This document shows positions 1 through 43,199 of a stretch of 43,199 bases of DNA, piece by piece. Below the pieces are notes generated by a model. That model saw only the letters and a list, made by a program, of their open reading frames with translations, had not been told where the DNA came from and made no database searches. Each line of letters begins with the position of its first letter. Position 1 is the first letter of the stretch. Origin of the DNA: a virus; IMG/VR virus record IMGVR_UViG_3300024518_004174, positions 1 through 43,199 of that record. One strand, 5' to 3'. The position numbers and the translations under genes were made by a program.

Positions 1-8
1 CACTCGCA

Positions 9-134
9 AGTACTCTCTAGACCGCGCGGCGCTCTGTGACCGCACAGCGGCCCGCTACCGCGCCTTGTTTTGCCCTGCGGACAAAATCTCCTGACCGAGC
101 CGCCTCTGGCGGCGCATAGTGCCAAGCGTGCGGC
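9..134. repeat. Terminal direct repeat, left copy
   Basis: These 126 bases recur exactly at 43074-43199. Positions 1-8 also match 43065-43072, with one extra C at 43073 in the right copy. The segment is gene-free on the plus strand apart from the tail of the ORF ending at 43085. It contains a perfect hairpin (99-113, six-bp arms, TCT loop). It may be a true terminal repeat or the overlap of a circular assembly. Confidence 0.9.
99..113. repeat. GC-rich triloop hairpin
   Basis: GCCGCC-TCT-GGCGGC is a perfect six-bp inverted repeat with a three-base loop. It is one of a family of similar hairpins found at gene edges across this genome, and is present again at 43164-43178 in the terminal repeat. 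Confidence 0.7.
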
Positions 135-163
135 GTCCACCGCACAAGGAAGGAACTTGATCG

Positions 164-418
164 ATGACAGAGCTTGCCCTGATTGCGCACTTGTTGATCG
201 TGTGGGCGACGGGTTGTCGGGAGGTCACAGGGACGGATTTGAGGCATGGACAAGTGGAGTATGTGCTGTGCCCTGGCGACCGTGCGGTCGCCGAGTGGCA
301 CCAGGACCGGGCATCATGTGATGATGCCCTAGCGGCGATCCTCGGTCGATTGGGACCCCATGGCATTGCCCGTTGTGTCCCACGCGTGCGACGCAGTCGC
401 GCGAAGCTCCCAAGATAA
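164..418 (+). CDS. Small exported cysteine protein (84 aa)
   Basis: No known family recognised. The first ~17 residues are hydrophobic and lead into a cysteine (WATGC), which looks like a signal peptide or lipobox-like end. The remainder has spaced cysteines (LCPGD, SCDDA, ARCVP). The layout of hydrophobic start, Cys, a Cys-x-x-Ala helix and a last Cys is shared with the proteins at 5384-5644 and 5942-6235, so the three may be diverged paralogues with disulfide-stabilised periplasmic domains. The ATG at 164 follows a strong purine-rich ribosome site (AAGGAAGGAA, 147-156). A GC-rich hairpin (275-292) lies inside the coding region. Export is inferred only from the N-terminus. Confidence 0.55.
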   Translation: MTELALIAHLLIVWATGCREVTGTDLRHGQVEYVLCPGDRAVAEWHQDRASCDDALAAILGRLGPHGIARCVPRVRRSRAKLPR

Positions 419-424
419 CCAACC

Positions 425-445
425 AGATCGATCGAAGATCGATCT
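425..445. promoter_or_regulatory. Candidate operator (inverted repeat)
   Basis: Two perfect nine-base arms (AGATCGATC and GATCGATCT) are separated by GAA. The element lies 22 bp upstream of the -35 box of a candidate promoter at 468-496. The symmetry and position suggest a binding site for a dimeric regulator, for example the HTH protein at 1468-2217, but no binding partner is shown. Confidence 0.4.
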
Positions 446-467
446 TTGCACCAAATGAAAAAAATGA

Positions 468-496
468 TTGCAATTCCCCTTCCCTCATGCTAAAAC
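468..496 (+). promoter_or_regulatory. Candidate sigma70 promoter
   Basis: TTGCAA (468-473), a 17-bp spacer, then TAAAAC (491-496) with the extended -10 dinucleotide TG at 488-489. It lies 32 bp before the ATG at 529 and would start the first run of overlapping small genes. Confidence 0.5.
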
Positions 497-528
497 ACCC
501 CGCAGCAATCGAAAAGGGACCCCCAAAA

Positions 529-777
529 ATGCCCAGTGGCCACTATCTCCGCCCTCAACATCTCACCTACGACCAAGCCAACGCGCGAGCGCGTACAGCA
601 ATCAACTCCTTGGTCGCCGAGACCATCACCGCGCTCCAACAACTAGGCATCTCCCGTGACATTGCCTTCCGTTCTAGCTTCACGCGCGAGCGAAAGAACG
701 CCCAGAACTCCCTTCGCACCCTGATAATGGCAATCGAAGGTCGATCGGCCACGGGCCGATCAAGGGACCAACAATGA
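529..777 (+). CDS. Hypothetical protein (82 aa)
   Basis: No family recognised. The start at 529 is chosen because it follows AAAGGGAC (513-520), the ribosome-site variant repeated before many genes here. An upstream in-frame ATG at 373 lacks such a site and would overlap the preceding gene. The protein is soluble, with a predicted helical middle (residues 15-65) and a basic C-terminus rich in Arg and Ser. Its TGA overlaps the next ATG (ATGA), so translation is probably coupled. Confidence 0.6.
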   Translation: MPSGHYLRPQHLTYDQANARARTAINSLVAETITALQQLGISRDIAFRSSFTRERKNAQNSLRTLIMAIEGRSATGRSRDQQ

Positions 778-1130
778 CAACTCCCATGAGTAAATCCCAA
801 CTAGACCGATACCGGGAACAGGCTCTATTTGGTGACAACTTCTGGTCCTGGGATGCGGAAGAACTAGTCGATGAAATCGATCGGCTTCGCGCGACAGAAG
901 CCTGGCAGCCAATCTCAACAGCTCCATGGGACGAGTTCGTCCTACTGTTAGTCCCAAGCGGGTACAAGCGACCAGAATGGGACTACGTCCAGTGCATCCG
1001 ACACTCCGACGGCTACCACAATCGTAAATGGACAACTGCCCAGAATGATCACTTAACTGATAGTCACACAGGCGAGGTTGCTTATTGGAGACCGATGTTG
1101 GAGCTACCGATCATGGAACAAGAGACATAG
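774..1130 (+). CDS. DUF551-like protein (118 aa)
   Basis: The N-terminal ~42 residues form an acidic helical region. From residue 43 the sequence WQPISTAPWDEFVLLL matches the start of the phage DUF551 fold (W-x-P-I-x-T-A-P), and it ends with VAYWRPMLELP, as expected for that domain. Function is unknown. A canonical copy is at 13686-13880 and a looser one at 5644-5952. The start overlaps the upstream stop by four bases and the product is followed by AAGGGACC leading to the next gene. Confidence 0.65.
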   Translation: MTTPMSKSQLDRYREQALFGDNFWSWDAEELVDEIDRLRATEAWQPISTAPWDEFVLLLVPSGYKRPEWDYVQCIRHSDGYHNRKWTTAQNDHLTDSHTGEVAYWRPMLELPIMEQET

Positions 1131-1144
1131 AAGGGACCACGAAG

Positions 1145-1336
1145 ATGAACAATCCAGAGCAAAAAGAATTCGAGATCGAGATCGCAGTCCGTGGAACGAT
1201 CTACCTCCGACTAGCTGCATCAAGCGCCGAAGAAGCCGAGTATGAAGCTCGCGCGATGATTGAAACCGGCGATTTCACCAAGAACAACATCGAAGACATC
1301 GAACTTGTCGACTTCACTTCGATCATCGAAGACTAA
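1145..1336 (+). CDS. Hypothetical acidic protein (63 aa)
   Basis: Start at 1145 is preceded by AAGGGACC (1131-1138). The protein reads as two beta strands (FEIEIAVRG, TIYLRLAA), then a helix with SSAEEAEYEARAM, then an acidic tail. This strand-strand-helix layout with an 'AxSxEEAExxA' helix is common in small phage proteins of unknown role. It is strongly acidic. No catalytic motif is visible. Confidence 0.65.
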   Translation: MNNPEQKEFEIEIAVRGTIYLRLAASSAEEAEYEARAMIETGDFTKNNIEDIELVDFTSIIED

Positions 1337-1343
1337 CTGCACT

Positions 1344-1468
1344 ATGTCTGTCCTCCTTCGCACCCTCCTAGCCACCGGCAGCGTGTTCTTGTATCTGGCT
1401 CAATCACCTTGAGCACTTATATTACCGCTCTTGTCCTAACTGCTTTAATCTACATGGTAGTCAGTTAA
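1344..1468 (+). pseudogene. Possible frame-broken two-TM small protein
   Basis: An ATG at 1344 opens a hydrophobic 22-residue peptide ending at TGA 1410-1412. The next frame continues directly with another hydrophobic stretch (LSTYITALVLTALIYMVVS) ending at 1468, where its TAA overlaps the ATG of the next gene (TAATG). One extra T near 1409 would join them into a ~41-aa protein with two membrane segments. Either this is an indel in the sequence, or there are two tiny peptides. There is no good ribosome site for the first ATG, so the call is tentative. Confidence 0.35.
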
Positions 1469-2217
1469 TGAGGCGTAAAAAAGGAACTAGACGCGGCAAG
1501 CGATCCCTCTCTCCCATCGAGGCAGCACAGGTGAAAGCTAGCTTGTGGGAGGGAGTGAAGGGGGTTCGAATTGCTGAAAAGTGGGATGTCACATCGCCGA
1601 CGATCACGCGGATAAAGAGTGGGGAGATGTACGAGAACATCCCGTGGCCGGATGGTTCCAAAGGGGGTCTCTCGCGGGCACGTGAGAAAGCCCTCCGAGA
1701 ATTCAACATCGCTCCAGCCTCAGCAGACACCTTTCTAGACGAACGTCGACAAGAGGCACAAAAGGAAGGCCACGCTGTCGACGGCCGCACGCCCCTCGAA
1801 GATCAAATGCACCAAGCCCTCGCCGCCCTTGGCCTTTCTTTCGAAACCATCGAACGCGAACGCATCGAAGAAGAAGAAGGCCAGCTAATCGCCGCTCTAA
1901 ACCACCCCCATGAACTAGCACCAGGGGAAAAGGCACAGCTCAAGCCGCAACAATTCCCTGTAACAGCCCCCATCTATGAGACCTTTTCTTGGTCCGATGT
2001 AATGAGCCTCGCACCCGGTGCTCCATTGGTCCTAGAGGCAGACGAAGAAGACGATAAGCGCTTGCAAAAGGCCCTAGGGATAGCTCTCAAGATGCTCCCC
2101 CCGGATAGCTGGCACGGACCAGCTCTTGAGGTCATTGTACAAGGACTGTTGTTGCAATTTCCAGAAGATCAGCCGTCGGCCGATCCAGAAGAAGGTACTA
2201 AACAGTATGAAAGCTAA
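1468..2217 (+). CDS. HTH DNA-binding protein (249 aa)
   Basis: Residues 14-60 resemble a resolvase-type helix-turn-helix: LSPIEAAQVKASLWEG, then IAEKWDVTSPTITRIKSG, then WPDGS. The N-terminus is very basic (MRRKKGTRRGKR). The remainder is acidic with a predicted coiled coil (about residues 125-150, ERERIEEEEGQ) and a helical C-terminus. It may be an early transcription regulator or a replication/packaging DNA-binding protein; the sequence does not decide. It starts on the stop codon of the upstream peptide (TAATG) and overlaps the next gene by 11 bases. Confidence 0.6.
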   Translation: MRRKKGTRRGKRSLSPIEAAQVKASLWEGVKGVRIAEKWDVTSPTITRIKSGEMYENIPWPDGSKGGLSRAREKALREFNIAPASADTFLDERRQEAQKEGHAVDGRTPLEDQMHQALAALGLSFETIERERIEEEEGQLIAALNHPHELAPGEKAQLKPQQFPVTAPIYETFSWSDVMSLAPGAPLVLEADEEDDKRLQKALGIALKMLPPDSWHGPALEVIVQGLLLQFPEDQPSADPEEGTKQYES

Positions 2218-2389
2218 CCAATTAGCACCTAGTTGGGGAGGTGTCCAAGGGCATCTTTCTACCCTTTATACGATCCTTGGGAAAAGTGCCCTGTTGCTGG
2301 AGAGGGACAAGGAAAAGGAACAAGCGCGCGGCTCGCGGGCCGCGAGCGAGGACCGAGACAACAGCTCCAGCAACACCAATCGAAAATGA
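2207..2389 (+). CDS. Hypothetical small protein (60 aa)
   Basis: No family recognised. The ATG at 2207 lies inside the end of the HTH gene, with GAAGG about 10 bases upstream, and its TGA overlaps the ATG of the sugar-nucleotide gene (ATGA at 2386), which supports translation. The C-terminal half is hydrophilic and disordered (EKEQARGSRAASEDR). That segment is encoded over a perfect GC-rich hairpin (2331-2347), so the tail may derive from a hairpin element. Confidence 0.5.
   Translation: MKANQLAPSWGGVQGHLSTLYTILGKSALLLERDKEKEQARGSRAASEDRDNSSSNTNRK
2331..2347. repeat. GC-rich triloop hairpin
   Basis: GCTCGCG-GGC-CGCGAGC is a perfect seven-bp inverted repeat with a three-base loop. It lies in the 3' third of the small ORF that precedes the sugar-nucleotide gene. 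Confidence 0.65.
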
Positions 2390-3285
2390 GCTACAAAGGC
2401 AAAAGGGTCCTAGTGACTGGTGCCGACGGCTTCATCGGCTCTCACGTGTGTGATCACTTGCTGCGGGAAGGTGCTGTCGTAACTGCACTCGCTCAATATA
2501 ATAGCTATGGAGATTGGGGCTGGGCGCCCGCTGGCGCAGAGCGCCAACATGGGGACATCAGGGACCTTCCGCAGATGCTTCGCATCTGCTATGGGCAAGA
2601 AATCGTCTTCCACCTAGCCGCCTTGATCGAGGTTCCTTACTCCTTCCAAGCCCCTCATAGCTACATTGAAACAAACACGACTGGTACTCTTAACATCTTA
2701 GAGGCGGCGCGTGCCGCCGGTGCCGAGCGCTTCGTCCTCGCTTCCACAAGTGCCATCTACGGTTCCCCCTCTCCTTACATCGCGAGCAAGCTGGCGGCGG
2801 AAGAACTAGCAAGAAGCTATCATAGACCTGATTTCTCAGCGGTCTCCCTGCGGCTCTTTAGTCCCTACGGTCCCCGACAGACTGAGCGCGCCGTCGTCGC
2901 CCGAACAATGGCTCAGGTCCTCGATCCCACGTGCGATACGATCGCACTCGGCAATCTCCGACCGCAGCGAGACTTCATCTACATCGATGACGTCGTGGGA
3001 GCATTCCTTGCCGCCGGCATCACGCCTGCCTTGCAAGAATATCCCTATGGCATAGGAACAGGCGTCCTGACGACAATCGGAGAAATGGTCGAGATCGCTC
3101 AACGAGCAGCTGGCACCTCTAAGCCAATCAGTTCCTCCGCGAGCATCTCACTGCTTATAGAGCAGGAAGCGTTCTCTGCCTACCATGAGCCTTTCACCAT
3201 AACTACCGACTGGACCCCAACGACAACTCTTCACGATGGACTAACAAAAATAACTCAACACTACCAAAGGACACACGCAGGATGA
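2386..3285 (+). CDS. NAD-dependent sugar-nucleotide epimerase/dehydratase, LegB-like
   Basis: An extended short-chain dehydrogenase of 299 aa. It has the Rossmann motif TGADGFIGSH (11-20), FHLAAL (75-80), STSAIYG (120-126) and YIASK (131-135), which carries the catalytic Tyr and Lys. YNSYGDWGW (38-46) and the LGNLRPQRDFIYIDD region match LegB-type nucleotide-sugar 4,6-dehydratases. LegB proteins carry Glu after STS where this one has Ala123, as epimerases do. About 18 residues usually found between the YG and SPY motifs also appear to be missing. It probably modifies a UDP- or GDP-sugar, perhaps to alter host surface glycans, but the exact reaction is open. It overlaps both neighbours by four bases. 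Confidence 0.8.
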   Translation: MSYKGKRVLVTGADGFIGSHVCDHLLREGAVVTALAQYNSYGDWGWAPAGAERQHGDIRDLPQMLRICYGQEIVFHLAALIEVPYSFQAPHSYIETNTTGTLNILEAARAAGAERFVLASTSAIYGSPSPYIASKLAAEELARSYHRPDFSAVSLRLFSPYGPRQTERAVVARTMAQVLDPTCDTIALGNLRPQRDFIYIDDVVGAFLAAGITPALQEYPYGIGTGVLTTIGEMVEIAQRAAGTSKPISSSASISLLIEQEAFSAYHEPFTITTDWTPTTTLHDGLTKITQHYQRTHAG

Positions 3286-3521
3286 ACATCACCACGATCA
3301 CGGTTACGAGGGCGGCGAAGGTCAATCTCGGAAACTATGAAAACGTCGACATCAGTGTAACGATGACCGCACAGGTCGATGAAGACGCCGCACAAAAGGA
3401 TCCAATCGTTAATGCAAGCGCCGTCAGCGAACTAGTCGGAGCCGCTCTCCGCGTGGAACTCGAGGAACTCCTTACGCGAATAGGCAAAAGTCCCGCAGCT
3501 GCCAGTCGCTTCGGCGTCTAG
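3282..3521 (+). CDS. Hypothetical protein (79 aa)
   Basis: No family recognised. The first half is beta-rich (ITTITVTRAAKVNLG, VDISVTMTAQV) and the second half is a single long helix (SAVSELVGAALRVELEELLTRIG). The design resembles the protein at 3786-4145, which also pairs short strands with a helical end, so the two could be distant relatives. It starts within the stop codon of the dehydratase gene (ATGA), so translational coupling is likely. Confidence 0.6.
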   Translation: MNITTITVTRAAKVNLGNYENVDISVTMTAQVDEDAAQKDPIVNASAVSELVGAALRVELEELLTRIGKSPAAASRFGV

Positions 3522-3548
3522 ATCGATTACATTATCTGGGGATGCACG

Positions 3549-3716
3549 ATGAGCAAGTTTGAGGAAATAGAGAATTTTATAGAAAAGCTCTTAATAGTGG
3601 GTTTTATCTTCGGACTTGCAATCGCCGGAGTTTACTTTGGGGTAATTGCTACACGGGATAATATATACGAGCAAGAAGTCCCACAAGAGCACTCAGCACC
3701 GCGAACAATTAGCTAG
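3549..3716 (+). CDS. Small single-pass membrane protein (55 aa)
   Basis: An acidic amphipathic N-terminus (MSKFEEIENFIEKL) is followed by one membrane segment of about 20 residues (LIVGFIFGLAIAGVYFGVIA) and a hydrophilic tail. Size and form match the tiny membrane proteins scattered through the early regions of many phages. Function unknown. The ATG follows TGGGGATG. The gene ends just upstream of an internal promoter (3735-3743). Confidence 0.5.
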   Translation: MSKFEEIENFIEKLLIVGFIFGLAIAGVYFGVIATRDNIYEQEVPQEHSAPRTIS

Positions 3717-3734
3717 CCCCCCAGCAACCATCCA

Positions 3735-3743
3735 TGCTATAAT
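3735..3743 (+). promoter_or_regulatory. Extended -10 promoter
   Basis: TGCTATAAT is a perfect extended -10 element (TG-N-TATAAT). No good -35 box is visible at 17 bp, as is usual for extended -10 promoters. It lies about 40 bp upstream of the ATG at 3786 and could drive that gene and the structured RNA that follows. Confidence 0.65.
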
Positions 3744-3785
3744 CCGGTCTTCGACAATTTAACACATTCAAGAAGGAAGCACAAG

Positions 3786-4145
3786 ATGACCACCGCTAAT
3801 GAAACCATCACGGAGCTTGTTGCGAAGACCAAGGACGAAGGCGGCGCCGAAGTCACGATCAAGGCAGAGGTCAAGCTGTCAGGAGCCATCGAGGACCTTT
3901 TAGAAGATTATGGTGCTGACGCCGTCGCACATGCTGCCCGCTCGCACATCAAGCAATCGATGCTCAACTTGATGAAACGCTGCTGGATGACTGGAATGAA
4001 CAACGATGGCATTCAAGACGCCGTCGACAAGTGGAAACCTGGCACTCGGCGCTCCTCGATCGATCCCGTCGTCAAGGTCCTTAACAAGTTCGACGGGCTT
4101 ACTCCTGAACAGAAAGAAGAACTCCGGGAACGTCTCGCAGCCTAG
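3786..4145 (+). CDS. Hypothetical protein (119 aa)
   Basis: No family recognised. It has beta strands at residues 20-32 (AEVTIKAEVKLSG), a helical middle (AIEDLLEDYGADAVAHAARSHIKQSMLNLMK) and a C-terminal helix rich in Glu and Arg after a Pro-Gly turn. It is predicted to be a soluble cytoplasmic protein. It sits alone behind its own extended -10 promoter with the ribosome site AAGAAGGAAGC. Its stop codon lies in the loop of a seven-bp hairpin (4134-4152) that opens the structured RNA region, so the mRNA and the RNA may be one transcript. Confidence 0.65.
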   Translation: MTTANETITELVAKTKDEGGAEVTIKAEVKLSGAIEDLLEDYGADAVAHAARSHIKQSMLNLMKRCWMTGMNNDGIQDAVDKWKPGTRRSSIDPVVKVLNKFDGLTPEQKEELRERLAA

Positions 4146-4711
4146 CTGCGAGAAGGGTGCAGGGAGCATCGTAAGATGCAATGTCGTTCATCATGACATT
4201 GACAGTAGCTCAGAGGACAGAGCGTTCCCGAACGCGTGTGATGATCGTAAGTACGGAAAGGTCGTTGGTTCGAGACCAACCTGTCTGTTGCATGCGTACT
4301 GAGCATGTGATCCTGCATCCACCTTTTTGGTCGCCCCTGGCGACCAAAGTGCAGGCGGTGTGGAAAGCAGACACACGCGGGAGCACCACGGATGAATGCT
4401 CTGACCGAACAAAGACCTGAAATGCGGCAGGAAGGACACATAGTGGGACTCCAATGCCAATCAGGAAGAGCCAGAGTAGCGCCTGGCCCTGCACTTTGGC
4501 TGCCTCTGGCAGCCAATGGGATGCAACTAATGGGAGCCACGTGGGGCAAGCCGCAACTGTCCCTTCGATCTAGCAAGAGAGTTGCGTAGCTAGATCACTC
4601 TGATGAACAACAAGCTGGGAGTAGAGTGCCCCCACTCCTCCTCCCAGCCGGGGACTGTCTCGGTTAGGTCCCTTTCCTGGACAGTCCCCACCCTTCGTGC
4701 TTCGCACGAAG
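4134..4711 (+). ncRNA. Candidate large structured RNA (~580 nt)
   Basis: No convincing gene occurs here, but the stretch is dense with perfect helices. They are 4134-4140/4146-4152; 4166-4170/4175-4179 with a GTAA tetraloop; 4180-4185/4195-4200; a tRNA-like module 4201-4287; 4291-4295/4303-4307; 4312-4317/4350-4355 enclosing 4326-4335/4339-4348; 4358-4362/4372-4376; 4496-4504/4508-4516; 4567-4574/4589-4596; 4614-4621/4641-4648 with inner 4624-4628/4633-4637; 4650-4659/4680-4689; and 4693-4700/4704-4711. Length, phage context and the tRNA-like part recall the ornate large RNAs GOLLD and ROOL, but I cannot test that. The plus strand is preferred because of the upstream promoter. Boundaries are approximate. 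Confidence 0.6.
4201..4287 (+). other. tRNA-like module with enlarged anticodon arm
   Basis: Acceptor GACAG (4201-4205) pairs with CTGTC (4281-4285). Then come TA at positions 8-9, D stem GCTC/GAGC (4208-4211/4220-4223) with a GG-bearing loop, variable loop AGGTC (4259-4263), and T stem GTTGG/CCAAC (4264-4268/4276-4280) with the canonical loop TTCGAGA. The anticodon arm keeps TTCC/GGAA (4225-4228/4255-4258) but encloses about 26 bases instead of a normal stem-loop, including the self-complementary ACGCGT. The acceptor stem has only five sound pairs and no encoded CCA. It is likely a tRNA-derived RNA domain rather than a working tRNA. Confidence 0.55.
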
Positions 4712-4758
4712 AACAGGGAGCGCAGCGACCCCCACTGCAAGGAGCAAGGATAGATCTT

Positions 4759-5010
4759 ATGCGACATTGGTGGAAAATATGTCTAGCAGCAGGATTATTC
4801 GTAGGGCTTATTTTGATAATTTTATCGATTGAGGTTCATAGCGATAGAGCCACTAACGTCGCTATAGAGCCCAACTATTGTGCATTAGCCCCAGCAATGA
4901 TAGCGGTAAATATGGGCCTTTATGCGACGTACATGGCGCTGTGTTCAGCACAAAGGAGCAAGCAGAGTAAGGTAACTAGGGAACAAGCCAGTGGCCATCA
5001 ACGTAACTAA
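4759..5010 (+). CDS. Two-pass membrane protein (83 aa)
   Basis: Two hydrophobic segments (about residues 6-24, ICLAAGLFVGLILIILS, and 41-59, ALAPAMIAVNMGLYATYMAL) are separated by a short polar loop and followed by a basic, serine-rich tail. The ATG at 4759 follows AGGA (4747-4750) at eight bases and is the first start after the structured RNA; an upstream ATG at 4603 would read through RNA hairpins. Function unknown; a membrane-located host-takeover role is possible. Its base composition is more AT-rich than the region before it. Confidence 0.6.
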   Translation: MRHWWKICLAAGLFVGLILIILSIEVHSDRATNVAIEPNYCALAPAMIAVNMGLYATYMALCSAQRSKQSKVTREQASGHQRN

Positions 5011-5179
5011 ACCCTCCATAATGCACCTTGCAGGTTGGGAAGAGACCCATTGTCAAGCTTGCGGTCGAGACCTTCAACCAGGTGACTTTGTCGTCAGCAC
5101 AATTCTTGCATACAAACAACCTGCTCTGCTTGCACTAAGATGTACCTATCAGGAGCCGACACAGGGACCCCAAGAATGA
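4991..5179 (+). CDS. Putative zinc-binding protein (62 aa)
   Basis: The sequence HCQACGRDLQPGDFVV gives a zinc-knuckle Cys-x-x-Cys, followed later by a third cysteine in LRCTY. This resembles small phage zinc-ribbon proteins but one ligand is not obvious. The GTG start at 4991 is preferred since AGGGA lies eight bases upstream; the ATG at 5021 has no ribosome site. It overlaps the previous gene by 20 bases and its TGA overlaps the next ATG (ATGA). Confidence 0.5.
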   Translation: MAINVTKPSIMHLAGWEETHCQACGRDLQPGDFVVSTILAYKQPALLALRCTYQEPTQGPQE

Positions 5180-5379
5180 TACTAATTCACCTGTCCGATG
5201 TAAGCCGATGGCGTAGTTGGTTCGCCTGGCGTCCAGTAATTATCGGCCCAGATTTAGTTTGGCTTGAACGCCTTGAGAAGCGTTTCCATTGTATTGATCC
5301 ATATCACATAGGCTGTTTTTGGGAATACCGAAGAACACCTACCGTCGAGCGCGGAACGCGCGCGCCGAAGGGAACATAA
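5176..5379 (+). CDS. Hypothetical Trp-rich protein (67 aa)
   Basis: It contains WRSWFAWRPVIIG, then LVWLERLEKRF and CFWEYRRTP. This Trp/Arg-rich pattern occurs in small phage proteins of unknown function, close in style to the DUF551-like genes nearby. The start at 5176 overlaps the upstream TGA by four bases; an earlier ATG at 5140 lies inside the preceding gene and adds residues in conflict with this pattern. The C-terminal segment (VERGTRAPKGT) is encoded over GC-rich, hairpin-prone sequence. Confidence 0.55.
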   Translation: MILIHLSDVSRWRSWFAWRPVIIGPDLVWLERLEKRFHCIDPYHIGCFWEYRRTPTVERGTRAPKGT

Positions 5380-5383
5380 CCCT

Positions 5384-5644
5384 ATGACCCCAGCTGACGT
5401 CTTCGTCCTAGTGATCTATTTCTGTTGGTTCTCTTGCCCAGCGCATGATGCCGTTGTGCAAAATGCTCGCGAGTACGCCACACAGCAAGAGTGCAAGGCA
5501 CAAGCGCCAGTGGGCATCAAGTTCGGCCTTCAAGCCATCAGGCGATCAGTCCCACAACAATTTACTATCCGTTACAAGGCGACATGCCTGAGCAAACGCT
5601 CCCAGGAGCTTCGCTCCAGGGGCATTGAAGAGAAGGAACTATAA
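5384..5644 (+). CDS. Small exported cysteine protein (86 aa)
   Basis: A hydrophobic N-terminus (VFVLVIYFCWFSC) leads to a cysteine, then a CxxA-type helix (QECKAQAPVG) and a last cysteine (ATCLSK). This is the layout also seen at 164-418 and 5942-6235. It suggests signal-peptide export and a disulfide in the periplasm. ATG 5384 follows GAAGGGAAC. The end overlaps the next gene by one base (TAATG). A small hairpin (GGAGC-TTC-GCTCC, 5605-5617) lies near the 3' end. Confidence 0.55.
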   Translation: MTPADVFVLVIYFCWFSCPAHDAVVQNAREYATQQECKAQAPVGIKFGLQAIRRSVPQQFTIRYKATCLSKRSQELRSRGIEEKEL

Positions 5645-5952
5645 TGAAACCTCTAATTACATGCCCAGGTTATTCAATGAGCGAGGCCCGTAGAGATGGC
5701 ACTAGCATTGTTCTTTTCTCAGCGTGGAAGCAACCGGGCGTCTGGTCTTGGTGCGCTGGGCAATGGATCCGCGGCGGACCCGATGGAAGATTACTTTCTT
5801 GGCAAGATGGAGAGGGGGAACATAACCCGAAGGGTTGGGTTCCCCTTGAGGAATTCGACGATTACGAAGCTCTTATCCCAGAGGACCTCCTTTTGGTCCT
5901 TGTTGCACAAGTTAAAGAGTTAAGAGAAAGGAAACAGCACAATGAGCGGTAG
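5644..5952 (+). CDS. DUF551-related protein (102 aa)
   Basis: Residues 12-75 contain SEARRDGTSIVLFSAW, a GQW motif, a DG-x-LLSW strand and GWVPLEEF. This parallels the DUF551 layout (APKDGxxILxW, W, HWxPLPEPP) seen clearly at 13686-13880. After it a leucine-rich helix (ALIPEDLLLVLVAQVKELRERK) ends the protein. Role unknown. It starts on the previous stop codon and overlaps the next gene by 11 bases, so this is a tightly packed early operon. Confidence 0.6.
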   Translation: MKPLITCPGYSMSEARRDGTSIVLFSAWKQPGVWSWCAGQWIRGGPDGRLLSWQDGEGEHNPKGWVPLEEFDDYEALIPEDLLLVLVAQVKELRERKQHNER

Positions 5953-6235
5953 CGCAGCGATCTTAAATGGTTTTGTTTTTGTGGCCCTGCATTGTTTTGG
6001 GGAGGCGTGTCCGGGGTTGGAGGAGCACGTGTGGACGGAGCGAATTTTTCCGACCGAGGAGGTCTGTCAGGAGGCCGCCGTGGCCGCCATCAAGGGCTTC
6101 CGCCGGTACTACACCCATAGGCTGGGCCATCCGCCAGACGTCCTCCAGGGGCAATGCTGGACCATCGAGAAGTGGAACACCAAGCACCCCGAGTTCCGCT
6201 TCCCTGAACCCTCCTCAGAGCACCCGCGTCCATGA
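5942..6235 (+). CDS. Small exported cysteine protein (97 aa)
   Basis: Third member of the layout at 164-418 and 5384-5644. A hydrophobic start (ILNGFVFVALHCFGEAC) precedes ERIFPTEEVCQEAAVAAIKGF, a histidine- and tyrosine-rich middle and LQGQCWTIEKW. The 'FPTEEVCQEAA' helix with a distant cysteine recalls small secreted phage or proteobacterial proteins with one or two disulfides. It lies inside an operon and overlaps the nuclease gene by four bases. Export and disulfides are inferences. Confidence 0.55.
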   Translation: MSGSAAILNGFVFVALHCFGEACPGLEEHVWTERIFPTEEVCQEAAVAAIKGFRRYYTHRLGHPPDVLQGQCWTIEKWNTKHPEFRFPEPSSEHPRP

Positions 6236-7299
6236 GCGCCGAGCAACGCTCGGCCTGGCGCCTCTACGACAACAGCCGCCTCGAGGACTACCGCAAGTGC
6301 GAGCGAATGTTCTATTGGCGCCACGTGCGTGACCTTCGCCATGAACTGACCGGCCTCGAGCTTGTCTTCGGGCAAGCTTGGCACTCTGCGATGGACACCG
6401 TGTGGGCGGCCTGTTGCCGTGTGCGTGGCACCGCGCCGATCATCACCAAGCTCGAAGATGCTCCCGCGATCGTCCAAGAAGCCATGAAAGCCTTCCGCAC
6501 CATATGGTGCGAAGAGCACAACCTCCCCGACGAAGATGATCAAAGCACCCTTAACAGCAAGGGTCGCCCACCTGCACGAAGTGCAATCGTCGCACGCGCG
6601 ATGCTCCATCATTACATCATCGAACGGCTGCCCTTTATGGCCAACTTTGATCTCCTTGAGGTCGAACTACCATTTGCTGTCCCCCTGTCGGCAGAGCCGA
6701 CAGACGACAATCTTCTCTACGTGGGCAAAATCGACAAAGTAGTCCGCAACGTCGAAGGCCAAGTCTTCGGCATTGAACACAAGTCAACTGGCTGGTACGA
6801 CGCCCAGCGCACGTTCCGCGCCCTATGGGAAGACGGCTTTAATCCTAACAGTCAAATCGAGGGCTACTTCCATGCCCTTCGAATGCTCTACGGCGATAGC
6901 TTCCATTCAATCACCGTCGATGGTGCTCTAGTTCACCAAGGCCACGTTACCAAGCCGGAGCAGTTCCAGACTGCTTTCACTCTGCTCCCGATGCGCCGTA
7001 TACCAGTCCAACTAGAAGCTTGGCGGTGGGAAACTCACCGCCGGATCAATTACCTTGAAGCTGACAAGGAAGCTCTAGCTCAATGTCATGACAGCGAAGC
7101 TGTTATGAAGGCGTTTCCTAAAAAAACCGAAGCCTGCACGCTCTATTTTCGCAAATGCCCCTACATGGACCTTTGTCGAACGGTTGCTAATCCTTTGAGG
7201 CTCCCTGATGATCCACCACCGGCTGGCTACTGCAAGGAGCATTGGAGCCCAATTGAGCCTCTCCATTTGGGTAAATTAGGAATAAGTGAGGAACAGTAA
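6232..7299 (+). CDS. PD-(D/E)XK exonuclease with probable Fe-S cluster (RecB/Cas4-like)
   Basis: Residues 163-186 (YVGKIDKVV...FGIEHKST) hold the nuclease core: Asp168, Glu182 and Lys184, followed by the QxxxY-type motif at Gln208-Tyr212. Cys23 (YRKCERMFYWRH) together with Cys302, Cys309 and Cys315 (CPYMDLC) is arranged as in RecB/AddB/Cas4 nucleases that bind a 4Fe-4S cluster. It probably resects DNA ends for recombination, working with the Sak4-like ATPase and SSB-like protein downstream. At 355 aa it is a full-length single-domain enzyme. A perfect hairpin (6238-6254) sits just after the start codon and could affect initiation. Confidence 0.8.
   Translation: MSAEQRSAWRLYDNSRLEDYRKCERMFYWRHVRDLRHELTGLELVFGQAWHSAMDTVWAACCRVRGTAPIITKLEDAPAIVQEAMKAFRTIWCEEHNLPDEDDQSTLNSKGRPPARSAIVARAMLHHYIIERLPFMANFDLLEVELPFAVPLSAEPTDDNLLYVGKIDKVVRNVEGQVFGIEHKSTGWYDAQRTFRALWEDGFNPNSQIEGYFHALRMLYGDSFHSITVDGALVHQGHVTKPEQFQTAFTLLPMRRIPVQLEAWRWETHRRINYLEADKEALAQCHDSEAVMKAFPKKTEACTLYFRKCPYMDLCRTVANPLRLPDDPPPAGYCKEHWSPIEPLHLGKLGISEEQ
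6238..6254. repeat. GC-rich triloop hairpin at a gene start
   Basis: GCCGAGC-AAC-GCTCGGC is a perfect seven-bp inverted repeat beginning six bases after the A of the nuclease start codon, inside the likely ribosome footprint. Confidence 0.6.
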
Positions 7300-7300
7300 A

Positions 7301-7519
7301 ATGCACCCTATAAGCGCGCGGCGCCTCCGCGAATGGTTAGTCCAAAATGTAGAATTCATAGAGCATACAAAGTTCCTTAAGGATGAAGGACGTGTAATTT
7401 TGAGGGAGCAGAAAAGAGTGTATCTACAAGTACAAAGGGCCTTGGAAAGGGGAGCCTTTAACTTTGTCGAACAGCTTGATGACATCGATGTCGCAAAGGA
7501 AAGAGCAGATGACCACTAG
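7301..7519 (+). CDS. Hypothetical helical protein (72 aa)
   Basis: No family recognised. It is predicted to be nearly all helical (LREWLVQNVEFIEHTKFLKDE and RVYLQVQRALERGAFNFVEQL) with no membrane segment. The ATG at 7301 has GAGGAA eight bases upstream and is preferred over an in-frame GTG at 7286 inside the nuclease gene. It overlaps the next gene by 11 bases. Confidence 0.6.
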   Translation: MHPISARRLREWLVQNVEFIEHTKFLKDEGRVILREQKRVYLQVQRALERGAFNFVEQLDDIDVAKERADDH

Positions 7520-7712
7520 CCCCCGCTACCACCTTCGAGCCCATTCCGTCGACAGCGAAGGCAACAAGACCAACGGCGAACACCTTTATCCCTCACTATC
7601 AGCTCTTCGCAATGAGATCTTGTCCCTTCTAATGTCCATCGAGAAGGACCCCACACTAAAGGACCACGTGGTCGTTCTCACGATCGACGGTGCCAAGAAG
7701 GAACAACCCTAA
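7509..7712 (+). CDS. Hypothetical protein (67 aa)
   Basis: No family recognised. The reading is strand, turn, helix, strand: YHLRAHSVDSEGNKTNG, SLSALRNEILSLLMSIEK, HVVVLTIDGAKK. This simple alpha/beta fold is common among phage accessory proteins. The ATG at 7509 follows AAGGAAAGAGC inside the previous gene. Its TAA overlaps the following ATG (TAATG). Confidence 0.55.
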   Translation: MTTSPRYHLRAHSVDSEGNKTNGEHLYPSLSALRNEILSLLMSIEKDPTLKDHVVVLTIDGAKKEQP

Positions 7713-7816
7713 TGACCACCACCCTAGCAGCAACCTTCATCATTGTCGGAGCAGTCCTAATATTCGTCGGTTGGGCACTCTCGATTAGAGATAGGAATAA
7801 TGAAAACAAAAAGTAA
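7712..7816 (+). CDS. Tiny single-pass membrane protein (34 aa)
   Basis: MTTTLAATFIIVGAVLIFVG begins a hydrophobic helix, followed by a charged tail (SIRDRNNENKK) that should stay in the cytoplasm. It fits between two genes, starting on the stop of the first (TAATG) and overlapping the second by 17 bases, which supports real translation. Function unknown. Confidence 0.5.
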   Translation: MTTTLAATFIIVGAVLIFVGWALSIRDRNNENKK

Positions 7817-8147
7817 ACAACTAGCTGTCCTTCTCCTCCCTGTTCGCACAGGGGACAAGGAGCTGGAGAAGGAACAGGTAGAGGTCGCAAACGCTGCTGC
7901 TGAACTCCTCATGCGTGGTGGCCTCCGGGCGATGTCTATAATGGCCACGAGCGATCAACTTGCGGCCATGAGCCCGCTCATTGAGAGCGATTGGGTCTAC
8001 TATCATGATCCTTTCCTCGACCGCGCGGACGTCATCTACATCCTGTGCCTGCCCGGCTGGGAAGATGATGAACTATGCAAGCGCGCGCTCGCCTATGGCG
8101 AAGGGCACAAGAAACCGATCGTCCTTATAAGTGTGGAGAATTTGTAA
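7800..8147 (+). CDS. DUF1937/nucleoside deoxyribosyltransferase-like protein (115 aa)
   Basis: The C-terminal half has RADVIYILCLPGWEDDELCKRALAYG, then KKPIVLI. That is the pattern of DUF1937/DUF4406 proteins: a beta strand, LPGWE, an acidic helix with A-x-A-x-G, and gKP. These are related in fold to nucleoside 2-deoxyribosyltransferases. Substrate unknown, possibly a nucleotide or its breakdown product. An N-terminal strand (QLAVLLLPV) and a helix precede it. It overlaps both neighbours. Confidence 0.6.
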   Translation: MKTKSKQLAVLLLPVRTGDKELEKEQVEVANAAAELLMRGGLRAMSIMATSDQLAAMSPLIESDWVYYHDPFLDRADVIYILCLPGWEDDELCKRALAYGEGHKKPIVLISVENL

Positions 8148-8353
8148 TGTCCACGAGTTATGATTTCACCGATGAGCACCTAGACCTTGACGGAAGCACT
8201 AAACATCGCAGCTCACTCCATGCAAATATAAGAGCAAATAATATTACAATAGGAATTACTAACTCATGCGGTAAGGAAGTTAAATATTGTCAGTTTGTGT
8301 TAGTAGGGGAAAAATTAGAGACCTTTGTTAGAGCAATTAAGGGGACCTTGTAA
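8147..8353 (+). CDS. Small paralogous protein, copy 1 (68 aa)
   Basis: Beta strands ITIGITNSCGKEVKYCQFVL are followed by a helix (LETFVRAIKGTL). The next gene has the same plan with the same spacing (TIALSLLNEDESG..., then YDIFIQAIKEH), and 8584-8754 is a third, looser version. This suggests tandem duplication of a strand-strand-helix domain. Start on the stop of the upstream gene (TAATG). AT-rich relative to neighbours. Function unknown. Confidence 0.55.
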   Translation: MSTSYDFTDEHLDLDGSTKHRSSLHANIRANNITIGITNSCGKEVKYCQFVLVGEKLETFVRAIKGTL

Positions 8354-8568
8354 TGTCTGACGTCTTTCTACAAAAGCGCGGCGCCCTAGTGCGCGGTGGG
8401 TCAATGAAACAAGATGAAAGCCTAATAATGACCTTCAATGGCTCGACAATTGCACTCTCTCTACTTAACGAAGACGAGAGCGGCCAACGATACACACAGA
8501 TGCTCCTAAGTGGAGATAACTACGATATCTTTATTCAAGCAATTAAGGAGCATACTAGAGATGCCTGA
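8353..8568 (+). CDS. Small paralogous protein, copy 2 (71 aa)
   Basis: A second copy of the strand-strand-helix protein: SLIMTFNGSTIALSLL, RYTQMLLSG, then NYDIFIQAIKEHT. The best match to copy 1 is over the last helix (F-x-x-AIK). It starts on the stop codon of copy 1 (TAATG). No catalytic residues are evident. It may bind another protein or act as a small inhibitor; this is not shown by the sequence. Confidence 0.55.
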   Translation: MSDVFLQKRGALVRGGSMKQDESLIMTFNGSTIALSLLNEDESGQRYTQMLLSGDNYDIFIQAIKEHTRDA

Positions 8569-8583
8569 ACAAGAGGTCATGAT

Positions 8584-8754
8584 ATGAAAAATGTAACAGT
8601 GAGTATTCGTAATTGGCCTTCTATAAGTCTGGATACTCACTACGGAGGGGAGTGGATGGAAATAAAAATCCCGATCGGGAAGATGCAGGAATGGATTACT
8701 TCTCTCCAAGAGGGCCTAGATGCTGCTTGGAAACGCGGGGTAGAGGGGAAATAA
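8584..8754 (+). CDS. Small protein, possible third copy (56 aa)
   Basis: It reads VTVSIRNWPSISLDTHYGGEW, MEIKIPIGK, then the helix MQEWITSLQEGLDAAW. The order of elements and the central 'I-x-I ... S' strands agree loosely with the two preceding genes. It sits immediately before the Sak4-like ATPase (one base between stop and ATG), so it belongs to the same transcript. The ribosome site AAGAGGT lies nine bases upstream. Function unknown. Confidence 0.5.
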   Translation: MKNVTVSIRNWPSISLDTHYGGEWMEIKIPIGKMQEWITSLQEGLDAAWKRGVEGK

Positions 8755-8755
8755 A

Positions 8756-9580
8756 ATGCCCAAAAGATCAATCCTAGCAATCGGTGGTCCAGGCAGTGGG
8801 AAGACAACGCAGTTGCGCACCTTCCCCGGTCGCAAGTTCGTCTATCAGTTCGATCCGATGACACTAGCGGCCCTTGGGGACGTCGAGTTCGAACACGCAG
8901 CTTTCGTTCCAAGCGCCGAGGAACTAGACATCTCCGTAAAGACCCTTAAAACTGGCGTCGGAGACAAGAGCATCAGGAAGCTTGAACCTACGGCCTACTT
9001 GCGCTTCCAGGACGACCTCTACGAGCGCCTCGCACGCAATTTCTTCGATGACTTCCCCGTCGTCATGCTCGACAGCCTAACAACCTTTCAGATGATCGTC
9101 ATGGATCGAGTGATGCACTTGAGCGGTCGCCTAGGAAAACAGCCTGAGCAAGCCGACTGGTCCGCACAAATCGCCAACGTAACAAGCGCGATCAGGATCC
9201 TCAGCGATCTCCCTTGTCAATACCTCTACCTGACCGCTCATCACCAGTACACACAAGATACAACCACCAAGCGCTTGTACAATAAACCCGAAATGACTGG
9301 CAAGCTACGTCTCTATATTCCTAGCATGGTAAGTGACATCTTCGCCCTCTCATGTGCCAGCTCGGCACATGAAGAAAAATTCATTATGCAAACCCGTCCC
9401 TCCCGTGAAAACCCAATCGTTCGAACAACAATGAGAGGACTAGAATATGAAGAGGACATTACCATTCTGGACTGGAACAAGCCCACCGACTACGGCCTCG
9501 GGCGATTATTCGAAAAAGGACCAAGAACTCGCCCAAAAGCTCCCCCTACTCTCACCGGACGTGCTTCCCTTCGCTCTTGA
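8756..9580 (+). CDS. Sak4-like RecA-fold ATPase (single-strand annealing)
   Basis: The Walker A motif is GGPGSGKTT (10-18, Lys16) and the Walker B motif FPVVMLDSLTT (Asp106). YLYLTAHHQYTQD follows as the sensor-like strand. This is the AAA_24/Sak4 pattern of phage recombinases that anneal single strands together with SSB. The SSB-like gene just downstream and the nuclease upstream support that role. The C-terminal ~20 residues (GPRTRPKAPPTLTGRASLRS) look unlike protein from a conserved family. Skipping one base at the A5 run (9510-9514) would instead join the reading to the next ORF. Confidence 0.75.
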   Translation: MPKRSILAIGGPGSGKTTQLRTFPGRKFVYQFDPMTLAALGDVEFEHAAFVPSAEELDISVKTLKTGVGDKSIRKLEPTAYLRFQDDLYERLARNFFDDFPVVMLDSLTTFQMIVMDRVMHLSGRLGKQPEQADWSAQIANVTSAIRILSDLPCQYLYLTAHHQYTQDTTTKRLYNKPEMTGKLRLYIPSMVSDIFALSCASSAHEEKFIMQTRPSRENPIVRTTMRGLEYEEDITILDWNKPTDYGLGRLFEKGPRTRPKAPPTLTGRASLRS

Positions 9581-9683
9581 CCACATTCGCTCGATCGAGG
9601 ACCTAGCGCAAGCTGAACTTCGCTTTGAATGCACTGAGCAAGCACTCAACCTCGCCACCTGCAATCTAAAAAGGAACCACTAA
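9447..9683 (+). CDS. ORF continuing the Sak4-like gene in another frame
   Basis: From about 9510 this frame reads KDQELAQKLPLLSPDVLPF, then DHIRSIEDLAQAELRFE, which looks like real helical protein, while the overlapping Sak4 frame becomes low in quality. There is no good start at that point; the ATG at 9447 lies deep in the ATPase gene. With four instead of five A's at 9510-9514, the ATPase would run LFEKDQELAQ and end at 9683. It is therefore probably the true C-terminus of the ATPase, separated by an indel or a +1 frameshift. Confidence 0.45.
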   Translation: MKRTLPFWTGTSPPTTASGDYSKKDQELAQKLPLLSPDVLPFALDHIRSIEDLAQAELRFECTEQALNLATCNLKRNH

Positions 9684-10103
9684 ATGCCCTTCATTGAACA
9701 AGCCGTCGGAGATGCGCAGGAGCAAGAGACCGTCCCTGCTGGACGTTATCAGCTCCGTGTAGATGCCGCTGACCCGCATGAGAAGGAAGAGACTGGTTCA
9801 CAGTCGATCCGAGCGCGGATCTCAGTACTTAACTCTCCTCCTGGTATCATTCCCAGTGCAATCTTTCACTTCGTTCCCCTCGTGACTGGTAACGAAGTAG
9901 ATGAAGAAAAAAGACAAAACAAACTCCGCTTCCAAGCTCGTTTCCTCTACTGGTTTGGCATTCCTCACGACGAGAATGGCTTCAACGACGAAGACTTCCT
10001 TGGCGCGGAGAGCATTCAAGATCTCGCTGTGACCGAGGAGCCGTACAACGGAGAAATGCGAAACAGCATCAACCTTCCGCCTGTTCCTAAGAACGCTCGC
10101 TAA
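9684..10103 (+). CDS. Putative single-stranded DNA-binding protein
   Basis: A 139-aa protein with GRYQLRVDAADPHEKEETGSQ, IRARISVLNSP, LRFQARFLYWFGIP, and a closing NLPPVPKNAR. It resembles the small OB-fold, DUF669-like SSBs found beside Sak4 in phages. The acidic stretch typical of SSB tails is only partly present. It starts directly after the preceding stop. A strong terminator 19 bases past its stop closes this recombination unit. Confidence 0.55.
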   Translation: MPFIEQAVGDAQEQETVPAGRYQLRVDAADPHEKEETGSQSIRARISVLNSPPGIIPSAIFHFVPLVTGNEVDEEKRQNKLRFQARFLYWFGIPHDENGFNDEDFLGAESIQDLAVTEEPYNGEMRNSINLPPVPKNAR

Positions 10104-10121
10104 GGGCGTCTCGGCGCCCTA

Positions 10122-10169
10122 GTCCTGGTCTAGTACCCCTTTCCTCCCTACTAGACCAGGACGCTTTTT
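10122..10169 (+). terminator. Rho-independent terminator
   Basis: A perfect 14-bp stem (10122-10135 with 10149-10162; one arm GTCCTGGTCTAGTA) closes a 13-base loop and is followed by GCTTTTT. It lies between the SSB-like gene and a TTG-started gene, dividing the replication region into two transcription units or reducing read-through. Confidence 0.9.
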
Positions 10170-10185
10170 CAAGAAAGGACCCCTA

Positions 10186-10422
10186 TTGGCAACCTACGAC
10201 GGACGAGCTGACGCCGTAATCACCTTCCGCATATCGCGCCCCTTGAAGGCCCGTTGGGACCATGCTTTCCCATGGGGAACAAAGGCCCGCATCCTTATGC
10301 AGCTTATCGATCTTGTCACAACAGCAGTCGAAAAGGACGGCTCTCCAATGATCGGAGCCCTCCTTAGTGGAGACTTCCAACTAACTTATCTAAAAGGCGG
10401 AAAATCATGGGAGAAGAAGTAA
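10186..10422 (+). CDS. Ribbon-helix-helix-like small protein (78 aa)
   Basis: The start is TTG at 10186, chosen because AAAGGACC lies directly upstream at good spacing. ADAVITFRISRPLKARWDH forms the strand and first helix, and GTKARILMQLIDLVTTAVE the second helix. This matches the general plan of phage ribbon-helix-helix DNA-binding proteins, with an F-x-x-x-x-x-x-x-R-W signature seen in some. It follows a terminator and heads the polymerase unit, so it could be its regulator; this is inference. Confidence 0.5.
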   Translation: MATYDGRADAVITFRISRPLKARWDHAFPWGTKARILMQLIDLVTTAVEKDGSPMIGALLSGDFQLTYLKGGKSWEKK

Positions 10423-10658
10423 ATCTTACTGCGTTCGCGCGGGATGTCCTAGAACTGACCGGGGATATATGCGAGATAGATACTTGCGATATCCAAGATC
10501 TAGCAATCAAGCATGGTCTCCTTTATGGACGGCCTCTTACAAATGAAGAGGTAGGTCTTGACCGCTTTCAAGACTCTGACCTAACCGCAGGTGATATTAT
10601 CGCACTCCCCACAGAAGCCTTTCAAGCACTTATTGATGGGGCAGAAAACTCCAAATGA
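10407..10658 (+). CDS. Hypothetical protein (83 aa)
   Basis: No family recognised with confidence. It has a helical N-terminus (VNLTAFARDVLELTGDICEID), then ALKHGLLYGR-like and 'DFQDSDLTAGDIIALPTEAFQAL' segments, which suggest a compact acidic domain. The two cysteines in ICEIDTCDI are close but do not form an obvious metal site. It overlaps the previous gene by 16 bases and the next by four, as expected in an operon. Confidence 0.55.
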   Translation: MGEEVNLTAFARDVLELTGDICEIDTCDIQDLAIKHGLLYGRPLTNEEVGLDRFQDSDLTAGDIIALPTEAFQALIDGAENSK

Positions 10659-10882
10659 CCCAGCGCCTTGAGGACATATTTCCAAATTTCCTTCAACTAG
10701 CGCCCCAGCAGGCGCTAGCACATGTATGCGCCATCCGAGAAGATCGCCAACGAAGCAAAGTCGCCCAGCGCTCGGATGTTCGCAAGAAGCGCGCCCTTGA
10801 AGTTAACTACCTGGATAAACTTATCAAAGATCTAACCCCTGAAGAACACACGACGTTCCTCAAAGAAATAGGACCTCAGTGA
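10655..10882 (+). CDS. Hypothetical helical protein (75 aa)
   Basis: No family recognised. It is predicted to be helical throughout: FPNFLQLAPQQALAHVCAIR, then a basic stretch (DRQRSKVAQRSDVRKKR) and a C-terminal helix (YLDKLIKDLTPEEHTTFLKE). The basic middle could contact nucleic acid. It starts by four-base overlap (ATGA) and its TGA overlaps the next ATG. Confidence 0.55.
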   Translation: MTQRLEDIFPNFLQLAPQQALAHVCAIREDRQRSKVAQRSDVRKKRALEVNYLDKLIKDLTPEEHTTFLKEIGPQ

Positions 10883-11280
10883 TGACCCGAGAACAGCTAC
10901 TTCGTGAGGCCATAGCGGTTAGTAAAGATCGCGCCAAGAGCCATGGAGCCTTTGATGAGGGAATGGAGAAGTTCGCAGAGTTTCTTACTGCCTACTTTAG
11001 AGATCGTAAAGGGATTTGCTTTGGCCCGTCCGAGGCTGCTGTCATTTGTATGCTTTTGAAAATCTCCCGCCTCGCGAATAGCGATCACTCGACCCCAGAC
11101 ACCTGGATCGACCTCGCCAACTACGCCGCCCAAGCTGGCCACTTAGCAATAACTATCCCCTCCTCATCAATAGCCGAAGAGCTGGATAAACTCTACGAAA
11201 CGAGCTGGGAAGAGGCAATAGGTAGTGTATCAACTATAACTCTGCCTGGAGCAACAGACGAGCCGAAGAATGCAGACTAG
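10882..11280 (+). CDS. DUF6378-like protein (132 aa)
   Basis: The order is TREQLLREAIAVSKDRAKSHG, an acidic helix, EAAVICMLLKISRLANS, then DTWIDLANYAAQAGHLAI. This is the pattern of the phage DUF6378 family, whose all-helical fold is thought to be related to MazG-like nucleotide pyrophosphohydrolases; that link is family knowledge of moderate strength. A dNTP-pool role would suit its place directly before the UDG-polymerase gene. The ATG at 10882 overlaps the upstream stop; a GTG three bases earlier is an alternative. It overlaps the next gene by 11 bases. Confidence 0.6.
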   Translation: MTREQLLREAIAVSKDRAKSHGAFDEGMEKFAEFLTAYFRDRKGICFGPSEAAVICMLLKISRLANSDHSTPDTWIDLANYAAQAGHLAITIPSSSIAEELDKLYETSWEEAIGSVSTITLPGATDEPKNAD

Positions 11281-12886
11281 TCCATGGTCTGAAGGCGATC
11301 CAGCGAAGGCTAAATTGTGCCTCATTGGTGAAGCTCCTGCGCGACAGGAAATGCGCCAAGGTCGACCATTCGTTGGCCCCGCAGGACAAGTTCTCAATGA
11401 ATGCCTAGCAGCCGCTGGCGTCTTGCGGCAGGAAGTGTATATAACGAATGTCTTTAAGACGCCGATCGCGTCGGGGACAAAACACGTCAAACCAAATGGA
11501 TGGACCTCTGAGGAGTTCCAAGTCGCCCGCTCTGATCTCTTGGAACGACTACGAGAGGTAGTCGCTCCCATCCTGGTCCCCATGGGCACAGTTGCTCTCC
11601 GTGCGCTATCCCCACAGACGGCCATTACTAAGTGGCGCGGATCGCCTATCTCAGACTGGAGTGTGCCGGGAAAGTTCACTATTCCAACCATTCATCCTGC
11701 TGCCGTCCTCAGAGGAGCCTTCATCTGGCGATACCTGATCATTGCCGATCTCAAGAAAGCCAAACGGTTCGCCCTCTCGAGCGAACACCGCGCGCCAGAG
11801 AGAACACTCTTCATAAATCCATCCTTCAAAGAAGTCATGCGTTTTCTCCACGTTCCACAGCCTAATATAAAACAAACAGTAGGCATCGATATCGAGACAA
11901 GTCGACATCAAGTTAGTTCAATTGCCTTCGCTCCACGTCCGAACTTAGCAATGTGTATACCGTTCATTCAGCTGGGTGGCGGGCTTTGTTGGTCAGTGGA
12001 GGAAGAGCAGCAACTATGGCATGCAATTGCAAGCATTTTAAAAAATCCGGCGATCGAAAAAATAGGACAAAACTTCTCCTTCGACATGTCCTTCCTCCTG
12101 CAACAGAACAAGATCCACACTGTCGGCCCCGTGCAAGACACAATGATCGCGCATCACATTCTTTATCCTGACTTTCCCAAGGGCCTCGATCTATTAACCA
12201 GCCTACACACAGACGAACCTTATTACAAAGCTGATGGCAAAATCTGGAACCGCCTAGGAGAACTCGACCAACATGGACTAGATAACTTCTGGCAATACAA
12301 CGCAAAAGATGCAGCTTGTACGCTGGAGATCTGGAACATTATGGAAAAGGAACTCCATGAGGAAGGCTATTGGGACCAGTACCGGCGCACGATGGACCTG
12401 CTTCCGGTCCTCATGTACATGGGACTAAGGGGAATGAAGGTCGACGTCGCTGCACTTGAGCAAACAAAGAAGGACATCCGCGCGAAGATCGAGGATGCCG
12501 AGCAGCGATTGATCGACGCAAGCGACCATCCCTTCAACCCACAGTCCCCGAAGCAATGCCAACAGTACTTCTACGAACATAAAGGCTACCACAAATACAC
12601 AAACCGTTCTACAGGTAAGGTTACCACCGATGACAAAGCAATGGCCTCGATCGCGAAGCGCTACAACGACCCTGTCGCGAGAATTGTTCAGGAAATTCGT
12701 TCCCTTCGGAAGTTCGAAGGAACTTATCTTGAGGCTGGGTACGACAACGACGAGCGACTGCGGTGTTCTTACAATCCTCGTGGGACGCGTAGCGGTCGTC
12801 TGTCCTCCTCCCAGACGATCTTTGGAACTGGACTAAATTTCCAAAACCTCCATCCAGAATTCAAGCACTTTCTTGTCGCCGACTAG
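11270..12886 (+). CDS. Uracil-DNA glycosylase fused to exonuclease and N-terminal part of family A DNA polymerase
   Basis: Residues 16-165 are a family 4-like uracil-DNA glycosylase (GEAPARQE at 20-27, GRPFVGPAG at 31-39, HPAAVLR at 142-148). Residues 203-350 are a 3'-5' exonuclease with all three motifs: DIE (207-209), N268...FD (271-272) and YNAKDA (343-348, Asp347). Then come the polymerase thumb and fingers entry, with SGRLSSSQ and GTGLNFQNLHPEFKHFLVAD as the last residues. The ORF stops here, just before motif A. Family members normally continue with a PG turn and the motif A strand; that part is at 14557-15474. UDG may exclude or repair uracil during synthesis. It should work only with the second half. 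Confidence 0.85.
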   Translation: MQTSPWSEGDPAKAKLCLIGEAPARQEMRQGRPFVGPAGQVLNECLAAAGVLRQEVYITNVFKTPIASGTKHVKPNGWTSEEFQVARSDLLERLREVVAPILVPMGTVALRALSPQTAITKWRGSPISDWSVPGKFTIPTIHPAAVLRGAFIWRYLIIADLKKAKRFALSSEHRAPERTLFINPSFKEVMRFLHVPQPNIKQTVGIDIETSRHQVSSIAFAPRPNLAMCIPFIQLGGGLCWSVEEEQQLWHAIASILKNPAIEKIGQNFSFDMSFLLQQNKIHTVGPVQDTMIAHHILYPDFPKGLDLLTSLHTDEPYYKADGKIWNRLGELDQHGLDNFWQYNAKDAACTLEIWNIMEKELHEEGYWDQYRRTMDLLPVLMYMGLRGMKVDVAALEQTKKDIRAKIEDAEQRLIDASDHPFNPQSPKQCQQYFYEHKGYHKYTNRSTGKVTTDDKAMASIAKRYNDPVARIVQEIRSLRKFEGTYLEAGYDNDERLRCSYNPRGTRSGRLSSSQTIFGTGLNFQNLHPEFKHFLVAD

Positions 12887-12901
12887 CAAGGAACCCAAAC
12901 A

Positions 12902-13087
12902 ATGGCCCTCTATGAAGTCCTGATCAATCAAGACTACACAAAAGAAACCGTCTACTCTGTTGAGACTGGAGATATGATCTCTGCACTATCGATGGCGCTT
13001 GAGGAATATAAGGTCGAAGGTGACACAACAGAACCAACACAAGTTCGCGTCCGGCTACTTGAAGGCAAGTTCTTGAGGAGGCAGTAG
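12902..13087 (+). CDS. Hypothetical protein (61 aa)
   Basis: No family recognised. It starts after CAAGGAACC, 15 bases past the polymerase half. It reads strand (ALYEVLINQDYTKETVYSV), helix (DMISALSMALEEY), strand (TQVRVRLLEGKFL), like a small alpha/beta domain. It is the first of six genes lying between the two polymerase halves. Its TAG overlaps the GTG start of the next gene by one base. Confidence 0.55.
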   Translation: MALYEVLINQDYTKETVYSVETGDMISALSMALEEYKVEGDTTEPTQVRVRLLEGKFLRRQ

Positions 13088-13689
13088 TGAAAATAGCAAT
13101 CGTCGGCCGGGGCCTCTCCGTAGCAGAGTTCTTCCACGAAGAGGAAGCCTACAACCGTGTCCCTCGCAATCACGACTACGATCTCATTTGGGCCATAACG
13201 ACGGCAAGCATGCGCATCTATAGTGACCTAACCATCTCCATGCGAGATGCAACTATCGCTGCCCGCGAGATGCCTGTCTGTTGGGATAACACATTGAAGA
13301 GAAGCCGCAAGGTCCTGGTCACAAAGGCCCCACCGGGGGATGATCGCTTTATTGAATTCCCCCTCGAACGCTACGTCGAGGAATTCAAGCAGTACCCGCG
13401 TGCCCTCAACTACCAAACCACCTCTGTCTCCTATGGCATCTGCTATGCAATGATGGAAGGGGCAACAAAGATCGGCCTCTACGGCTGCGACTTCGCTTGG
13501 CCGAACAGGAAAAGCCTCGAAGATGATGCCTCTTATCAGTCGTGCGCTGCCTTCTGGATCGCGATTGCAATGTCCAGGGACATCGAGGTCCATGTCACCC
13601 CAGGAAGCACTCTCCTGAGCAGCCGCGATCGCACCATGTACGGCTATGGGGCCGAAGAACAACCTAACTTTAGGGAACTCCTGCGATGA
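13087..13689 (+). CDS. Rossmann-like protein related to DUF115/sialyltransferase-type folds (200 aa)
   Basis: It starts with a beta strand and glycine turn (MKIAIVGRGLSVAEF). The C-terminal half contains ALNYQTTSVSYGICYAMMEG, then KIGLYGCDFAW. That pattern of a helix after a TS turn and a strand ending in G-x-DF is shared by DUF115 proteins and GT42-type sialyltransferases. No full catalytic set can be assigned. It may act on a sugar nucleotide, together with the LegB-like enzyme at 2386-3285, though the two genes are far apart. GTG start overlapping the previous stop; the position inside the split polymerase is unusual. Confidence 0.5.
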   Translation: MKIAIVGRGLSVAEFFHEEEAYNRVPRNHDYDLIWAITTASMRIYSDLTISMRDATIAAREMPVCWDNTLKRSRKVLVTKAPPGDDRFIEFPLERYVEEFKQYPRALNYQTTSVSYGICYAMMEGATKIGLYGCDFAWPNRKSLEDDASYQSCAAFWIAIAMSRDIEVHVTPGSTLLSSRDRTMYGYGAEEQPNFRELLR

Positions 13690-13880
13690 CAGAATGGCAG
13701 CCTATTGAGACAGCACCAAAAGATGGTAGGTGGATCTTGACCTGGACAACAGACATCAGCCACGCCTTCAGTCCATATTTAGTGGTGCGATGGAAGGGGA
13801 ATGAGTGGTGCTATGAGGCAGGAAAAGATTTTTTCGCACCAACTCACTGGACGCCATTACCAGAACCGCCGAAGGAATAA
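13686..13880 (+). CDS. DUF551 protein (64 aa)
   Basis: A clear, nearly minimal DUF551 domain: WQPIETAPKDGRWILTW at residues 4-20, a second strand with VRWKGNEW, and THWTPLPEPP near the end. The family is widespread in phages and prophages and has no known function. The two related genes upstream in this genome are more diverged. Overlaps the preceding gene by four bases (ATGA). Confidence 0.8.
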   Translation: MTEWQPIETAPKDGRWILTWTTDISHAFSPYLVVRWKGNEWCYEAGKDFFAPTHWTPLPEPPKE

Positions 13881-13885
13881 CAACA

Positions 13886-14029
13886 ATGAAACACTTCATA
13901 GACACGATCTCTTTTCTTCTAGGACTAACGATAGCCGTGGGAATTCTCATTCTCGTGGCCGGCGCAACGTGGGAGCTAGGAACGACGCTTACTTGGCTTT
14001 TGATAAATGATCTAGGTCTAATGCAATAA
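13886..14029 (+). CDS. Small membrane protein (47 aa)
   Basis: One strong membrane segment (ISFLLGLTIAVGILILVAGA) is followed by a second, weaker hydrophobic stretch (TLTWLLINDLGLM). It starts five bases after the DUF551 stop and ends in TAAAAGGGACC, which provides the ribosome site of the next gene. Function unknown; too short to classify. Confidence 0.5.
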   Translation: MKHFIDTISFLLGLTIAVGILILVAGATWELGTTLTWLLINDLGLMQ

Positions 14030-14043
14030 AAGGGACCCTCCCA

Positions 14044-14247
14044 ATGACCCTTAAACGTTACGACTGGGAACGACTGAATGTTAGTCATTCTGAAGTAATG
14101 GCAGTTGTCGTCGATCGTTTCCAAGGGCACCGGTCGGTTGCCCGCTGCGGGCACCGGTCGGTTGCCCGCTGTACAGATACTCAAGATGCTCAACTAATTA
14201 TAGATGCTCTTAATAAGTGGGAGGACACGAAAGATGGCCGCGACTAA
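14044..14247 (+). CDS. Hypothetical protein with in-frame octapeptide duplication (67 aa)
   Basis: No family recognised. It starts after AAAGGGAC (14029-14036). The central sequence GHRSVARCGHRSVARC is an exact duplication of eight residues from a 24-base tandem repeat (14125-14171), whose unit also forms a hairpin. The flanking parts (RYDWERLNVSHSEVMAVVVD and DTQDAQLIIDALNKWED) look like an ordinary small alpha/beta domain, so the repeat may be a recent insertion in a surface loop. It overlaps the next gene by 14 bases. Confidence 0.55.
   Translation: MTLKRYDWERLNVSHSEVMAVVVDRFQGHRSVARCGHRSVARCTDTQDAQLIIDALNKWEDTKDGRD
14125..14171 (+). repeat. Tandem 24-bp duplication
   Basis: 23 bases (14125-14147, beginning GGGCACCGGTCGGTT) recur exactly at 14149-14171 with a 24-base period. 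Each unit has self-complementary ends (GGGCA/TGCCC). It keeps the reading frame of the host ORF. Confidence 0.85.
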
Positions 14248-14560
14248 TATAGCAATGGCAATGTGGCTCTCGGAGCAAGTTCGAAGGAAGGGACCGAATT
14301 GTGTCCTCCGCGTCGGAGAACGATCAACTGACGTCGAACGACTAGCATGCGAGTACGGCGCACTGCAAGGTTGGTTGCATCCGGAGCGCGGACCGGAGTT
14401 AGAGTTCTTCAATTGCCCCGCCGGCATTTATTATCGATGGACCCAAGAAGGCCGAGCGCATTTCAAGAAATCAATCGACCACAGTTGGTTCCGACAAGGG
14501 CCTCTTCCTCATCATCTTACTACACCTAATAGAATTGCTCCAAAGAAGAAGAGCAAATGA
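14234..14560 (+). CDS. Hypothetical protein (108 aa)
   Basis: No family recognised. The ATG at 14234 follows GGAGGACACG. Helical N-terminus (NIAMAMWLSEQVRRKG), then CVLRVGERSTDVERLACEYGALQGW and an aromatic stretch (IYYRWTQEGRAHFKKS). The tail is very basic (NRIAPKKKSK). The basic ends could suggest nucleic-acid contact. It is the last gene before the polymerase catalytic half, whose ATG overlaps its TGA (ATGA), so the two are probably translated together. Confidence 0.55.
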   Translation: MAATNIAMAMWLSEQVRRKGPNCVLRVGERSTDVERLACEYGALQGWLHPERGPELEFFNCPAGIYYRWTQEGRAHFKKSIDHSWFRQGPLPHHLTTPNRIAPKKKSK

Positions 14561-15474
14561 CAAACCTCCTCTTCGAATTCGACAAGCGCCAAGCAGAATG
14601 GATCGTGGTCGCGTATCTTGCAAACGATGCAGCAATGATGGAGGTGCATAAGAATGGCCTTGATCCTCATACACGAACGGGACATCTCATCTCTTCCGTA
14701 CCGGAGGAGGTCATACGGCGTGAAAACAAACTATTGGGGCATACTACTGATCCTGGAGAGATTTTACGGCTCCGACAAGAACATGCGCCAGAGCTGCTCA
14801 CTAACAGTTCGTATTTTCTTCCCCGCACGATGTCGATTAGGCAAGCAGGGAAGAAGGCAAACCACGGGCTGAACTACAAGATGGGCTGGTATCGCTTTTC
14901 TCGGGAGAACGAACTCAGCGCGCCAGAAGCCAAACGCATTGTCAAGACCTACTACGATGTCTACCCCGGCGTCTCGCGCAACTACCATGATGGCATCAAG
15001 CAACAGCTAGCAAAAGACCGCACTCTGTGCGATCCTTGGGGGAATAAGCAGCGCTTCCTTGGGCAATGGGGGGAAGAGCTTTTTAAGCTCGCTTACAGTT
15101 GGCCCCCACAGTCGACAGTTGTCACCATTCTCAATGAGGGAATGAAAAAGATCTATCATGATGATAGTGCTGCACTAAAGGGCGTTGAGATCATGCAACA
15201 GGTCCACGATAGCGTCGTGCTTCAAGTTCCTGTAGATAACCTCGCGTGGGCAGCGGAAGCTTGCGTGCTCATCTATGAGCACTTGACACCAACCCTTCAA
15301 TGGCAAGGCCGTGAGTTTATCATTTGGACCGACCTAAAGATTGGCCCAAACTTAGGGGATATGATCGAGGTTCCTTTGGAGCCGAACCGTGAGGCCATGT
15401 ATTTACATCTAAAAGAAGCCACCGACGAAATGAAAGGGGTTCAAAGAGATGCTCGTATCAACATACAAATGTGA
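14557..15474 (+). CDS. Family A DNA polymerase, catalytic C-terminal half
   Basis: It begins at the motif A strand: LLFEFDKRQAEW, with Asp9 as metal ligand and Glu14. Motif B follows as RQAGKKANHGLNYKMG (Arg95, Lys99, Tyr107). Motif C is QQVHDSV (His217-Asp218). So all palm and O-helix residues are present, while thumb and exonuclease are in the ORF ending at 12886. Only a few residues of the loop before motif A seem to be missing between the two. The product is 305 aa and probably assembles non-covalently with the first half. Starts by overlap with the preceding stop. Confidence 0.85.
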   Translation: MTNLLFEFDKRQAEWIVVAYLANDAAMMEVHKNGLDPHTRTGHLISSVPEEVIRRENKLLGHTTDPGEILRLRQEHAPELLTNSSYFLPRTMSIRQAGKKANHGLNYKMGWYRFSRENELSAPEAKRIVKTYYDVYPGVSRNYHDGIKQQLAKDRTLCDPWGNKQRFLGQWGEELFKLAYSWPPQSTVVTILNEGMKKIYHDDSAALKGVEIMQQVHDSVVLQVPVDNLAWAAEACVLIYEHLTPTLQWQGREFIIWTDLKIGPNLGDMIEVPLEPNREAMYLHLKEATDEMKGVQRDARINIQM

Positions 15475-15736
15475 TAGTTGTGGGGTGGAGCTAGGAGAAA
15501 CCAACGCCCCTGATGGGTACGTTCTTCGTCTTGATCCTATGTCTATCAGGCAGACAACAATGATGATGGGAAGCGCTATAATCTTCCCAGCTTTAGAACT
15601 AAGAAAAGGACGACATACACAAGGCATCCTTACAGGAAGTGCGGAGTTCTGCTCTCTTACCTGCCTTATCAAAAATATCAATGAACGGATAGAAAGTGCG
15701 GTAAACGAGTTAGACGAGAAAACTGAGACAGAATGA
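15449..15736 (+). CDS. Putative zinc-binding protein (95 aa)
   Basis: It has KCDSCGVELGE near the N-terminus and EFCSLTCLIKN near the C-terminus, a Cys-x-x-Cys plus Cys-x-x-x-Cys pair suited to one zinc ion (treble-clef or FCS-like). Between them are methionine- and glycine-rich strands (MMMGSAIIFPAL). It starts inside the polymerase gene, overlapping by 26 bases. It could be a small partner of DNA replication proteins, but the sequence does not prove it. Confidence 0.6.
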   Translation: MLVSTYKCDSCGVELGETNAPDGYVLRLDPMSIRQTTMMMGSAIIFPALELRKGRHTQGILTGSAEFCSLTCLIKNINERIESAVNELDEKTETE

Positions 15737-15742
15737 CCTTTC

Positions 15743-16951
15743 ATGCTCAAAAGGAACTGCGATGACTGGCTTACGACTTACCTGCACTATGTCGATAACA
15801 CCGAGAGCCCTCTCTCCTATCACACATGGGTGGGGCTGTCTGTTATCGCGGGCACCTTACAGCGAAGGGTCTTCATTCGACGACAGGACAAAGAAGTCAT
15901 CTATCCCAATCAGTACATTGTTCTCGTCGGACCTCCAGGACGTGTCAGAAAGGGTACAGCTATTGCCATCGGTCGGGGGCTCCTTGAAGAAGTCGGCATC
16001 CCACTGGCTGCCGAAAGGGTAACAAAGGAAGCCCTTGTCCGGTTCATGAAGAAGAACCTAGCGACCTTTCCTGACCCCAAAACGGGCATCCCACAACTCC
16101 ACTGCTCAGTCACATGCATCGCAGAGGAGTTAGCTGTTCTGCTAGGACAAAAGGACGTCGAACTTCTAGCATTCCTAACCGCGTGGTACGACAGTCGGGA
16201 CGATTGGAGCTATGATACAAAGACACAAGGTAAAGATGAACTACTGGGGATGTGTTTTAATTTCCTCGCGGCGACTGCTCCTGATTGGCTCCCTTCGATC
16301 CTCCCGATCGAAGCTATCAGTGGAGGATGGACCTCGCGCTGCATCTTCGTCGTTGAGTACAGGGCGCGCAAGATCGTCAGCGCTCTCACTCCACCAAAGG
16401 GCATCAAGGAGCTACAAAAAAAGCTCCTGCTTGACCTTGAACAGATCCGAGCCATCTCTGGTGAGATGGTCCTGACGACAGAAGCCCAGGGAGCTTATGA
16501 GGAATGGTATCAGCATTATAGGGAAGAGGAAGAGCAAGGACGATCGCCCGTCGGTGACCCTCGCTTGGATGGCTACGTTAGTCGACGTGCGACCATTGCC
16601 TTTAAGACCGCAGTCGCCGTTAGCGCCTCCCGCTCCAATGACCTCACGATAACAATCAAAGACTGGCACCGAACGATTAAGTTGCTAGAGGCAGTCGAAA
16701 AGAACATGCCGCGCGTCTTCGCTGGCATCGGGCACTCGCGTCTCTCCAGTGTCACTGCGTCTATTATGCACTTTATCCAAGCTCGAAAGACCGTGCGACG
16801 CTCGCAGGTCCTTCAGGCATTCTACGCAGACATTGATGACTACGCGATGGAGAGTGTTGAAAGGATGCTCGTGAAGATGCACGCGATTGAATGCACGTAC
16901 TTGCAGGAGGAAAGGGACAAGGAATATCAGTGGAATGGGGTTGAGTTGTGA
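15743..16951 (+). CDS. DUF3987-type helicase/primase-like protein (402 aa)
   Basis: The N-terminus has DNTESPLSYHTWVGLSVIAG and NQYIVLVGPPGRVRKGTAIA, the typical start and P-loop of the phage DUF3987 family. The Walker motif is modified (GPPGRVRKGT, where RKGT replaces GKT), as in relatives. An acidic Walker B-like CIAEELAVLL and FLAATAPDWL follow. The last ~100 residues include a probable winged helix (RRSQVLQAFYADIDD). The role is inferred to be a replicative helicase or primase, as expected after the polymerase. It is the last gene of the plus-strand block. Confidence 0.7.
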   Translation: MLKRNCDDWLTTYLHYVDNTESPLSYHTWVGLSVIAGTLQRRVFIRRQDKEVIYPNQYIVLVGPPGRVRKGTAIAIGRGLLEEVGIPLAAERVTKEALVRFMKKNLATFPDPKTGIPQLHCSVTCIAEELAVLLGQKDVELLAFLTAWYDSRDDWSYDTKTQGKDELLGMCFNFLAATAPDWLPSILPIEAISGGWTSRCIFVVEYRARKIVSALTPPKGIKELQKKLLLDLEQIRAISGEMVLTTEAQGAYEEWYQHYREEEEQGRSPVGDPRLDGYVSRRATIAFKTAVAVSASRSNDLTITIKDWHRTIKLLEAVEKNMPRVFAGIGHSRLSSVTASIMHFIQARKTVRRSQVLQAFYADIDDYAMESVERMLVKMHAIECTYLQEERDKEYQWNGVEL

Positions 16952-16953
16952 CC

Positions 16954-19900
16954 TTAGCGCTTAAGATCGTCGATGAGATCATCGATGGCTCCTTCGACCG
17001 TGCGACCGGTCTTTCGCCGGAGATCGAACTCTTGAAAAGCATTAAGTTGCTTCTTCACGGCCACTTTGCCAGCAAGATCACTACGTTCACCAGCCGCTAG
17101 CGCTTGAGCTGCTTTGTCGAGACCTCGACCTACCTTGACCATCACTTGAGCCTTCTGAGAGATCGACATTCCTGCATACTGGTCGCTATCAAGAAACTGT
17201 GTTACATCCGGGCGCGTGAGTAGGGCACTCCGGTGCTTATTGACTAAATTATTCCACTCAGAGATCGAGGTCGACGTTGCAAGATCGTGGAAGCGAAGAC
17301 CAAGATAAGTCATCTCTCGCTCGAAGGCACCAATGTTATCTGTTCCAGCTAGACCAAGATTGCGCATAACGGGAGGGGTCTGTTGACGAGCGCCGCTGAA
17401 GGGACCGAAGACTTGTTCACCGCCTAGCTCTTTGCCGCCCTGTGGTAGTCGCCGCTGAGGTCCAGTCAAGAACTCATTCTGGAAATTCTCCCTCACTGCT
17501 CTATTCTCATCATCGAAGACAGAGACAAAGTCGCGAACAATCTGTAAAGGCGTCAGGGCGCGCGCAGGGATTTCCCCTAGCTCCTTTTGCAATGAGCGCA
17601 CAAATTTATCAGGGTCACTCAAAGCCCCCGCTGAGATGCTCTTGATTGCATCTTGGACAATGTCAAGGGAGCCCCTAGTGTCAAAGCGGCTACCGAAGAA
17701 TGCCTCTGTTCCTTCCATGAAAGAGCGCGCGCCAAGGCGCCCATCGCGGTGTCTGAGGATAAGATCCCCCAAGTAAAGATAAGGTGTCCCAATGGGCCAG
17801 AACTTTCGAGCGTCTACTCCGCCGACATCCCACCAACGTTCATCTGCCTGGGGACCGTCGCGGAAAGCTGCCGCTCCAACGAGCATCGCGGAGCCCATTA
17901 TGCCTTTTGCTAGGGCCTTTGCATCCCCCCGTGTAGCAATTGCAGCCCTTTCGGTCTTCGACAACAGTCTCCAAGCTCTAGCTACCCCCGTCGGGCTATA
18001 CTCCATAACATGATAAAGACCATTGTTGATCATGTTAGGAAAAGGCTCAAAGGTCAGTGCGCTTAAGGGGTTGTTAAAGGCTGCATCAATGGCTGTTGAG
18101 ACTGGTTTAAAGAAAGCATTCGCAAAAGGCCCCATGTTCGTTTGCGCCGTACGTTGAAGCTCCCGCTTGTTAGCGCCAAACGTGAACCTCATAGCATCAT
18201 CGACGGCCTCTTTGATATCGTCGAAAGGAATATCGACATGCTTGTTCCCTGGCATCAGCATGCGGACGCCACCTTTGGGGCCTTCTGTAGCTTTACCGAA
18301 CTTGAAAACATCATCGATGTTGAGGCCACGAGCTTCCATTTTCTTTTGAAGAACAGAGGCAATACGGAAACGCCGAAAGTAAAAATCCTGTGCTCTGTTC
18401 AGGGTATTAAGCATCGTTGTCGTCTGCTCGATGTCCTGTGCGACACGGCGACCGATAGTACCAGGGGCACCTAATGCCCCTCGCGCGACATCTGACGAGT
18501 ACCGTAGGAACACCTTATCATAGATGTTGTCAAGCGTCTGCGTGATGCCTCGAATGATCGCTCGGTTCTTCCGTGGGGAGAAGGCCCTCATCCATGGGGC
18601 GATGTCATTGGCCATTTGGGTTAGTCCCACAGCCTTGCCGGGGGTTCCAACTAGTCCCAAGATCTGCCCCTCGACGACGTCTGCCATAGCGCCCACTGGC
18701 ATCTTAACTCCACCGACCCAGGTGTTTCTTACGGCATTAGAGGGAAGAGTAACCATGGCAGCGCGCAGCTGATTAGTCCCGAAGCGAGCGACTGTCATAG
18801 CACGGCCTTCCTGGGTCGCTTTAAAGGACTGCGAAGGTTGCCGGGAGAGGTCCCATAGTTCATCCTCCCTAGTAGCTTGTGCTAATCGACGGAGCTGAGC
18901 ATTTGTGCGCTCAAAGAAGGACATCGAGGCACGTGCTTGTCCATGGTCGACGCCCCACAAAGGACCCATGTCTTCGAGCTTCAGTTTGTGCCTCGCCAGG
19001 GTCTCATAGACATCTGCGCCGGTGATTTTTCCCTTCTGAAGTGCTTCACTAACTTGTTCCCCAACTAGACGCCCCTCGGATAGGCGGAAGCCTGCCTTCT
19101 CAACAATCTCCTCAGCTCCCGCGAGCGCTCTCGTCTTTATCTTAGCCGGCGCAGCGCCTCCGTCTCTCAGGGCCTTCAATCTTCGTGACTGCTTCTTTGG
19201 GATCTTGACTCTTGTTCGCCCCTTCGTGACCTTTTTTGCTTCTTCAGCTAGGCCAAAGAGCCGATAAACGGCATCACTCTCTACACGCTCGTTGCGGGAC
19301 ATCGCGGAGAACTTTTCAGCGCCTATTCCAATGCGACTTTGCCCTTGCGCGAGGCCCCTCTTGAACATGTTGTCAAGGTTATCGATGATGTTTTTACGGA
19401 TACCAGGGGGAACGCCAGCAACGGCTTTTTCTAGGGGATTAACTAGACGGCGCCCTTTCTGTACATTCTTCGCGGCCGCTTGACCAAGGGCCTTGATACC
19501 GCTCTGTTGCGCGGATCTTACAAGAGAAGGCGCCCCTCCCGTGTGGGCTCCTGCAACAAGGAGCATGTTGTGTGCGTCTCTGGTAAATTGGCGGGCCTTC
19601 GTTCGTGCTTCAAGGGGGTCCATGCCAGCAGTTGTAAAGATCTCTTCAAGCCCTTGCCCTACAGCAGCAATCCCCCCGCCAAGAACCCCCATGCTAGCTT
19701 GAAGGCCAATGAGACCGGCTGCCGCTGTCCCTCCAACGACGTACTGATTAAAGGCGCGCACGGGGGCCATGATGGTGCTCAGGATGGGACTTTCATCTTG
19801 TGTCTGCTTGTACAGTGGAGCCACAATGGAAGTGTCGACGGAGCTTATCTCACCAGAATATTGATCGAAGGCTTCTCCGGTGGCTTTCGTTATACGACCG

Positions 19901-20079
19901 AAGGCTCCAAGGCGGTCAATTTCCCGTTGCACGATGCGCGTCTGCCGCAAATTGCCTGCATTCTGCGCAAGGACTTCTAGGGACCGCGAAACTTCCCCTG
20001 TCCCCGGCGCAATCTGTGCTTGCACACGTTGTGTCGCCGACCTTGCAGCAAGTTCTTGAAGCGTCAGCTCATCAGCCAT
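16954..20079 (-). CDS. Large internal virion/ejection protein (1041 aa)
   Basis: By size and place this is the largest internal virion protein of the podovirus, thought to leave the capsid with the DNA and build a channel across the cell envelope. The N-terminal ~100 residues are helical (ELTLQELAARSATQRVQAQ). There are hydrophobic glycine/alanine segments (about 110-140, YVVGGTAAAGLIGLQASMGV) that may cross a membrane. The rest is long helical and basic with AFFKPVSTAIDAAFNNPLSA near 690-710. No lysozyme motif was seen. It overlaps the upstream gene by one base. Its stop is two bases from the converging plus-strand stop. Confidence 0.65.
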   Translation of the reverse strand: MADELTLQELAARSATQRVQAQIAPGTGEVSRSLEVLAQNAGNLRQTRIVQREIDRLGAFGRITKATGEAFDQYSGEISSVDTSIVAPLYKQTQDESPILSTIMAPVRAFNQYVVGGTAAAGLIGLQASMGVLGGGIAAVGQGLEEIFTTAGMDPLEARTKARQFTRDAHNMLLVAGAHTGGAPSLVRSAQQSGIKALGQAAAKNVQKGRRLVNPLEKAVAGVPPGIRKNIIDNLDNMFKRGLAQGQSRIGIGAEKFSAMSRNERVESDAVYRLFGLAEEAKKVTKGRTRVKIPKKQSRRLKALRDGGAAPAKIKTRALAGAEEIVEKAGFRLSEGRLVGEQVSEALQKGKITGADVYETLARHKLKLEDMGPLWGVDHGQARASMSFFERTNAQLRRLAQATREDELWDLSRQPSQSFKATQEGRAMTVARFGTNQLRAAMVTLPSNAVRNTWVGGVKMPVGAMADVVEGQILGLVGTPGKAVGLTQMANDIAPWMRAFSPRKNRAIIRGITQTLDNIYDKVFLRYSSDVARGALGAPGTIGRRVAQDIEQTTTMLNTLNRAQDFYFRRFRIASVLQKKMEARGLNIDDVFKFGKATEGPKGGVRMLMPGNKHVDIPFDDIKEAVDDAMRFTFGANKRELQRTAQTNMGPFANAFFKPVSTAIDAAFNNPLSALTFEPFPNMINNGLYHVMEYSPTGVARAWRLLSKTERAAIATRGDAKALAKGIMGSAMLVGAAAFRDGPQADERWWDVGGVDARKFWPIGTPYLYLGDLILRHRDGRLGARSFMEGTEAFFGSRFDTRGSLDIVQDAIKSISAGALSDPDKFVRSLQKELGEIPARALTPLQIVRDFVSVFDDENRAVRENFQNEFLTGPQRRLPQGGKELGGEQVFGPFSGARQQTPPVMRNLGLAGTDNIGAFEREMTYLGLRFHDLATSTSISEWNNLVNKHRSALLTRPDVTQFLDSDQYAGMSISQKAQVMVKVGRGLDKAAQALAAGERSDLAGKVAVKKQLNAFQEFDLRRKTGRTVEGAIDDLIDDLKR

Positions 20080-21215
20080 TAGTCATTTTCCTGAGCAATC
20101 GCAGACTGTCGACGTGCAGCATCCTCAGCGAGCACAGCATCTACGAGTTCTTGAGTGACCGCTGAGGTTGGATCTCCAAAGGCTGTAATGATCTCACGCA
20201 TTTGTGCGTCTGTGAGTGCGGAGACCTGATCAGGGGAGGCGGTTGTGATGTCCTGTGGAAGGGCATCGCTGGGAGCAGGGGCAGTGCCTAGGACAGCGTC
20301 TTCTTTTTCCCTCTTGAAGAACCGTCCCAAGAGAGGATCAGCATTCACAAGGGTCTCGATCGCGAAGTCTGCTGCCTCTGGGTTACCGGCAAATTGCTCC
20401 AGTTCCTTGAGATCCGAGGTCCCCCCAAGAGAAATTTCCACTAGTCCTAGCAACTTATCCGTCTTGGATGTCTGTTCTTCAAGCTCGATCTTCGCAATAT
20501 CGCCCGCTTGTTCAGGAGTTAGCCCATCAATGGAAGGATTACCGGTGGTTCCTCCCTCCGAGCGCTTCTTGATTGCCACTTTGAACGTACCGGCAGCACC
20601 AATATCGACGCCTTCTGCGCCTTCAGCGGTTGCCTTAGCTCGTGCCAGTTCAGTTTGCGCTTGGAGAAGTCCTTGGCGCGTTTGTTCAGAGATGACTTTT
20701 GCTGCTGCAAGGGCGGTCTCGTTGCCTTCTGCGGCAGCTGCTCTCTTCTCTGCATCTTCAGCAACTTTGACCTGTCGTTCGGCTATCTTAATTCGAGCCT
20801 CTGTGTCCTTTTGCTCAGCAGCCGCAGTCTCAGCTAGTCTCTCCTGTTGCTGCTGTGCGATCTTAGCCTGGGCAGCTGCTCCAACTGCCGTTGGCCCGGC
20901 TTGTGCTACTGCGGGACTAACACCGACCTCTTGCGCGAGGGCCTCCGCGCCAGCCTGTTCCTTCTGCCCTGTCAACGCAGTAAGAGCAAATTGGATATCT
21001 TCCTGGTCCGCTCCAGCTTGCGCTAGCTTCTGGATAAGTTCTCCTTGGTTGGAGAATTTACCTTGAAGACCCTCTGAGATCACATTCATGACCTTCTGCT
21101 GGCGACCTTTCTCAAGGCCCTCTTGAATGCCCGTGCGGAGAGCTTCACCGACACCACCGAGGCGATCATCGATTGGGCGATTGAGAACAAGAGGTGCAGG
21201 TGTGAATGATACCAT
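20079..21215 (-). CDS. Internal virion-like protein, Ala/Gln/Glu-rich coiled coil (378 aa)
   Basis: A basic, glutamine-rich start is followed by a long coiled coil (about residues 115-210) in which QQQQERLAETAAAEQKDTEA, AEDAEKRAAAAEG and QTELARAKATAEGAEG alternate. After it comes a structured C-terminal part with INTLVNADPLLGRFFKREKED-like segments. Place and composition suggest a second internal virion protein (as T7 gp15 or P22 gp20 in function), released with the DNA. Similarity to a named family cannot be confirmed by eye. Confidence 0.55.
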   Translation of the reverse strand: MVSFTPAPLVLNRPIDDRLGGVGEALRTGIQEGLEKGRQQKVMNVISEGLQGKFSNQGELIQKLAQAGADQEDIQFALTALTGQKEQAGAEALAQEVGVSPAVAQAGPTAVGAAAQAKIAQQQQERLAETAAAEQKDTEARIKIAERQVKVAEDAEKRAAAAEGNETALAAAKVISEQTRQGLLQAQTELARAKATAEGAEGVDIGAAGTFKVAIKKRSEGGTTGNPSIDGLTPEQAGDIAKIELEEQTSKTDKLLGLVEISLGGTSDLKELEQFAGNPEAADFAIETLVNADPLLGRFFKREKEDAVLGTAPAPSDALPQDITTASPDQVSALTDAQMREIITAFGDPTSAVTQELVDAVLAEDAARRQSAIAQEND

Positions 21216-21227
21216 CGTTTGTTGTCC

Positions 21228-22148
21228 TTAATTGAAGCCAGAGCTAGCTGCGGTTCCCGTACTACCACCGCCACCAAGCGCCGCCAAAATAGTACCTAGT
21301 TGATCTTCACCGCCACCGCCGCCAGGATTAACGGTACCCTTAATAGCTTCTTCAAGGGCGATCTGCACAAGGCCCTTCTGTGAGGGCTCAATGAAGGTCT
21401 GAGAGCCGATATTTTCGAATGTCTGCCCAAAGGCAGCAGCAAGGGCAGCTTGACGACGACGTGCGGTCTCTTCCTGCTGTTGTCGGAAGATGTCGAACTC
21501 GAACAGCGTCTGCTGAAGTTGCGGCTGCCGAGCAAAGTCTAGTGCCTGCGTGAGCTGTCCAGGGAGGCCCTGGACGGTTGGCGTTAGACCGAGGGCCTGA
21601 AGGGCAACTTGATCGGTACGTGCGCGCTCGGAAAGTGCCGTTTCCTGTTGTCGCTGACTGAGAATGCGGAAGAAGTCTTCTGTTGCCTCATTCCTAGCTC
21701 GCAAGCGTTCACCAGAGAATGCCTTAGCACTTAGCTGGCGATCGAGTTGATCGAGCGTCCCTCCTTGACCGAGGAATTGCTCCTCCAGGGGCGCCTGGAT
21801 AGCCTGTTGAAAGAACTGACTTGTGTCCTGGGGGCCTTGCGTGAGGAGGCGCTGGGTTGTGCTTTCGGCATCTGCGGCGAGGCCTTCGCCACTCGCTAAT
21901 TGCATAGCGCGCTCTTCAAGAGCGGCAAGGGAGAATTCCTGGCCCTGTGTCAGACCGGGGATGAGTGGTCCACCGCCACTTGGGGCGAACGTTGGCGCCT
22001 CAATTCCCCCAGGAGCCGCAAAGCCGCCAAGGATCTTGTTCAACACCTCTTGCTGAGGTTGCGTGATAGTGCCGAACTTGCTGATCTGTGGATCGATCTG
22101 TTGAGGACCGCCTTTACTGCCGACAAAAAGATCGCTTAGGAAACCCAT
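21228..22148 (-). CDS. Internal virion-like protein (306 aa)
   Basis: It starts MGFLSDLFVGSKGGPQQIDP with a short amphipathic helix, followed by glycine-rich and Gln-rich stretches and helices (QFFQQAIQAPLEEQFLGQGG, ILSQRQQETALSERARTDQV). It ends in a flexible Gly-rich tail (NPGGGGGEDQLGTILAALGG). This layout is common in the smallest internal virion protein of short-tailed phages encoded before the two larger ones. No enzymatic motif. Begins 35 bases after the tail protein gene. Confidence 0.55.
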   Translation of the reverse strand: MGFLSDLFVGSKGGPQQIDPQISKFGTITQPQQEVLNKILGGFAAPGGIEAPTFAPSGGGPLIPGLTQGQEFSLAALEERAMQLASGEGLAADAESTTQRLLTQGPQDTSQFFQQAIQAPLEEQFLGQGGTLDQLDRQLSAKAFSGERLRARNEATEDFFRILSQRQQETALSERARTDQVALQALGLTPTVQGLPGQLTQALDFARQPQLQQTLFEFDIFRQQQEETARRRQAALAAAFGQTFENIGSQTFIEPSQKGLVQIALEEAIKGTVNPGGGGGEDQLGTILAALGGGGSTGTAASSGFN

Positions 22149-22183
22149 TTCTAACTCCTACAAGATATGAGGTGTGGAGCGCC

Positions 22184-23959
22184 TCATAAGATCGATCGTT
22201 CTTCACGATGAAGAAAGCCGAACCATTCTAGGCCAAAGGTCCCACCGGTTCCACTCCATCTCCACCGGAGGTCGCGTGCGATGAATTGACTATTTGCAAC
22301 AGTTACTTCGTCGAAGGACGCGCCCGGTGACATCGTGGCCCACGTGGTCCAAGTTGCTCCTTGATCGAGGCTGTACTCTAACGTGACGCTTGTTCCACGG
22401 ATAAATTGATCGAGGCGATCCACACGGATCTCTTTGTGCCCTTGGACGAAGCTTTTACTTTCCACGCTGAAGGAAATCGATAGTCCTGCATCGTCCGCGC
22501 TCGCTAGGTCGTATTCATACGTGACAAGGGCACTTGACCCGCAGAGTACTATGGTCGCATTAGTAGTACTGATCGCTTGACTGTCCCATGTGTCAGTGTT
22601 AGCATCCCATGTCCCTGTCATGTCGTCCCAAGCTGTTCCACCTTCTGCCTTGAAGAAACCGAAGCCGCTTAGGGTATGAGACCAGGAGCGCGGTAGGAAT
22701 GAGTTGGTCATTCGCTGGTAGCGGACCGCGCGGTTAGGCCAAGTTGAGCCCTTTGCGGGATAGCAGAAGAATACTTCATCGTAGGTGCTCTCATGAAAAG
22801 CAAACGAACGAGACGCGTTCTGAGGACTTATGTCGCCGACATTTGGATCGAAGAGGTGGCGTTGGATACGCGCGCCAAACGCGGTGTTCGTTGTGAAGCC
22901 CCCAGTGTATTCGTAGATGCCATCGCTGTCGAAGACAAGGTGACGGTCGTGCAAGGAGATGACGGAGTTAGGACTGAGCGCACCGTGGCCGGCTACGACG
23001 GGTTTCGGTTGAAAGGTCGTGGTGACGCTGCCGACATCCTCGTAGCGAACGATACCGCCGCCATTGCGCCGATAGAGGATCATGTAGGGGCCAAGGGGCG
23101 CAGCTGCGATCAGGGGAGCACCGCTCGTGAAGGTGTCATCGAAGTTGTCCGATGGCCAGCTCTGGGCGTTTCCCAATGCGCAATATCGGACCCGGTATGG
23201 TTTTGCCGTCCCGCTCTCGGTGGTGCCGATTAAGAGCAACCGATTAGCAAAAAGTGCCAGGGCCTTACAGGTCGTAGCTGTAAGCCCTGGTACATCTACG
23301 ACGTCGGTACCGTCGAAGCGTTGAACGTTGTCGTTATTGTTCGTGAAGACAAACCAGTCTTCCCAGGGGACTGTAAGGCCGGTGACGTGTTCGGGGTCAG
23401 TGCCGGTTAGGGTGACACTTTCGAAGACAGCATTACCTATTCCAGCCGCACTCGGGAAGGCGTCATCGATTGTGATCGTCGCGCCGGCGGGCGAGCCATC
23501 GATGGTCGTTTCATGGAGAGTGCCATCATCAAGACGGATCGCGATAGGCTCTCCATCCGTGAAGCCTGTAATGTCCGCGACATCGACTGTGAGGTCTGTC
23601 GTGACAGCGCCAACCGCAACAGTGGTGCTAGTTCCATTGCTGACAAGTTCCCAATCGGCATTCGTTGTGCTCCATTCATAGAAGCGAGTGTTTGTGACGA
23701 GGACGGTTTCTATGGAACCACTATTGCGCTCGAAGAGGAACGTTCGTCGGGGGGTTCCTACGATGGAGTTACCAATCGCCGCGTAGCCTGTGTCTATCTC
23801 AAGGCGTCCTTGACGGATGACTACGTTGTTCGCGGCTGGCGTCTGTTCTTCTGCGAGCTGGCTAGGTGTAAGGGCTGTGTTAAGGCCCCCGAGCAACGAG
23901 CGCACTGTGGAGTACGTCCAGCCAGTGTCAAGTTGAAAGCGCTCTTGTGCTAGGGGCAT
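22184..23959 (-). CDS. Tail hub/stabilisation protein, beta-propeller-like (591 aa)
   Basis: It is rich in repeated strands. The opening LLGGLNTALTPSQLAEEQTP leads to NNVVIRQGRLEIDTGYAAIG, as in the P22 gp10 / T7 gp12-type tail nozzle proteins that define which positions are 'genes to be listed'. Repeated W-x-x-F, DG-x-x and NRLLLIGTTE blades follow across residues 100-450. The last part has a SYS-like lectin fold. It probably forms the tail nozzle between connectors and fibres. One-base overlap with its upstream neighbour (TAATG). Confidence 0.6.
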   Translation of the reverse strand: MPLAQERFQLDTGWTYSTVRSLLGGLNTALTPSQLAEEQTPAANNVVIRQGRLEIDTGYAAIGNSIVGTPRRTFLFERNSGSIETVLVTNTRFYEWSTTNADWELVSNGTSTTVAVGAVTTDLTVDVADITGFTDGEPIAIRLDDGTLHETTIDGSPAGATITIDDAFPSAAGIGNAVFESVTLTGTDPEHVTGLTVPWEDWFVFTNNNDNVQRFDGTDVVDVPGLTATTCKALALFANRLLLIGTTESGTAKPYRVRYCALGNAQSWPSDNFDDTFTSGAPLIAAAPLGPYMILYRRNGGGIVRYEDVGSVTTTFQPKPVVAGHGALSPNSVISLHDRHLVFDSDGIYEYTGGFTTNTAFGARIQRHLFDPNVGDISPQNASRSFAFHESTYDEVFFCYPAKGSTWPNRAVRYQRMTNSFLPRSWSHTLSGFGFFKAEGGTAWDDMTGTWDANTDTWDSQAISTTNATIVLCGSSALVTYEYDLASADDAGLSISFSVESKSFVQGHKEIRVDRLDQFIRGTSVTLEYSLDQGATWTTWATMSPGASFDEVTVANSQFIARDLRWRWSGTGGTFGLEWFGFLHREERSIL

Positions 23960-24861
23960 TAGACTAGGAACTCCGCGCCACAGTGGACAGCCATCATTTG
24001 GACGGTGTTTGGTTGCCCTGTTGTTACTTCAACAAGGATGCCTTCACTGGCACTTCCTGTTACAGCAGTGGCGAGTTCAGTGAGTTTGAAGGCGAAGGGG
24101 ACACTGCTGTCAACGTCACTTTCGGTGGAATGAACAGTAGACATACGTTTGATCTCTGTTCCACCAGGGACAAACGCCGCCGCATCGTAGGTCCATCCTT
24201 GATCATCATGTTTGAGGAGAGCAATGTCAAAGGACGCATCATTAGCAGCTGCTAGTCCAACACATTCAAAGTCAGTGAGTGTAAAATCTCTATTCCCATA
24301 GTCCTCGTACTTTGCCCAGCCATAATTAAAGTCAGCAGTACCAGGAGAGACAAGAGTAATAGTGACTTGGCCCAGGAACTTCTTGGCCGTCTCGTAATAT
24401 TCATCCACAGCAACAGCACTGAGGTCACTAACAACAGTTTCGGTATCACTTGTGGTGCGGACACCAAGATCGGTGATGGAGGTGCCGGTGACAGTGAGAG
24501 ATCCGCCCCCTGCACCGCCCATAACAACGAACACATGTGCTGCGTAAGGGACATTTGCTGCGCCGAGGGTCACTGTCGTCGAACCGCCACTTAGGTTCGC
24601 ATCCGCCGCTACTGCTTCGTAGAAGCCAGCGACGTAGTACGTCCCTGAGCCGATACCTTGGCTAGTAAATGGATAGGATTTGAATGCGGGAGGTACAGCG
24701 TTGATAGCTTCCGCGTGACTATCGCGGAGGTCTTCACAGGCTTTTACAATTAGTTCAATTGCTTGCCGTGTTATGGAGGCCGGATCTTCGCTGGAGACAA
24801 GTTCGAGGGCTTGCGTGAACGAGGGCCAATGATCGCTGACGCGGAGGACAGTGGCCACCAC
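23959..24861 (-). CDS. Tail-associated structural protein (300 aa)
   Basis: A short helical start (WPSFTQALELVSSEDPASITR) is followed by many beta strands with Thr/Ser/Val repeats (GSTTVTLGAANVPYAAHVFV, LGQVTITLVSPG, GSASEGILVEVTTG). This is typical of tail or head-fibre proteins of phages. The gene lies between fibre and nozzle genes. The exact role is unknown. It begins next to the stop of the small gene at 24862-25080. Confidence 0.5.
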   Translation of the reverse strand: MVATVLRVSDHWPSFTQALELVSSEDPASITRQAIELIVKACEDLRDSHAEAINAVPPAFKSYPFTSQGIGSGTYYVAGFYEAVAADANLSGGSTTVTLGAANVPYAAHVFVVMGGAGGGSLTVTGTSITDLGVRTTSDTETVVSDLSAVAVDEYYETAKKFLGQVTITLVSPGTADFNYGWAKYEDYGNRDFTLTDFECVGLAAANDASFDIALLKHDDQGWTYDAAAFVPGGTEIKRMSTVHSTESDVDSSVPFAFKLTELATAVTGSASEGILVEVTTGQPNTVQMMAVHCGAEFLV

Positions 24862-25080
24862 TCACTCCGTTCGTGGGCTGTTTGCATGGAGGGCAACGAG
24901 GTCCTGTTCTAGTCCTGCTCCTGCGGAGCAGGAGCATGGCTCCCTCTGAGCCCTCCGGCAAACGCTCATAGCAGCGGCGCAATGCACACAGCGCGCCGTC
25001 CTCTGGTTGGTCCAGCGCCCCGTATGCCGTGCAGGGGAAACTTTAGCTTTCCAAGAGGTGTGCAGTTGATAATTAAGCAT
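24862..25080 (-). CDS. Hypothetical small cysteine-rich protein (72 aa)
   Basis: No family recognised. The ATG at 25080 lies inside the end of the fibre gene (eight-base overlap) and the stop abuts the next gene. The protein is basic, with cysteines in ARCVHCAAAMSVCRRAQREPC that could bind a metal or form disulfides. A perfect hairpin (24913-24933) encodes its CSAGA region. It might be a small cement or regulator, but it could also be a non-coding spacer with an accidental open frame. Confidence 0.4.
   Translation of the reverse strand: MLNYQLHTSWKAKVSPARHTGRWTNQRTARCVHCAAAMSVCRRAQREPCSCSAGAGLEQDLVALHANSPRTE
24913..24933. repeat. GC-rich triloop hairpin
   Basis: TCCTGCTCC-TGC-GGAGCAGGA is a perfect nine-bp inverted repeat with a three-base loop, in the junction between tail genes. 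Confidence 0.7.
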
Positions 25081-26122
25081 GTCGAATTCCGTAGAGCGAC
25101 CAGCGCCCTCCGTCGATGTTCCCTGAGCTTGCAAGGAAACGGCCACCAATGATCGCGCCAGTTCCTCCTACCCAGCAGCCGCCTCCGCGCACGGTCGATG
25201 TCAGTCCATTAGGATCAAGCCAGGTCATTTCGTAGTTTATGATCTTGTGAAAGGCAGTCTCAGAGGGCTTACTGATTGTGATACGGCCAGAGAAGCTTTC
25301 ATCGGCCGCATTGCCAAGATCGGCCGCCGATGAACCATCTACAAGGAGTATCCCGCTGGAGCTAGAGCCAGCTTCTGCGACTACCCCGGAGGCACCATCT
25401 AAGCTGGATCGGAAGCCACTGTATTTGTAGTCGGCACTTCCCCATGTGGGTCCAGCGATAGCTACTCGAAAGAGGAGACCGACACTGTCTGTTGCAACGT
25501 GTCCTGCGGCCCATTCGATCTCGTACTTTTCGTAGGTGCTATCGATGCCGGTCGTGAAATCAACTGTGGCGCTGCCGCTGATTTCCTGCGTCTCAATGAG
25601 GACGCGCCCGCCTACCCCAGCCCAGGCAGGATTTGCCCCAGCCCCCCCTGTAACAAGTGCTTGACCACTTGTTCCCGCACTAAGCACTGCTGGCGCGCCA
25701 GAGGCTCCATAGTAAAGCACGTCCCCCTGCGTGGCCGCAGCGATCTTCGCAAGTGTCACAGCGTCGTCAACAATTCCCGTCGTGTCGACTTCAGTGTTAG
25801 CGATCAGCAGCTTCCCGCCACTAGTCATCTGGATGACGTTGCCACTCTCGTCCTCCCAGAAGAGTTCGACAACAGCGCTCACGTCTTTCAGGTAGAGGAA
25901 ACCTTTATTGGCGACATTTGAGGGATCAGCGATCGGTGCAGCGAGGGTGACTTTGACGTGCTCACCGTCGTCAGCGTCCCCTGCCCACGAGTGATCAACT
26001 TCCGTTCGTTCCTGGATGTCTGACTTCAGGTTCCTGATCTGATCATCGCCATCACTAATGTCATCGCCACCAGCAGGCTGGGCCTCGTAGGCGGCGTTCC
26101 AGGTTCTAGTGAAAACTGTCAT
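25073..26122 (-). CDS. Tail fibre-like protein (349 aa)
   Basis: The N-terminus (MTVFTRTWNAAYEAQPAGGD, then SDGDDQIRNLKSDIQERTEVDH) is the widespread start of phage fibre proteins that join to the virion. A collagen-like or coiled region and alanine/glycine-rich linker follow (TQGDVLYYGASGAPAVLSAG). Beta-rich ends (ADYKYSGFRSSLDGASG, GRITISKPSETAFHK) look like a receptor-binding head. It probably binds the cell surface as a trimer. It overlaps the connector gene by 17 bases. Confidence 0.6.
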   Translation of the reverse strand: MTVFTRTWNAAYEAQPAGGDDISDGDDQIRNLKSDIQERTEVDHSWAGDADDGEHVKVTLAAPIADPSNVANKGFLYLKDVSAVVELFWEDESGNVIQMTSGGKLLIANTEVDTTGIVDDAVTLAKIAAATQGDVLYYGASGAPAVLSAGTSGQALVTGGAGANPAWAGVGGRVLIETQEISGSATVDFTTGIDSTYEKYEIEWAAGHVATDSVGLLFRVAIAGPTWGSADYKYSGFRSSLDGASGVVAEAGSSSSGILLVDGSSAADLGNAADESFSGRITISKPSETAFHKIINYEMTWLDPNGLTSTVRGGGCWVGGTGAIIGGRFLASSGNIDGGRWSLYGIRHA

Positions 26123-26864
26123 AAGGATGCATGCTCCGAACGAAAGGGTCTTTCCAATATTCGCCGCGACCGGCTCCTCGATCGGACGACGAGGGGATGT
26201 CCATTCCTGGTTGCCTGTTGTTCTGCTTCTTCGCCTGTTTAACGTGTCGGTTCATCTCAATGGTCAGGTCGCGCCGGAGTTCCTGCGCCTCTTCCCCAGA
26301 AACAGCCATCATGATCGACCGAGAGGCCATTGTGATGATGAGTTCGTCCTTCTCCTTCAAGTCAGAGGTATCGCCAGCTGCGGCGAGCGCTGTTGGTAAA
26401 ATTCGGTAACGGATAGCATAGTTGAGTGCTTGGTTAGGAATAGGGCGCAGTTGAACTGTGTGATAGCGAAGAGCAAAATGGGTCGGGGCTACTGCGGTGA
26501 GATCAGCTCCCTCTCCGCCTCCTGCGAAGGGAATAGCGTCCCACCGGCGATCGAGCGCGAGAGCAGGGACAAAGACTAGTCGACGCTGTTGTCCATCAGT
26601 GGTCACATGAAGGGAGACTAACTTGTCAAGGCGATCACTGCTGGGAAGGAAGCTGTCTAGGTTGATCAGTTGATCCCTCTCTGGATCATCTTCGAAGCCA
26701 GAGGTGAATTCTGCGAGGCGCTCTAGCTCACGCCACTGAGCCATCTCGACAATCTGATCTTGTGCCAAGTTCAAGAAGCGCGTGATGCGATGCCGACTGA
26801 GGGACCTAAAAGGATTAACATTCCTTGTCACCTCTAAGCGGAGTTCCTTGTGAGTTAGGGCCAT
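26106..26864 (-). CDS. Head-tail connector/adaptor-like protein, copy 2 (252 aa)
   Basis: It is helical at the start: RITRFLNLAQDQIVEMAQWRE, the pattern of phage adaptor proteins that bind under the portal. Strands and TSDLKEKDELIITMASRS follow. The neighbour at 26864-27511 has the same two landmarks (RVDRWLNQAQRRIGAQAAWEE and TSDLNDKDDMIIAL), showing that the pair arose by duplication. Probably forms one ring of the head-tail connector. It ends with a basic, disordered tail. It begins on the stop of its upstream copy. Confidence 0.6.
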   Translation of the reverse strand: MALTHKELRLEVTRNVNPFRSLSRHRITRFLNLAQDQIVEMAQWRELERLAEFTSGFEDDPERDQLINLDSFLPSSDRLDKLVSLHVTTDGQQRRLVFVPALALDRRWDAIPFAGGGEGADLTAVAPTHFALRYHTVQLRPIPNQALNYAIRYRILPTALAAAGDTSDLKEKDELIITMASRSIMMAVSGEEAQELRRDLTIEMNRHVKQAKKQNNRQPGMDIPSSSDRGAGRGEYWKDPFVRSMHPYDSFH

Positions 26865-27511
26865 TAGGATCTCCTTTGTGTTTGCGCTGTTCTATCGAGG
26901 TCAAGGCGCGCACGGTCCTCGGGGACGGCCACTTGTAGCAATTCTTCATACATCTTCCGCCAGACCTGCTGTCCTTCAAGGTTCCCCAAAGAGCTGAAGA
27001 GCATAGAGGTCGTCAGCGCGATGATCATATCGTCTTTGTCGTTGAGGTCACTCGTCTGTCCGCCAGTTGTCAGTGTGGTTGGTTTCTTAGTGTGCAGAGA
27101 GGCTAGCTGGTAGGTCTTATCGACCGGGCGAGAGAGGTAAACTGTCTCCCCCCAGACGGTGTAGATCTCAGGTGCGTCGGCTGTTTCACTCGCGGGCCGA
27201 GGAAACTCCTCATAGAACTCTCGCATCGGTAGGAAGTCTAGTCCGTCCTCATCTCCATCTTGGTCTATTCGAAGCAGCAAGATCTTCCCCACCGCCGCAG
27301 CACTATCAACAACAGCAAAAGTGGCACTATTGTTAGGACTAGCAAGGGAGAAGGTTGAGGTTGCCTCAAGCTCCTCCCATGCAGCCTGCGCGCCGATGCG
27401 CCTCTGCGCTTGATTAAGCCAGCGATCCACGCGGGTGTTCGTGAAGCTCGATCGATCAGCAAAGTTCAGCTTCACTTCTTCACGAAAGTTGTCAAGAGTG
27501 AGGAGGCCCAC
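26864..27511 (-). CDS. Head-tail connector/adaptor-like protein, copy 1 (215 aa)
   Basis: Same design as the gene downstream: MGLLTLDNFREEVKLNFADR, RVDRWLNQAQRRIGAQAAWE, then a beta middle and TSDLNDKDDMIIALTTS and a basic C-terminus. These features match small tail-adaptor proteins located after the capsid gene in short-tailed phages. Pairwise likeness over the LN-x-AQ and TSDL motifs is clear, with the rest diverged. Two related adaptors may stack in the neck. Confidence 0.6.
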   Translation of the reverse strand: MGLLTLDNFREEVKLNFADRSSFTNTRVDRWLNQAQRRIGAQAAWEELEATSTFSLASPNNSATFAVVDSAAAVGKILLLRIDQDGDEDGLDFLPMREFYEEFPRPASETADAPEIYTVWGETVYLSRPVDKTYQLASLHTKKPTTLTTGGQTSDLNDKDDMIIALTTSMLFSSLGNLEGQQVWRKMYEELLQVAVPEDRARLDLDRTAQTQRRS

Positions 27512-27520
27512 AGGGGCCTC

Positions 27521-27871
27521 CTACCGTGCTACCCCAATGGCCAAGAAGTTGAAACTCCCTGCATCGGTATCGTCAGTGAGTTCCACTTCCGGGCCATCGG
27601 CTGTCGCGCTAGCATCTACGCCAGCCCAACATTTGATGGAGCCGCTAGCTTGGACCCAGGTGCCATGGTAGCCCTCGTCCGAGGGACCATCAAGGATCAC
27701 GACTACAGTGGGGTCACTACGGAATAGGTTAGTGATCCCCGTGATCTCCACGAGGGTCGAGTTGTAGTTTGTGACGTTCACCTGGCCATAGGCGATGCCC
27801 AGGCGACTTAAGTGCAATCGCTCAGACTTGCCAGGATGTTCCAGGGTGGCAGTAGCAGCATAAGCAGCCAT
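27521..27871 (-). CDS. Small beta-rich virion protein (116 aa)
   Basis: Nearly all beta strand: MAAYAATATLEHPGKSERLH, LGIAYGQVNVTNYNSTLVEI, PTVVVILDG, WVQASGSIKCWAGV. It lies between the decoration-like gene and the adaptors. It resembles head-fibre or head-completion proteins in placement only. The 39455-39763 protein has a similar beta-only make-up, but no direct match is claimed. Confidence 0.5.
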   Translation of the reverse strand: MAAYAATATLEHPGKSERLHLSRLGIAYGQVNVTNYNSTLVEITGITNLFRSDPTVVVILDGPSDEGYHGTWVQASGSIKCWAGVDASATADGPEVELTDDTDAGSFNFLAIGVAR

Positions 27872-27886
27872 GATGGTTCTCCTTTC

Positions 27887-28363
27887 CTAAAAAGGACAAT
27901 CCAAGAAGACTGTCTTGTCACTGTCGTCACTCATTACGCCCATCCGAGAACGGTTGTCCGGCGGATCAACGATCACAGTCTTGTCAGTGCCAGTGCTCGT
28001 GGGAGCACAGATAGCATCACCATCACCAGGTGTAGTACCAAGGGGATCAAGCGAAAACGTAGCTGCGCCTTTGAACTGTATCCACATGTACGTCGCGGTG
28101 ACAGTCACAGTTCCTGTGGCGATACCTGCTCCAATGGGCAACGTATCAGCATCAGTCAAGTCCGCAGTGACAGTCGTGAAACTATCTGCAAGGTAGTAAA
28201 GTGCATCCCCCGCGACGATGTCCAGGTTCCCTGTACCATCATCATAAAGGACCCACTTGTACCACTTGCCGTCTTCATAACGGTGTTTACCTACTCCTTC
28301 CTTGTCTGTGAGGAAAGTGTCAGTTAGACCAGTGATGAAGGAGGCAGAAAGGCCGGTTCCCAT
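27887..28363 (-). CDS. Capsid decoration-like protein (158 aa)
   Basis: A beta-rich sequence with GDALYYLADSFTTVTADLTD, IGAGIATGTVTVTATYMWIQ and SLDPLGTTPGDGDAICAPTS. That resembles the DUF2190/decoration fold (a 'GDA...' strand and a central 'GIA.G' strand) found just after major capsid genes. It probably binds the capsid surface. Starts 14 bases after the capsid stop. Confidence 0.5.
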   Translation of the reverse strand: MGTGLSASFITGLTDTFLTDKEGVGKHRYEDGKWYKWVLYDDGTGNLDIVAGDALYYLADSFTTVTADLTDADTLPIGAGIATGTVTVTATYMWIQFKGAATFSLDPLGTTPGDGDAICAPTSTGTDKTVIVDPPDNRSRMGVMSDDSDKTVFLDCPF

Positions 28364-28377
28364 TTCATTGCTCCTTT

Positions 28378-29343
28378 CTATGCCGTGTCAATGGTGTGCA
28401 TGATGCCTTGTGCTTGTCGGCGGCTAGTGACAAGCTCAAAGGCGCTAACGATTTGCGCGACCCGATCGTTGACCTGGTTGGGGGGCTCTTTCCAATCGGT
28501 CATGTCGAACCACACGGCGGGATCGTACACGAGCGTTAGAAAGCGCGTGTTGAGGAAGTACATCCTTGTGTCAGCACAGGCCGGGCTCCAGATAACAGGT
28601 AGCCCTTTGAATTCAATGTTCTGGAAGCCTGCATCGCCAAGGGTCTTATTAACGATCTGCTTCTGCTCTAGGACACTGTCTTCATAGTATTCATATGGAA
28701 GCTGGCCACCAACGATAATGTCCGGCATGTCCATGTTGAGGTTGTTGCTCACGTTGTTGACCATCGTGCGCATCTCAGGGATGCCCTGAGTGGCGAAGGA
28801 TAGACCGGTCATATTTTTAGTCTTATTCCTCCACCAACTATTGGTGGATTGAGGGATGCTACCGATGGTGGCGGCAGCTGTTGGATCATCGGCCACAAGG
28901 TCCTGGAGACCGTTCATGACGTTGCCAGTCTGAGCAGCAAAGATCGCAGTCTCGATGGTGTCGACAAGACTGTCTTCAGCATTCTGCAACTTGTTTGTTA
29001 CCAGTGAGGTAATTTCATGGCCCGCGCGGTTCTTCTGCTCATCAGTCATAAAGCGAACAATCGTGTCACTGATGTAGCGCCAATCGTATTGGGCTACAGT
29101 GAGGAACTCCTTGTCCGCCACAGGAACAGTTGAACCTTTCGTGATCCATGCAACGTTGTCGCTCTTTGCAAAGCGCAACGGGGTTTGAATGTTCCGACCC
29201 CCTCCTTGCGTCTCGAACCTACCTCCATTCCGCATCCAGAAGAAAAACGGAGTTGCTGTGAAGATATTATCGATCACCGTGTCTCGGCTACCTTGCCAAG
29301 TCGTGGTGTAGAGGTTGTCGAGTTGTTCGGTTAGGGAAACCAT
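28378..29343 (-). CDS. Major capsid protein (321 aa)
   Basis: HK97-fold-type major capsid protein by context and pattern. It has an N-arm (DNLYTTTWQGSRDTVIDNIF), an E-loop-like stretch rich in F and G (FFFWMRNGGRFETQGGGRNI), a long spine helix (LVTNKLQNAEDSLVDTIETA), and P- and A-domain strands (PDIIVGGQLPYEYYEDSVL, FKGLPVIWSPACADTRMYFL). It follows the scaffold gene after an 87-base hairpin-bearing gap. Copy number in the virion would be the highest, consistent with its own strong ribosome site AAAGGAGTTG. Confidence 0.75.
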   Translation of the reverse strand: MVSLTEQLDNLYTTTWQGSRDTVIDNIFTATPFFFWMRNGGRFETQGGGRNIQTPLRFAKSDNVAWITKGSTVPVADKEFLTVAQYDWRYISDTIVRFMTDEQKNRAGHEITSLVTNKLQNAEDSLVDTIETAIFAAQTGNVMNGLQDLVADDPTAAATIGSIPQSTNSWWRNKTKNMTGLSFATQGIPEMRTMVNNVSNNLNMDMPDIIVGGQLPYEYYEDSVLEQKQIVNKTLGDAGFQNIEFKGLPVIWSPACADTRMYFLNTRFLTLVYDPAVWFDMTDWKEPPNQVNDRVAQIVSAFELVTSRRQAQGIMHTIDTA

Positions 29344-29430
29344 CTACAACTCCTTTGAGTGCTTCGCACTCACGCGCAGGCGCCCTGCGCCTGCATGGTT
29401 AAAGTTCCAAGGGTGCGAAGCACTCTAGGA
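29344..29430 (-). other. Hairpin cluster between scaffold and capsid genes
   Basis: Three GC-rich hairpins fill this gap: 29357-29371 (GAGTGC-TTC-GCACTC), 29376-29394 (GCAGGCGC-CCT-GCGCCTGC) and the core GTGC-GAA-GCAC at 29413-29423, the inverse of the first core. They could be mRNA processing or stability elements that set the scaffold-to-capsid ratio, or pause sites. No terminator U-run follows. Confidence 0.55.
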
Positions 29431-30165
29431 TTAGCTCCTGCCCCGAGCGAGATGGGGCATGGTTTCTTGAAGAGCCGCATTGGCAGCGTCAGCTATGGAC
29501 ATGTTTGCGGCACGTCTCGTTTTGCCGCCCGTTGGAGTGAAGCCACCGAAGAGTTTCTCAGGACTGCCGACTTCGTCTTCGTCCTTTGGCTCTTCTTTCT
29601 TCGGTGGGTGGTATTTTGCATTCAATTTCTCTGCCTTCTCAGGATCGCTCTTGCGCGCCTGCTCAAGAACAATTTGTGGATGGTTAGTCAGGCCAGGGAT
29701 AGCTTTGATAACAGTTGCCATTTCATCGAGCCAGTCATCGAAGTCCGGCGTGTTCTCCCGAAGATCCACATAGGCTGCATTGACCTCAGTTGCGAGCGCT
29801 TTGTCTTCGCGCTCCTGCCGCGCACTCTCCAACTTCCGCTCTGTCTTTGTAGCAACATCAGTGGTCATCTTTGTGAAGGCAGTCACTAGTTGAGCGTTGT
29901 CGGCCTCTTCGATGTTCTCCGGGAGACCGTAGTTCATCCACGGTTTATCGGCGTTTGGATCAACAGGTGCCGGCGTCGGAACAACTACTGGAGCCTTCTC
30001 CCCAACAGCCTTCTCCACCGCGCCAAGTCGTCCATTGAATGTGGTCAATGTATTCGTTAGTCCTTCAAGGGTCTCGATGAGTTTAGATTGATCTGCCGCC
30101 GGCGTCTTCTCCGTCGACTTCCCACCCTCACCAGGCTCCTTGCTAGCTACAATAACTTCAGCCAT
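29431..30165 (-). CDS. Capsid scaffolding protein (244 aa)
   Basis: An acidic, low-complexity N-terminus (KEPGEGGKSTEKTPAADQSK), then a coiled coil (TLTTFNGRLGAVEKAVGEK), Pro/Ala linker (VVVPTPAPVDPN), a long charged helix (ERKLESARQEREDKALATEV) and a Lys/Arg-rich end. This is typical of podovirus scaffolds just upstream of the capsid gene. It should guide procapsid assembly and leave before DNA packaging. It overlaps the preceding gene by eight bases. Confidence 0.65.
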   Translation of the reverse strand: MAEVIVASKEPGEGGKSTEKTPAADQSKLIETLEGLTNTLTTFNGRLGAVEKAVGEKAPVVVPTPAPVDPNADKPWMNYGLPENIEEADNAQLVTAFTKMTTDVATKTERKLESARQEREDKALATEVNAAYVDLRENTPDFDDWLDEMATVIKAIPGLTNHPQIVLEQARKSDPEKAEKLNAKYHPPKKEEPKDEDEVGSPEKLFGGFTPTGGKTRRAANMSIADAANAALQETMPHLARGRS

Positions 30166-30439
30166 CTGTTAGTTCCTTTAGTTTTTGTTGTTCCTGTTGT
30201 TCACGTTGTCTAATTTTCAATCGTTCCTGTTGACAGTGCCTTTTCCATTCCTTGAACACAGGACCGAATAGGGTGCTTATTTTCTTAGCATTAAGAAAGT
30301 TTGGGTTTTCTATTTCCACAGATACATTGTTTCTGTAATACTCGATAGTTACACGACAGAGAAGGGCGTTTCCAAGAGATTTCTCTTTAACAACTGCCGC
30401 ATTTATACCTCCTTGAATTGACCTACGCTTCCTTTCCAT
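30158..30439 (-). CDS. Hypothetical basic protein (93 aa)
   Basis: No family recognised. The start MERKRRSIQGG is chosen (30439); an earlier in-frame start extends into the upstream gene. A small strand region (LLCRVTIEYYRNNVSVEIEN) is followed by a long helix with KEWKRHCQQERLKIRQREQQ, strongly basic and glutamine-rich. It may bind nucleic acid or scaffold. AT-rich relative to the structural genes around it. Confidence 0.5.
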   Translation of the reverse strand: MERKRRSIQGGINAAVVKEKSLGNALLCRVTIEYYRNNVSVEIENPNFLNAKKISTLFGPVFKEWKRHCQQERLKIRQREQQEQQKLKELTDG

Positions 30440-30702
30440 ATTCCACTGCTTTCTAGTTGTTTCGCATATGCGCCATGTTTTTCGCACTCGCGGCGCAGCT
30501 GCGCCGGACTTTCAATGTAAAGTGGCTTAGTTGTGATGTGCTCGTACCAATCGGGTTGGAAGAGGACTACGCGGGGAGCACTAACTGCAAGACGCGCACG
30601 ATGGCCGCAACTCTCGCAATGCTGAAAATGCCTCCCGCTGATCGGATTGTAAGCCTCGAAGTCATGTTCACATAATGAACACTGGTAGTCATAGAGGGGC
30701 AT
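30403..30702 (-). CDS. Zinc-ribbon protein, FmdB-like (99 aa)
   Basis: MPLYDYQCSLCEHDFEAYNP opens a zinc ribbon closed by HCESCGHRA (two Cys-x-x-Cys pairs). That is the FmdB-type N-terminal domain, here in a phage head operon; the rest is hydrophilic. Start 30702 is used because MPLYDY is the usual beginning. A role in the late operon (assembly or regulation) is unknown. Confidence 0.65.
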   Translation of the reverse strand: MPLYDYQCSLCEHDFEAYNPISGRHFQHCESCGHRARLAVSAPRVVLFQPDWYEHITTKPLYIESPAQLRRECEKHGAYAKQLESSGIWKGSVGQFKEV

Positions 30703-30703
30703 C

Positions 30704-31000
30704 TCAGAGACGCTCCTCGATTTCTTCAACTGCAACCGAGCGCGCTTCCTCTCTTACTAAGCGTCGCTCGATTGAACCGCGCGTGAAGTCAGCAACAAAG
30801 GTGTACAGAATAGGCCCATCTGGACCTATGAACATACGAGCATGGTCTCTTCCATCTTTGTCCCAAGTCACAAGGGCGTAGCCCGCTATGTCTCCTGTGC
30901 GAACTTCTTCCTCGATTGCTTGCTTCAAGTGCTCGATAACAGCACGCCGAGCGCGCTTCTCTCGGGTGTTCTTGTGGACGGAGAGGCTAGGGGGAGCCAT
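30704..31000 (-). CDS. Hypothetical protein (98 aa)
   Basis: No family recognised. A basic helical start (NTREKRARRAVIEHLKQAIE) is followed by strands DIAGYALVTWDKDGRDHARM and GPDGPILYTFVADF and an acidic end. ATG at 31000 shares its A with the preceding TGA. The beta part with a 'DGxxxxxxxGPDGP' run is a small ordinary alpha/beta domain. It lies between portal and scaffold genes, so a head-associated role is possible. Confidence 0.55.
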   Translation of the reverse strand: MAPPSLSVHKNTREKRARRAVIEHLKQAIEEEVRTGDIAGYALVTWDKDGRDHARMFIGPDGPILYTFVADFTRGSIERRLVREEARSVAVEEIEERL

Positions 31001-31221
31001 CAACGACCTGCCTTCATTTTGCCGGGGCTCAGGTGACTTGTGCGGCCAGGATTAAAGGTCGGTGGACCGTTGCTATGGGCGCCAACGGAGCCGCCCATCG
31101 GTTTAGTGGTAAGGCCACCAGGAGGGCGGGACTGACCGATCTTCTGTGTCCTTGAGCGAGCCGCATTAGCCTTCCCTTGACTGGTACTCGCCTGAAGTCC
31201 TGTTCGTGTTGCTTTGGGCAT
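31000..31221 (-). CDS. Basic low-complexity protein (73 aa)
   Basis: Rich in Gly, Ser, Arg, Lys, Pro and Thr throughout (GLQASTSQGKANAARSRTQK, PPGGLTTKPMGGS, GRTSHLSPGKMKAGR), with no hydrophobic core, so probably disordered. Such proteins occur between portal and scaffold in other short-tailed phages and may bind DNA or internal proteins. Its TGA overlaps the next start. Confidence 0.5.
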   Translation of the reverse strand: MPKATRTGLQASTSQGKANAARSRTQKIGQSRPPGGLTTKPMGGSVGAHSNGPPTFNPGRTSHLSPGKMKAGR

Positions 31222-31232
31222 CTCTAGTTCCT

Positions 31233-32969
31233 TTACTGTCCACCTTGGACCAACTGCAGTTGGCTAGGGTTTTGTTGCGCCTGTTGGAGTTGTTGCTGCG
31301 TTAGGTTGCCGAATTCTTGGATGCTCACGGGGCCAGAGGAGTTTTGCTCGGGAGGAGGTAGAGCTTTCATAAGATCATCGAACTGGACACCAGGGATCTC
31401 TGTAAGAAGGTACTGCGTTAACTTGATGGGATCGATCAATGGATTGGCCTTCAAGACCTCGTACATCTCAAGCGCGCGCTGTTGCCTTAGTTGTTTCGTC
31501 TCAGGTACTGTCTCGTCAGGGTCGACGCTGACGTTGAATTGCAACTTCCTCGCCTCGGCGCCCGTGAAACGAACCCACACGGGAATTCCCCCAGGACCTA
31601 CAACGTCGATGACTTGCTCTTGGCTCCAATGGTTAAAGATAATCGAGTGCATTCCTTGGATAATTTCGACAAGTCGATCGGCGACGATGTCTCTGCGTTC
31701 ATCAACTCGAATTTCGGAAGCCATTTGCACGATGTTGGCTTCAGTTGCAGTTGTGTCTCCACTGCGACTATTGAACTCCCCGAATTGGTTCCTTGAAAAT
31801 CCCAAGGTCTCTCGGACATTCTGCATTGTGAGTGCTTCACTCTCAAAAAGCTCCCTAGGTATACCGCCAGTCTGTTTAATACTGATGTCCGTGTTCGGGT
31901 TTCCATTCATCCTAACAACTGCCATCACTTCCTCGTCGGTCATCTTAAGGAGTTCTTCCTCGTCGATGGCATCCTCTTTGGCGAACGCTTTAACGATCGA
32001 AAGACGCCTATGTTTCATCTGCTGCGTCTTGGTCTCATTGATCTCCAGCTGATGAGGTTCCAAAATGTGACTGTCAGGAACCCCCCAGAAGACTTCATCA
32101 TCAGCATTGAAGACAATTGGAAAGTGGTTAAAAGCTCCATTGTTCAAGAAGGCATCAGGACCGTTAAAGAGTTCTCGACCATCAGTGTTGCTTAGTGGTG
32201 CAAGGATCATCACGTTGTCGAATTTTTTGTCCCGAATTTCGAGTAAGTCGACCATGTCTTCCTCAGCGGAGGAGATGTGTCGATGCGTGCGATGCGGTGT
32301 GCGACTGGTGACGGACGAGCGCAGCGAGGTCGGACCAAGGTCCTTGTTGTTCTTGAGACGTTCATCACGGCGAACATCGTCGACAGGGCGCCTAATCCAT
32401 TCGGCTATCCAGCGAGCGTCAGCTTTGACGGCTACTCCATCGGGAACGATCAAGTTACCTGTGTGGACACTTGAGACCCATGGCATGTCTACGAAAACGT
32501 TGTCGCGATATTCGAGGCGTTCGCCGCCGGCTCTCAGTGGCTCCCCCGTCGAACCGAACTCAGGCGTCGGCGTGTACTGTGCTCCGAAGCCCAGCTTCAA
32601 GTCCCCTACGCCAAACATCCATGCGTTCTGGATCGCCCTCTTCATCTCATCCTTGAGGCCCATTTGTGCAATCAGCTTGTTGTCCACCCGTTGGAGAACT
32701 TGCGCCGTCACGGCAGTCTCAAGGCCAGGCATCTTCGGGGAGATGCTCACAGTTGGGTTCCGAAAATAGATCCGCGGCACAGTTGTTCGGAGCATAATGT
32801 AAAAAAGATTTAAGGGAAGAACCCCTTTGCGCCAATTTCCCCTATAGTAATCACGCCAAATGTTCCACTTGTGCTCATGAGTAAAGGTCTCCCGATACTT
32901 GATCCCCCGGTAGATCTGATCGAGCCACCAGCTTATATCAGGCTTCGTGCGGATGTAACCATCGGGCAT
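31233..32969 (-). CDS. Portal protein (578 aa)
   Basis: It contains DISWWLDQIYRGIKYRETFT, RDYYRGNWRKG, LFYIMLRTTVPRIYFRNPTV, the usual start of portal proteins (the W-x-x-Y-RG region and the clip-leading helix). A central DNA-gripping helix and an acidic end (PPPEQNSSGPVSIQEFGNL, then QQ-rich) follow. ATG 32969 has GGGAG nearby and lies two bases past the stop of the zinc-finger gene. As the dodecameric channel it connects to TerL and the neck adaptors. Confidence 0.75.
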   Translation of the reverse strand: MPDGYIRTKPDISWWLDQIYRGIKYRETFTHEHKWNIWRDYYRGNWRKGVLPLNLFYIMLRTTVPRIYFRNPTVSISPKMPGLETAVTAQVLQRVDNKLIAQMGLKDEMKRAIQNAWMFGVGDLKLGFGAQYTPTPEFGSTGEPLRAGGERLEYRDNVFVDMPWVSSVHTGNLIVPDGVAVKADARWIAEWIRRPVDDVRRDERLKNNKDLGPTSLRSSVTSRTPHRTHRHISSAEEDMVDLLEIRDKKFDNVMILAPLSNTDGRELFNGPDAFLNNGAFNHFPIVFNADDEVFWGVPDSHILEPHQLEINETKTQQMKHRRLSIVKAFAKEDAIDEEELLKMTDEEVMAVVRMNGNPNTDISIKQTGGIPRELFESEALTMQNVRETLGFSRNQFGEFNSRSGDTTATEANIVQMASEIRVDERRDIVADRLVEIIQGMHSIIFNHWSQEQVIDVVGPGGIPVWVRFTGAEARKLQFNVSVDPDETVPETKQLRQQRALEMYEVLKANPLIDPIKLTQYLLTEIPGVQFDDLMKALPPPEQNSSGPVSIQEFGNLTQQQLQQAQQNPSQLQLVQGGQ

Positions 32970-32971
32970 TA

Positions 32972-33187
32972 CTAGGCGCTCCCACAGAAATGGGAAGGGA
33001 GGCAAAGGAGAGAGCGAGCGTCTTCAGTGCCATAGGTCATGAGGCAGGGGAGGCAGTAAGGAGTGTAGCCGGTGGTTTCATATATGAGGATCTCTGGTTC
33101 TCGATAGCACCAACGACAGACGGGGAGTGGGGTTGGGGGAACGGTACCGACTGCGGGCGTAAAAAGCAAGTCTTGTGCTGCGTTCAT
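32972..33187 (-). CDS. Small zinc-finger protein (71 aa)
   Basis: PVCRWCYREPEILIYETTGY then YCLPCLMTYG: two Cys-x-x-Cys pairs about 20 residues apart, forming a likely zinc ribbon. The C-terminal part (DARSLLCLPSHFC) has two more cysteines. It lies between TerL and portal, overlapping TerL's end by four bases and ending two bases before the portal ATG. Role unknown. Confidence 0.6.
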   Translation of the reverse strand: MNAAQDLLFTPAVGTVPPTPLPVCRWCYREPEILIYETTGYTPYCLPCLMTYGTEDARSLLCLPSHFCGSA

Positions 33188-34755
33188 CGCCAGGACCCTC
33201 CATGTTGTGGGGCGATCGGGAATTGTACCTCACGCCCATGCAGCTCGTCGAGGATGGTGTCTAGGAGAAATGGGTCAGGAACCGTGCGATATTTGGGCCG
33301 GGGCGCCCCAGCAAAGAGCCCCGCCCTCGGCAGCCCCATCGCGGCACACGCAAGCGCCATCACCGTGTCATCATAACAACCCTTCGCCGCCCCCAATGTC
33401 CCATTCTCATGCTCAACGAACGTCGACAACTCCGACTGCAAGATGTCGCTGTGAATAGTCAGCTCGGTCGCCAGCAACTTGCGCAAGTTCCCAATCATCA
33501 GCGGCTTAGTGCGACTAGTAGTTCGGAAGCCACTTCGTAGGAGCTCATTCGTACTACTTATGGCTTCCTCTTGATAGAGGCGATTTCTCGGATAGTTGAA
33601 CTCTTTCATTAGTTCCTGGAGGCATTTCACAGTCACGAGGCCATGGTTATTTTGCTCAGGAACAATAAAGGCTGTGTTGTATTTTGTGGCTATGTCAAAG
33701 ATCTTTTCTGCGAAGACATCAGGAGCTATTTTATTGTTCGTGTACTCGAAGACTTGCTCCATGGTGTCCAGGCAAATAACTTCGATGCAAGAACTATCTT
33801 TTTCAACTCCTGCACCAACGTCGGCACCAACAACATACGTGTATTGTTGGACAGGATGGTTGCGAAGATAATGTGTTTTTTTGTCATAAGCGCGCCAATC
33901 GCTGGTGGATTTGAAGAGGACCCTGTAGAAGATGCTCTCGCCGCTAGCTTGAAAGCAATCGGCAAGGGTCATAGGGTATTCTTGGTTGAACAGGCGGATG
34001 TCGTAGTCCATCTCTTCAAGCTTCGTTCGACGCCACAACAACTGACCTGCGGTTAGTTGCTCGGACAAGCTATCTTCGTCAAGGTCCGATCGAGGGCGAC
34101 CAAGGGCTTTGCGGGCTACTTCATCGTCGACGTCGAGAGTGTATTCGGGGAAGGTGTGCCAGGGGAGAAAGTGGGCGCGCCACGCACTCTCCCCCTTTGC
34201 CGCCCTGGTGCAACGACGATAATAATCATTCAATCCATTCCCTGTGCTTTCAACAGCGACCTCCCCTGTCTTCGGGACCGCCTGCAATAGTCCCGCCATC
34301 AAGGACTTAGCATCAGGCCAATAGGCGTATTCGGAACAGTGCAAGTGAGAGATCGTATCCCCTCGGCCGAACTTCTTCGAACCCGCTGTGCCTATGTAGA
34401 ACATGCTGTCCATTTTAGGAAAGGTGATCATATTTGCGGACATGTTTTCGACTGTGGGCTTGGGGCCTCGAAAGTGGTCAACGTAGTAACGGACCTTGCG
34501 GAGCATACGTTGGGTGCTTTCTGCCTCGTGGCTGATGACAACAGCTTTTGTGTTCCTCCGCAGGAGACAGGCAACTGTGTAACGCGCGAGGAAATAACTG
34601 CTTACGCCTTCTTGACGGGCCTTGGGGATGAGGTCCCGACCGCTTAAGTTCTCATCGATCGTCTTCTGAGCGGCGTTTAGCTTGAAAGGGACGTCTTCGC
34701 CTTCTTTGTTTGCAATCTGGAGGAACTGCTCAATCATGAAACCTTCTGGGGTCAC
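33184..34755 (-). CDS. terL: Terminase large subunit (523 aa)
   Basis: ATPase domain: the P-loop variant KARQEGVSS (45-53), then HLHCSEYAYW with Ser141-Glu142 at the Walker B position, as in many phage terminases that use an RQ-x-GxS/T form. Nuclease domain: VVGADVGAGVEKDSS (Asp312), IVPEQNNHG (Glu367) and GCYDDTVMAL near the end give the RNase H-like acidic set. It drives headful or site-specific DNA packaging at the portal. Start overlaps the tail-spike stop by four bases, an unusual neighbour for TerL. Confidence 0.85.
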   Translation of the reverse strand: MTPEGFMIEQFLQIANKEGEDVPFKLNAAQKTIDENLSGRDLIPKARQEGVSSYFLARYTVACLLRRNTKAVVISHEAESTQRMLRKVRYYVDHFRGPKPTVENMSANMITFPKMDSMFYIGTAGSKKFGRGDTISHLHCSEYAYWPDAKSLMAGLLQAVPKTGEVAVESTGNGLNDYYRRCTRAAKGESAWRAHFLPWHTFPEYTLDVDDEVARKALGRPRSDLDEDSLSEQLTAGQLLWRRTKLEEMDYDIRLFNQEYPMTLADCFQASGESIFYRVLFKSTSDWRAYDKKTHYLRNHPVQQYTYVVGADVGAGVEKDSSCIEVICLDTMEQVFEYTNNKIAPDVFAEKIFDIATKYNTAFIVPEQNNHGLVTVKCLQELMKEFNYPRNRLYQEEAISSTNELLRSGFRTTSRTKPLMIGNLRKLLATELTIHSDILQSELSTFVEHENGTLGAAKGCYDDTVMALACAAMGLPRAGLFAGAPRPKYRTVPDPFLLDTILDELHGREVQFPIAPQHGGSWR

Positions 34756-36377
34756 GTCAGAATGTACCTTATATGGCCAAGGGCCTCACTGTCGGGATCA
34801 GGTCCCCCACTTGTGAGACGCACATAGATGGTACTAAAGCCAAGGGTGTCGTTGTCCCCGTAGTCGTACTCACCTGCGGAGAGACTTCCTACAGTGCCGC
34901 TGGACATTGCTGTCGCGTCGTCCTCGTGGACGCTTGCAACTGCTGCAATGCTTGGATCTCCACCTGCAACAAGTTCTACATAGTACTCGTTAGTGCCACT
35001 TCCTGAGACGACCCAACGAAGAGCGGCCGTCCGCGCACTAGTTCCAACAAGATATTGGAGAGTACTAGAGGCAACATCATGCCATGGGGATGTTGCTGCC
35101 CCTCCATTTTTGTATAGCAATAGATCCAAGTCTGTATCGTAAATTAATGAGCCCGCTCCAGCGATTGTCTTGCCATCCACTCCAGCATTGATAGTTCCTA
35201 TTGAGGCGTCACGGATAGAGGAGCCTACTTTATTCACGATTTGTGTAGGATGTGAGCGCTCAGGCACTTGAAATTGGGCCGACCCCAAGTTCCTCATTGT
35301 TGGAGCATCGCCTCCAAGGGCGACAAATTGTCCGCCACTTGTTTTGTTGTTGAAATCAAAAATCTGACTTCCGCCAATCTGACAACCTTTCAAATAGATA
35401 TGGCATTGATTGCTGTGGACTTGCGCTCGCACGCCCAGGGGATCTACAGCAAGTTGGGCATCGCTTGCTGTGCTGAAGAGGTAGTTATTTAGCATCACTT
35501 GGCAACGAGTTACTGGCGTATCACTTTGAATTCCGCCAAGGTACATATCAGGGGAGCCATCGACATCTCCGTTCTTTTCAAAGTGTCCGCTGAAAATATC
35601 GAAAAGGAAGCCGCCCTCTAAGTACATCCCATAACTATCACAACTTTCGATAATTAAGCTGTGGGCGGAAACGGGGTATTGAGTTGTGTTGTTCTCAGTT
35701 CTCCATTTAATGCCTACGTTGACATTAGATATTCGAAAGCGAACTAGTTGGTTATGGAGAAGCGCTGTCCCACCGTCTCGTGGGGTTCCAGCATCAGCAA
35801 GGAACCCTACTTGGCTGGTACCGGAACCTGAGCCATTTATTAAAATATCCTCCCATCGTAGCCGTTGACAGTTTGCATCATCGTCATAGTATATTGAAGC
35901 AGTAGCTTGGGAGAGAAAAAACATGTTACGGATTAAGGAGAGATCTCCTCCGACGGTAGTGTCAATGTGTATTCCGTATTTTCCACCTTCGATTTGGAAA
36001 CCGTCTATTTCAAGTTGGTTCCCTTGGATCGCGGAAAGACCCGTGTAGGATTGGACTTTGATAACGGATTTTGTGTTGTCACTGCACTTTAGATGGATCG
36101 CGGAGCCAGCGGCGTTCCCCGCGCGCGAGCCCATTCCCATTAATGTTATCGCTCGATCGATAACGAGCCCACCATCTACGCCGTAGAATTCATTCCTTGG
36201 ACGCGGGAAGACAAGCATTCCACTAGTCGGTGTTGCGTCTATGTCAGCTTGGATGGTATCTGTTTCATCACTTTCGTCACCGATGGCACTACACATGCGG
36301 ACACCATCAGCGAGGGGCTCACGGATACCTATTCCAACAATGTTTCTTGCAGGACGGCTGGGAGCAGGATCAGGCAT
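34752..36377 (-). CDS. Tail spike with parallel beta-helix (541 aa)
   Basis: The ATG at 36377 is used since AAGGAG lies ten bases upstream. After a short N-terminal part that may attach to the virion (NIVGIGIREPLADGVRMCSA), residues ~60-400 repeat a beta-helix pattern (LEIDGFQIEGGKYGIHIDTT, LSLIRNMFFLSQATASIYYD, LRWEDILINGSG, FRISNVNVGIKWRTEN). A C-terminal beta domain closes it (EYYVELVAGGDPSIAAVASV). Such spikes bind or cleave surface polysaccharide; no catalytic residues can be assigned. It sits between spanin and terminase genes. Confidence 0.75.
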   Translation of the reverse strand: MPDPAPSRPARNIVGIGIREPLADGVRMCSAIGDESDETDTIQADIDATPTSGMLVFPRPRNEFYGVDGGLVIDRAITLMGMGSRAGNAAGSAIHLKCSDNTKSVIKVQSYTGLSAIQGNQLEIDGFQIEGGKYGIHIDTTVGGDLSLIRNMFFLSQATASIYYDDDANCQRLRWEDILINGSGSGTSQVGFLADAGTPRDGGTALLHNQLVRFRISNVNVGIKWRTENNTTQYPVSAHSLIIESCDSYGMYLEGGFLFDIFSGHFEKNGDVDGSPDMYLGGIQSDTPVTRCQVMLNNYLFSTASDAQLAVDPLGVRAQVHSNQCHIYLKGCQIGGSQIFDFNNKTSGGQFVALGGDAPTMRNLGSAQFQVPERSHPTQIVNKVGSSIRDASIGTINAGVDGKTIAGAGSLIYDTDLDLLLYKNGGAATSPWHDVASSTLQYLVGTSARTAALRWVVSGSGTNEYYVELVAGGDPSIAAVASVHEDDATAMSSGTVGSLSAGEYDYGDNDTLGFSTIYVRLTSGGPDPDSEALGHIRYILT

Positions 36378-36378
36378 T

Positions 36379-36651
36379 TCAGGAACACTCCTTGAGTTGC
36401 TGACGAAGTTCGTGGTAGTCGGCAAGAAGGATCCAAATAGATGCATGCGAGGGGATGCTAGTGAGGTAGGTGGCAAATTGTTGTTGCATCTCTGGGGTGT
36501 ACTCGCGAGGTGTAGGGCAAATGGAAAGGTTAGAACTTTCCGCGCCGGAGAGCAGCGAGCAACTCGGCAGGAGTACGAGCAGAGCGAGCACGAATGTTGT
36601 CCTGACGGCGGTGGACATCAGCTGCGTCACGGAGGTTCTCCAGTTCTTCAT
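36379..36651 (-). CDS. Outer spanin-like lipoprotein (o-spanin)
   Basis: An N-terminal hydrophobic stretch (VRTTFVLALLVLLPSC) ends in a lipobox cysteine (LPSC), followed by SSNLSICPTPREYTPEMQQQ, a Pro-rich linker and LLADYHELRQQLKECS. This is the standard shape of Rz1-like outer-membrane spanins of short-tailed phages. Possible starts are 36651 (Met-Lys-Asn) or 36618. It overlaps the inner-spanin-like gene in another frame, the usual Rz/Rz1 arrangement, and completes disruption of the outer membrane at lysis. Confidence 0.7.
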   Translation of the reverse strand: MKNWRTSVTQLMSTAVRTTFVLALLVLLPSCSLLSGAESSNLSICPTPREYTPEMQQQFATYLTSIPSHASIWILLADYHELRQQLKECS

Positions 36652-36778
36652 CACGGCGTCCTGCTCGTTTTCCGACAAAGTAGGTGAGGGCCAGGGTGCC
36701 TAGGCGAATGAGTGGCCCGAAGATACGACTGAGGAATGTTTTTGTCCATGCGAGAGCGGGGCCTATTATCGGAGCCAT
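36530..36778 (-). CDS. Inner spanin-like membrane protein (82 aa)
   Basis: It has a hydrophobic N-terminus (APIIGPALAWTKTFLSRIFG then LGTLALTYFVG), then a charged helical tail (RAGRRDEELENLRDAADVHR). This fits an i-spanin or Rz-like protein anchored in the inner membrane that links to the lipoprotein encoded in the overlapping frame. It overlaps the endolysin gene by 13 bases. The coiled coil is short, so identity as Rz is likely but not certain. Confidence 0.6.
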   Translation of the reverse strand: MAPIIGPALAWTKTFLSRIFGPLIRLGTLALTYFVGKRAGRRDEELENLRDAADVHRRQDNIRARSARTPAELLAALRRGKF

Positions 36779-37278
36779 CTAACGGTCCATTCTCGGACTT
36801 GCTTCGCGAGGCGGTTATGCCAGCCACGAGCGAACTGGGCCTGGGATGGTTTTATCATAAGGGACATAAGGAAGTTTTGACGGATCATAAGGAAGATAGC
36901 AGAGAGGGAGCGATTGTTGGCACGATTGACCGCACGCTTGGTCTTTGGTCCAATACGGCCGTCCGCTGCGGTTCCTGCAGCTAGTTGAAGCCATTTCGTC
37001 GATCGGCGAACGCCATGATGGACAGCTGCATCGACGACGAGGTCAAGGAGGAACTCGTCCTTGATCCATTCGAATGGGGCGATATAGTCGGCCCGGTAGA
37101 TGTCTTCTGCTTCACGGTGGGTTAGTGCTTGGACATCGCTGGCGGTCGCGCGACGCTTGTGCTGTCGCAGTGTCCGCAACGTAATGCCGAACTTCGTTGG
37201 TCCACCACGATCGCGGGGATGGTTCGTGAACTTAGTCCCTTCCCGACGAATTATGTTGGCTAGAATTTCCTCATGCAT
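36766..37278 (-). CDS. GH108 endolysin (N-acetylmuramidase-like)
   Basis: 170 aa. The active-site region RREGTKFTNHPRDRGGPTKF (11-30) matches the GH108 signature with the general-acid Glu13, followed by GIT and RADYIAPFEWIKDEFLLDLV. The C-terminal part (AADGRIGPKTKRAVN) is the family-typical peptidoglycan-binding/PG_binding_3 region. It hydrolyses the glycan backbone once the holin opens the inner membrane. A structured ~200-nt leader (37279-37475) lies upstream. Confidence 0.85.
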   Translation of the reverse strand: MHEEILANIIRREGTKFTNHPRDRGGPTKFGITLRTLRQHKRRATASDVQALTHREAEDIYRADYIAPFEWIKDEFLLDLVVDAAVHHGVRRSTKWLQLAAGTAADGRIGPKTKRAVNRANNRSLSAIFLMIRQNFLMSLMIKPSQAQFARGWHNRLAKQVREWTVRWLR

Positions 37279-37475
37279 TTTGGAAGTTCCTTAGATGCGC
37301 GTGTTTCTCACGGAGTTAGCGCAGTCTTGCGCTCTCCTGAGATGTCTCCTGCTGTAACTCATGAGAAACGCACAGGCAGCAGCACTGATCAGACACAGCG
37401 CGCGAGATGACGGGTCTCCGGCCCATATGACATTGCGCAGGGCTTAGATTAGCTGTCACCTAGGTATTCCTTTCC
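37279..37475 (-). promoter_or_regulatory. Structured intergenic region before the endolysin
   Basis: About 200 bases without a gene between holin and endolysin. On the minus strand nested inverted repeats occur: GCGTTTCTCA...TGAGAAACACGC (outer), GAGTT...AACTC (middle) and AGCGCA-AGAC-TGCGCT (inner, 6 bp). Such a leader could delay endolysin translation or mark an RNA processing site. The ribosome site AAGGAAC lies beyond the outer arm. Confidence 0.5.
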
Positions 37476-37655
37476 TTAAGGGGTTACGGCTTTGTTCGGC
37501 ACTAGCCACGTCAAAAGGCCAACAACGATTGATGCGATCGTAGCGTACGTGGCGTCTGTTAGGCCCAGGAAGAAGTCCAGTCCTAGGACGTTTCCTAGCA
37601 CAAATCCGAGGCCGGTCAGGATGGCAACGATTGCCTTGTCAATAGTTGTGATCAT
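37476..37655 (-). CDS. Holin (59 aa)
   Basis: A short protein with two membrane segments: AIVAILTGLGFVLGNVLGLDF and ATIASIVVGLLTWLVPN, separated by a short turn, with polar ends (MITTIDK, NKAVTP). Size, two-helix plan and the closing WLVPNK motif match small class II holins beside phage endolysin genes. It starts on the stop of the upstream gene (TAATG) and lies before the endolysin gene. It sets the time of lysis by permeabilising the inner membrane. Confidence 0.7.
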   Translation of the reverse strand: MITTIDKAIVAILTGLGFVLGNVLGLDFFLGLTDATYATIASIVVGLLTWLVPNKAVTP

Positions 37656-37975
37656 TAGGGATTACTCCTTTCATCGCTCCAGGGAGCAGGGCGCGCCCCC
37701 CTCGTTCTCGATTGTGCATCATTAAGTCTATCAATGCGAGCACGGAGATCTTTCAGCTCTTCCAAAATCTGCTTGTAGCTCCCGCTTAGACGTTGTTCGA
37801 CGCGCTCCAGTCTTTGTTCAGAGTGTCCTATTTCGCTTTTGTTCACCTCGATCCGGGTGTCAGCTGCCATCGCCCAACTTGCCACGGCTCCCGCGAGGAT
37901 CAAGGTGGAAATAATGTGACTTATGCTTACGCTTCTCTCAAGGTGCCACCCTTGGCGGCTCACATTCTCGTTCAT
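37655..37975 (-). CDS. Membrane-anchored coiled-coil protein of the lysis cassette (106 aa)
   Basis: An N-terminal membrane helix (ISHIISTLILAGAVASWAMA) precedes ADTRIEVNKSEIGHSEQRLE and a long coiled coil (RVEQRLSGSYKQILEELKDL, then RARIDRL). Such proteins sit next to holins in many phages; the topology is N-in with the coiled coil in the periplasm. It may regulate the holin or act as a spanin-like partner. Start chosen at MNENVSRQ, which has GAAGG at good spacing. Confidence 0.55.
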   Translation of the reverse strand: MNENVSRQGWHLERSVSISHIISTLILAGAVASWAMAADTRIEVNKSEIGHSEQRLERVEQRLSGSYKQILEELKDLRARIDRLNDAQSRTRGARPAPWSDERSNP

Positions 37976-38073
37976 GGCCTTCGTCTTTCCTTCTGTAGCT
38001 ACCATGTTACGAGTACTCTAGCTGGGGTTAATTTTTCGTTAACAAAGGGCGGGGCATTTTGGGGCCAGGGGCT

Positions 38074-39438
38074 CTAGCTAGTCTGCGCTGTGAGCCATGT
38101 ATCGTCCTTAGCTTCCTTGTAGATTTGCAGTCCCTTTAGTGTGAAATGCCCATCGAGGTCACTTGCACTTGAGATTGTGTCCCCGATGCCGAAGGCATCA
38201 AGGTCTGCAAGCGCTGGGAGCGAGTTCGTTGTATCACCACTTGACAGATTGCCATCGACGGCGATTTTTATATCATTCGGTATAACACGCGCGGCGATGT
38301 TATGGGACGCGTTAGGTGTAAAGCCAGCGCGCTTTTCGTCTGCTGTTGTCGCTCCACCATTTACGACGATCAATCGAAGCTCATCTCCTGGGTCATAGGC
38401 GAGGAGGATGCGGTCTGTCGCACCGCCACTTTCTGCAAAGTCCACAACGCGCCACACTGTTCCACCAACATCAGCCTTCTTCCACACTATACCTTTCATT
38501 AGCAGGGTGAAGCCGACTGTTTCATCGTACCAGTCGCTGTAGGAAGGGAGAAGGAAGGATGTTGCCGCGCGTGGGGTCGCTGCCACTTCAACATACGACG
38601 AGAGTTCATCGGCCTCTTTCAGGTCTGCCCCAAAAATGTAATGTGCATCGCCATTGACCTCTGTCTGACTTGCATCTGCATCTGCACTGATGAAGACAAA
38701 GCTAGGCGCTGTCGCCCCGCTTCCGATGCTACCGACCATCCACAACACGTACCAACCACCTCCAATGTCCACGAGGCCGCTGTCGTCTATCGCGCCGGTT
38801 CCTAGCACGGCTGTGCTACCCATTGCTCCCGTCTGCAAGTTCGCCCATGCATCTATTTCATTTCCACCAGTGGCACAACGAAGATGCGCCCATGTACTAC
38901 CTACTGCGTGCTTTGCGCGGATGCTAATAGCAATAGTCGCGTCGCCGGTGATTGTCATTGCATCAAAGATAGCTGACGCGCCGCCATTGTTTGTAGCTAG
39001 AGAGGCTGTTGTGCCATCGGGAGCTAACGTAGTGTCTGTGGACACCGTGAGGCTAGCTTTTTGCCACGCGGCATCTGCAAAATCATTTGGCTTAGGTACG
39101 AGGTTTGTTCCAGCGGGCTCGAAAAGGACCCCGTTGTTGTTCCACGTTGTGCCATCAAAGGAAAAGGAGGGCATCGCAGGAACGTTGGTACCGAACGTCG
39201 TCAAGGTGCCGTCACTGGCGAACGTGAGCACGTCGCTGGCGCGCGCCAACGTGCATGTGGCGCCGACACGTTGGGCACTGGCAAGGTCTGGCTCTGTGAA
39301 CACTTGGCTAACGACTAGGGAAGGGTCTGCACGGCCTCCGCCATGTCCACTCCCACTGTCCCTTCTCGTGTGCCACCGCGCGTGATTAACTTGGCTCCCC
39401 AGTGCGGGAACATGATTATAGGCATGATAGAGGCTCAT
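38074..39438 (-). CDS. Lectin-like tail protein (454 aa)
   Basis: After a 60-residue N-terminal part with low complexity (GSGHGGGRADPS), two jelly-roll-like regions follow. The first (about 110-290) begins LVPKPNDFADAAWQKASLTV and contains IDDSGLVDIGGGWYVLWM; the second (about 300-440) contains WRVVDFAESGGATDRILLAY and ALADLDAFGIGD. These patterns resemble concanavalin/LamG-like domains in phage tail proteins that bind surface sugars. A third receptor-binding candidate besides the spike and fibre. It lies next to the lysis genes. Confidence 0.6.
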   Translation of the reverse strand: MSLYHAYNHVPALGSQVNHARWHTRRDSGSGHGGGRADPSLVVSQVFTEPDLASAQRVGATCTLARASDVLTFASDGTLTTFGTNVPAMPSFSFDGTTWNNNGVLFEPAGTNLVPKPNDFADAAWQKASLTVSTDTTLAPDGTTASLATNNGGASAIFDAMTITGDATIAISIRAKHAVGSTWAHLRCATGGNEIDAWANLQTGAMGSTAVLGTGAIDDSGLVDIGGGWYVLWMVGSIGSGATAPSFVFISADADASQTEVNGDAHYIFGADLKEADELSSYVEVAATPRAATSFLLPSYSDWYDETVGFTLLMKGIVWKKADVGGTVWRVVDFAESGGATDRILLAYDPGDELRLIVVNGGATTADEKRAGFTPNASHNIAARVIPNDIKIAVDGNLSSGDTTNSLPALADLDAFGIGDTISSASDLDGHFTLKGLQIYKEAKDDTWLTAQTS

Positions 39439-39454
39439 GAGCTGCTCCGCAGCT

Positions 39455-39763
39455 CTAGAGCATGTTAACGGTTATGGCCTCAGAGCCGCTGCCTCCAGCG
39501 ACAGTTGCCCTGATAGCGGGTGCCTTGAATTCAGCATTAAAGGACTGTTTAGCGGTCACGCTAACGGCCGCACCAGCTTGGTCAAGCAAGTCATAGGCGA
39601 CGGTTCCCAGGAGGGTGTTGCTGATTTCGAAAGTCACTGCGGCGCTGTCGAATGTTCCTGTGACGAAGAAAGTGTAAAAGTGATGCTTATACGCATGTGC
39701 AGGGGAGGGAACTTCAATCCACGAGCCGGCGCCATTAGCGGCGCCCGAGAGAAGTACGCTCAT
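39455..39763 (-). CDS. Small beta-rich protein (102 aa)
   Basis: It is almost all strands (SWIEVPSPAHAYKHHFYTFF, AAVTFEISNTLLGTVAYDLL, QAGAAVSVTAKQSFNAEFK, AIRATVAGGSGSEAITVNML). It resembles small tail or head-fibre accessory proteins. It lies between the lectin-like protein and the small-terminase candidate, with a four-base overlap to the latter. No direct function can be assigned. Confidence 0.5.
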   Translation of the reverse strand: MSVLLSGAANGAGSWIEVPSPAHAYKHHFYTFFVTGTFDSAAVTFEISNTLLGTVAYDLLDQAGAAVSVTAKQSFNAEFKAPAIRATVAGGSGSEAITVNML

Positions 39764-40467
39764 CTTCTCTGTCCTTTCGATGGCGGTCGCAAGTGCGACC
39801 GTTGTTGTGAGGATGATTGCGGAGATGGTTGCTGTTGTGAAGGCACCTGCGCGCCACTGCGTGGCACGTCGATGGTCGCAAGAGGTGTTCCTTGGGAGGT
39901 GACTTCTTGAATACCTACGTTCTTGATCTCTACGAAGACCTGCTGGAGAATGTCCTCGGCTCCGGTAGCTCCAATGTCCCCACCGCCGCGACCGTCGTAT
40001 TTGCCAGCGATCCTCAAGACATCGCGCGCAGTAGCGCTCTCAATGCGAGGATCCCCGCACTGGAGCGCTCTCCGCAGCGCGCCAATCGCACTAGGAACTA
40101 GCGCCTTCAGTTCCCTCTCAGCGTCTTCGTAGAGGCGCAGCAAGAGCGCCTCCACCCTGGGACTGCTCAACGTAGAACTCGTGAAGCCATAGCTAACGTT
40201 CAAGAAGTCCGCTATCTTCTGTGTACTAAAGCCGCTCATGTGGAGAGCAATGATCTGGAGGTGAAGAGGACGAAGGTCCTGGACAAGGCGCCTTTGCTCT
40301 TCTGTCGCGCCCATCGCCTTGATGAAGCGATCCCGACCGATCGTTGCAACATCAACAGTCTGTTCTTGGTCCGCTAGAAGTGCCTTGAAACGCTCAAGGA
40401 CCCCTTGCTGGGTGGCTGGCGCGGGAGAGCTAGTCAAAGAACGGCTCTTCTTTAAAGGAGAGCGCAT
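39760..40467 (-). CDS. Small terminase subunit candidate (235 aa)
   Basis: A helix-turn-helix-like region (LRPLHLQIIALHMSGFSTQK, IADFLNVSYGFTSSTLSSPR) followed by a long oligomerising helix (RLYEDAERELKALVPSAIGA) and LRRALQCGDPRIESATARDV matches the build of phage small terminases, which recognise packaging DNA. The C-terminus is Gln/Ser/Arg-rich and flexible. It is about 5 kb away from the large subunit, which is unusual. No ribosome site is obvious before the ATG at 40467. Confidence 0.6.
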   Translation of the reverse strand: MRSPLKKSRSLTSSPAPATQQGVLERFKALLADQEQTVDVATIGRDRFIKAMGATEEQRRLVQDLRPLHLQIIALHMSGFSTQKIADFLNVSYGFTSSTLSSPRVEALLLRLYEDAERELKALVPSAIGALRRALQCGDPRIESATARDVLRIAGKYDGRGGGDIGATGAEDILQQVFVEIKNVGIQEVTSQGTPLATIDVPRSGAQVPSQQQPSPQSSSQQRSHLRPPSKGQRR

Positions 40468-40639
40468 AAAGAGGAGGCTGTTTACAAGGTTGTTCGGAGA
40501 GTTGTTTCAGTGTTGGTGGGGATGTTGGAGACTGCGCTCCGCCTTCGGCGGATCGATGGCCTTCCTTGAGGCGCCCTGTCAGGGAGCAAGCTCTCGCGCG
40601 ATGCTCCTCGGAGGACCAAAGGTGCTCGATCGGGGTCAT
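40430..40639 (-). CDS. Hypothetical small protein (69 aa)
   Basis: No family recognised. It starts two bases after the stop of the RyR gene (GGAGGG lies 12 bases upstream of ATG 40639) and overlaps the small terminase candidate by 38 bases. Low complexity (EGHRSAEGGAQSPTSPPTLK), with part encoded by a hairpin (40538-40552). It may be a real small protein or an accidental frame in a linker. Confidence 0.35.
   Translation of the reverse strand: MTPIEHLWSSEEHRARACSLTGRLKEGHRSAEGGAQSPTSPPTLKQLSEQPCKQPPLYALSFKEEPFFD
40538..40552. repeat. GC-rich triloop hairpin
   Basis: TCCGCC-TTC-GGCGGA is a perfect six-bp inverted repeat with a TTC loop, inside the small ORF between the RyR and terminase genes. 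Confidence 0.65.
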
Positions 40640-40641
40640 TC

Positions 40642-40998
40642 CTATTGCCAACCCTCCGCACTCAAAGCACGAACAACCGCGACGAAAAGATAGTCTTTCA
40701 GTTGTTGCTCGATCGGGAGTTCTTTGAAAGGAACTAAGCAGGGATGTTGTTTCACATCAGCATCTTTGACCGGTCCATAGACCCAGCCATCCGCATATTT
40801 GGAGTCAAGCCACTGATCATGCTGTGCGCTAACTGATGTACTTTCGTTAACGAGACGGAACCGGACACCGTTGAGGGTACTTTGCCGTTGCCATTCTGGC
40901 GCTTCATCCCAAAGACCTTGGGTCTCTTCCCCTAAGACGTGGCAGTAAGAGACATTGGTGTCGTGTGCTACGCGCGCGATATCTTCGATCTTGATCAT
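40642..40998 (-). CDS. RyR-domain protein (118 aa)
   Basis: The sequence IEDIARVAHDTNVSYCHVLG, WDEAPEWQRQSTLNGVRFRL, DGWVYGPVKDADVKQHPCLV and KDYLFVAVVRAL is a full RyR domain (the repeat known from ryanodine receptors, also in bacteria and phages). Its role in phages is unknown; RyR repeats may bind ligands such as nucleotides. The usual N-terminus M-x-IEDI favours the start at 40998; starts at 41013 or 41061 are possible. First gene of the minus-strand block. Confidence 0.75.
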   Translation of the reverse strand: MIKIEDIARVAHDTNVSYCHVLGEETQGLWDEAPEWQRQSTLNGVRFRLVNESTSVSAQHDQWLDSKYADGWVYGPVKDADVKQHPCLVPFKELPIEQQLKDYLFVAVVRALSAEGWQ

Positions 40999-41063
40999 TA
41001 TACGGTAATCCATTCCTTTGGTGCTTTGAGCGGAGCGAAAAGCCCGCAGGGCATTCCCCAAGG

Positions 41064-41093
41064 AGGTTACGACTACGCAGCAGTCGTTGTCAA
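41064..41093 (-). promoter_or_regulatory. Weak candidate promoter for the minus-strand block
   Basis: TTGACA (41088-41093) with an 18-bp spacer to TAACCT (41064-41069) on the minus strand. The -35 box is perfect and the -10 weak. It lies just before the RyR gene, where a late promoter is expected. A perfect hairpin (41099-41117, loop GGA) lies upstream. Confidence 0.3.
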
Positions 41094-41098
41094 GCCTG

Positions 41099-41117
41099 CA
41101 AGTGCCGGAGGCACTTG
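41099..41117. repeat. GC-rich triloop hairpin
   Basis: CAAGTGCC-GGA-GGCACTTG is a perfect eight-bp inverted repeat in the divergent intergenic region. Confidence 0.7.
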
Positions 41118-41183
41118 GGGGAGCAATTCCTGCATTTGTAAGTTTTTTAAATCAGGCATAAATTTAAGAGCCACGTCGAAATA

Positions 41184-41345
41184 GTTAGCATGCTAACAAA
41201 GGGGGGGCTACCCCCTTGTTTACTAACTAGTGGGGAGAAAATCATTAGGTGGCTAGTGCTTAGGGGACGCTCTAGATAAACGGACATTCCGTCCCTGGGA
41301 GGCAACTAGTTAGCTAGCTAAGAGATAGGAAGCTAGTGATTAGGG
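41184..41345. repeat. Palindrome and repeat cluster (possible origin or operator region)
   Basis: In a gene-free stretch are the 14-bp palindrome GTTAGCATGCTAAC (41184-41197), a hairpin AACAAAGGGGG...CCCCCTTGTT (41196-41221) and two 14-mers differing at one base, GCTAGTGCTTAGGG (41252-41265) and GCTAGTGATTAGGG (41332-41345). More CTAGT/TTAG fragments lie between. The cluster stands between the divergent gene blocks, a place for regulator sites or a replication origin. Confidence 0.5.
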
Positions 41346-41409
41346 TGCCCAAGAGGAGCTAGGGGGATTTTAGGACTAGAAATAAATGCAAATTAACTGG
41401 TTCTAGGTG

Positions 41410-41438
41410 TTGACATTTGATGGCTTTGAACCTATATT
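41410..41438 (+). promoter_or_regulatory. Strong sigma70 promoter for the plus-strand block
   Basis: TTGACA (41410-41415), a 17-bp spacer and TATATT (41433-41438). It is the best promoter seen in the window and lies 33 bases before the ATG at 41472. It would start the early transcript, which continues across the sequence join toward position 1 and on. Confidence 0.8.
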
Positions 41439-41471
41439 CCTAATAGACACCAACCAAGAAGGGACACGATC

Positions 41472-41672
41472 ATGTACTTCCATAGCCGTCTAGCGATGCC
41501 CACGCACTACCGCCCATTTCGCGTCACACCGACCTTGACAGTCGTCTGGAGCGACTATTTCCGTCGTTGGGAGCTGATCGTGCGCGATCCGTCGGGTTTA
41601 TCACGCACCATCGGCCGCTTTTCGACCAAGTTGCGCGCCATTGAAGCCAGCAACACCATTGCTGCACGTTGA
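41472..41672 (+). CDS. Hypothetical early protein (66 aa)
   Basis: First gene behind the strong promoter. It is preceded by AAGGGAC (41459-41465). The sequence reads as strands (PFRVTPTLTVVWSDYFRRWE, LIVRDPSGLSRTIGRFS) and a basic helix (KLRAIEASNTIAA), highly basic overall. No family recognised; early basic proteins of lytic phages often bind host RNA polymerase or nucleoid factors, but nothing here proves that. Confidence 0.6.
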   Translation: MYFHSRLAMPTHYRPFRVTPTLTVVWSDYFRRWELIVRDPSGLSRTIGRFSTKLRAIEASNTIAAR

Positions 41673-41682
41673 AAGGGACAAA

Positions 41683-41883
41683 ATGATGACCACGGCACGA
41701 ATTCAGGCAATCGAGTACTTGCTAGATGCCTACTCGGCTGGCAATCTTTCAGATGACCAATTAGAGCAAAAAATGTCCGATTTAGGCCTCTCCGGCACTT
41801 TTTCAACCGATGGTTACTGGTGCGGATATGACACACATACTGCATATGGTGTGGAAATCCCGACAGGCATACTACGCCAGTAG
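41683..41883 (+). CDS. Hypothetical early protein (66 aa)
   Basis: Start 41683 follows AAAGGGAC (41672-41679). Helical acidic N-terminus (IQAIEYLLDAYSAGNLSDDQ, LEQKMSDLGLSG), then an aromatic end (YWCGYDTHTAYGVE). No family recognised. It forms a pair with the preceding gene on the same transcript. Confidence 0.6.
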   Translation: MMTTARIQAIEYLLDAYSAGNLSDDQLEQKMSDLGLSGTFSTDGYWCGYDTHTAYGVEIPTGILRQ

Positions 41884-42690
41884 CCCATTTGCGGCTTTTC
41901 CTCTCTCGCGCCTCCTCATAACCTCCTGTCTCTCCACAACAATTCAAACACCTGAAAAAGCACAACTTCTACTAATCCCTTAAAATAACCAACCCGCAGG
42001 GCTGTTTTAGTTAAGAAAAAACGAATGAAAATCACCAACGTACAAAAGTAATTTGCATTACACCTAGGGGGGCCCTCTTGAGGGCTCTCTAGGGCTCTCT
42101 TAGCCTACTATATATGTATATTTATTTTTTTTTGACCCTGTGGAGTAAGCCCGCGCCCCGGAGGTGGAAGCACTTTTTGTGTATTTGTTCGATTGTTGTT
42201 CAGTTGCAGTGGGTTAAGGGTGGGTTTGGGGTTTTCATGTCTTTGCAATTGTCGGAATTGTGGAGCGGTTACAGTGGGTTAAGGAATGGGCACTTTTCAC
42301 CTTTTGCAAATGGCCTAGTAGGTCGGCCGCGCGCGAGGCACAAGATGTTGTGTTTATTTTGGATTTTATATGAATTCGATCGAGCGCCCCCTAACTATTC
42401 CGCAACCGTACCCCCTTGTTTTCAAACACTTTACCCAAAACGCCCAAATACAACCCATTTCCCTAAGCCCTTGCTACGAAACAATACTTTTGATTTCTTT
42501 GTCCAGCTACTTATCTTTTAGCTACAAGAAAGGTCTTTGCAACTAGCTAGTGGCGTGCTATGAAGGCCTTAGAATGATCATTGATGATGAAAGGGACCTA
42601 GTGATGACGGCGAGCGGCCACGGGCCGCGCGCAGCTTACAAGACACCTGCAACAACGATCGAACGATCAAACATGAAGGGACAACAACTG
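41884..42690. other. Long intergenic region with direct repeats
   Basis: About 800 bases without a convincing gene. It contains an AT-rich run (42108-42133, with TATATATGTATA and T9), GC hairpins (42075-42088 GCCCTC-TT-GAGGGC; 42614-42628), and two copies of CAGTGGGTTAAGG (42207-42219 and 42272-42284). The plus strand is G/T-rich at 42180-42300 and C/A-rich at 42390-42480, a strand-composition switch. It is a reasonable candidate for an origin of replication or packaging region. A short ORF from ATG 42604 merges with the gene at 42691. Confidence 0.5.
42614..42628. repeat. GC-rich triloop hairpin
   Basis: GCGGCC-ACG-GGCCGC is a perfect six-bp inverted repeat about 10 bases after the ATG at 42604. 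Confidence 0.65.
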
Positions 42691-43085
42691 ATGGCAACTC
42701 ATAAGGAAGTAGCACAAGCATGGGCCGCAGGACAGGTCGTGCGCGCCGGGGCTTTAGCATGTATCATGAAGATGATGTTATCTATAGCTACGAAACGCAC
42801 TTTCCAATCGCCCGTTTCATCAATCCGCCACTGGCGGATCGCACCGCTAAGTCGATCGTCTTGATTACATCTCGTCGCTACAGTGTCTCGACGGCTAAGC
42901 ATGTGGGAATTGTGTGGCGCGCGCTGGACTATGGTCATGGCTCACGTGAGGTGATTAGGGTTGATAACGTGATGGCCACGAGTATGGCAGAGCATGAGGG
43001 CAATTTGGACGGGCTGCGACAGGAAGCCGACGAGTGCCGTCTCAGGGCATCCCGCGCCTGTCTGCACTCGCACAGTACTCTCTAG
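42691..43085 (+). pseudogene. Early small protein gene with apparent frameshift
   Basis: ATG 42691 follows AAGGGAC (42676-42682) and opens MATHKEVAQAWAAGQVVRAG, the usual start of a small phage protein family (T/H-x-E/Q-V-A-x-A-W-A-x-G). This frame then loses family character, while the next frame continues FSMYHEDDVIYSYETHFPIA, then YSVSTAKHVGIVWRALDYG and VMATSMAEHEGNLDGL, its usual body. Adding one G in the GGGG run (about 42748-42751) gives one continuous protein of about 131 aa ending at 43085. Probably a sequence indel; programmed shifting is possible. A hairpin (42823-42839) lies inside. Confidence 0.6.
42823..42839. repeat. GC-rich triloop hairpin
   Basis: ATCCGCC-ACT-GGCGGAT is a perfect seven-bp inverted repeat with a three-base loop within the frameshifted early gene. 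Confidence 0.65.
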
Positions 43086-43199
43086 ACCGCGCGGCGCTCT
43101 GTGACCGCACAGCGGCCCGCTACCGCGCCTTGTTTTGCCCTGCGGACAAAATCTCCTGACCGAGCCGCCTCTGGCGGCGCATAGTGCCAAGCGTGCGGC
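43074..43199. repeat. Terminal direct repeat, right copy
   Basis: Identical to 9-134. The base C at 43073 has no counterpart in the left copy (one-base indel against positions 8-9). The stop codon of the preceding gene lies inside it at 43083-43085. Confidence 0.9.

Follow-up and report, generated by a model that had tools for sequence, protein, structure and literature searches.

What occupies the 613 bases between two small genes near the left end of this phage genome? The window, by which we mean the whole stretch of DNA that was analyzed, has 43,199 bases and is the entire IMG/VR record IMGVR_UViG_3300024518_004174; a 126-base direct repeat with one copy at each end (9-134 and 43074-43199) indicates that the phage genome is probably complete. 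The gap, which separates the gene at 3786-4145 from the gene starting at 4759, is non-coding. All open reading frames within 4134-4758 have a negative codon-usage score (-0.08 to -0.23), whereas the main genes score +0.06 to +0.22 and the upstream gene +0.167, and a Pfam search of these frames returned no significant match. The original prediction had proposed that 4134-4711 holds a structured RNA candidate and no convincing gene, in an early region behind one small gene, and both parts of that claim are upheld.

The region is marked by its density of strong helices. We counted 10 perfect hairpins of at least 7 bp in 4134-4711, where dinucleotide shuffles gave 0.93 on average (maximum 5); the corresponding numbers were seven versus 0.24 for at least 8 bp and three versus 0.065 for at least 9 bp, which bears out the strong, mostly perfect helices first noticed by eye. 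This is the densest 578-nt tile of the genome, the best tile elsewhere having six perfect hairpins and the mean being 1.5, and the mean 200-nt fold z-score reaches its genome-wide minimum (-2.77) in the 500-nt block from 4126. Further local fold minima occur at 7801-8000 (z = -5.8, within a probable gene) and at 29251-29525 (z = -5.3, around the capsid gene start). Over the whole window, perfect hairpins with loops of exactly 3 nt are in excess, with 24 such hairpins compared with 1-8 for each other loop size.

Folding of 4134-4760 is strong on both strands (z = -6.7 on the + strand and -5.8 on the - strand), and domain III alone folds better on the - strand (-6.4) than on the + strand (-5.4). 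We assign the RNA to the + strand because of its tRNA-like module, its GNRA loop and the direction of the genes, the energy being near-equal on the - strand. Palindromes are DNA signals in some phages, and the similar fold strength of the two strands would suit hairpins that act as DNA in a replication origin, a packaging site or a recombination site. We consider such a role very improbable, given that the tRNA-like module and the GNRA loop are single-strand RNA features lying on the coding strand and that the cumulative GC skew has no marked change at the site.

Table 1. Features of the window in and around the non-coding region; RNA helices, loops and domains are predicted.
Feature	Position	Strand	Remarks
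Early genes	from left end	+	
Extended -10 element TGCTATAAT	3735..3743	+	probably drives gene 3786-4145 and, via read-through, the RNA
Small conserved phage protein, 119 aa, WKPG motif	3786..4145	+	probably co-transcribed with the RNA
9-bp hairpin spanning the small gene's stop codon	4133..4153	+	5' edge of the RNA
P1, 5' strand GGGUGCAGG	4155..4163	+	pairs with 4312-4320, 9 bp including one G-U; closes domain I
P2 hairpin, 5 bp, GUAA (GNRA) tetraloop	4166..4179	+	GCATC-GTAA-GATGC; sequence and folds
P3 hairpin	4180..4200	+	AAUGUC...GACAUU
tRNA-Arg-derived, non-decoding tRNA-like module	4199..4289	+	ARAGORN, Rfam, folds
Expanded anticodon loop, 26 nt	4229..4254	+	contains ACGCGU and CGCGUGUG; CGCGUGUG complementary to 4372-4379
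Hairpin 3' of the tRNA-like module	4287..4311	+	CAUGC...GCAUG core
CCUGCAUCC, P1 3' strand	4312..4320	+	also in domain II closing helix (4314-4320/4519-4525)
Domain II, near-symmetric junction	4314..4525	+	hairpins 4326-4348, 4496-4516; inner stem 4349-4355/4488-4494
Domain III, hairpin series	4552..4711	+	4567-4596, 4614-4648, 4650-4689, 4693-4711; without U tract
Downstream gene, small, probably membrane protein	4759..5010	+	ORF list; preceded by AAGGAG Shine-Dalgarno; codon score weak (-0.09)
ssDNA-annealing, polymerase and primase genes	8.7-17 kb		
Structural and packaging genes		-	

The tRNA-like module named in the original prediction is recognized by two programs. ARAGORN calls it at 4198-4289 as 'tRNA-???', and the Rfam tRNA model scores 32.6 bits at 4199-4288 in a permissive search (gathering score 29), a match that a fast-filter Rfam search of the whole window missed. 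Its predicted parts are an acceptor of 5 bp (4201-4205/4281-4285), a D arm (4208-4223), an anticodon stem with 4-bp strands (4225-4228/4255-4258) and a T arm (4264-4280). The D-half corresponds to the one of tRNA-Arg(CCG) from Lachnospiraceae and other Eubacteriales, and both the T arm and the D arm are intact. The spacing between these arms is 43 nt, compared with 26 nt in 106 of the 112 phage tRNAs with an identical D arm. The anticodon loop is 17 nt over length rather than a 7-nt loop, begins C-G-A and lacks U33, and the acceptor falls short of 7 bp, its five pairs being followed by U-U and U-G without a CCA. Because of the long loop, the missing U33, the weak acceptor and the missing CCA, the module should not decode. 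A functional tRNA with an intron was considered and set aside, since neither U33 nor a standard loop remains.

Folding suggests that the RNA is built of three domains, whose exact junctions we infer from the models. Domain I (4155-4320) is closed by P1 (GGGUGCAGG/CCUGCAUCC), a helix that encloses a junction where the GUAA hairpin and a second hairpin precede the cloverleaf and a third one follows it; the GTAA tetraloop had been picked out in the original prediction and does cap a 5-bp stem. In this model the tRNA-like module fits a five-way junction closed by the 9-bp helix. Forcing the cloverleaf costs 1.9 of 64 kcal/mol in domain I and 5.7 of 266 kcal/mol in the whole region. The same CCUGCAUCC is shared by the closing helices of domains I and II, which are mutually exclusive. 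P1 forms with probability 1.0 if domain I is folded by itself; in the whole-region ensemble, in which domain II competes, this falls to 0.02. This exclusion and the low probability make the domain I model uncertain, and the alternative pairing of CCUGCAUCC could point to a switch, or the energy model may simply be wrong here. Domain II is predicted to carry two similar hairpins of 9-10 bp on either side of its inner stem, and the segment 4308-4527 folds with z = -4.8. No terminator or processing signal was found that marks the 3' end of the RNA.

We considered how the region would be transcribed. The original prediction described a perfect extended -10 promoter, of which the extended -10 element stands, TGCTATAAT (TGNTATAAT) occurring as a single copy in the genome with both strands counted, and a recognizable -35 near it was not found. 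In several related phages a TTGACA-type promoter-like sequence, read by eye, lies ahead of the homologous gene, and the RNA probably sits behind a strong early promoter. By tblastn, the WKPG protein was matched in 13 related phage loci, with E <= 0.005 for 11 of these. Relatives that keep this gene have a terminator-like hairpin directly 3' of it, often with a U tract, and their next reading frame begins about 50-160 bases past the gene, compared with 613 here. The hairpin directly after the small gene in relatives suggests that the RNA is an addition in this phage.

This location also suits a cis element, that is, a long structured 3' untranslated region of the small early gene that shields the mRNA of this gene from exonucleases and takes the place of the terminator found in relatives; the tRNA-like module might then be a site of processing by RNase P or RNase Z. 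The region lies directly behind the small gene, its first hairpin spans the stop codon, and a series of several more hairpins precedes the next gene. In related phages the same place is taken by just one hairpin, which a U tract often accompanies. However, some 600 nt in three domains far exceed what a stabilizer needs, and an acceptor of 5 bp plus U-U, without CCA, makes processing by RNase P or RNase Z doubtful. We regard a cis element as possible but doubtful.

Homologs of the RNA were sought by several routes. By blastn, the region matched nothing in phage and plasmid collections. The upstream protein as a lone probe of viral contigs returned nothing, and neither did the DNA polymerase as a lone probe; an alignment of the DNA polymerase, used as the probe, recovered 80 relatives with up to 41% identity. 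In the window the DNA polymerase is encoded in two parts (11270-12886 and 14557-15474) with about 1.7 kb of other open reading frames intervening, and a split DNA polymerase is also present in Vibrio phage VS-ABTNL-3. Among the approximately 80 polymerase relatives, the RNA was absent by blastn or nhmmer, and none has a comparably hairpin-rich stretch. When 50 of the polymerase-related records were searched whole, three had any tRNA match, and a covariance model of the RNA (R1) found no match in a search run without a positive control; on the loci tried, the model matched chiefly via its tRNA part. A pattern for the domain II hairpin gave 0 hits.

Patterns for the tRNA-like part matched many long-spacer phage tRNAs in viral contigs, none of them with the rest of the RNA. 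These long-spacer matches include both ordinary tRNAs whose variable arm is long and tRNAs with expanded anticodon arms. Matches to the D-arm pattern were ordinary tRNA-Arg in genomes and were normally spaced in nearly all viral cases. The homologs that the original prediction had called for were thus not recovered by blastn, nhmmer, patterns or a covariance model among the records searched, which suggests that the element is lineage-specific.

Other unusual tRNA-like genes were also noticed. Viral contigs L087-L206 contain many in which the anticodon arm is lengthened and the tRNA score is 33-56 bits (for example L089:5464-5561, L148:5787-5894(-), L163:4270-4370 and L128:12571-12680); an insert motif, GCATTTGCG, is common to L104, L127 and L138, and part of this group consists of ordinary tRNAs that have a long variable arm. 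A related phage (L210:1301-1502) has a tRNA-Leu-like sequence split by about 150 bases, with an odd-armed tRNA-like gene in the same stretch, and a tmRNA gene adjoins a tRNA array in another phage contig (L193:5687-6059, - strand).

The failure to find homologs would also fit debris, in which a decayed tRNA-Arg gene and terminators or DNA palindromes were gathered by recombination and have no RNA function. The acceptor and anticodon arm of the module are damaged, both strands show an excess of folding, and the genome elsewhere is also rich in perfect hairpins with 3-nt loops. Ten intact perfect stems and intact T and D arms would be unexpected after long decay, and this compact 43-kb genome retains 613 bp where relatives have about 50-160 bp; we therefore think debris unlikely.

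An arrangement resembling that of the window RNA is present in a Streptomyces-type phage. In this phage record (L208), positions 880-1500 form an unannotated, non-coding region of about 620 nt with a fold z-score of -7.1, for which folding predicts a tRNA-like cloverleaf that has a lengthened anticodon arm and lies between long hairpins; an ordinary tRNA-Glu adjoins it. A 686-nt gap in phiSASD1 (35536-36221; L218 1985-2670), also unannotated, structured and non-coding, resembles the L208 region in its first ~200 bases and does not keep the tRNA-like part, and covariation between the two was read from two sequences and is unreliable past the first ~200 nt. Outside the tRNA part, the L208 region and the window RNA have no sequence similarity, and the arrangement is an analogy and not homology.

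Taken together, the observation behind the original prediction is confirmed and its interpretation partly supported, and the region is a good candidate for a lineage-specific large phage RNA, as judged from the folding models. We consider it likely that a real structured RNA is made by the phage. Our best explanation, to which we give a probability of roughly 0.45, is that the region encodes a lineage-specific structured non-coding RNA of about 580 nt that acts in trans as a scaffold and shows a tRNA mimic to a host factor. An early transcript from the extended -10 promoter would carry the WKPG gene and the RNA, and domain I would present a captured tRNA-Arg whose decoding loop has been lost. 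As a stable scaffold acting in trans, the RNA might then display this mimic to a tRNA-binding host factor, for example as bait for a tRNA-targeting defense enzyme; the decoy mechanism in particular is a guess, and we hold it to be doubtful. Only tentatively would we propose a new class of RNA, in which a host tRNA was captured, stripped of its anticodon loop and built as a mimic into a multi-domain phage RNA scaffold. If this is true, the analogous layout in an unrelated Streptomyces-type phage would mean that the design arose more than once. With a non-decoding tRNA embedded in it, such an RNA would be directly open to functional study, as tRNA-binding partners and tRNA-targeting defenses could be tested, and it would suggest that more such RNAs are hidden in unannotated gaps of phage genomes.

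To our knowledge, few large ornate RNAs of phages have been described so far, none with a known function. The original prediction had likened the region to GOLLD and ROOL and to their setting near tRNAs. A covariance-model search with the Rfam models matched none above chance in the region except tRNA, and those for GOLLD and ROOL gave no match up to E = 10; the 43,199-base phage record contains no tRNA other than the tRNA-like module, which leaves a setting near tRNAs unsupported. The available part of one report describes GOLLD as a large structured phage RNA, some members of which hold a tRNA in a linker, which is like the window RNA, and gives a 659-nt ROOL example, similar in length and also in a phage setting; in that part, the function of both is stated to be unknown, and the features given for ROOL do not include a tRNA-like module (PMC12286853). 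Unlike GOLLD, the window RNA has no tRNA island and no known conserved 3' region and is shorter than the at least 800 nt of many GOLLD members, and unlike ROOL it is not near tRNA arrays.

The size near that of ROOL, the phage setting and a tRNA embedded as in some GOLLD linkers do recall a self-assembling large ornate RNA that forms an RNA-only cage, with the tRNA-like module as cargo or linker. Long-range complementary 8-mers also exceed expectation (nine versus 2.2 in mononucleotide shuffles), and these could be intra- or intermolecular. Such a cage analog is quite unlikely, as the GOLLD and ROOL models are unmatched and ACGCGT (4232-4237), on which the original prediction had based possible dimer contacts, is present, but the region has five self-complementary hexamers in all, so that this one is not notable alone; the idea of dimers rests on this one palindrome, without independent support.

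A tRNA mimic displayed on a scaffold, the reading that we prefer, also invites comparison with tmRNA, which has a tRNA-like module within a longer RNA. In the window RNA the module has a full D arm and no tag frame was found, and neither the Rfam model nor ARAGORN reports a tmRNA. The phage tRNAs that counter tRNA-targeting defenses offer a further comparison. Altered anticodon loops in phage tRNAs have been proposed as a means of resisting anticodon nucleases (PMC10264068). Against tRNA-depleting defenses, phages are rescued by phage-encoded tRNA-Tyr and tRNA-Lys; these tRNAs keep their anticodon, a change of which abolished rescue in one tested case (PMC11555353). That published protective tRNAs keep their anticodon, with this one loss of rescue, argues against simple substitution by the window module, though not against a decoy, and a non-decoding mimic would have to act differently from the rescuing tRNAs, at a guess as bait. 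Like these tRNAs, the module is tRNA-derived, encoded by a phage and altered in its anticodon loop (PMC10264068, PMC11555353), whereas it differs from them, which are free tRNAs, in its 26-nt loop and in forming part of a long RNA.
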